NCBI GenBank assembly: GCA_902517455.1 | Contig: CABYCN010000009.1 | Span: 1 to 33,625, forward strand | DNA from: an uncultured Pelagibacteraceae bacterium | GTDB lineage: Bacteria; Pseudomonadota; Alphaproteobacteria; Pelagibacterales; Pelagibacteraceae | DNA: 33,625 nt | Direction of reading: 5' to 3' | Shown here: positions 1 to 33,625 of the stretch, one piece after another | How the letters are laid out: each line of letters opens with the position of its first letter | How positions within the stretch are numbered: position 1 is the stretch's first letter | Translations under genes and position numbers: made by a program | Notes under the pieces: generated by a model | Databases searched by the model: none | Told to the model about the DNA's origin: nothing | What the model saw: the letters and a program-made list of their open reading frames with translations, nothing else

Positions 1-662
1 ATGACAAATACCCACTTATAAAAATTAAAACCGTAATTATTGAGGACCATTCAAAAAAAGAGAATTTAGACAAAATTAAAAAATTAATACAACATCAAAA
101 TATTGAAATCATCTCTTTAAATCATGAAAAGTATAAACCACTCATTAAAGAACAACAGTCTTTAGAAACTTTCTCTAATTTAGCAAGTTTACTTCTAAGT
201 TTTGAAGTTGGTAAAAATCAAGGTGATGACTTAATCTTTTTTGTTGAAGATGATTACATCCATTTTGAAACAATGTTAGATGAAATGATAGCCTCGTACG
301 AAAGGATAGCTTCTCAAATTAAAAATGACATCATTATGTGTCCATCAGATTATCCTTATCTTTATATGAATAATGAAAAAACCAATATTTTAATTGGAAG
401 TAAAAGACATTGGAGAACTATAAACAAGAGTCTCTGCACTTTTATGACTAGTAAAAATTTATTAAATAAATATTGGGATAATTTTTATAAAACATGTATT
501 GACCGCCATGATCCTTTTGAAAAATATATTAATGAGATTTATGAAAAAGAAATCTGTATTTCACCTATTAAAAGCTTGTCTTTACATTTGGCTAATATAA
601 ATTCTAGTTATGGGCTTGCCCCTTTTATTGATTACAAAAAGATTTGGGAAGATAACAAATAA
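1..662 (+). CDS. Glycosyltransferase-like protein, 5' end outside the window
   Basis: The reading frame is open from the first bases (first whole codon at position 3) to TAA at 660-662, so this is the C-terminal part of a gene that starts upstream. About 219 residues are visible. The segment FFVEDDYIHF has an acidic DD pair like the metal- and nucleotide-sugar-binding site of GT-A glycosyltransferases. It is followed by PSDYPYLY, GSKRHWR and SPIKSLSLHL, an arrangement I associate with cell-surface glycosyltransferase-like proteins. No membrane segment is visible. The gene is followed at once by a GC-rich terminator and faces the ammonium transporter. The substrate cannot be inferred, and the family call rests on motif resemblance only. 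Confidence 0.6.
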   Translation, partial: DKYPLIKIKTVIIEDHSKKENLDKIKKLIQHQNIEIISLNHEKYKPLIKEQQSLETFSNLASLLLSFEVGKNQGDDLIFFVEDDYIHFETMLDEMIASYERIASQIKNDIIMCPSDYPYLYMNNEKTNILIGSKRHWRTINKSLCTFMTSKNLLNKYWDNFYKTCIDRHDPFEKYINEIYEKEICISPIKSLSLHLANINSSYGLAPFIDYKKIWEDNK

Positions 663-663
663 A

Positions 664-693
664 AAAGCCCCCCTAAAAAAATAAGGGGGCTTT
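664..693. terminator. Rho-independent terminator, probably bidirectional
   Basis: Perfect 9-bp stem AAAGCCCCC (664-672) with GGGGGCTTT (685-693) around an A-rich loop. On the minus strand the stem runs into a T tract, so it can end transcripts from the ammonium transporter. On the plus strand it starts right after the stop of the glycosyltransferase-like gene. It is the only GC-rich block in its surroundings. Confidence 0.85.
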
Positions 694-718
694 AAGTTAA
701 CTAACTAGAGAGTAATTT

Positions 719-770
719 AGGGGACTCTTCGATTAGTAATCGCGGAGATACAGAGAGCGAAGAGTCCCCT
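719..770 (-). other. Long perfect hairpin in the 3' untranslated region of amt
   Basis: Perfect 13-bp stem AGGGGACTCTTCG (719-731) with CGAAGAGTCCCCT (758-770) around a 26-nt loop. A competing smaller palindrome, CGATTA-G-TAATCG (730-742), shares part of the left arm. No T tract follows on either strand and a normal terminator lies only 26 nt away, so this is not a simple terminator. It begins 19 nt after the amt stop. Possible roles are RNA stability, a 3'-derived sRNA or a regulatory fold. Confidence 0.5.
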
Positions 771-788
771 TATTGTTATTTAAAACAA

Positions 789-2090
789 TTAGTCACGTAT
801 AGCGTATGCAACTACGCCAGTTTCTGTAACATCTGTACCTTTAGTTTCAGCTTCTTTACTTAATCTGATACCAATTGTTGATTTCATGATTTGCCATACA
901 ATTAAAGCAACCACGAAAACAAAGATGTTAATAGAAAGAACGCCTAATAATTGAGTTCCAAATGAAGTATCTGGGTTTGTAATTGGAACAGCCAATGTAC
1001 CCCAAATACCAGCAAACAAGTGAGCTGGTATAGCACCTACTACATCATCAATTTTTAATGTAAATAAAAGTTTAGTACCATATACAACAATTATACCACC
1101 AACACCACCGATTAGAATTGCAGCTAAAGGCGAAGGCATTAACGGTTCAGCTGTTATAGCGACTAGTCCACCAATACATCCATTTAACATTTGAACAACA
1201 TCTGTTTTTCCAAAATTTAACCTAGTAACAGTTGCTGCAGCCATTACACCGCCAGCTCCTGCTAAGAAAGTATTTAGAAAAATTGTTGATACTGCAATCG
1301 CATCATCTGCCGTTCCGATAGCTAATTGCGATCCGCCATTGAAACCAAACCAACCTAGCCACAAAATAAATACTCCTAATGTAACTAAAGGGATTGATGA
1401 TGAAGCAAAAGGCTTAAGAGGTGCTGGAGCACCTGATTTTGTAAATCTACCGATTCTTGGACCTAAAAGAAGTGCACCTGCAAGAGCTGCTGCACCACCA
1501 GTTGAGTGTACTAAAGTTGAACCAGCAAAATCTGAAAATCCAGCGGCAGCTAACCAGCCACCACCCCACTGCCAACCCATTACGATTGGATATATGATTC
1601 CTGATAAAATTGCTGCAAATAGAAAGAATGGCCATAATTTAATTCTTTCAGCTAAAGTTCCAGAAACAATTGAAACTGTTGTTGCGCAGAATACCATTTG
1701 AAAATACCAATCCGAACCATCTGCATAACCAGTATCAACTGCGCTAGAGTCCGACCATGGAATAAAACTTCCGATATATCCGCCCTCTGGTATTCCGTAA
1801 GCAAGATTATATCCGAACATCCAGAACATAATTCCAGCAATCGATATTAAACCTATATTTTTTGCACAAATAACGGATACACTTTTAGATGTAACCATTC
1901 CTGACTCTAACATTGCAAATCCACAAGCCATAAAAAAGACTAAAAATCCACAAATTAGAAATAGCAAGGTATTAAATATAAAACCTATCTCAGCAGAAAC
2001 TGTTGTCTCCGCCATTGATGTGCTACTCATGCTCAATAGAAACATCAAACTTGTAAGTGGCACACTTATTATTTTTATTAATTTAGTCAT
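789..2090 (-). CDS. amt: Ammonium transporter (Amt/MEP/Rh family)
   Basis: This is an inner-membrane channel for ammonium uptake. The 433-aa product has an N-terminal signal-like segment (residues 1-27, ending SMA) and about 11 membrane helices, the usual Amt size and topology. Family segments include STLVHSTGGAAALAGA, with one of the pore histidines, and IPAHLFAGIWG, with the second. The start is supported by GGGAGGT a few bases upstream. No glnK/PII gene, the common Amt partner, is next to it; hup lies upstream behind its own terminator. A 17-bp palindrome at 2164-2180 may be an operator. The 3' region carries a long hairpin and then a terminator. A 120-codon ORF on the opposite strand is a shadow. 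Confidence 0.96.
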   Translation of the reverse strand: MTKLIKIISVPLTSLMFLLSMSSTSMAETTVSAEIGFIFNTLLFLICGFLVFFMACGFAMLESGMVTSKSVSVICAKNIGLISIAGIMFWMFGYNLAYGIPEGGYIGSFIPWSDSSAVDTGYADGSDWYFQMVFCATTVSIVSGTLAERIKLWPFFLFAAILSGIIYPIVMGWQWGGGWLAAAGFSDFAGSTLVHSTGGAAALAGALLLGPRIGRFTKSGAPAPLKPFASSSIPLVTLGVFILWLGWFGFNGGSQLAIGTADDAIAVSTIFLNTFLAGAGGVMAAATVTRLNFGKTDVVQMLNGCIGGLVAITAEPLMPSPLAAILIGGVGGIIVVYGTKLLFTLKIDDVVGAIPAHLFAGIWGTLAVPITNPDTSFGTQLLGVLSINIFVFVVALIVWQIMKSTIGIRLSKEAETKGTDVTETGVVAYAIRD

Positions 2091-2163
2091 AAAGACCTCC
2101 CTGTTAAATAATAGGTATATTTTTTTATTATTTTAAAAACTAACGCTGATTAAGAAAACTGGC

Positions 2164-2180
2164 TATGCAGTATTTGCATA
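2164..2180. promoter_or_regulatory. Palindrome TATGCA-N5-TGCATA upstream of amt
   Basis: An exact 6-bp inverted repeat with a 5-nt spacer, 74 nt upstream of the amt start and just beyond the hup terminator. Position and symmetry suit a dimeric regulator binding near the amt promoter. No regulator is identified, and the chance of such a palindrome in AT-rich DNA is not negligible. Confidence 0.3.
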
Positions 2181-2184
2181 TAGT

Positions 2185-2218
2185 AACAGCCTTAATGAAT
2201 TTTAACATTAAGGCTGTT
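2185..2218 (-). terminator. Hairpin terminator after hup
   Basis: Perfect 13-bp stem AACAGCCTTAATG (2185-2197) with CATTAAGGCTGTT (2206-2218) around an 8-nt AT loop, starting 9 nt past the hup stop on the minus strand. The T tract after the stem is poor, so termination may be partial. It separates hup from amt. Confidence 0.65.
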
Positions 2219-2227
2219 GATAAAATA

Positions 2228-2503
2228 CTATCTATTGAAGACTTCTTTTAGTGCTTTCGCTGGTAAGAATTTAACTTTTTGTGAAGCAGCAATTTGTATC
2301 TGTTCACCTGTTCTAGGGTTTCTTCCAACTCTGGCTTTTCGTTTAGCAACCTTGTAAGTGCCAAATCCAGCGATTTTCACTGAATCGTCACCTTTTAAAG
2401 CGTCTAAAATAGTGTTGGTTATTGTGTCAAAAGTTCTTTCTGCATCTGCTTTACTTAAATTTAAAGCCCCTGAAAGCTTGACTATTAGTTGTTTTTTATT
2501 CAT
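2228..2503 (-). CDS. hup: DNA-binding protein HU
   Basis: A small histone-like protein that bends and compacts DNA as a dimer. The 91-aa length is standard. The C-terminal half holds the HU signature, GRNPRTGEQIQI, which forms the DNA-embracing arm, followed by ASQKVKFLPAKALKE. The N-terminal half (NKKQLIVKLSGALNLSKADA) is the helical dimerisation domain. GGAG upstream of the ATG supports the start. It is probably monocistronic: a promoter-sized 155-nt gap separates it from rseP and a 13-bp hairpin follows the stop. It could be called HU-beta-like; IHF is less likely given the overall pattern. Confidence 0.95.
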   Translation of the reverse strand: MNKKQLIVKLSGALNLSKADAERTFDTITNTILDALKGDDSVKIAGFGTYKVAKRKARVGRNPRTGEQIQIAASQKVKFLPAKALKEVFNR

Positions 2504-2658
2504 TTTAGCTCCGGTTATTAGATTGAAGTCATTTTTATCAAAAGTGCGGATAAATCAAGAATTTTTTTAGTATATGATTAAAAGTTATACACAATATATA
2601 GTAAAAACTCTAAAAAGTGTTGATTTTATTGAACTTTTTTAATTTTTGAAAATTCAAT

Positions 2659-3771
2659 TTAATTAAATAGTCCAAGGTCTTTTAGGTCATTAAAGGTTGT
2701 GAAAAACATTAATAATAACAGTATAAACAAACCGATTCGAAAAAAACCTTCCTGCGTTTTTTGTGATAAAGGTCGACCTAAAACTTTTTCGAAAGCATAA
2801 AACATTAAATGACCACCATCTAACATGGGGATAGGAAATAGATTTACTAATCCTAAGCTGATTGAAATGTAGGCCATCATACTTATAAAGGCTAATAAGC
2901 CAAACTCTGCAACTTGTCCTGATATTTTTGCTATTCTTATCGGGCCTCCTAATTGAGATGTATCAGCTTTTCCGAATATCATTGCTCCAATGTATTTTAA
3001 TGAAGAAATGCTTACGTAGTATACCTCATGAGTTGCATGGTAAATTGATTGTGCTGGTCCTAATTTGACATGATTAATCTTATTATTATATGCACCTAAT
3101 TTAATACCAATAATACGTTTATTGATTTTATTACCTAAATTATCTTCACTTGGAATTGTAACTGGTTTAATTTTTAGAGTTAACTCATCGTATGATCGTT
3201 TTACCTTAAAATCAATAATGTCATCTGTTGACATTGTAATATATTTTGAAACGTCTAATATGCTTTTAACTTTATTTCCATCAATTTCTAAGATGACATC
3301 ACTCTGTTTAATTCCACCAATCATTGCGGGACTATCTTTTTGTACTTCATTAATTACTGCAGGAGTTAAATCTTTTCCTACAAAGGTATAAATTGAAAAA
3401 AATATAACTAAGGCTAATAAAAAATTAGCTAATGGACCCCCAAAAACAATCAGAACTCTTTGATATAGAGGTTTTAAAACAAATAATTTCTGACGTTCTT
3501 GTTCATTATATTTTGAAACAATCTTTTCTTGATCTGCTTGAGAAAATACATTTCTGTCACCAAAAAACTTGACATATCCTCCAAGAGGTATCCAGCAAAT
3601 TTTCCATCTAGTTCCTGCTTTGTCATTCCATCCAAATATTTCTTTACCAAATCCAATTGAAAAATCTGTTACTCCTACACCGTATTTTTTTGCAAAATAG
3701 TAGTGACCGTATTCATGAATAAATACAACTACTAAGATCAATACGATAAATGGTAAAATATAACTAAACAT
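2659..3771 (-). CDS. rseP: RseP-type site-2 zinc metalloprotease (family M50)
   Basis: An inner-membrane protease that cuts transmembrane substrates such as anti-sigma factors and signal peptide remnants. The 370-aa product has HEYGH (residues 19-23) in its first membrane helix as the zinc site. A PDZ domain spans about residues 120-200, and NLFPIPMLDGGH near residue 315 carries the second metal-binding Asp. The C-terminus is hydrophobic. E. coli RseP is longer (about 450 aa, two PDZ domains); this single-PDZ form matches many alphaproteobacteria. The usual dxr/cdsA/bamA neighbours are absent here: hup lies downstream and a glutamine amidotransferase upstream. The substrate is unknown. Confidence 0.93.
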   Translation of the reverse strand: MFSYILPFIVLILVVVFIHEYGHYYFAKKYGVGVTDFSIGFGKEIFGWNDKAGTRWKICWIPLGGYVKFFGDRNVFSQADQEKIVSKYNEQERQKLFVLKPLYQRVLIVFGGPLANFLLALVIFFSIYTFVGKDLTPAVINEVQKDSPAMIGGIKQSDVILEIDGNKVKSILDVSKYITMSTDDIIDFKVKRSYDELTLKIKPVTIPSEDNLGNKINKRIIGIKLGAYNNKINHVKLGPAQSIYHATHEVYYVSISSLKYIGAMIFGKADTSQLGGPIRIAKISGQVAEFGLLAFISMMAYISISLGLVNLFPIPMLDGGHLMFYAFEKVLGRPLSQKTQEGFFRIGLFILLLLMFFTTFNDLKDLGLFN

Positions 3772-3853
3772 AATATTTAATCTTAATCAGATATAAACTC
3801 ATACGCAATAGTACATTTTGATCAAAAAAATCCAAAATATGAATACTACTAAA

Positions 3854-4648
3854 TTAAGTCGGATTAATAAATTCAAGCCAATTTTCCAGTTCTCTCATTC
3901 TAGCATCTTTATTTGAAATTTTATCTTCCTCTTCAATAATTTCGACATGATTGTCTATTTCCGATTGATCAACAAACGCTTTTTTTTCAAGGAGTCTGTC
4001 TCTTCTAAAATGTATCAAACTTATCATTTTTTGATAAGTTATTTCCGGATGATATTGAATGCCCCAAATGTTGCTTATACCAGCATTAAAATGCACACCC
4101 ATTACTTTATTAATTGGATTTGAAGATAATAAAGTTGCGCCTTTAGGTAATGTCACAACCTCATCGAAGTTAAATGCTGGAGTATTAAATCTTTTATCTT
4201 TTTTTTTATATAAAGGATGTTTAGATCCATTTTTATTAATCTTAATATCGTGAGCTATACCTCGATGAGGTCCATTTAAACTTTTTTTTACTTCTCCACC
4301 TGCTACCGTTACTGCAACCTGCATACCCCAACAAATAGCCAGTATGTTTTTAATGTTTTTTTGGCACTCTTTCATGAAATCTAATTGTTTTCTTATCTCT
4401 GGAGTATCATTATAAATGTTTAAACTACTGCCACCCCAAATTAAGCCATCGTATTTTTTTAAATTACTTACAACATTTGATACATTTTCATCTGAAGATG
4501 GGTTAACAACGTCTAATTTCAAACTATTTGTGAAATAACTAATACTATCCTTTAAACTTTCAGTATGAGTTTTGATCCCTCCATCAGTAAAACTCTGATT
4601 TTCCTCACGTAAATTTCCCTCAACAATTAATATATTTAAATTATCCAT
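3854..4648 (-). CDS. Class I glutamine amidotransferase-like protein
   Basis: A stand-alone 264-aa glutaminase-type domain of the GATase1 superfamily, which releases ammonia from glutamine for a partner or hydrolyses gamma-glutamyl compounds. The triad is intact: Cys106 in LAICWGMQ, His199 and Glu201 in GIQYHPEIT. The protein resembles the GuaA N-terminal domain but has no ATP-pyrophosphatase or GMP synthase dimerisation domain. A basic, acidic-ended tail of about 50 residues follows. No synthase partner is next to it, so it may act alone, as PuuD- or GAT1_GMP_synthase-like proteins do. It is separated from rseP by 82 nt, and its upstream neighbour is the 54-aa membrane ORF. Confidence 0.85.
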   Translation of the reverse strand: MDNLNILIVEGNLREENQSFTDGGIKTHTESLKDSISYFTNSLKLDVVNPSSDENVSNVVSNLKKYDGLIWGGSSLNIYNDTPEIRKQLDFMKECQKNIKNILAICWGMQVAVTVAGGEVKKSLNGPHRGIAHDIKINKNGSKHPLYKKKDKRFNTPAFNFDEVVTLPKGATLLSSNPINKVMGVHFNAGISNIWGIQYHPEITYQKMISLIHFRRDRLLEKKAFVDQSEIDNHVEIIEEEDKISNKDARMRELENWLEFINPT

Positions 4649-4690
4649 AATTGAATCAGTTCTTAATTATATTCAAAGTCTCCATAAAAA

Positions 4691-4855
4691 TCAGAAATAC
4701 AACAGAATAAAAATAATCCCTAAGAAAATTAAACAAACAAATATAATTATATGATTAATCTTAATTTTGAACTTATTGTAAATATATTTATTTATTTTTT
4801 CCCAAAATAACACTATCAAAAAAAAAATAATTGCTGGTAAGATAAATTTAATCAT
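4691..4855 (-). CDS. Small two-helix membrane protein, unknown function
   Basis: A 54-codon ORF starting MIKFILPAIIFFLIVLFWEK and ending GIIFILLYF. It has a hydrophobic helix (about residues 3-18), a basic linker rich in Lys, Asn and Tyr (20-34) and a second helix (36-54). It begins 12 nt after the stop of the RamB/ScfR-like regulator on the same strand with a weak AGAAG ribosome site, so the two are probably co-transcribed. Low-complexity hydrophobic ORFs can arise by chance in AT-rich DNA. The tight spacing, helix-linker-helix plan and lack of another explanation for the 219-nt gap favour a real gene. I do not recognise a family. Confidence 0.55.
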   Translation of the reverse strand: MIKFILPAIIFFLIVLFWEKINKYIYNKFKIKINHIIIFVCLIFLGIIFILLYF

Positions 4856-4867
4856 AGTAAAAAACTT

Positions 4868-6298
4868 CTAACTTTTATCACCAACATAGACTGAAACTCC
4901 CCTTGAATTGATATCAACATCAAATTTTTTATGTAGAGGAGGAAAAGCTCTTTGTGAACAGTCTAATCTATCACAAGTTCTACATGATACACCGATTGGT
5001 ATTTCTGATGATTTATCATTTATATTTATATTTTCTGTATATACAAAATCTTTTGCATATTTCGCTTCACAGCCAAGTCCAATAGATAGAATACTTTTTG
5101 ATTGACCAAATCTTCCAATTCCTTTTTCTACTGTCCGCGCAATACATACATATTTTTCACCGTTAGTCATCTTACTTACAGCAGCCTGAATAACTCCTGG
5201 TCTTGTTAATGCTGAGTAAACATTCCATCTTGGGCAAGCACCCCCATATCTTGGTATCTCTATTCCAGAAAGTGAGAATCTCTTTGATATATTCCCTGCC
5301 ATATCTACTCTTAAAAAATGGAATGGAATACCCGGTAATTTTGGATCTTGTAGACATGTAACTCTGTGAGTAACTTGTTCAAATGATGTTGCAAAAGTAT
5401 TTTGTAATAACTCTAGGTCATATTTAAGTTTTTTACACTCAGAGTGAAAAGGTTTATAAGGCATTAAGATAGCGGCACCACAATAATTTAATAAAGCAAC
5501 TTTCGTCAATTTTTTTGACTCTTCTGATGGGAAAGTAAATTTAGATAAATATTCCTCAATTTCTTTATTTGCACCCTCTTGTGCTATTTGAGCAGCTGCA
5601 TGAAGTTTTTTTGTTTCTAAAGAACTGTAATCACTTAATAGAAGTTCTTTTTTATTTTTGTTAAAGATTTTAGAGAAGGGTTTGTCTTCTTCTGGAATGA
5701 CATCTTTAACAGTTATACTGTATTCTGATTTCAAATACTCACAAAGAGCTATATATCTTGTCCTATTATTTTTTTGAACTTTTTCAAAAACTTTATTTGC
5801 AAACTCCTCAAGTTTAGGAAAATAATTTTTATTTTCTTGTAAAAAATCTGATATTACCTCACCTGGAAAAGAATTTTTTCTATTATCAACAATTTTTCCC
5901 GACATTTTTTCGATTTTATTTATAAGTTCGTGATCTTTCTTTTTTAATATGTCACCCAATCTGACGATTGCTTTTCCAATTTTTGGATTTGTTCCTACAA
6001 GGTCTTTTACTTCTGGGCCCAATATGTCTAAATCCTCAAATAGTTCGTCATCTAAAATTTCCGACAATGTGTTCTCTAAATTTAAGTCAGTTTTTGAGGT
6101 AAGTTGTGAAAGCTCAATGTTCAATTTTTCACAAATTTTAAGTAACAGATCTCCATCTAACTTTCTTTTTCCGCCTTCAATTAAGTTTAAATAACTGGCA
6201 GAAATATTTAATTCCTCAGCAAGTTTATTAGCTTGTAGACCTAATTGTCTCCTAAAAGCCTTTATTTTTGGACCAATTTTTAAATCAATTTGACTCAT
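4868..6298 (-). CDS. XRE-family regulator of the RamB/PrpR/ScfR type
   Basis: A transcription factor with an N-terminal helix-turn-helix (about residues 6-62). An IrrE/ImmA-like middle region has no intact HExxH. A C-terminal acyl-CoA-sensing-type domain (DUF2083) contains GGACPRWN (Cys355) and GVSCRTCDRLDCSQRA (Cys439, 442, 447). In mycobacterial PrpR this region binds acyl-CoA and an Fe-S cluster, and RamB controls aceA; a similar role here is inference from family and position. The 476-aa length is normal for the group. The gene diverges from the aceA cluster, and the space between them is filled with TTGTAAAT repeats, so autoregulation and control of aceA are likely. The 54-aa membrane ORF follows 12 nt downstream. 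Confidence 0.85.
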   Translation of the reverse strand: MSQIDLKIGPKIKAFRRQLGLQANKLAEELNISASYLNLIEGGKRKLDGDLLLKICEKLNIELSQLTSKTDLNLENTLSEILDDELFEDLDILGPEVKDLVGTNPKIGKAIVRLGDILKKKDHELINKIEKMSGKIVDNRKNSFPGEVISDFLQENKNYFPKLEEFANKVFEKVQKNNRTRYIALCEYLKSEYSITVKDVIPEEDKPFSKIFNKNKKELLLSDYSSLETKKLHAAAQIAQEGANKEIEEYLSKFTFPSEESKKLTKVALLNYCGAAILMPYKPFHSECKKLKYDLELLQNTFATSFEQVTHRVTCLQDPKLPGIPFHFLRVDMAGNISKRFSLSGIEIPRYGGACPRWNVYSALTRPGVIQAAVSKMTNGEKYVCIARTVEKGIGRFGQSKSILSIGLGCEAKYAKDFVYTENININDKSSEIPIGVSCRTCDRLDCSQRAFPPLHKKFDVDINSRGVSVYVGDKS

Positions 6299-6316
6299 AT
6301 TTACTAATAGTAAATT

Positions 6317-6397
6317 TTGTAAATCTAAATTTACAATTTTTTTCTTTGATTTACAAGCCTTTTAAACTTTTTTGTAGATTTTGTAAATCCTGTAAAT
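6317..6397. promoter_or_regulatory. Cluster of TTGTAAAT/ATTTACAA operator-like repeats
   Basis: A perfect inverted repeat TTGTAAAT-CTAA-ATTTACAA lies at 6317-6336. Further copies are ATTTACAA (6349-6356), TTGTAGAT (6372-6379, one mismatch), TTGTAAAT (6381-6388) and TGTAAAT (6391-6397). The cluster lies between the divergent regulator and the aceA-side microprotein. RamB/PrpR proteins bind TTTGC/GCAAA-type repeats, so these are good candidates for sites of the adjacent regulator. A possible -10 TATAAG (6398-6403) sits directly in front of the 6410 start. Confidence 0.6.
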
Positions 6398-6409
6398 TAT
6401 AAGTTTTAC

Positions 6410-6571
6410 ATGGACGAAAAAATTAAAAACAGTGAAAATGAGGCTCAAATCATAAGACATGAGGATCTTGCTAGACACAATAGCAGAGGGATCTACATGA
6501 GAGATGATCATTGTGATTGGGGTTCAAGTGGAATGCAAGATCTAGTTGAGACCCTAAACGACTCAAATTAA
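6410..6571 (+). CDS. 53-aa soluble microprotein upstream of aceA, unknown function
   Basis: A polar 53-codon ORF with balanced composition, unlike the Lys/Phe/Ile-rich random ORFs of this genome. It contains RHEDLARHNSRGIYMRDD, a single Cys in DDHCDWGSSG, and an acidic tail DLVETLNDSN. It lies directly downstream of the operator cluster and 66 nt before aceA on the same strand, so it is probably the first gene of the aceA transcript. No Shine-Dalgarno precedes the ATG, and a TATAAG 6 nt upstream would put transcription start at or near the start codon, so the message may be leaderless. I do not recognise a family. It might be a small effector or adaptor of the regulator or of isocitrate lyase; that is speculation. 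Confidence 0.6.
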   Translation: MDEKIKNSENEAQIIRHEDLARHNSRGIYMRDDHCDWGSSGMQDLVETLNDSN

Positions 6572-6637
6572 TCTTAATTCTTTCTACTTAAAATTCATTT
6601 CTTACTAATAGTGTTTTAACGGCATAGGATCATTTAT

Positions 6638-7912
6638 ATGAGCGCAGAAAATATCTCATACGATTTAAAAAGATTTGCAGGAATTAAGAGGGACTACTCT
6701 CCAGAAGAAGTAAAAAGGCTTAGAGGTTCAATCAAAATAGAATACTCAATATGCAAACAACAATCCATAAAGTTGTGGAAACTTTTAAATACAGAAAATT
6801 ATGTTAACACTTTAGGATCATTATCAGGCAATCATGCAGTTCAACACGCTAAAGCTGGTTTAAAAGCGATTTATCTAAGTGGATGGCAAGTTGCTGCTGA
6901 TGCAAACAGTGCTGGAGAAATGTATCCAGATCAATCATTATATCCATATGATAGTGCGCCCAAATTAGTTGAGTCAATGAATAATGCTCTGATAAGAGCA
7001 GATCAAATTCAACATATGGAGTTAACAGACGGAGATATGAGCAAAGAAAAAAGGGTTGATTACATGCTTCCAATTATAGCAGATGGTGAAGCAGGTTTTG
7101 GTGGTCCATTAAACGTATTTGAGCTAGCAAAAAAATTTATTAAAGCTGGTGCAGCAGGAGTTCATTTTGAGGATCAATTAGCTAGCGAAAAGAAATGTGG
7201 TCACATGGGGGGTAAGGTTCTTGTTCCAACAAGCACAATGATTAAAAATTTAAAAGCAGCTAGGCTTGCAGCTGATATTGCTGATGTGCCATTAATAATA
7301 TTAGCAAGAACTGATGCTAATGCAGCAAAATTAATTACTAATGATCACGATGATAATGACAAACCTTTCATGACTGGTGAAAGATCACCTGAGGGATTTT
7401 ATTATGTGAAAGCGGGAATTGAACAAGCAATTTCCAGAGGTCTAGCATATGCGCCATATTCTGACTTAATCTGGTGCGAAACTGCAACGCCAAATTTAGC
7501 AGAGGCTAAAAAGTTTGCAGACGCCATACATGAAAAATTTCCAGGTAAACTTTTAGCTTACAATTGTTCACCTTCTTTTAATTGGAAAAAACATTTATCT
7601 GATACAGAAATAGCCTCTTTTCAAAAAGAAATTAGTTCAATGGGTTATAAATTTCAATTTATTACTCTGGCTGGTTTTCATACTCAAAATATTGCAATTT
7701 TTGAACTTGCAGAAAAATATAAAAAAGAGGGAATGTCTGCTTATTCAAAAATTCAAGAACAAGAATTTGCTCGTGAAAAAGATGGTTATACGAGCGTTAA
7801 ACATCAAAGAGAAGTCGGTACATCTTATTTTGATGCTGTCTCTAACACTATCAGTAGTGGTAAAAGCTCAACGACTGCCATGGATGGCTCAACAGAGTCA
7901 GAGCAATTCTAA
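6638..7912 (+). CDS. aceA: Isocitrate lyase
   Basis: Cleaves isocitrate to glyoxylate and succinate in the cytoplasm, the first step of the glyoxylate bypass. The 424-aa product matches the usual AceA length. It contains the signature KKCGH (residues 185-189, catalytic Cys187), the substrate-pocket segment [20 protein letters not shown], and the metal-site stretch [11 protein letters not shown] with Asp149 and Glu151. AGGAT upstream of the ATG supports the start. A RamB/ScfR-type regulator diverges from the cluster and a 53-aa ORF precedes aceA. No malate synthase is in the window. An 11-bp hairpin follows 23 nt after the stop. Confidence 0.97.
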
Positions 7913-7935
7913 CTAAAATACAATTTCTCTTACAC

Positions 7936-7979
7936 ACTAATAAATAAACAATTTAAATCTGAAATAAGTATTTATTAGT
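7936..7979 (+). terminator. AT-rich hairpin after aceA
   Basis: Perfect 11-bp inverted repeat ACTAATAAATA (7936-7946) with TATTTATTAGT (7969-7979) and a 22-nt loop, starting 23 nt after the aceA stop. The stem is almost all A-T pairs and only a loose T-rich run follows, so it would be a weak terminator or a 3'-end processing structure. Confidence 0.4.
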
Positions 7980-8010
7980 TTCCAATTTTGCTAATTATTT
8001 TTAAAAAAAT

Positions 8011-9336
8011 ATGTTAGATAACAAAATGCACAATATTGCTTTAAATAAAATTCATCAATTTAATAAATATTTCTTAATATATTTGGTCTTTTTAGGATTT
8101 TGTGGAATTATATTTCTATATTCTAAATACGACGTCTCTAACGACTCGACTATATCAGAATGGTTAATTAATTACCAAGGTGGCTTTACTAGAAGGGGTT
8201 TAATTGGAGAAATTTGTTTCAATATAGCTAAGTTTTTTAAAAGTGACTTAAGATTTGTTATTCTATTATTTCAGGTTTTCACTTATTTAACTTTCCTTTT
8301 TTTAACATACAAATTTTTTAAAAATATAATAATAAATTATCTTTTTTTATTTGTTATTTTTACACCCATTTTTTTACTTTACCCTATAGCTGAAATTGAA
8401 GTTTTAGCAAGAAAGGAAGTTTTTCTTTATATATACTTTTTATGTTTTTTATTTTTATCTAACCCAAATTCACATTATCACAAATATATAAATCTATATA
8501 TTGTTATAATCACACCAATTGTTTGTCTGATATATGAAGAAATAATATTATTTTTTCCATTTATAGTAGCCTGCTTAATAATACAGAGACAAGTTAAAAA
8601 ATTTAGTACATTTTTTAAAATATGTTTTTTATTTGTGCCATCTGTATTAATTGTAATTTTTTTCTTCTTATTCCCACTTTCTGTTGAAAATCACGAGGTA
8701 ATGAAAGAAAGTCTTTTAACTAATTTTAACGAAAGATGTTACATGTCTTGTAGGCTTTTAACGGTTAACGACATCAATCAATTTGGAGTAATAATTGACT
8801 TTATGTATGGTAGTAATTCAATTCAAGATATTTTTAAATTTGCTATAAGATATTTTTTGATTATTTTAATTGGTTTTTTTCCCTTATTTTTTATCGCTTA
8901 TCATTCTAAATTTAAAAAAGAAAATATTTTTTCTCAGTTCAAATTAAATAATATTTTATTTTTACTTTTATTTTTATTTATACCTCTGTTGCCACTTTTC
9001 ATTTTTGGTTACGATTGGGGTAGATGGGTCGGCATGATGATTTCCTTCTCGATTTTCTTTTATTTTTTTTTATATAAATGTCAATATATCAACGTGGATT
9101 TCGAGACAATGTCTAATAAATTATTTTTTTTAATGAATAAAAAAAAACTAGTAGTCTTTATTTTTATAATTTTTGCTTTTGGATGGAATCAAAAAACTGT
9201 TATGAGTGGTGATGTTGCAACTAATCCATTATGGAAAGTTCCTTATAATACTAGTAAGTTGATTTTTGGAGTGAAAAGTTTTAGAATTTTTCAAGACTCA
9301 CCTTTAATTTTGTGGCATAAAAAATATATCGAGTAA
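8011..9336 (+). CDS. Polytopic membrane protein, unknown function
   Basis: A 441-aa, very Phe/Ile/Leu-rich protein with about 10-12 predicted membrane helices. Motifs I associate with a family of uncharacterised marine bacterial membrane proteins are visible. They are NYQGGFTRRGLIGE in the first periplasmic loop, EVLARKEVF, a Glu pair in IYEEIIL, and GYDWGRWVGMM late in the protein. Charged residues in loops next to helices resemble the plan of polysaccharide polymerases and GT-C glycosyltransferases, but no catalytic signature proves this. It lies alone between aceA and the DmdA-like gene and shares no obvious pathway with either. No clear Shine-Dalgarno precedes the ATG. Confidence 0.75.
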   Translation: MLDNKMHNIALNKIHQFNKYFLIYLVFLGFCGIIFLYSKYDVSNDSTISEWLINYQGGFTRRGLIGEICFNIAKFFKSDLRFVILLFQVFTYLTFLFLTYKFFKNIIINYLFLFVIFTPIFLLYPIAEIEVLARKEVFLYIYFLCFLFLSNPNSHYHKYINLYIVIITPIVCLIYEEIILFFPFIVACLIIQRQVKKFSTFFKICFLFVPSVLIVIFFFLFPLSVENHEVMKESLLTNFNERCYMSCRLLTVNDINQFGVIIDFMYGSNSIQDIFKFAIRYFLIILIGFFPLFFIAYHSKFKKENIFSQFKLNNILFLLLFLFIPLLPLFIFGYDWGRWVGMMISFSIFFYFFLYKCQYINVDFETMSNKLFFLMNKKKLVVFIFIIFAFGWNQKTVMSGDVATNPLWKVPYNTSKLIFGVKSFRIFQDSPLILWHKKYIE

Positions 9337-9386
9337 TTTTTGATTATTTTAATTTATATATATCAACTTAAATATGTTTAATTTCA

Positions 9387-10526
9387 ATGAGTAATAAAAA
9401 TTTTGGTTTTGGAACACAGATAAGAAAATCCCCATATTTTGATTCTACAGTCAAATGGGGTGCTACTGGTTTTTCAGTTTATAATCACATGTATATTCCA
9501 AGAGATTTTGGAAACCCTGAGCAAAACTTCTGGAATTTAATACAAAAATCTATTTTATGCGATGTGGCAGTTGAGAGACAGGTAGAAATAAAAGGTCCTG
9601 ATGCATATAAATTTATACAATTAATCACCCCTAGAGATTTATCTAAGTTGAACATTGGTCAATGCAAATATGTTCTAATTGTAAATAATGAAGGTGGGAT
9701 AATTAATGATCCAGTTCTTTTAAGATTAGCAGAAAATCATTTTTGGTTATCACTTGCTGACAGCGATGTTTTGCTGTGGGCGCAAGGAGTTGCTATAAAT
9801 TCAGATCTTAATGTCAGTATAAGTGAACCAGATGTTTCTCCTCTACAATTACAAGGACCAACATCAAAAGAAATAATGGTAAAATTATTTGGGGAAAATA
9901 TTAAAAATCTTAAGTATTATTGGTTCAGAGAATTAGAATTAGATGATATCCCATTGATAGTTTCGAGAACCGGTTGGTCAAGTGAATTTGGATATGAGAT
10001 TTTCTTAAGAGATGGTTCTAAAGGAAATCAACTTTATGAAAAAATTATGCAAGCTGGAAAAGACTATGGTCTCAAACCAGGTCATACCTCTACAATAAGA
10101 AGGATCGAAGGGGGAATGCTTTCTTACCATGCAGATGCTGACATCAACACAAATCCATTTGAACTTGGATTAGATCGATTAGTAAGTTTAGATGGAAATA
10201 TCAATTTTATTGGAAAAAATTCCTTAAAAAAAATTAAAAAGGATGGAATTAAAAGAAAACAAGTTGGACTTGAACTATACTGTAAGCCGTTAAAAGGACC
10301 TAACACTAAATTTTGGCCAATTACTAGTGATGAAAAAAAAATAGGTAAAGTCACATCCGCAGTATATTCTCCGAGATTAAAAAAAAATATTGCTCTTGCT
10401 ATGGTTCAAGTGGATCAATCTGAAATTGGTAATAACTTAATTGTTAATATCGACGATACAAAAGTTCAATCTAAAATAATTGAGAAGCCCTTTTATGATC
10501 CTAAGAAAAAAATTACCAAAGCTTAG
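9387..10526 (+). CDS. DmdA/GcvT-family tetrahydrofolate-dependent methyltransferase
   Basis: A 379-aa single-chain protein of the aminomethyltransferase fold. It carries DMSP-demethylase-like segments: YNHMYIP, ERQVEIKGPDA, LITPRDLSK, DVSPLQLQGP and RRIEGGMLSYHAD. At the site where glycine-cleavage T proteins have GGxxDD it has GGIINDP, as in DmdA, which argues against ordinary GcvT. The family moves a methyl or methylene group from a sulfur or nitrogen compound to tetrahydrofolate. DMSP demethylation is possible, but the sequence looks like a divergent paralogue, so the substrate is open. It overlaps by 4 nt the convergent ABC permease. No glycine cleavage P or H genes are nearby. Confidence 0.8.
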   Translation: MSNKNFGFGTQIRKSPYFDSTVKWGATGFSVYNHMYIPRDFGNPEQNFWNLIQKSILCDVAVERQVEIKGPDAYKFIQLITPRDLSKLNIGQCKYVLIVNNEGGIINDPVLLRLAENHFWLSLADSDVLLWAQGVAINSDLNVSISEPDVSPLQLQGPTSKEIMVKLFGENIKNLKYYWFRELELDDIPLIVSRTGWSSEFGYEIFLRDGSKGNQLYEKIMQAGKDYGLKPGHTSTIRRIEGGMLSYHADADINTNPFELGLDRLVSLDGNINFIGKNSLKKIKKDGIKRKQVGLELYCKPLKGPNTKFWPITSDEKKIGKVTSAVYSPRLKKNIALAMVQVDQSEIGNNLIVNIDDTKVQSKIIEKPFYDPKKKITKA

Positions 10527-11290
10527 GATTTTATATTATATCCTTTTTTCAAAAGCATACTAACAATAATAATACAAAAAACTAAAAATAAAATCATTGA
10601 GGAAATACTTATCCAAATATTAAAATCAGATACCCCATAAAATGAATATCTTAAACCATTAATTAGATAAACTACTGGATTAAAATAAGTCACTGTTTGC
10701 CAAAATGGTGGCAACATATCTAAAGAATATAAACTTCCACCTAAAAAAACCATAGGCGTAATAATTAAAGTAGGGACAACTGACATTTGTTCAAAGTTGG
10801 ATCTCATTAAACCTATTAGAAATCCAAATAAAGCAAATGTAAAAGCTACCAAAACAAGTATCACGATCATCAAAAATGGTTTTTGAACATAAACATCAAC
10901 AAAAAAAGTTGATGTTATAAATATTATAACGCCAACAATTAAAGTTTTTGTTGCTCCTGCCCCTACAAAAGCAAGCACTATTTCAAATGTAGATATTGGC
11001 GCAGCTAAAATTTCGTAAATTGTGCCATTAAATTTTGGAAAAAATATACCAAATGAAGTGTTACTTATGGATTGAGTTAATAAAGTTAGCATCAGCAAGC
11101 CCGGAACAATATATGATCCATAACTTATTCCATCAATGTTTTGAACGTATCCACCAATAACTGAACCAAATACAATAAAATAAAGAGAAGTTGATAAAAC
11201 AGGTGAAACCAATGATTGACCGAGGGTCCTTTTAAACCTATCCATTTCATGTAAATATATTGACTTAAAAGCGATATAATTAAATTGCAT
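10523..11290 (-). CDS. ABC-2 type transporter permease (YadH-like)
   Basis: Membrane subunit of an exporter: 255 aa with about six helices, a short basic N-terminus (HEMDRFKRTL) and the ABC-2 loop segments GSVIGGYV and GIFFPKFNGTIYEILAAP. LYSLDMLPPFWQTVTYFNPV is typical of the YadH/NodJ branch. The start overlaps the ATPase gene by 11 nt, which indicates translational coupling. Partner and order (ATPase first, permease second) match YadG-YadH. The exported substrate is unknown; relatives handle polysaccharides, lipids or drugs. The 3' end overlaps the convergent methyltransferase gene by 4 nt. Confidence 0.9.
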   Translation of the reverse strand: MQFNYIAFKSIYLHEMDRFKRTLGQSLVSPVLSTSLYFIVFGSVIGGYVQNIDGISYGSYIVPGLLMLTLLTQSISNTSFGIFFPKFNGTIYEILAAPISTFEIVLAFVGAGATKTLIVGVIIFITSTFFVDVYVQKPFLMIVILVLVAFTFALFGFLIGLMRSNFEQMSVVPTLIITPMVFLGGSLYSLDMLPPFWQTVTYFNPVVYLINGLRYSFYGVSDFNIWISISSMILFLVFCIIIVSMLLKKGYNIKS

Positions 11291-12215
11291 TGTCCTCCCT
11301 AACTAAACTAACAAATACTTTCTCTAGAGAATTTTGCTCTGTTTTTAAATCTGCAAGTCTTAAACCAGCATCTTTTAAATCTTGCAATAAGTTTGTTATA
11401 CCTGTTCGCTTTGCATCAACGTTATAGATATAATCTAATGACATATTGTTATTTCCTATAGTCAAATTGTATTTCTCAAGTTGACTGGGAATTTGTGATA
11501 TTTTTTCTTGGAGCTCTATTGTTAATTTTTTTGTCCCCATTTTTTTTAAAAGCTCTTTAGTTTTATCTACTACTATTATCTCACCCTGATTTATTACTCC
11601 AACTCGATCGGCTATTACTTCTGCTTCTTCTATATAATGAGTAGTCAAAATTATTGTAACACCGATTTTTCTTAAAGATTTTACAATTTTCCACATATCT
11701 TGTCTTAATTCAACATCAACTCCAGCTGTTGGTTCATCCAAGAATAATATACTTGGTTCATGAGACAAGGCTTTTGCTATTAAAACTCTTCTTTTCATAC
11801 CGCCAGACAACTGACGAAGTCTGAGATCTTTTTTATCCCATAAACTTAATTGTTTCAAAATTTTTTCAATGTGTTGCGGATTTGGTTTTTTTCCGTAAAG
11901 ACCTCTTGAATATGAAACATTGTTAAAGACTGTTTCGAATTGTTCCAAAGTTAACTCTTGAGGCACTATTCCTATTCTCGATCTTGTTTCTCTAAAATCT
12001 TTGATGATATCATAATTTTCTACTAAAACTTTTCCTGATGATGGAATTACGACACCACAAATAATACTTATCAAAGTAGTTTTGCCTGCACCATTAGGTC
12101 CTAGCATTGCAAAGATTTCACCTTTTTTTATATTTAGATTAATGTTTTTTAAAGCTGTAAATCCATTATCATAAACTTTTGATAGATCACTTATTACTAT
12201 TTGATTGTCTGACAT
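11280..12215 (-). CDS. ABC transporter ATP-binding protein (YadG-like)
   Basis: Cytoplasmic ATPase of the exporter with the permease encoded downstream. The 311-aa product has Walker A GPNGAGKTT (39-47), signature LSGGMKRR (136-143) and Walker B ILFLDEP (156-162). The C-terminal extension of about 80 residues is typical of ABC-2 exporters. It is the first gene of a two-gene unit; 50 nt separate its start from the end of thiV, so read-through from the thiamine operon is possible. Nothing in the sequence identifies the cargo. Confidence 0.93.
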   Translation of the reverse strand: MSDNQIVISDLSKVYDNGFTALKNINLNIKKGEIFAMLGPNGAGKTTLISIICGVVIPSSGKVLVENYDIIKDFRETRSRIGIVPQELTLEQFETVFNNVSYSRGLYGKKPNPQHIEKILKQLSLWDKKDLRLRQLSGGMKRRVLIAKALSHEPSILFLDEPTAGVDVELRQDMWKIVKSLRKIGVTIILTTHYIEEAEVIADRVGVINQGEIIVVDKTKELLKKMGTKKLTIELQEKISQIPSQLEKYNLTIGNNNMSLDYIYNVDAKRTGITNLLQDLKDAGLRLADLKTEQNSLEKVFVSLVREDNAI

Positions 12216-12265
12216 TTCATCAGATATATAGCAACTAATTACCTTAATACAATCTACTATTATAT

Positions 12266-13705
12266 TTAGCGTTTAACTTTAAGAACTATCAAGGGTAGAA
12301 AAGTTGCTATTGCAAAAGATAAAAATAATAATGATTGTGAGACAAAAGGTGCAAATATTTCTTTAGGTAATAAAATGCCTACTAATAAACTTTTAGAGAA
12401 ATCAGGTGTGGGGAACATCAAAAATCCACCAATTAGTCCAATTATAATCGATACGTAAGCAGTTTTTTCATTAATTTTTTTATTGTAGAAACTATAAAAA
12501 ACAGTGAGCACAAAAGCACAACAGAATAAATCAGCTAATAAAAATAAATACAAAATGTCAAACCCTTTTGATGCAACAATAAATGAGATTAATGATAAAA
12601 ACAAAATCATATATTTAGAAACTTTTAAGTAATTTGTTTTTTTGTCTAGATTAAATGTTGCTTTTCCATCTACAACGATCAAGCTTGATATTGCATTTAC
12701 CAAAGTATCTACAGTAGAAATAGTCAATGCCAAACCTAGTATAATTACTACAACAGAAAGTAGTTCTGTTTGATCTTTAAGTAATAATATAAAAAAACCA
12801 AGATCAGGCCTTGTGGTAGGGTCTATAGAAAAGGCAATCATTCCTGTAAAACCCATATAAAAAACGACAGGTATTATTAAAAAAAAAGATATAATTAAGC
12901 TTTTCTTGAGAGTTTCAAAGTTTTTAGCAGCATACACTCTTTGCCAATTACCCTGATGAAATAAATTAGTTGCAGCTACTGCAATAAAAAAGGTTAAACC
13001 AGCTGTATAATTAGGTACGTAAGATGAGCTCAATAGTTGAGGATTTTTTTCTTTTATAAAATTAAAAGAAAATTCGGATCCTGTAAAAGAGGTTATGTAA
13101 ATTAAAGAAATTAACAAAAGAACTCCTATAACGATCATTTGAATGTTATCAGTGAATATAGAAGCCCTTAAGCCTCCATACAAAGTATAAGCGAGAGTAG
13201 ATAATAAAACAATTAAAGCAGTTATCCAAAGCTTTGTGCCTGAAATATAGTTAATTAGAACAGCTACTGCAGTAACTTCAGCACATAAAAAAATAAACAT
13301 ATAAAAGATTGTCATTAATAGAATTAGTTTAAATAAACTTTTTCCAAACTTTTTACGCATAAACTCAACTAAAGAGGATCCTTTAGGAAATTCTTTTCTA
13401 ATTTTTTTTCCAAGATATATTAAAAAAAACATTGGAAAGGCTGTGCCTAGCGAATATCCTATAATAGCCCCTATTCCTCCCCATGTTGCCGCTGAAGCTG
13501 GACCAAATAAAATCCATGCTCCCAAAGCTGAAGCAGTTAAACTTGTTGTTAATGAAAATAATCCAATATTTCTATTGGCAGTTAGATAGTTATTTAGACC
13601 TTGATATTTTTTTGAATTATATATGCCTAAAAAAACAAATATTAAACTAATGAAAATAACTAATGTTAACGACGTATATTGACTTAAAAAATATGTTTTA
13701 TCCAT
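12266..13705 (-). CDS. thiV: Sodium:solute symporter under a TPP riboswitch (ThiV type)
   Basis: A 479-aa SSS-family sodium-coupled transporter with about 13 membrane helices; family segments include LTASALGAWILFGPASAA and TLYGGLRASIFTDNIQM. A TPP riboswitch lies directly in front, which marks it as an importer of thiamine or a precursor. SAR11 genomes carry a symporter, thiV, in this setting, thought to import the pyrimidine precursor HMP. I chose ATG at 13703-13705. A longer ORF to 13807 exists, but its extra 34 codons translate the riboswitch and upstream gene end, and the AGGGAA ribosome site suits the shorter form. Upstream genes on the strand encode two small unknown proteins. Confidence 0.88.
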   Translation of the reverse strand: MDKTYFLSQYTSLTLVIFISLIFVFLGIYNSKKYQGLNNYLTANRNIGLFSLTTSLTASALGAWILFGPASAATWGGIGAIIGYSLGTAFPMFFLIYLGKKIRKEFPKGSSLVEFMRKKFGKSLFKLILLMTIFYMFIFLCAEVTAVAVLINYISGTKLWITALIVLLSTLAYTLYGGLRASIFTDNIQMIVIGVLLLISLIYITSFTGSEFSFNFIKEKNPQLLSSSYVPNYTAGLTFFIAVAATNLFHQGNWQRVYAAKNFETLKKSLIISFFLIIPVVFYMGFTGMIAFSIDPTTRPDLGFFILLLKDQTELLSVVVIILGLALTISTVDTLVNAISSLIVVDGKATFNLDKKTNYLKVSKYMILFLSLISFIVASKGFDILYLFLLADLFCCAFVLTVFYSFYNKKINEKTAYVSIIIGLIGGFLMFPTPDFSKSLLVGILLPKEIFAPFVSQSLLFLSFAIATFLPLIVLKVKR

Positions 13706-13707
13706 AA

Positions 13708-13773
13708 TTTCCCTTTCTGAATTACCGGACAGGTTCTTAGGGTTTAATCTCAGTCTGTAAAGACACCCCTTAA
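13708..13773 (-). promoter_or_regulatory. TPP riboswitch (thi-box) controlling thiV
   Basis: Read on the minus strand, the conserved aptamer parts appear in order. They are AGGGGTGTC, stem P3 GTCT-TTAC-AGAC, CTGAGA, ACCCT closing P2, GAACCTG, CCGGTAATTC and GAAAGGGAA. They match the TPP consensus CTGAGA...ACCC...GAACCTG...GGTAAT...GGGAA. The P4/P5 arm is short. There is no separate expression platform: the terminal AGGGAA is itself the Shine-Dalgarno 4 nt before the thiV ATG, so TPP binding should hide it and block translation. The element fits in the 76 nt between the 95-aa gene and thiV. Confidence 0.92.
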
Positions 13774-13781
13774 ATGGTGGA

Positions 13782-14069
13782 TTACACTTTATTATCCATA
13801 ATTTCAACCATACATTTCGTTGCGTATTCTCTCCACTCAGCCGAACTTTTACCTTTGAGACTATCTAAATGATTGCGATTATTTTGAATATCCTCTTTAT
13901 GTTTAATTTTATCTTTTTCATCTAAGTTTTCTTCCATATTCGTTAAATTGGTCTCCATAGCTTTAATCCAATTATTTCCTAACTCAACACACTTTTGATC
14001 ATCTTTTTCATCACAAATTTGTTTAAAAAAATTAAAGATAACGTCATCAGTTTTTACTGAGCTACTCAT
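13782..14069 (-). CDS. Helical hypothetical protein (95 aa) upstream of thiV
   Basis: A polar, acidic-basic, mostly helical 95-residue protein with no signal peptide or membrane segment. It has three Cys residues (QICDEKDDQKC near residues 18-26 and TKCMVEIM near 86), a spacing that could allow disulfides or metal binding. The centre (METNLTNMEENLDEKDKIKHKED) looks like a coiled coil. It lies 11 nt downstream of the 59-aa membrane ORF and just before the TPP riboswitch, in one transcription unit with thiV, but the riboswitch should not control its translation. I do not recognise a family. Confidence 0.65.
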   Translation of the reverse strand: MSSSVKTDDVIFNFFKQICDEKDDQKCVELGNNWIKAMETNLTNMEENLDEKDKIKHKEDIQNNRNHLDSLKGKSSAEWREYATKCMVEIMDNKV

Positions 14070-14080
14070 TGAAAAAAATA

Positions 14081-14260
14081 TTATCTTTTAAAGCAGTTGT
14101 TGACTAAGATTGCCATTAAAATCCAAATGACAAACACCTCACCGTTTGTAAAAGAATAATCAGCGCCTGCAAAACCCGCCACAATGTTTATGGCATAAAT
14201 GATAACTGTTGATGCTACCAAACTTACTAACAAATTTATTAAACCATTTATATATTTCAT
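14081..14260 (-). CDS. Small two-helix membrane protein (59 aa), unknown function
   Basis: A 59-codon ORF from ATG at 14258-14260 to TAA at 14081-14083. A first helix spans about residues 6-30 (LINLLVSLVASTVIIYAINIV), followed by a short polar turn with GADYSFTNGE and a second helix (42-54, VFVIWILMAILV). Residues such as GFAGADYSFTNGE give it a normal protein composition for its size. It ends 11 nt before the 95-aa gene and is the first gene of the minus-strand thiV unit; a promoter should lie within about 14261-14350. The family is unknown. Being in line with a vitamin transporter suggests, but does not show, a related role. Confidence 0.6.
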   Translation of the reverse strand: MKYINGLINLLVSLVASTVIIYAINIVAGFAGADYSFTNGEVFVIWILMAILVNNCFKR

Positions 14261-14351
14261 TAGTTAAGATTATATATATTTATTTTCAAAGCAATTTAAA
14301 ATTTCTATTAATAGGTGAATTTTTTTAATGCGCGAATATCATAAAAACACA

Positions 14352-14410
14352 AGGTTGTATTCAATTAATTTATTTTAATTTATGCTAAATATATATCTTG
14401 AATACAACCT
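14352..14410. repeat. 12-bp inverted repeat in the 14.26-14.6 kb spacer
   Basis: AGGTTGTATTCA (14352-14363) pairs perfectly with TGAATACAACCT (14399-14410), with one further A-T pair inside, around a very AT-rich 33-nt loop. The loop holds -10-like words (TATGCT at 14381-14386). It could be two operator half-sites flanking a promoter, or the 5' stem of the plus-strand transcript described next. Confidence 0.5.
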
Positions 14411-14447
14411 GCTAAAAATTTAACTTTTTATTAAGGAGGTTATTCAC

Positions 14448-14474
14448 ATGAATCAAAAGCCACCTGATACTTAG
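14448..14474 (+). CDS. 8-codon ORF MNQKPPDT with perfect Shine-Dalgarno
   Basis: ATG-AAT-CAA-AAG-CCA-CCT-GAT-ACT-TAG follows AAGGAGGT by 7 nt, the best ribosome site seen in the window. PPD is a known strong ribosome-stalling motif that depends on EF-P, so the ORF may be a leader peptide whose translation senses something, rather than a functional protein. No downstream gene lies on the same strand before the terminator. Confidence 0.35.
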   Translation: MNQKPPDT

Positions 14475-14547
14475 CTGGCTAATTGCATAATCAATACAAA
14501 TATAAAAAATAAAATCCGTTTGGATTTAAAAGCCAAAAAAGCAATAT

Positions 14548-14594
14548 AGAGGAGCTCTTTTGGAAAAAAAACTAAAAGAGCTAACCTCTTTTTT
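14548..14594 (+). terminator. Strong rho-independent terminator
   Basis: Stem AGCTCTTTT (14553-14561) with AAAAGAGCT (14574-14582), extended by AGAGG (14548-14552) with CCTCT (14585-14589) after a 2-nt bulge, then six T residues on the plus strand. The T run shows that it terminates plus-strand transcription. It ends 5 nt from the minus-strand cytochrome stop and may serve that gene weakly. Confidence 0.75.
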
Positions 14595-14599
14595 ACAAA

Positions 14600-15061
14600 T
14601 TAATGTGAAGCTCTAAATTTACTGTGGCAAGCTTTGCAATTAGACCACATAAATTTACCAAGGGTGCCTTTTATATCATCTGAAGTTTCAATTATTTTGG
14701 TCAGTTTAATCATATCATTTGATGATTTAGTCATTAAATCGTTAAATTCATTTTTATTTTCCCAAATAATTGCTAATGCTTCTGTCTTAAATCCTTCTTT
14801 GGAATTATCAGGAAAATATTCAATTAATGTTTTATAATTTTCACTCATTTCTATCATCAAAGTTTTCGCTTTTTCAAATTCACCTTTACTAGCTAAAGCT
14901 TGAACCCTTTTTGCTGTGCTATAATTCTTACTGAATAATGCTTTTCTTCCTTTGATTATCTCTTCAACTGAAAGTTCAGAGTTTGCAGGAAGCGACAAAA
15001 ATACAAAAATTGAAATAAAGAAAATATACTTTAGCCCTATAATATTATATTTTATTAACAT
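14600..15061 (-). CDS. Cytochrome c'-type (class II) periplasmic cytochrome
   Basis: A 153-aa secreted c-type cytochrome. A signal peptide covers about residues 1-28 (hydrophobic run YIFFISIFVFLSL, then PANS). The mature part is a four-helix bundle, and the single haem motif CKACH (142-146) lies at the very C-terminus, as in cytochromes c' and c556. It should carry electrons in the periplasm or bind small gases; the partner is not proven. The adjacent divergent cytochrome b561 is the obvious candidate. The ATG is the only Met near the start, and it abuts the b561 start in a shared CATATG, so there is no untranslated spacer. Confidence 0.87.
   Translation of the reverse strand: MLIKYNIIGLKYIFFISIFVFLSLPANSELSVEEIIKGRKALFSKNYSTAKRVQALASKGEFEKAKTLMIEMSENYKTLIEYFPDNSKEGFKTEALAIIWENKNEFNDLMTKSSNDMIKLTKIIETSDDIKGTLGKFMWSNCKACHSKFRASH
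15038..15043 (+). promoter_or_regulatory. Consensus -10 box (TATAAT) before cytochrome b561
   Basis: TATAAT lies 18 nt upstream of the b561 ATG, inside the signal-peptide codons of the divergent cytochrome c gene. It would give a leader of only about 12 nt, and no Shine-Dalgarno is seen. The -35 region is not clear. Confidence 0.35.
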
Positions 15062-15589
15062 ATGAGAATTACCAATAGCTTAACAGAATATGGAACTATT
15101 TCCAAAATATTTCACTGGTTAAGTGCCGCAGTTTTGATCATTCAAATTCCTTTGGGCTTCTATTTAGTTGATATGGATTTTAGCGAAAGAAGGTTAACTA
15201 TTGAAAGTATTCACGTAACTTTAGGTCTGAGCATCTTTTATTTAACTTTATTGAGACTTATATATAAAACTTTAAATCCAACTCCGCGCTTATCACATAG
15301 TCTTTTTCCTGGTCAAAAAATTATTGCAAAACTGAATCATATTTTTTTATACATTGCAATCTTAACAATAACTATCTCTGGTGCTTTAAAAAAGTTATAT
15401 AATGGTGAAGAACTTGACATGTTCTTTTTTAATCTTGAAATTAAGGATAATTTTGAATTAGCAGAAACGTTCTATGAAATTCATATTGTTGGAAATTACA
15501 CATTAATAACACTGATATCATTACATATTTTTGCTGTAATAGTTCATAAACTTTTATTTAAGGAAAATTTACTTAAAAGAATACTATAG
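15062..15589 (+). CDS. Cytochrome b561-family membrane protein
   Basis: A 175-aa di-haem membrane cytochrome of the bacterial YodB/CybB type that passes electrons between quinone and a periplasmic partner. There are four helices, with haem-ligand candidates His18 (SKIFHW, helix 1), His51 (SIHVTLG, helix 2) and His141, His155 and His162 near helices 3-4. The length is typical. The start cannot move downstream without losing the SKIFHW helix. It is divergent from the cytochrome c' gene with zero intergenic bases, which supports co-regulation and a shared electron path. The 3' end overlaps the convergent methyltransferase by 6 nt. Confidence 0.87.
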   Translation: MRITNSLTEYGTISKIFHWLSAAVLIIQIPLGFYLVDMDFSERRLTIESIHVTLGLSIFYLTLLRLIYKTLNPTPRLSHSLFPGQKIIAKLNHIFLYIAILTITISGALKKLYNGEELDMFFFNLEIKDNFELAETFYEIHIVGNYTLITLISLHIFAVIVHKLLFKENLLKRIL

Positions 15590-16294
15590 AATAATACAAA
15601 TTAATTTATCCTTAAATCTTAAAATATCTTTAAATTTTAATTCGATTTCTTCTGTTCCCTGAGCAAGTTGCTTTTTAGAAAAGGCTAATAATGTAGATAT
15701 ATATCTATTTTTTATCATTGTTATATATTTTTTTTTATTAATTCTTACATTAAAGAAAAATTTTTTTTTAATACTCTGAGGATATAATTTTTTAATAATT
15801 TTAATTATTTTTTTGTCCCTAAAAAGAGATTGATTAAGTTTAACTTTCATAACTTTAAAAGTTGGAATTTCATTTTTATCTGGGTCTAAAGTAAAAATTA
15901 GAATTTTACCCATTGGGTTTAATTTTTTTTTTAATAATCGTAATAATCTTTTGATCTCATTGAATTTCATTAGATGTATAGTTTGTTTAATTAAGATTAA
16001 ATCAAACTTTTGATTGTCAACTAATGAAAAGTTTAAAGCATTAATTCTTTTAAAATTTATTCTTTTATCCAGGTCTCTATGTTTGATAATATCTATTCCT
16101 AGTGGCTTGATCTTAAACTTAAACTTAGAGTTTAAAGCACCTAAAATTTTCCCACGACCACATCCAATATCCAGAACTTTAAAACTTCTGTCCAGATTAA
16201 TATTTTCAATCAAAAATTTGTTAAATTCACTTATATATTCTTGTGAAGATAGCCAGGTTTTATTATCCCAATTTTTAATGGCAGTTGATGCCAT
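15584..16294 (-). CDS. Class I SAM-dependent methyltransferase
   Basis: A 236-aa protein with the S-adenosylmethionine-binding glycine motif VLDIGCGRGKIL near residue 40, an acidic motif II around PLGIDIIKH, and motif IV-like KFDLILIKQTIHL. The C-terminal 90 residues are Lys-rich with no known domain. The substrate cannot be read from the sequence; small-molecule and lipid methyltransferases share this plan. The start is supported by TTGGAG about 9 nt upstream and lies inside the 3' end of the DUF4396 gene (20-nt overlap), so the two are translated together. Confidence 0.8.
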   Translation of the reverse strand: MASTAIKNWDNKTWLSSQEYISEFNKFLIENINLDRSFKVLDIGCGRGKILGALNSKFKFKIKPLGIDIIKHRDLDKRINFKRINALNFSLVDNQKFDLILIKQTIHLMKFNEIKRLLRLLKKKLNPMGKILIFTLDPDKNEIPTFKVMKVKLNQSLFRDKKIIKIIKKLYPQSIKKKFFFNVRINKKKYITMIKNRYISTLLAFSKKQLAQGTEEIELKFKDILRFKDKLICIIL

Positions 16295-16712
16295 ACTTTT
16301 TTAATCTCCAATAATTATATGGCCAAGGTGTCAGAAACCCAACAATTAGCATTAAAGGGATTACCCACCATGTTAATATTGCTCCACCAGTTAATAAATA
16401 ATCTGTTAAATTCATCGCAATTTCCATACTTACCATTGATATAAAGCTCATACCCATTGCTGTTTTAATTGCATTATTAAAACTAAAATTTTGTTTAATT
16501 AAAATAATTGTTTCAAGAAGTATGCTAGTAATTAAACCATTAATAATTGCCAAAATCATTACACCTAATACTGGGAAGGGTATTTCTGTTAATTGAAAAT
16601 ATAAAATTGTTCCAAAATCTCCTATAGCACAACCTAATAAACACCAGGTAGTATTTTTGGCACTTTGTTTCCAAGTATTTATACAAAACCAGTCTAAGGT
16701 AGAAGATTCCAT
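16275..16712 (-). CDS. DUF4396 family membrane protein
   Basis: A 145-aa integral membrane protein with about four helices. It has the features I associate with DUF4396: a helix with CLLGCAIGDFGTI, a Met-rich run AMGMSFISMVSMEIAMNL, and the ending GFLTPWPYNYWRLKKYG. The Met- and Cys-containing helices suggest metal (for example copper) handling, but this is inference. It diverges from the persulfide-dioxygenase-like gene over 22 nt and overlaps the methyltransferase gene downstream. The function of the family is not established. Confidence 0.75.
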   Translation of the reverse strand: MESSTLDWFCINTWKQSAKNTTWCLLGCAIGDFGTILYFQLTEIPFPVLGVMILAIINGLITSILLETIILIKQNFSFNNAIKTAMGMSFISMVSMEIAMNLTDYLLTGGAILTWWVIPLMLIVGFLTPWPYNYWRLKKYGINCH

Positions 16713-16734
16713 GTTTATGTGATAATAATATTTT

Positions 16735-17415
16735 ATGATTTTTAAACAAGTTTTTGATCAAAAATCTAGTACTTACACTTACATTATTGCCTCATCGGAA
16801 GGAAGAGAGGCATTAATCATAGATCCGGTTTTAGATAACGTAGAGGACTACATAAAAATACTTAATCAATTAAATTTAAGATTAGTTAAGGTAATAGACA
16901 CTCACATCCATGCTGATCATGTTACGGGTGCAGGTAAATTAAGAGATAAAACAAAATGTGCAACAATTATGGGTGAACACACTCCTGCAGATGCTGTAGA
17001 TATTAAAGTTAAAGATGAAGAAATAATTAAACTTGATCATATAAAGATTAAGGCTATTCATACCCCAGGACATACATCTGATAGTTTTAGTTTCTTAATG
17101 GATAATAGTTTATTCTCTGGAGACACCTTGCTGATAAATGGTACTGGAAGAACAGATTTTCAAAATGGCAGTTCTGCTGATGCATATAATTCGATATTTA
17201 ATAAGCTTCTCAAACTTCCTGATGAGACCCTTTTATATCCTGCTCATGATTACAAAGGTGAGAAAGTGAGCACAATTGGAAAAGAAAAAAAATCAAATCC
17301 TAGATTACAAGTCAGTAATGTAAATGAGTATATAGATATAATGAATAACCTTAATCTAAAAAAACCCTCAGCAATAGATTATAACGTAGCAAGTAATTTA
17401 AAATTAGGCTGTTAG
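16735..17415 (+). CDS. ETHE1-like persulfide dioxygenase (MBL fold)
   Basis: A 226-aa metallo-beta-lactamase-fold hydrolase with the iron-site residues of sulfur dioxygenases. These are THIHADH (His57, His59, Asp61, His62), PGHTSDS (His113), FSGDTLL (Asp130) and PAHDYKG (His171). The segments GTGRTDFQNGS and EKKSNPRL are characteristic of ETHE1/Blh rather than glyoxalase II. ETHE1 enzymes oxidise glutathione persulfide to sulfite. No rhodanese or sulfide:quinone reductase is nearby, but a DUF4396 gene diverges and a thioredoxin-like gene converges 2 nt away. Confidence 0.87.
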   Translation: MIFKQVFDQKSSTYTYIIASSEGREALIIDPVLDNVEDYIKILNQLNLRLVKVIDTHIHADHVTGAGKLRDKTKCATIMGEHTPADAVDIKVKDEEIIKLDHIKIKAIHTPGHTSDSFSFLMDNSLFSGDTLLINGTGRTDFQNGSSADAYNSIFNKLLKLPDETLLYPAHDYKGEKVSTIGKEKKSNPRLQVSNVNEYIDIMNNLNLKKPSAIDYNVASNLKLGC

Positions 17416-17417
17416 AA

Positions 17418-17807
17418 TTATATTGAAGATTTTATAGCTTCATAAATTAAATCTTCAGTTGTTTCCCCAACGCTTCTGTATATCTCTTTATTATCTCTAA
17501 AAATTAAAAGTGTTGTTTGATACTGCACATTAAGTAGGTTGGCAATATCTTTGTTTGTAACATCAAATGAAAAATATTCAATGTTATCAAATTTGATATC
17601 TGATAACTCACCCTCATTTTTTGCTTTATTTAAAATTTTCATTTGGCCAGCGCAAGATGAGCAATATTTAATCCAAGAACTTACTACAACTAGTTTACCC
17701 TCTAATTGAGCTTTATCAAACAACTCTTTATCAAAATTTGTTTTTTTCTCCAAAGCATTTACGCTAAAAGCTAAAATACAAAAAAATAATACATAAATTT
17801 TTTTCAT
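17418..17807 (-). CDS. Periplasmic thioredoxin-like protein
   Basis: A 129-aa protein with a signal peptide (residues 1-18, KKIYVLFFCILAFSVNA) and a thioredoxin fold with active site WIKYCSSCAGQ (Cys49, Cys52). The CSSC site, in place of CGPC, resembles the DsbD C-terminal or DUF953-type reductases more than classical thioredoxin. It would exchange disulfides in the periplasm, for example in cytochrome c maturation or protein repair. It lies 6 nt after azlD and is the last gene of a long minus-strand run that starts at fbpA. It meets the ETHE1-like gene with a 2-nt gap. Confidence 0.82.
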   Translation of the reverse strand: MKKIYVLFFCILAFSVNALEKKTNFDKELFDKAQLEGKLVVVSSWIKYCSSCAGQMKILNKAKNEGELSDIKFDNIEYFSFDVTNKDIANLLNVQYQTTLLIFRDNKEIYRSVGETTEDLIYEAIKSSI

Positions 17808-17813
17808 ATGTAT

Positions 17814-18128
17814 TTATACAACAAAAATTAAGAACCAGTAAGTTGCTAATCCTGAAAATATTGTCGCAATAATATTCCTTGTAAATATTCCAATAATCAT
17901 AGCAATAATTGCAGCCAAAATTTTTGGATTATTTTCTATTTCTAATGATCCAGTATTATCTAAAAAAAGCGCAGGGAATATAATTGCTGGAAAAATTGCG
18001 GAAGGCACATATGATAAAACTTCTCTTATCTTGTCGTTGAACATCTCTTTTTTTAGAATTGCAATCATTGAAAATCTAGTAAGAAAAGTAATCAATCCAC
18101 AATAAATTATTAAAGCCCAATCGCTCAT
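17814..18128 (-). CDS. azlD: AzlD family branched-chain amino acid exporter subunit
   Basis: A 104-aa protein with three to four helices and the AzlD segment ITFLTRFSMIAILKK near its N-terminus, followed by LSYVPSAIFPAIIFPALF. In Bacillus AzlCD exports branched-chain amino acids and analogues. The start overlaps the end of azlC by 4 nt, which shows translational coupling and a two-subunit transporter. Actual cargo in this organism is unknown. Confidence 0.9.
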   Translation of the reverse strand: MSDWALIIYCGLITFLTRFSMIAILKKEMFNDKIREVLSYVPSAIFPAIIFPALFLDNTGSLEIENNPKILAAIIAMIIGIFTRNIIATIFSGLATYWFLIFVV

Positions 18129-18814
18129 TTTTTTTTAAACTTAATTAAAATTCCCGCCACAAATAGTCCTATTATAGCAGCTACTATTACATAGGCTTTG
18201 TAGGGTATATAATTATATCCTAAGGTCGCAACTAGACCTGAAGTTATAATGACAATCACATTTATTAACTTTCTAAAATCATTAACCAATAATGCTAAAA
18301 AGGTTAATGGAACCGCAAAACTTAGTCCTAGTTTTTCAGGGATTGCAGCCCCTAAAATAATTCCTAAAAATGTTGTAGATTGCCAAATAACCCAACAAGT
18401 AAAACCTCCACCAATTAAATGAAAATATTTATTTTGATCGTTATTTTTTTTAAAATATTCATTTGATCGAGCAAAGGCCTGATCAATTAGAAAATATGAA
18501 ATCATAATTTTCCAAATTAATTTTAAATCAGATAAGTGTTCTGAGACAACCGCGCCATATAGTAGATGTCTTGAATTAACTGCACCAACTGAACTAATTA
18601 TAACCAATGAAGATGCTCCACCAGAAAATAATTGTAAAAGTACTATTTGTGATGCCCCACCAAAAATGATTAATGACATTCCCATTGTGGCTAAAGGAGT
18701 AAAGCCGACATCTATTGCTAAAATTCCAAATATTAATCCAAAAGGAATTACAGGGATCATTAAAGGGCTTACATCAATAATTCCTTCTAAAAAGATTTTA
18801 AACTTACTATTCAT
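18125..18814 (-). CDS. azlC: AzlC family branched-chain amino acid exporter subunit
   Basis: Large subunit of the AzlCD exporter. The 229-aa product has about seven helices with the family segments PVIPFGLIFG and FGGASQIVLLQLFSGG, plus NSRHLLYGAVVSEHL, a hallmark of AzlC. I chose ATG at 18812-18814 (MNSKFK). A longer ORF to 18889 exists but its first 25 codons lie inside fbpC and do not look like AzlC. The gene starts 19 nt after fbpC with only a poor ribosome site, so it may depend on the iron-transport transcript. Confidence 0.9.
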   Translation of the reverse strand: MNSKFKIFLEGIIDVSPLMIPVIPFGLIFGILAIDVGFTPLATMGMSLIIFGGASQIVLLQLFSGGASSLVIISSVGAVNSRHLLYGAVVSEHLSDLKLIWKIMISYFLIDQAFARSNEYFKKNNDQNKYFHLIGGGFTCWVIWQSTTFLGIILGAAIPEKLGLSFAVPLTFLALLVNDFRKLINVIVIITSGLVATLGYNYIPYKAYVIVAAIIGLFVAGILIKFKKK

Positions 18815-18833
18815 TTTAATTAAAACGCTTTTA

Positions 18834-19895
18834 TTAGAAGCAAACAATATGATCAATATGAATCGGTCTTCTAATACCAAATTTTTCATCTACTTCATGT
18901 TGATGAATATGATGTGAATGAACAAAAACTGGGATTAACATATTACTAGGTGTTCTTAGGGTATAAATAAAATTTGTACCTCTAAATTTTCTATCGACTA
19001 CTTCGAGTTTTAAATTACTTTTATCGTCATGTTCTAAGTCTTCAGGCTGAATTAGTAGTTTTACATTTGATCCTTTTGGATAATGCTTTATAAAATTTCC
19101 TTCTATCGTGCCCAAATCACTATTTTCTAGAGAATTTTCACCAGTAACCTCTGCTGGAATAAGAATTCCTCTATTTAAAAAATTTACTACCTCAATCGAG
19201 TTTGGTAAATGATAAACATTATAAGGGTCATCAAATTGTTTAAGTTCTTGGTTTATAATTATTCCACATTTTGATCCTAAATAAAAAGCTTCATATGAGT
19301 CGTGTGTGACAATTATCGTTGTAATTTTTAATCTTTTTAATATTTTTTTTAAGTTTACTTGTATTTCTTCTTTAAAACTTTGATCGACATTTGATAAGGG
19401 TTCATCTAATAATAATAAATCGGGTAAGGTAATTAAAGACCTTGCTAGTGATGCTCTTTGAGCCTCCCCAGCACTAATTTGATGAGGATATTTATTAAGA
19501 ATTTGGGAAATATTTAATAAATCTACTAATTCCTCAAATCCAATACTTTGTTTTTTTTTTTCTTTATTTCTTTCAGCACCTAATAAAATATTTTTTTTTA
19601 TGGAATAATGAGGAAAAAGGCTGTTTTCTTGAAAAGCTAAGGATATATTTCTATCCTCTGGTTCAATATTTATTTTTTTTGAAGATAATATTTTATTATT
19701 TAACTCTATTGAACCGTTTTTTATTTTTTCTAATCCTGCAATTGTTCTTAATATAGTAGTTTTTCCGACCCCAGAAGGTCCTAGAAGACAAATAATATCT
19801 CCCTCATTTTTTATAGAAAATGAGACATTCTTAACTTTTATTTTACCTCCAGCATTAAAATCTACATTTTTGACCTCTAAAAAATTTTTATTCAT
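18834..19895 (-). CDS. fbpC: Fe(III) ABC transporter ATP-binding protein (FbpC)
   Basis: ATPase of the ferric iron importer, 353 aa. It has Walker A GPSGVGKTT (39-47), Walker B LLLLDEP (160-166) and a C-terminal TOBE-like regulatory domain (about 230-353) with LLIQPEDLEHD. The signature reads ISAGEAQRASLARSL (about 140-154), so the second Gly of the usual LSGG is Ala, an uncommon variant. It overlaps fbpB by 8 nt and is followed 19 nt later by azlC. The neighbouring FbpA- and FbpB-type genes identify iron as the most likely cargo. Confidence 0.92.
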   Translation of the reverse strand: MNKNFLEVKNVDFNAGGKIKVKNVSFSIKNEGDIICLLGPSGVGKTTILRTIAGLEKIKNGSIELNNKILSSKKINIEPEDRNISLAFQENSLFPHYSIKKNILLGAERNKEKKKQSIGFEELVDLLNISQILNKYPHQISAGEAQRASLARSLITLPDLLLLDEPLSNVDQSFKEEIQVNLKKILKRLKITTIIVTHDSYEAFYLGSKCGIIINQELKQFDDPYNVYHLPNSIEVVNFLNRGILIPAEVTGENSLENSDLGTIEGNFIKHYPKGSNVKLLIQPEDLEHDDKSNLKLEVVDRKFRGTNFIYTLRTPSNMLIPVFVHSHHIHQHEVDEKFGIRRPIHIDHIVCF

Positions 19896-21507
19896 GAGTT
19901 TCTCTTAAAACATATTTTGATGTAATCATAATAAAAAAACTTGCAATTAAAATCAAAAATAAAGATGGCACTGCTGCTGCCTCTAGTAAATCTTCTGATG
20001 CAGAAATGTAAGCTGTAGTAGCAAAAGTCTCAAAATTAAAAGGTCTCAAAATTAATGTAATTGGTAATTCTCTTATTATTTCCAAAGAAATCAGAATTAT
20101 AATGAATAAAAGAGAATTTCTAAGAAAAGGTATATGAATGTTCATAAAAGTTTTCTTCTTGGAATAACCTAATAAATAAGCGCTCTCATCAACCGAAATA
20201 TTTATCTTTTCATAGCCAGATTTTATTCCATTAAAAGCCAAGGAATAAAATCTTACAAAATAAACTAAAACCAATCCAAGAACTGAACCTATAAATATTT
20301 TTTTAATTGAATCAAAACCTAATGTTTTAATAATATTGTTGTCAAACCATGCTATAAAAGTAATAAAAGCAATAGCTAGGATCACTCCTGGTATTGCATA
20401 ACCTGAAATTGATAAAGTAGATAAAATATTCAAAGATCTATTACTTGAGACTCTATTGCCATAATTAGATATTAAAGAAAATATTATTAACACTAAACTA
20501 GATAATGCAACTAAATAAAGGGTATTTAAAAATAAGGTTATTACATCTAAATCGAATAAATTTTCAGGAAACTTTATTGTCCAATAAAACATTTGACTTA
20601 GAGGAAATAAAAAACTTATAAAAAGTAAAAAGGAACAAAATATAAAAGCTAAAAAAGAATTACCACCAAAAAGTTTAATTTTCTCTTTTTGTTTAAAACC
20701 TTCTCTAGTATTAAAATGATATTTAGCTTTTCTTCTAGATAAATTTTCTAAAATAAACATTGAAAATATAAATAATAACAAAAAAAAAGATATTCTGTTT
20801 GCAAAAGCTAAATCATCAAAGTATATCCAGGAATTATAAATACCTGTAGTCAAAGTATTAATTGAAAAAAAATCAACTGCACCGAACTCTGCCAGAGTTT
20901 CCATTGCTACTAGTGATAAACCTGCAACAATTGCCGGTCTAGCTGCTGGTAATATAATCTTATATAAAGATCTAAACTTAGAAAAACCTAGATTTTTACC
21001 TAAGTCTATTAAATTTTGTGGCTGGTATAAAAATGATGCTCTAGCAAGAATATATACATATGCATAAAGAGAAAAAGAAATAGATAATATTGCACCAAAC
21101 ATCCCATCAAATTTTGGAATACTTTTATTATAATTTGCATCACCAAATAATGTTTTTAAAATGGTAAATGCAGTTCCATAATTTTCAAAAAAAGCTGTTA
21201 AAGAGTATGCATAAATATAAGGTGGGACCGCAAAAGATAGAATTAATGCCCATTTAAAAAAATTACTTCCAGGAAATTCGTAAAAGGAAACTAAATACGC
21301 TGCTCCTGTGCCTAATATAAATGTGATAAATAATACTGATACTAATAAAATTGATGAATTAAAAATATACTCAATTAAAAATGTATTTTTTAAAATTTCA
21401 TAGTAATTTGAGGTGCTTTCAAAAAAACTAAAAAATACAGTTATTATTGGAATTAATACTATAAATGAAATTAAAAAAGAAGAAATATACCAGCTATTAA
21501 ATTTCAT
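19888..21507 (-). CDS. fbpB: Fe(III) ABC transporter permease (FbpB)
   Basis: A double-length membrane permease of 539 aa with about 12 helices and two inner-membrane-component domains. EAA-loop motifs are visible near GKNLGFSKFRSLYKIILPAA in the first half and AYLLGYSKKKTFMNIHIP in the second. Such fused permeases are typical of FbpB/SfuB. I chose ATG at 21505-21507 because AAGGCGG precedes it by about 8 nt; the ORF can be extended 15 codons to 21552, but this reads into the hairpin. It follows fbpA and a 56-aa ORF and overlaps fbpC. Confidence 0.92.
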   Translation of the reverse strand: MKFNSWYISSFLISFIVLIPIITVFFSFFESTSNYYEILKNTFLIEYIFNSSILLVSVLFITFILGTGAAYLVSFYEFPGSNFFKWALILSFAVPPYIYAYSLTAFFENYGTAFTILKTLFGDANYNKSIPKFDGMFGAILSISFSLYAYVYILARASFLYQPQNLIDLGKNLGFSKFRSLYKIILPAARPAIVAGLSLVAMETLAEFGAVDFFSINTLTTGIYNSWIYFDDLAFANRISFFLLLFIFSMFILENLSRRKAKYHFNTREGFKQKEKIKLFGGNSFLAFIFCSFLLFISFLFPLSQMFYWTIKFPENLFDLDVITLFLNTLYLVALSSLVLIIFSLISNYGNRVSSNRSLNILSTLSISGYAIPGVILAIAFITFIAWFDNNIIKTLGFDSIKKIFIGSVLGLVLVYFVRFYSLAFNGIKSGYEKINISVDESAYLLGYSKKKTFMNIHIPFLRNSLLFIIILISLEIIRELPITLILRPFNFETFATTAYISASEDLLEAAAVPSLFLILIASFFIMITSKYVLRETHE

Positions 21508-21541
21508 TTTATAATCCGCCTTATAAACATGAAAAAAGTAA

Positions 21542-21576
21542 AGTGTCCACAATTAGTTTAATTAACTGTGGACACT
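21542..21576 (-). terminator. Intercistronic hairpin between the fbpA part and fbpB
   Basis: Perfect 10-bp stem AGTGTCCACA (21542-21551) with TGTGGACACT (21567-21576), loop 15 nt. On the minus strand a T-rich stretch (TTACTTTTTTC) follows. It lies 12 nt after the 56-aa ORF and 35 nt before the fbpB start. The usual role of such hairpins is to lower permease expression relative to the binding protein. Confidence 0.65.
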
Positions 21577-21587
21577 ATTTAAGAAAA

Positions 21588-21758
21588 TCAAAAATTAAAT
21601 ACTTTTAGGATATGCGGAACCTCCTTAGCTTCAATTTCTGACATTTTTCTTTTATTTATTCTTTCATCAATTTTTTTACACTCCTGTTGACATGGGGAAC
21701 ATGCACTGGAAGATTTATTTAAATCAATATCAGAAATAAATTTTTTTTGTTTTTTCAC
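21588..21758 (-). CDS. 56-aa Cys-rich ORF directly after fbpA
   Basis: A GTG-started ORF that begins at the very next codon after the fbpA TAA, in the same frame. It is hydrophilic and Lys-rich with SSSACSPCQQECKKIDE (Cys20, 23, 27) and a helical tail ending EIEAKEVPHILKVFNF. The C-x2-C-x3-C pattern suits iron, Fe-S or other metal binding. It ends 12 nt before the intercistronic hairpin, so it belongs to the fbpA transcript. TAA read-through would instead give FbpA a Cys-rich tail. I do not recognise a family; a non-coding gap is a third option, made less likely by the composition. Confidence 0.55.
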   Translation of the reverse strand: MKKQKKFISDIDLNKSSSACSPCQQECKKIDERINKRKMSEIEAKEVPHILKVFNF

Positions 21759-22787
21759 TTATTTCCATCCTGCGGCTGTCATTGTTTCTAATGCAGCGGC
21801 TTGGTTTTTTCCATAAGAGGCTAACTTAGTTTTCATATCTTGTTTGAAATCTAATCCTAAGTTATTCACGACTAATGGACTTGGTGAAACACCATCAATC
21901 ATTGGAAACTCAAAAGTATTGTTTGTAAAATGCTCTTGAGATTGTGGAGTTAATAAAAACTCTACAAGTTTAACGGCATTAGCTTTATTAGGCGCTCCTT
22001 TAACTAAAGCTGCACAGCTAACATTCATGTGCGTTCCTCTGTCATTCTGATTAGGAAAGAAAGCTTTAACTTTTTTAGCAGCTTCTTGTTGCTCTGCACC
22101 TTTTTTACCTGATAACATTAAAGCTAAATAATAAGTGTTAGCCACAGCAATATCTGCCTCTCCAGCAGCTACAGCCATAATTTGAGCTCTATCATTACCC
22201 TTAGAATCTCTAGCCATATTTGCAACAACTCCTTTTGCCCATTCCGCTGTAGCTTTTTTTCCATTATTTTCAATTAATGAAGCTACAAGGGATTTATTAT
22301 ATATATTGCTAGATTTTCTTATTACTAATCTGCCTTTCCATTTAGGATCAGCTAGACCTTCGTAAGTCATTCCAGATAATTCGGCACCTGTAACTCTTTC
22401 AGGTGAATAATAAATTATTCTAGCTCTTTTCGCTATTCCAACCCATTTACTTGTTCTGAAGCTTTTTGGAACAGCAGCTTTGATAGCATCAGATGTTAAA
22501 CCACCTTGAAGATGACCTTTTGCATCCATAGCACCACATCTCCCCGCATCAGCAGTGATATAAAGATCTGCAGAAGCATCAGCTCCCTCTTCAATTATTC
22601 TTTTTTCTAAAGCACCTGATTTTCCATTTATCAAATTGACTTTAATTCCTGTCATATTTGTGAACTTTGAATAAAGTTCTCCGTCCGCTTTATAGTGTCT
22701 AGCATTAAAAACGTTAACCTCATTTGCAACTGCTAAAGTTGATAAAAATAAGGACGCTATTAATGTTAAAATTGATATTTTTTTCAT
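21759..22787 (-). CDS. fbpA: Fe(III) ABC transporter substrate-binding protein (FbpA)
   Basis: Periplasmic iron-binding protein, 342 aa. A signal peptide (residues 1-21, ending AVA) precedes EVNVFNARHYKADGELY, the typical start of FbpA/IdiA mature chains. Tyr219-Tyr220 in NTYYLALML match the tyrosine pair that binds Fe(III). The start has CGGAG 5 nt upstream. Two Fur-box-like sites lie within 65 nt upstream. The gene is first in the unit fbpA, 56-aa ORF, fbpB, fbpC, and possibly azlC, azlD and the thioredoxin-like gene. It is followed in frame by a second ORF after a single TAA. Confidence 0.94.
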   Translation of the reverse strand: MKKISILTLIASLFLSTLAVANEVNVFNARHYKADGELYSKFTNMTGIKVNLINGKSGALEKRIIEEGADASADLYITADAGRCGAMDAKGHLQGGLTSDAIKAAVPKSFRTSKWVGIAKRARIIYYSPERVTGAELSGMTYEGLADPKWKGRLVIRKSSNIYNKSLVASLIENNGKKATAEWAKGVVANMARDSKGNDRAQIMAVAAGEADIAVANTYYLALMLSGKKGAEQQEAAKKVKAFFPNQNDRGTHMNVSCAALVKGAPNKANAVKLVEFLLTPQSQEHFTNNTFEFPMIDGVSPSPLVVNNLGLDFKQDMKTKLASYGKNQAAALETMTAAGWK

Positions 22788-22813
22788 TTATCTCCGATCA
22801 TGTTATTATTATT

Positions 22814-22850
22814 TGAGAATGGTAATTATTCGCAATGAGAATGATTATCA
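22814..22850 (-). promoter_or_regulatory. Two tandem Fur-box-like sites upstream of fbpA
   Basis: TGAGAATGATTATCA (22836-22850) matches the 7-1-7 Fur consensus TGATAATnATTATCA with one mismatch. A second, weaker copy TGAGAATGGTAATTA lies at 22814-22828. The sites are exactly 22 bp apart, about two helical turns on one face, and 27-63 nt upstream of the fbpA start. Iron-dependent repression is inferred; no fur gene is in the window. Confidence 0.65.
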
Positions 22851-22866
22851 ATCGCAGTATTGTCGC

Positions 22867-22881
22867 ACCTAAACCTTAGGT
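22867..22881. promoter_or_regulatory. Palindrome ACCTAA-ACC-TTAGGT
   Basis: A perfect 6-bp inverted repeat with a 3-nt centre, 13 nt past the LysR stop and 86 nt upstream of the fbpA start. It could be an additional operator or a small hairpin ending the folE-acuI-lysR transcript. Confidence 0.35.
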
Positions 22882-22894
22882 TGATAAGGATTAA

Positions 22895-23785
22895 TTAAGC
22901 TTTCCAGTCGCCTATTTTACTAAAAAGGAAATTTCTAAATGCTTGGACTCTTGCGGTGTTTTTAAGCGATTGTGGATAAACAAAATGGGCCTCAGTTATT
23001 GGACCCTCTAATTTAGGTAGTACTTTTATAACGTTATTAGAGCCAATAACTAAGTATTCTGGCAGTGCGGCAAGACCAACTCCTGACTCTACTGCTAAAA
23101 GTAATCCCATTACACTATTTACTTTCATTATAGTTTTCCTTTTTTTTCCATCATGCACACCAAGTTTTAGAGCCCAATCAGGGTTATAGACCGGAGAAGG
23201 AGCACCTTTACCAAAAGAAATAAATTTATGTTTGTTTAAATCACTAATAGTTTTTGGCATTCCATAATTTTCCAAATATTTGTTTGAGCCATATATATAG
23301 TATTTAATATCGACAAGTTTTTTTTGAATATAATTAAGCTGCTTAGGTCTCCTCATAAAAATACCAATATCCGCTTGTCTGGTACTTAAATCTAATTCTT
23401 TATCATCGAAAACAAGCTCAATCTCAATTTCTGGATTAAGACGCATAAATTCCTGTATTCTAGGGGTTAACCAGTGAGTTCCAAAACTTCTAACAGTTGT
23501 AATAGTTAATTTTCCTGTTGGCTTGTTTTTTTGATCCCCTAATGAATTTTCCACATCTTTTAATTTACTGATTACTTCATGTGCTGTTTTGAATACATAT
23601 TCTCCGTTTTCAGTAAGTGTCAATCCTCTTGCATGTCTCTCAAATAATTGAACTTTTAAATCTTGTTCAAGTGATTGAATCTGTCTACTAATTGCCGATT
23701 GGCTTAAATTTAGATTTACCGTAGCATTAGTAAAACTTCCCGCCTCTGCTACTGCATGAAAGATTTTTAATTTATCCCAGTTCAT
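22895..23785 (-). CDS. LysR-family transcriptional regulator
   Basis: A 296-aa regulator with an N-terminal winged helix-turn-helix (LKIFHAVAEAGSFTNATVNL, then NLSQSAISRQIQSLE, residues 5-60). A LysR substrate-binding domain (about 90-290) follows. The ATG shares one base with the TAA of the acuI-like gene (TAATG), so it is translated by coupling from acuI, and may control the acuI-folE unit or a distant target. The common divergent target of a LysR gene is absent: the flanking gene fbpA is codirectional. The inducer is unknown. Confidence 0.92.
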   Translation of the reverse strand: MNWDKLKIFHAVAEAGSFTNATVNLNLSQSAISRQIQSLEQDLKVQLFERHARGLTLTENGEYVFKTAHEVISKLKDVENSLGDQKNKPTGKLTITTVRSFGTHWLTPRIQEFMRLNPEIEIELVFDDKELDLSTRQADIGIFMRRPKQLNYIQKKLVDIKYYIYGSNKYLENYGMPKTISDLNKHKFISFGKGAPSPVYNPDWALKLGVHDGKKRKTIMKVNSVMGLLLAVESGVGLAALPEYLVIGSNNVIKVLPKLEGPITEAHFVYPQSLKNTARVQAFRNFLFSKIGDWKA

Positions 23786-24786
23786 TATTTATTTAGATCA
23801 ACTAAAACTCTACCTGAAATTTCACCTTTTAAAATTTTAGGGTAGATCTCGATTAGTTCCTCTAAGCTTGCTATTTGAATAGATTTTTCTAATAAGTCGA
23901 AATCAATTAAATTTGCTGCTTCGCCCCAAATAAATTCTCTTCTTTTAATACTACAGTTAGCAGAGTCCATTCCCCAAAGTTTAATTCCTCTAAGCATGAA
24001 AGGAATTACACTTGTATTTAATTCATTTGTATTTGCATTTCCACAAACAGCTATAATTCCATTTGAATTAGTTTGAACTATAGCATTTGCTAATATTTTT
24101 CCCCCTACAGTATCAACAACTCCATCCCACAATCCTTTATCTATAAGTTTTGGATCCTTATCAAATTCCGCTCTATTTATAACAGTTTTAGCTCCTAATG
24201 ATTTTAAATAATCTGATTTGGAGTCTTTACCGGTTACAGCAGTCACGTTATAACCCATCTTATTCAAAGCGATTACTGCAATGCTCCCTACTCCTCCTGT
24301 TGATCCTGTTACTAAAACATTATTTACTTTTTCACCTAATAAAATTTCCTCTCTCGCTTTAATCGCAAAAGCACTCATCAAAGAGGTAAATCCTGCAGTA
24401 CCAAGGATCATTGCTTGCTTACTAGTTATATTTTTTGGCTTATGAACTAAAAAATCTCCACTGACTTTCGCAATTTGAGAGTAGCCACCATAAAAAATTT
24501 CACCTACTCGAAAACCTGTTAAAATTACCTTATCATCTCTTTTAAATTTTGAATTCTCACTTTCAATAACTGTACCTGAAAAGTCTATACCTGGAATATG
24601 AGGGAATTCTTTGACTAATCTTCCTCCATTTTTCAAAATCATTCCATCTTTAAAATTTAAATCCGAATAATCTATTTTGATAGTTACATCTCCATGTTTT
24701 AAAAAACTTTTATCTATAAGTTTAACTTCTCTGGTAAATTCTTCCCCTTTTTGATCTAGAATTAGGGCTTTAAAATGATCTGACAC
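23785..24786 (-). CDS. acuI: AcuI/YhdH-type acryloyl-CoA reductase-like dehydrogenase
   Basis: A 333-aa NADPH-dependent medium-chain reductase without zinc. The N-terminal catalytic part has YSDLNFKDGMILKNGGRLV and PHIPGIDFSGTV, typical of YhdH/AcuI. The Rossmann motif is GSTGGVGSIAV (about 163-173). AcuI reduces acryloyl-CoA to propionyl-CoA, a step in DMSP breakdown and acrylate detoxification; the sequence fits, but the substrate is inference. It sits 1 nt from folE and overlaps the LysR gene by one base. A DmdA-like gene lies 14 kb away in the window. Confidence 0.87.
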   Translation of the reverse strand: MSDHFKALILDQKGEEFTREVKLIDKSFLKHGDVTIKIDYSDLNFKDGMILKNGGRLVKEFPHIPGIDFSGTVIESENSKFKRDDKVILTGFRVGEIFYGGYSQIAKVSGDFLVHKPKNITSKQAMILGTAGFTSLMSAFAIKAREEILLGEKVNNVLVTGSTGGVGSIAVIALNKMGYNVTAVTGKDSKSDYLKSLGAKTVINRAEFDKDPKLIDKGLWDGVVDTVGGKILANAIVQTNSNGIIAVCGNANTNELNTSVIPFMLRGIKLWGMDSANCSIKRREFIWGEAANLIDFDLLEKSIQIASLEELIEIYPKILKGEISGRVLVDLNK

Positions 24787-24787
24787 T

Positions 24788-25402
24788 TTAATCTTTAGCT
24801 ATGCTGATGAATCTTAAATACCTGTTTTGATAACTAAGATCATCTTTAAATTGACCTAAATAATAATTAGTAACCGTTGTAGCTTGTTCTTTTTTAATTC
24901 CTCTCATAGTCATGCATTGATGAGTTGAGTCTATTGTTACAGCCACTCCTTTAGCGTCTAATGACTCCATTAGGGTATTCGCAATTTGCATAGTAAGTCT
25001 TTCTTGTGTTTGTAATCTTTTAGAAAATACCTCAACCACTCTAGCTAATTTACTTAAACCAACAACTCTGTCTTTTGGAATATATGCAACATGAGCTTTT
25101 CCAATGATAGGAGCCATATGATGCTCGCAGTGACTTTGAACAGAAATATTCTTTTGAACAACCATGTCGTCATAGCCATCAACATCTCCAAATGTCTTAT
25201 CTAAAATTTGATGAGGATCTTCTTTATATCCTTTAAAATATTCTTTGAAAGCTTTCACCACTCTTTTTGGAGTTTCTAATAATCCTTCTCTATTAGGATC
25301 CTCCCCCATCCAAGCTAAAATAGTTTTAAAAGCATCCTCAGCTTCTTTGTCTGTTATTTTTTTAATTTGATTATCACTATTTGTATCTTTAACAAGTTTC
25401 AT
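24788..25402 (-). CDS. folE: GTP cyclohydrolase I
   Basis: Converts GTP to dihydroneopterin triphosphate, the first step of folate synthesis. The 204-aa product has the zinc ligands Cys92 and His95 (SHCEHHMAP) and Cys163 (HQCMTMRG). The substrate segment GLSKLARVVEVFSKRLQTQE is conserved. The N-terminal 30 residues are a variable extension. It is the first gene of the minus-strand folE-acuI-lysR run and diverges from hisI over a 76-nt AT-rich spacer. Confidence 0.95.
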   Translation of the reverse strand: MKLVKDTNSDNQIKKITDKEAEDAFKTILAWMGEDPNREGLLETPKRVVKAFKEYFKGYKEDPHQILDKTFGDVDGYDDMVVQKNISVQSHCEHHMAPIIGKAHVAYIPKDRVVGLSKLARVVEVFSKRLQTQERLTMQIANTLMESLDAKGVAVTIDSTHQCMTMRGIKKEQATTVTNYYLGQFKDDLSYQNRYLRFISIAKD

Positions 25403-25478
25403 GGATGGTTTTATACCTATATTTTGATAATTTTAAAATATTTAAAATATAGCCATATGTGCTACATAATAACTTAGT

Positions 25479-25946
25479 ATGTTCAAAAAAAGAGAAAATG
25501 TAGTTGAAATTGAAGAAGGTAATCTTTTATCTCCGAAATTCGATAATGACGGACTAATACCCGTGATCACAATGTGCTCAAAAACTAAAGAAATTTTAAT
25601 GCATGGCTATATGAATATTGAAGCGCTTAAAAAAACTATAGAGACAAAAGAAGCTCATTATTTTAGTCGATCAAGAAAATCTATTTGGCACAAAGGTAAA
25701 ACTAGTGGATTTATACAAAAAGTTACAGAAATTAGAATTGATGATGATCAAGACTCTATCTGGTTAACAGTTGATATTGGAAATGGTGCGAGCTGCCATG
25801 TAGGTTATAGATCATGCTTTTATAGATCAATTCCTTTAGGGCCTATTGATAATGGTAGAAAAGTTAAGATGAAATTTTTAGAAAAAGAAAAAAAATTTGA
25901 TCCTGAAAAAATTTACAAGGGTCAGCCAAACCCTACAAAAATATAA
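25479..25946 (+). CDS. hisI: Phosphoribosyl-AMP cyclohydrolase
   Basis: Third step of histidine synthesis (PR-AMP to ProFAR). The 155-aa product is a single HisI domain without the HisE pyrophosphohydrolase found in fused HisIE proteins. Signature segments are HYFSRSRKSIWHKGKTSG and the metal-binding GNGASCHVGYRSCFYRS with its Cys pair. The start ATG follows a promoter-sized gap shared with folE. The 2OG oxygenase-like gene begins 5 nt after the stop, so the two are co-transcribed. No other his gene is in the window. Confidence 0.94.
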   Translation: MFKKRENVVEIEEGNLLSPKFDNDGLIPVITMCSKTKEILMHGYMNIEALKKTIETKEAHYFSRSRKSIWHKGKTSGFIQKVTEIRIDDDQDSIWLTVDIGNGASCHVGYRSCFYRSIPLGPIDNGRKVKMKFLEKEKKFDPEKIYKGQPNPTKI

Positions 25947-25951
25947 TTACT

Positions 25952-26593
25952 ATGAATGACAAGTTAGATAGTAGAGTTATCAAAAATTTTGGACCATCTG
26001 TCCTAAAAGTAAAAATTCCTAAAAAAATAATTGAAACGATAAATGATTATATTGATCAAATTATATTAGATAAAAAAAAAGCAGAAAGTTTAAATGCTGG
26101 AAATAATTTAGTTGGAGATGTAACGCACGAATTTAATCTTGAACAAAAGTTTATGAAAGCTTCGGGTTGGGATGTTTTTTTAGCTTCCTGTGTAAATAAA
26201 TGGATTGAATTCGAGACAAAAAAAAAAGTTAAAAAATTAACAATTTTAAATTCTTGGGTTGTAAGACAATTTGCAAACGAATACAATCCAACTCATTGGC
26301 ACAGTGGACATATATCTGGAGCAGGATTTTTAAAGGTTCCATCTACTTTTGGAAAACATACTCAAAAAAAAAAAGAGATAGATTATAAAGGAGGTAATCT
26401 ACAACTAATTCATGGGTCTCAAATGTTTTTATGTAGATCAACTTTAAATATAAGACCTGAAGTTGGAGACTTTTATTTTTTTCCACACTATTTAATGCAC
26501 ACGGTATTCCCTTTTAAAGGTACTGATGAGGAAAGAAGATCAATTTCATTTAATGCTAATATTGATGAAGATATTTACAATGTCTACAAATAA
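25952..26593 (+). CDS. 2OG-Fe(II) oxygenase-like protein (TIGR02466 type)
   Basis: A 213-aa double-stranded beta-helix protein of the putative 2-oxoglutarate/iron oxygenase group. Candidate iron residues are in NPTHWHSGHISGAGFL (His115, His117) and in FFPHYLMHTVFP (His183), followed by the basic DEERRSISFN with Arg195/196 for 2-oxoglutarate. The family normally has HxH/D followed by SGxYYL. Here the second half reads SGAGFL, so it is a little divergent and activity is not certain. The substrate is unknown. It sits 5 nt after hisI and overlaps the DUF2237 gene by 14 nt. Confidence 0.8.
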   Translation: MNDKLDSRVIKNFGPSVLKVKIPKKIIETINDYIDQIILDKKKAESLNAGNNLVGDVTHEFNLEQKFMKASGWDVFLASCVNKWIEFETKKKVKKLTILNSWVVRQFANEYNPTHWHSGHISGAGFLKVPSTFGKHTQKKKEIDYKGGNLQLIHGSQMFLCRSTLNIRPEVGDFYFFPHYLMHTVFPFKGTDEERRSISFNANIDEDIYNVYK

Positions 26594-26963
26594 TGAAGAT
26601 CCAAAAAATGTCTTAGGTGAGCATTTAGAAAGCTGCTCGAAAGATCCATTAACGGGTTGGTATAGAGATGGCTGTTGTAACACTGATGAAAATGATCATG
26701 GATTGCACACAGTTTGTGCAAAAGTTACAACTGAATTTTTACAATGGTGCAAAGATGCTGGTAATGACTTGATAACTCCTCACCCTGAGTTTGGTTTTCC
26801 AGGTTTAAAAGACGGGGATGGATGGTGTGTTTGTGCCACTTGGTACGCAAAAGCAGTACATGCGGGGAAAGGTTGTCCAATATATTTAAAAAGCACTCAT
26901 GAGAATACACTAAAAATATTGCCTATCGAAACATTAAAAAAATTCGCGATAGATATATCTTAA
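26580..26963 (+). CDS. DUF2237 family protein
   Basis: A 127-aa protein matching DUF2237 along its whole length: NVLGEHLESCSKDPLTGWYR, DGCCNTDENDHGLHTVC, NDLITPHPEFGFPGLKDGD and WCVCATWYAKA. Many conserved Cys residues (CC pair, HTVC, WCVC) suggest metal or redox chemistry. The family function is not established. I chose ATG at 26580, which overlaps the 2OG-oxygenase stop by 14 nt. The open frame extends 18 codons further up, but those residues are not family-like. It converges with the ETF-QO gene with a 1-nt gap. Confidence 0.88.
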   Translation: MSTNNEDPKNVLGEHLESCSKDPLTGWYRDGCCNTDENDHGLHTVCAKVTTEFLQWCKDAGNDLITPHPEFGFPGLKDGDGWCVCATWYAKAVHAGKGCPIYLKSTHENTLKILPIETLKKFAIDIS

Positions 26964-26964
26964 A

Positions 26965-28584
26965 TTACATATTTCCATACTTAGGCCCCCCACCACCTTC
27001 AGGAGTGACCCATGTAATATTTTGAGATGGTTCTTTAATATCACAAGTTTTACAATGAATACAATTTTGAGAATTTATCACAAACTTATTGATATCATTC
27101 TCTTTTTGAACTTCATAAACACCCGCAGGACAATATCTTTGAGCGGGCTCGTCGTATTCTTCTAAAGTATAATTAATTGGTAAATTTGGATCATTGAGTT
27201 TTAAGTGAACTGGCTGATTATCTGTATGATTTGTGCCAGTTAAATAAACAGAGCTAGTTTTATCAAAAGTTATGATATTATCAGGTTTTGGATACTCAAT
27301 CTTTGGCATTTCTTTAGCTGGTTTTAGTGTCTCATAATCTGCATGTTTGTGTTTTAAAGTGAACGGGATCTTACCTCTAAATAGAATTTGATCAATTCCT
27401 GTAAAAATAATACCTAATATTAAACCCCAACTAAAACTTGGTTTTACATTCCTAGCTTTATAGAGTTCCTCAAATAACCAGCTTTTTTTAAATTTATCTT
27501 CAAAGATTGATAAATTTTTATTGTTTTTAATGTGATCGTTGATAGCCTCTGCAGCTATCAATCCACTTTTCATTGCTGTGTGAGAGCCTTTTATCTTTGG
27601 CATATTTAATGTCCCAGCATCACAGCCTATCAGTAATGCACCAGGCATAAACATTTTTGGTAAACTTTGAAATCCACCTTCAATTAAGGCTCTTGCTCCA
27701 TATGAAATTCTTTTTCCTCCTTCTATAATTTTTTTTATTGCAGGATGAGTTTTAAATCTTTGAAACTCATCATAAGGCGATAGATGAGGATTCTTATAAT
27801 CTAGTCCAATTACATAACCTAAAAAAATTTGTTTATTTTCTGCATGATAGATAAAACTTCCTCCATAAGTATTATTATCTAATGGCCAACCAGCAGTATG
27901 CATCACTAAGCCTTCCTCATGATTTTTGTCTTCCACTTCCCAAATCTCTTTAAAGCCGATACCATATTGTTGAGGATCTTTTCCCTTATCAAGTTCAAAC
28001 TTTTTAATTAGTTGTTTTCCTAAGTGTCCTCTGCATCCTTCAGCAAATACAGTTACCTTTCCCAATAATTCTATCCCAGGTTCAAAACTGTCTTTTTTAT
28101 TTCCCTCTTTATCTATACCCATATCCTGTGTTGCAACACCTTTAACTGAACCATCTTCATTATATAAAATTTCACTAGCTGGAAAGCCTGGAAAAATTTC
28201 AACACCTAAGCTCTCCGCTTGCTCTGCTAACCATCTACACAAATTTGCAAGACTGATGATATAATTTTTATGATTTTGCTGAACAGAAGGAAGTAACCAA
28301 GTTGGCCAACTTAATGATTTTACTTTACCTAAAAATAAAAATTTTTCTTTTGTAACTTTAGTTTTAATCGGAGCATTTAATTCTCTCCAGTTAGGAAATA
28401 ATTCATTTAAAGCTCTTGCTTCAAAAACATTTCCACTTAATATATGAGCACCAATTTCTGATGCTTTTTCTAAAACACAAATATTTAAATCAGAGTTTAA
28501 TTGTTTTAATTTAATAGCTGTAGTTAAGCCTGATGGACCACCACCAACTATAACAACATCATATTCCATTGACTCTCTGGACAT
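26965..28584 (-). CDS. Electron-transfer flavoprotein:ubiquinone oxidoreductase
   Basis: A membrane-associated enzyme that takes electrons from reduced ETF to ubiquinone. The 539-aa product has the FAD motif VIVGGGPSG (11-19), the conserved EGCRGHLGKQL region, and a C-terminal 4Fe-4S cluster site with Cys485 (RYCPAGVY) and Cys508, 511 and 514 (NCIHCKTCDIKEP). It then ends with NITWVTPEGGGGP. The length is standard. It follows etfA by 23 nt as the last gene of the dehydrogenase-etfB-etfA-ETF-QO run, so the entire electron route is encoded together. Confidence 0.95.
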   Translation of the reverse strand: MSRESMEYDVVIVGGGPSGLTTAIKLKQLNSDLNICVLEKASEIGAHILSGNVFEARALNELFPNWRELNAPIKTKVTKEKFLFLGKVKSLSWPTWLLPSVQQNHKNYIISLANLCRWLAEQAESLGVEIFPGFPASEILYNEDGSVKGVATQDMGIDKEGNKKDSFEPGIELLGKVTVFAEGCRGHLGKQLIKKFELDKGKDPQQYGIGFKEIWEVEDKNHEEGLVMHTAGWPLDNNTYGGSFIYHAENKQIFLGYVIGLDYKNPHLSPYDEFQRFKTHPAIKKIIEGGKRISYGARALIEGGFQSLPKMFMPGALLIGCDAGTLNMPKIKGSHTAMKSGLIAAEAINDHIKNNKNLSIFEDKFKKSWLFEELYKARNVKPSFSWGLILGIIFTGIDQILFRGKIPFTLKHKHADYETLKPAKEMPKIEYPKPDNIITFDKTSSVYLTGTNHTDNQPVHLKLNDPNLPINYTLEEYDEPAQRYCPAGVYEVQKENDINKFVINSQNCIHCKTCDIKEPSQNITWVTPEGGGGPKYGNM

Positions 28585-28607
28585 AATTTAATTTTTTACA
28601 GATTATA

Positions 28608-29561
28608 TTATTTTTGTATAGTGTTTAATTTGTTCAATTCTTCTAGGAACTTTGGAAGTGCTTCAAAAAGATCTGCTTCTAGTCCATAATCTGCGACACT
28701 AAAAATTGGAGCTTCTCCATCTTTATTTATTGCTACTATTACTTTACTTTCTTTCATCCCAGCTAAGTGTTGAATTGCTCCAGAAATACCCACAGCTATA
28801 TACAAATCTGGAACTACTACTTTGCCTGTTTGTCCTACTTGATGATCGTTAGTAATATATCCTGCATCTACAGCTGCTCTAGAGGCCCCAATCGCAGCAT
28901 TAAGTTTATCTGCAACTGCAGTAATTAATTTGAAATTTTCACCACTTTGCATTCCTCTGCCACCAGAAACAACTACTCTTGCTGTACCTAATTCTGGTCT
29001 ATCCGATTTTATTTCCTCTTTTTTAACGAATTTTGATATTTCAGAAGCCTCTCCAGCATCGCTATTTTGTATTTTGGCAGAACCTCCTGAGGTTGGTGCT
29101 GGATCAAATGAAGTAGGTCTGATTGTTACACATTTTATTTTATCTTTACTTTTTACCGTTGCAAATGCATTACCAGCATAAATTGGTCTTTGAAATGTAT
29201 CTTCAGATATAACTTTAGTAATATCACTAACTTGAGAAACATCTAATAACGCAGCTACTCTTGGCATTAGATTTTTTCCAAATGTGTTTGCCGAACATAC
29301 AATATGTGAATAGCTCTCTGAAAGTTTAAGAATAACTGACGTGTAATTTTCTGCTAAATAATTTTCATAAATTGAATTATTAACATGTATTATTTTTTTA
29401 ACATTTGGCACTAGTGATATTGACTTGGCAACAGCTTCAGAATTAGATCCAATTACTAAAACATGAACATCCTCATTAATTTGAGAAGCTGCTGAAATTG
29501 CATTTAAAGTAAAAGGTTTAACTTCTTTATTATTATGTTCTGCAATTAATAAAACTGACAT
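28608..29561 (-). CDS. etfA: Electron transfer flavoprotein alpha subunit
   Basis: A 317-aa FAD-binding subunit of ETF. The C-terminal FAD domain shows RVVVSGGRGMQSGENF, GASRAAVDAGY, QVGQTGKVVVPDLYIAVGIS and HLAGMKES, all classical EtfA features. The N-terminal domain pairs with EtfB. Its start shares one base with the etfB stop (TAATG coupling). With EtfB it carries electrons from the upstream-encoded dehydrogenase, and perhaps from fatty-acid oxidation, to ETF-QO. Confidence 0.96.
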   Translation of the reverse strand: MSVLLIAEHNNKEVKPFTLNAISAASQINEDVHVLVIGSNSEAVAKSISLVPNVKKIIHVNNSIYENYLAENYTSVILKLSESYSHIVCSANTFGKNLMPRVAALLDVSQVSDITKVISEDTFQRPIYAGNAFATVKSKDKIKCVTIRPTSFDPAPTSGGSAKIQNSDAGEASEISKFVKKEEIKSDRPELGTARVVVSGGRGMQSGENFKLITAVADKLNAAIGASRAAVDAGYITNDHQVGQTGKVVVPDLYIAVGISGAIQHLAGMKESKVIVAINKDGEAPIFSVADYGLEADLFEALPKFLEELNKLNTIQK

Positions 29562-30310
29562 TATATTACTTTAGCCTCATTTTTCAATTTTTGAACCAAT
29601 TCTTCTACACTTGCGACTTTTATCCCAGCTTTTCTTTTTGGTGGTTCTTCAACTTTTATTTGTTCAATTCTTGGTTTTGTATCAACACCTAAATCAGAAG
29701 CATTTATTTGCTCTATTGGTTTTTTTTTAGCCTTCATTATATTTGGTAAAGATGCATACCTTGGCTCGTTTAATCTTAAGTCACAAGTTACAATAGCTGG
29801 TACATTAACTTCTATAGTTTCAAGTCCTTCATCAACCTCTCTGGTTACCTCTAAAGATTTTTCTTTAATTTGAATCTTTGATGCAAAAGTTGCTTGAGGC
29901 CAATTAAGTAGGGCTGCCAACATCTGACCAGTTTGATTACAATCATCATCAATAGCTTGTTTACCCATAAATACTAAATCAGGTTTTTCTTTCTCAACAA
30001 TTTTCTGTAAGATTTTAGACACTGCTAGAGGTTCAATGGCACCATCAACTTTTACTAAGATACCACGATCTGCACCAACAGCTAGCGCCTTTCTTACAGT
30101 TTCTTGCGCTTTCTCTTCTCCAACTGATACTGCGATAACTTCTGAGGCCTTGCCTGCCTCTTTAATTTTTACTGCCTCTTCAATTGCATTGTCGTCTGGA
30201 GGATTGGTAGACATCTTCACATTATCAGTTACTATACCTGAGTTGTCTTCTTTAACTCTTATTTGAACATTATAATCAATAACTCTTTTAACTGCGACTA
30301 AGATTTTCAT
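29561..30310 (-). CDS. etfB: Electron transfer flavoprotein beta subunit
   Basis: A 249-aa AMP-binding ETF subunit, standard length. Family segments are [13 protein letters not shown] at the N-terminus, [16 protein letters not shown], the ADP-binding loop [19 protein letters not shown], and the recognition loop [19 protein letters not shown], which contacts dehydrogenase partners. It overlaps by one base both the dehydrogenase stop and the etfA start (TAATG at each join), so the three proteins are made by coupled translation in similar amounts. Confidence 0.96.
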
Positions 30311-32742
30311 TAAGCTCTCAATAATTTGTTTTCAACATCATAGGGGCTCTCTTCTAAAATTGTAGCATCATACATCGTCCCTAGTATATCAACTTTAAGT
30401 TTTTCCCCAACATTCGCTAAATTGGGTTTAACCATTGCTAGTGCTATTGATTTATCTAACCTAAATCCGTATTCTCCCCCAGTAGCTCTTCCTACAACTT
30501 TATCATCTTTATATATAGGATTATTACCCAATACATCTGAGTCAGTTGTATCATGAACTTCAAGAGTTACTAATTTATTTTCAAAACCTTTTTCTCTCCA
30601 TTTATTGAGGGCCTCTAAACCAATAAATTCACCTTTGTTTGGATGAATAAATCTATCTAAACCTGACTCATAGGGTGAATATTCTATAGACAATTCAGTA
30701 CCTACAAGTTTGTAAGACTTTTCAACTCTTAAACTATTCATTGCCCTTATTCCGAAAGGTTTAATTCCTAAGTCTTTACCAGCATCCATTAACTTATCAA
30801 ATATGTGATTTTGATACTCAATTGGATGATGTAATTCCCAACCGAGCTCTCCTACAAAATTCACTCTCATTGCGTTTACTGGAGCATATCCAACATTGAC
30901 ATTTTTTGCAGTTAACCATTTAAAATTTTCATTAGAAAAATCATCAGTTGAAACTTTATGCATTAATTCTCTTGATTTTGGACCAGCGACAACAAGTACA
31001 CCAGTGCTGTTTGAAAGATCCTCAAATACAACGGAACCATCATTAGGCATCCATTTTTGTATCCAGTCATGATCTAATCTTAGATTTGCTCCAGCTGATA
31101 CTAAGTAGTAACAATTTTCAGACTCTTTCATTATAGTAAATTCTGAATGAACACCGCCTTTAGTATTAAGTGCATGACACAAACCAATTCTTCCAATTTT
31201 TTTTGGCAATTTATTAGCCACCAAATAATCTAAAAATTCTTCAGCTTTAGGTCCTTTTATTCTACATTTTGCAAAAGCTGTCATATCTAAAAGACCAACA
31301 TTTTCTTTTACATTTTTGCATTCCTTTTTAATTGCATCAAACCACTTAGATCTTCTAAATGACCAGTCATCTTTTTGTTCCATGCCATCTGTTGCAAAAA
31401 AGTTTGGTCTTTCCCACCCGAATTTTTGTCCAAATACTGCTCCTAAATTTTTCATTCTTTCATAACATGGTGAAGTTCTTAGTGGTCTTGCTGCAGGTCT
31501 CTCTTCATCCGGATAATGAGTTATAAAAACGTGGCTATAAGCCTCTTCGTTCTTAGCTTTTAAATAAGATTTGGTTGCATAATTTCCATAACGTCTCGGT
31601 TCAACACCGAGCATATCTATTGTTGGTTCTCCATCTACAATCCATTCTGCTAATTGCCAACCTGCTCCCCCTGCTGCAGTAATACCAAAGCTGTGACCTT
31701 CATTAATCCAAAAATTTTTTAATCCCCATGCTGGTCCAACAATAGGGTTTCCATCTGGAGTATAACAAATTGCTCCATTGTAAACTTTTTTGACACCTAC
31801 TTCACCAAAAGCAGGTACTCTGTGTATTGCACCTTCAATATGTGGTGCAAGTCTATCTAAATCTTCTTGGAATAACTCATATTCAGAATTTTTTGACGGT
31901 CCCTCTACATAACAAGCTGGTGCACCATCTTCATAAGGACCCAAAATTAAACCTCCTGCTTCTTCTCTCATATACCATCTGCTATCACTATCTCTTAATA
32001 CTCCCATTTCTGGAAGACCATTTTTTTTTCTTTTTTGAATTTCTGGATGTGGTTCAGTAACAATGTATTGATGCTCAACTGGTAATACTGGAATGTCTAA
32101 TCCAACCATTTCTCCTGTTTGTCTAGCAAAGTTTCCTGAGCAAGAAATTATATGTTCGCATTCTATTGTGCCTTTGTCTGTTTCTACAATCCAACCATCT
32201 TTAGTTTGTCTCATTGCTATCACTGAAGTATTTCTATAAATCTCTGCTCCCTTATTTCTTGCGCCTGTAGCAAGAGATTGTGTTAAATCTGCTGGTTGAA
32301 TATAGCCATCCTCTGGATGTTGAATAGCTCCAACTAAATCATCTGTATGACATAAAGGCCAAATTTCTTTTACTTCTTGAGGTGTTAAAAATTTTACATC
32401 GACTCCTATAGTTTTAGCTACACCAGCATACTGATGATATTCGTCCATTCGATCTTTGTTACTAGCTAGTCGAATATTAGAAACAACACTAAATCCTACA
32501 TTTTTTCCTGTTTCTTCCTCTAATTTTTTATAAAGATTGACAGCATATTTGTGAAGTTGTCCCACTGAATAACTCATATTAAAAAGTGGAAGCAAACCAG
32601 CTGCATGCCAAGTCGAACCTGAAGTTAATTCTTTTCTTTCAACAAGGACAACATCTGACCAACCTTTTTTTGCTAGATGATAAAGTGCGCTTACTCCTAC
32701 AACTCCTCCACCAACAACTACTACTTTTGCTTTAGACTTCAT
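30310..32742 (-). CDS. Dimethylglycine/sarcosine dehydrogenase family protein
   Basis: An 810-aa fusion of an FAD-dependent amine dehydrogenase (about 1-400) with GcvT-type tetrahydrofolate-binding domains (about 440-810), the layout of DMGDH and sarcosine dehydrogenase. The N-terminal Rossmann motif is [20 protein letters not shown], and [10 protein letters not shown] carries the His that binds FAD covalently in these enzymes. It would demethylate dimethylglycine or sarcosine and give methylene-THF. The gene is followed at a TAATG overlap by etfB, its natural electron acceptor. AGGAAT supports the start. Substrate choice cannot be decided from sequence; glycine betaine breakdown is the likely context. 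Confidence 0.92.
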
Positions 32743-32797
32743 TAAGCGATTCCTACTAAATTTTCATTGATTTCGAAACAAAATTGTATCGAATATT

Positions 32798-33271
32798 TCA
32801 AATTGAACTTCCTAAAGGAATAGGGCTTGATACCATTGTAGTCAACCAACAGTCCTTTAAAGGTCCATCCTCAGTATATTTTTCGACCTGCCAACTGAAT
32901 TTATGATAAATTTTTTCTTTATCTAATATTATTACTTCAAATTGCACCCAACTATCTCCACCCGTCACTTGTGTAATAGTGTGACTTAGATGATTTATCA
33001 TCATTTGATAATTATTCCCTTTTATCATGCTTTTAAACCTTTCTAAAGGTCCAGTGGCTTTTTTATTATTTGGATGAGCAAAGTTCCAGGTTTGTTCAAT
33101 TCCACTGTCTATAAATCCATCGTCATTTTTTTGTAAACCTAACAATTGTATTTTAACAACTTCTGAAGGATTGATTTTACTATTTGGCTCAAGCAATTCT
33201 GCTTTTGAAATTGAAACTGAAATCAAAAAAATTATGAAAAAATTAAATACTATTTGCAGTTTTTTGAACAT
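32798..33271 (-). CDS. Secreted DUF4864-like protein
   Basis: A 157-aa protein with an N-terminal signal peptide (FNFFIIFLISVSISKA, residues 9-24) and a compact alpha/beta domain. It resembles DUF4864: NPSEVVKIQLLGLQKNDDG, then TWNFAHPNNKKATGPLERFKSMI, and later VQFEVIILDKE and FSWQVEKY. No catalytic residues are evident. It overlaps the quinone-reductase-like gene by 29 nt and ends 55 nt before the dehydrogenase start, so it may be upstream in the same transcript. Its function is not established. Confidence 0.72.
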   Translation of the reverse strand: MFKKLQIVFNFFIIFLISVSISKAELLEPNSKINPSEVVKIQLLGLQKNDDGFIDSGIEQTWNFAHPNNKKATGPLERFKSMIKGNNYQMMINHLSHTITQVTGGDSWVQFEVIILDKEKIYHKFSWQVEKYTEDGPLKDCWLTTMVSSPIPLGSSI

Positions 33272-33625
33272 CTTCTAAGAATTTTTTTCTTTTTTTATCT
33301 CCAACAAATGGTACAGCAAAGTATCTTCTATATATAACATCCGTTATGCCGCATATGTTAAACACACCTCTTCTTAATCTTTTTGTGGGCATATTTAAAA
33401 AGAATGTTCTAACTGCAAATTGGGGGGAGCCGTAAGTACAAAAAACAACTGCTTTTTTTCCTGTCAAATTACCTAAAGGGTATCCATAATTTCCAAACAA
33501 TCTTTTAAATCTAAAAGCCCAAGGTGGTGCAAGAACCTTATCTATCCATCCTTCAACTATTGCTGGCATCCTAAAGTTCCATATTGGCGCAATTAAAACT
33601 ATAACATCAGATTTTTCTATTCTTT
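33243..33625 (-). CDS. NAD(P)H:quinone reductase-like flavoprotein, 5' end outside window
   Basis: The C-terminal part, about 126 residues, of a flavodoxin-fold oxidoreductase. The frame is open to the window edge: before the Met at 33569 it reads KSDVIVLIAPIWNFRMPA, the FMN/substrate segment of the Kef-ancillary/MdaB/NQO family. It is followed by EGWIDKVLAPPWAF and GKKAVVFCTYGSP. That Met is therefore internal. The end (KFLEDVQKTANSI) overlaps the DUF4864-like gene by 29 nt. It is likely a two-electron quinone reductase of the cytoplasm. Confidence 0.85.
   Translation of the reverse strand, partial: RIEKSDVIVLIAPIWNFRMPAIVEGWIDKVLAPPWAFRFKRLFGNYGYPLGNLTGKKAVVFCTYGSPQFAVRTFFLNMPTKRLRRGVFNICGITDVIYRRYFAVPFVGDKKRKKFLEDVQKTANSI

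Follow-up and report, generated by a model that had tools for sequence, protein, structure and literature searches.

A putative stand-alone structured RNA with a conserved micro-ORF in Pelagibacteraceae

Introduction

The closest described systems to the element reported here are leader-peptide attenuators and arrest peptides, dual-function small RNAs and leaders of the MgtL type. With leader-peptide attenuators and arrest peptides, such as TnaC, the cat and erm leaders and the RAPP arrest peptides, the element has in common a short open reading frame (ORF) with a strong Shine-Dalgarno sequence (SD), conserved residues at the end nearest the peptidyl-transferase center (PTC) and hairpins after the ORF; unlike them, it has no co-oriented downstream gene in any of 140 cases, its ORF spans only 6–9 codons and its pausing is putative. 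SgrS, RNAIII and SR1 are dual-function small RNAs that encode a peptide, and the element resembles them as a stand-alone structured RNA that carries a small, conserved ORF, but this ORF is far shorter, only its last residues are conserved and Hfq was found in none of ten SAR11 genomes. MgtL, as described in the excerpt consulted, shares with the element proline and acidic residues in the first codons, but is the leader of mgtA, whereas the element stands alone (PMC11282234).

Here we describe this element, a plus-strand sequence of ~240 bases at approximately 14332–14589 of the window (the whole 33,625-nucleotide stretch of DNA that was analyzed), which is single-copy and belongs to the Pelagibacteraceae (SAR11).

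Results

Architecture of the element

In order, the element comprises a promoter-like motif, a DNA dyad, a strong SD, a micro-ORF and three hairpins, H1–H3 (Table 1). An earlier note on this DNA, made from the letters of the window, had pointed to a spacer without a long gene at 14261–14599, and we found no ORF of ≥80 amino acids there on either strand; the features it named are all present in the window copy, at the positions it gave or a few bases off. The order of SD, ORF and hairpins is kept in relatives, as expected of the stand-alone unit with a micro-ORF that the note had envisaged. Judged by comparison among genomes, the element is very probably a stand-alone structured RNA, as yet a putative transcript, with a translated micro-ORF.

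Table 1 Features of the element in the window copy
Feature	Position	Strand	Evidence
Promoter-like motif cGGGA-N3-TA[C/T]NAAA	14332–14345	+	Column conservation and fixed distance to the box in 45 dereplicated elements
DNA dyad: GGTTGTATTCAA box (14353–14364) and reverse arm (14398–14409)	14353–14409		Left arm nearly invariant; 33-nt spacing; no covariation above shuffles
Extended Shine-Dalgarno sequence AAGGAGGT	14433–14440	+	8-base match to the anti-SD complement
Micro-ORF MNQKPPDT, stop TAG	14448–14474	+	M-x-[P/L]P[D/E]T-stop in 50/50 BLAST loci and 53/54 covariance-model loci
Hairpin H1	14512–14527	+	Both-side changes in 6/6 pairs
Hairpin H2, one mismatch in the window copy	14532–14542	+	Both-side changes in 3/3 pairs
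End hairpin H3, asymmetric internal loop, terminator-like only locally	14548–14589	+	Both-side changes in 10/15 pairs

In the window, the element is flanked by a small minus-strand gene starting at 14260 and a minus-strand cytochrome c' gene ending at 14600 (Pfam PF01322). The ORF at 14081–14260 (minus strand) encodes a 59-amino-acid hydrophobic protein without a Pfam match and is oriented divergently to the element; in 45 of 137 elements the upstream neighbor comes from this ORF family. No Rfam 15 family reached its gathering score in the window, and the ten matches in 14200–14650 were at chance level (E 2.6–9.7). Elsewhere, at 13692–13780 (minus strand), a TPP riboswitch-like match immediately ahead of a sodium:solute symporter gene (Pfam SSF) scored 39.4 bits (E 1e-6), short of the 54.3 bits that Rfam requires, and on the basis of this match Rfam gathering scores can miss riboswitches in this AT-rich genome.

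Distribution across genomes

Of 200 related genomes searched by BLAST with 14340–14600, 125 gave matches at E ≤0.01, the weak ones being short and AT-rich, and 49, the window's own genome counted, had a best match of E <1e-8. Loci from these 49 genomes and from one weaker genome make up the 50 BLAST loci, every one of which carries the micro-ORF (50/50). The covariance search of Pelagibacterales that the earlier note had proposed was carried out with two models, both of which contain the peptide-motif columns: R1, which covers the stretch from the PP codons through H3 and whose loci are the best-scoring matches, and R2, in which divergent members were included. Among 397 genomes of the order, R1 identified the element in 151, each with a single match and all from three genera of one family; of the genomes with ≥90% completeness, 77 of 151 had it. 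Corresponding values for R2 were 115 of 297 genomes and 77 of the 150 good ones, with a second weak match on the opposite strand, overlapping the first, in two genomes (G219 and G311).

In a sample of the class, 3 of 385 genomes matched, all three of them Pelagibacteraceae; no genome outside the family matched in this sample under strict filters that lose weak matches. Among the titles listed, which cover 80 of 119 matching stretches, all were Pelagibacteraceae or Pelagibacterales. Two exact pattern scans of viral contigs for the element were empty, and blastn against phage records gave short weak matches in 23 records, none covering 80% of the element.

One copy looks decayed (G112:C6:25791-25910; L215/L247): the promoter box, SD and ATG are gone and there is no micro-ORF, while CTACCAGACACATAG and part of H3 are retained. 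By eye, the gene end preceding this copy resembles the upstream gene of many intact copies. Because approximately half of the good genomes are without the element and one copy looks decayed, its role is dispensable.

The element is present in genome G012, which we take to be HIMB5, at around 794.9–795.1 kb, and in G205, presumably 'Ca. P. ubique' HTCC1062, where it lies inside the intergenic region 762678–763012 (box at 762935–762946 with one base changed, SD at 762853–762859, ORF at 762820–762846 and model match at 762691–762834). In the part of Meyer et al. 2009 consulted, this HTCC1062 region is given with 76 BLAST hits and no RNA listed, and regions with <200 hits were removed from analysis; it was passed over because its 76 hits were under that limit (PMC2704228). 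SAR11_0785, the plus-strand gene listed beside the region in the same part of that source (PMC2704228), appears in the portion consulted of an iron-limitation microarray table at 1.52-fold, p 0.051 (PMC2864753). Stav et al. 2019 classified 47 HIMB5 intergenic regions, among which the sections consulted give one sRNA and three or more sORFs, and the element may already be among their sORF, sRNA or HRC candidates (PMC6429828). Our searches of the literature for SAR11 small RNAs, microproteins and sORFs found no description or transcript of the element.

Selection on the end of the micropeptide

The micro-ORF follows the consensus M-x(1–4)-[P/L]-P-[D/E]-T-stop, with a peptide of 6–9 amino acids; a single covariance-model locus of the 54 was without the ORF. 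Codons vary synonymously at all four motif positions (CCA/CCG, CCT/CCA, GAT/GAC and ACT/ACA), Asp and Glu are exchanged and all three stop codons are used. Among the 46 distinct elements of the 54 loci, threonine was encoded by ACT (n = 41) or ACA (n = 5), the acidic residue by GAT (n = 8), GAC (n = 33) or GAA (n = 5), and the stop was TAG (n = 37), TAA (n = 4) or TGA (n = 5). Members of genus g34 (G213, G249, G446, G242 and G294, the last presumably IMCC9063) carry ATG TCA CC[A/G] CCT GAA AC[T/A] TGA, which gives MSPPET, the shortest peptide; MNLSPPDT, with ACA and the stop TAA, is found in G205, G210 and G062, and MIKLTPPDT, also with TAA, in G202. Residues ahead of the motif differ freely in both identity and number. 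Loci L059–L177 were fetched by a pattern demanding PPDT and TAG and are no evidence for the motif. Because nucleotides change without amino-acid change and the residues before the motif vary freely, these comparisons show selection acting on the C-terminal end of the predicted micropeptide. The element shares with arrest peptides the conserved C-terminal residues of a translated ORF, translation here being judged from conservation.

The earlier note had described the PPD of the window copy as an EF-P-dependent stall motif. PPD is indeed present there, but the diproline is not universal: four genomes (G071, G295, G390 and G419) have Leu-Pro-Asp-Thr (LPDT) instead of PPDT, so the diproline is not essential and the shared core is P-[D/E]-T-stop. 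In 100 of 104 distinct cases, the ATG that comes first after the SD is in frame; the other four are LPDT loci in which an out-of-frame ATG occurs earlier, at the SD. Conservation extends to the two nucleotides that follow the stop, CT in 136 of 141 elements (a set without the MLRITPPDT group).

The proposed strong SD and eight-codon ORF are both present and conserved. At 8 bases, the match of the element's SD to the anti-SD complement exceeds those of 29 window ORFs (median 4, maximum 6), which were chosen by hand from the window's ORF list with starts as listed. Its GGAGG is conserved among elements and mostly paired in predicted local folds, with a mean unpaired probability of 0.20 (46 elements). 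Masking of the SD by upstream sequence was considered and set aside: with the upstream 40 nt shuffled, the unpaired probability of GGAGG was 0.24 in the same number of elements, indicating nothing specific to that stretch.

Covarying hairpins and the RNA strand

The fold of 14352–14594 is far more stable than those of shuffled sequences (z −6.04, 0 of 200). In a MAFFT alignment of 39 elements, drawn from 50 dereplicated elements with near-duplicates removed by hand, both sides changed in 12 of 24 pairs (58 cells), a level that none of 500 shuffles reached. With divergent members included (47 elements, in an alignment fitted to the covariance model), both-side changes extended to 19 of 24 pairs (92 cells) in all four helices, again with 0 of 500 shuffles; sliding the partner columns of this alignment by 1–3 lowered paired cells from 96% to 26–66%. 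A further candidate, a hairpin across the stop codon, was rejected (both-side changes in 0 of 7 pairs). Since G·U cells outnumber A·C cells by 53 to 10, in an alignment whose fit to a plus-strand model favors G·U, the comparison points to the plus strand as the probable RNA sense strand.

H1 and H2 are both conserved. The strong terminator with six T of the earlier note is in part a local feature. H3 is followed by T's in the window, and the window copy passes a consensus scan for intrinsic terminators; among relatives the hairpin is conserved and the T-run is not: the 8 nt that follow the hairpin contain ≥5 T in only 10 of 137 measured elements (10 of 147 were left out because their end hairpin was not measurable).

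The same applies to a proposed switch between ribosome binding and termination. The complementary 7-mers GAGGTTA (14436–14442) and TAACCTC (14582–14588) do occur in the window, but they are not conserved in relatives: of 43 distinct comparisons, a single one showed complementarity of 7 bases, and the window's own copy is the sole one with it among 158 loci. Complementarity reached 3–4 bases in 35 of the 43 and 6 bases in 3. Alternative folds are consequently no general property of the element, and the conserved, mutually exclusive folds of ribosome site and terminator that mark an attenuator are absent. Matches of ≥4 bases were found in 25 of 43 comparisons versus 26% expected from shuffled arms, a modest excess, and a weak general affinity between SD and CCUC may exist.

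The upstream dyad as a probable DNA site

The promoter-like motif ends 8 nt before the GGTTGTATTCAA box, at a fixed distance in the 45 dereplicated elements; the first TA position of the motif is C in the window copy and T in 44 of the 45. Across the same 45 elements the left box is nearly invariant, the right arm is often shrunk to TTGAA and its outer part is degraded in part of the genomes. One symmetric site of the dyad reads A-A in 33 of 45 elements. As an RNA stem, the dyad gave both-side changes in 4 of 23 pairs (18 cells), versus 4.7 pairs and 23 cells in shuffles, a comparison of low power given the invariant left arm. What had been described as a 12-bp stem-loop therefore stands as an inverted repeat but not as an RNA stem. 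The spacing between arms, 33 nt in 142 of 144 elements, fits a DNA site, and the dyad is likely to be an operator or promoter element.

An exact search for the box in 13 genomes found it in ten, in nine of them at the element. Stray second boxes, one each in G202, G082 and G449, have no element beside them, and a reversed control pattern occurred nine times in the same 13 genomes; a box regulon was therefore rejected, the stray boxes being at chance level. In G208, a GGTTGTATTCAA box without the RNA (L233) is either a relic or a chance copy, and the relic reading is weak because stray copies are at chance level. The upstream stretches inspected for g34 (L211–L213, L245 and L246) showed no g1-type box; by eye, L213 has a different inverted repeat, TTGATTT/AAATCAA, in a similar place.

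A convergent gene follows in every case

To describe the genomic context, we used 168 motif loci, which gave 147 distinct loci after removal of 21 duplicates and 140 after setting aside 7 without enough downstream sequence. Elsewhere in the analysis, two weak opposite-strand rows (L029 and L115) were excluded under a stricter limit. The next ORF (≥50 amino acids) was convergent, on the opposite strand, in all 140, which agrees with the earlier observation that no plus-strand gene follows and extends it to relatives. Measured from the first base of the PP codons, the near end of this ORF lies at a median distance of 135 bases downstream (range 72–375). These convergent ORFs belong to 11 families, the commonest occurring 47, 33, 25 and 24 times, and the ORF preceding the element is on the minus strand in 77 cases and on the plus strand in 60. 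Because the next gene is convergent throughout, the element is not a leader, and the co-oriented downstream gene of attenuators and upstream ORFs was found in 0 of 140 elements. Together with the lack of a general T-run after H3, this suggests that transcription would not end sharply at H3 and that read-through into a co-oriented gene would not be tolerated.

Discussion

The reading that we tentatively favor, without regarding it as probable, is that a ribosome pauses at the P-[D/E]-T-stop end and thereby determines what becomes of the RNA. The element would be a self-contained RNA gene that has a promoter-like motif and a dyad DNA site of its own. We infer that it is transcribed and that the putative transcript would bind a ribosome through its near-perfect SD and be translated for 6–9 codons; P-[D/E]-T beside the stop may then slow elongation or termination at the PTC. 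The paused ribosome and the covarying hairpins H1–H3 would in turn set the stability or activity of the RNA itself, making it a translation-gated stand-alone RNA; the target of the pause would be the fate of this RNA, not attenuation of a downstream gene. The conserved end, the variable residues before it and the very strong SD fit frequent initiation followed by slowing at the PTC, and a pause at this level would also fit because conservation is confined to the residues nearest the PTC. The part of the source consulted lists PPD as one of the diprolyl motifs whose arrest EF-P relieves in E. coli (PMC6544042), and an EF-P domain was found in 10 of 10 SAR11 genomes searched. Against pausing are the LPDT members, which weigh in particular against a strict EF-P version, the predicted pairing of most of GGAGG and the dispensable role of the element; a stalled ribosome without a downstream gene also has no obvious output, and a free peptide with a conserved C-terminus would give the same pattern.

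A more specific form of ribosome pausing, possible but rather unlikely, is a ribosome-programmed RNA, one per genome, whose strong SD captures a ribosome that stalls after 6–9 codons at P-[D/E]-T-stop, the stalled complex serving as a trans regulator or sensor in SAR11 cells without Hfq and with no cis gene. Hfq (PF17209) was found in 0 of the same 10 SAR11 genomes (G000, G201, G202, G205, G206, G082, G012, G294, G207 and G208), among which G000, the window's own assembly (745,230 bases), is only 66% complete; in the control, 5 of 14 genomes were positive, including Caulobacter and E. coli.

Selection on amino acids in the motif, a gene that stands alone and a strong SD would equally suit a micropeptide of 6–9 residues that is itself the product and acts via its C-terminal P-[D/E]-T-COOH, the hairpins merely stabilizing a tiny mRNA. 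We consider this unlikely, though worth serious attention, since the residues ahead of the motif vary freely, with lengths down to MSPPET, the nucleotides after the stop are kept too and the hairpins covary along their length.

Also unlikely, in our assessment, is a trans-acting small RNA that uses the micro-ORF mainly to recruit a protective ribosome and base-pairs with its targets through conserved single-stranded parts. Such a regulator would be expected to look like the element, a structured RNA gene that is single-copy, stands alone and has a promoter-like motif and dyad of its own. The failure to find Hfq makes a classical Hfq-dependent base-pairing RNA less likely, however, and protection alone leaves selection at the peptide level unexplained.

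If drop-off or pausing at P-[D/E] reported the status of EF-P/ABC-F or of tRNA and thereby altered decay of the RNA, the element would be a sensor of translation state, which we think distinctly improbable. The EF-P domain in all ten genomes is in keeping with such a role, and an early EPDP motif destabilizes ribosomes on MgtL in the excerpt consulted (PMC11282234), but MgtL controls a downstream gene and the element has none in 140 of 140 cases. A leader or attenuator of a plus-strand neighbor, or a structure in the 3' UTR of the minus-strand gene that converges on the element, is highly improbable: the SD–peptide–hairpin order is attenuator-like and H3 sits immediately beyond the convergent gene's stop codon, but the next gene is on the minus strand throughout and drawn from 11 ORF families, the SD and ORF are on the plus strand and G·U cells far outnumber A·C cells.

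Few kinds of cell in the ocean are more numerous than SAR11. In 'Ca. P. ubique', the median intergenic spacer is 3 nucleotides, according to the part of the source consulted (PMC5069961). A conserved element of 240 bases that leads no gene, with selection on the last residues of its peptide only, should repay its cost. To our knowledge, the micro-ORF would rank among the shortest conserved coding sequences. The element offers a testable object for regulation by RNA and ribosome in bacteria where no Hfq was found.
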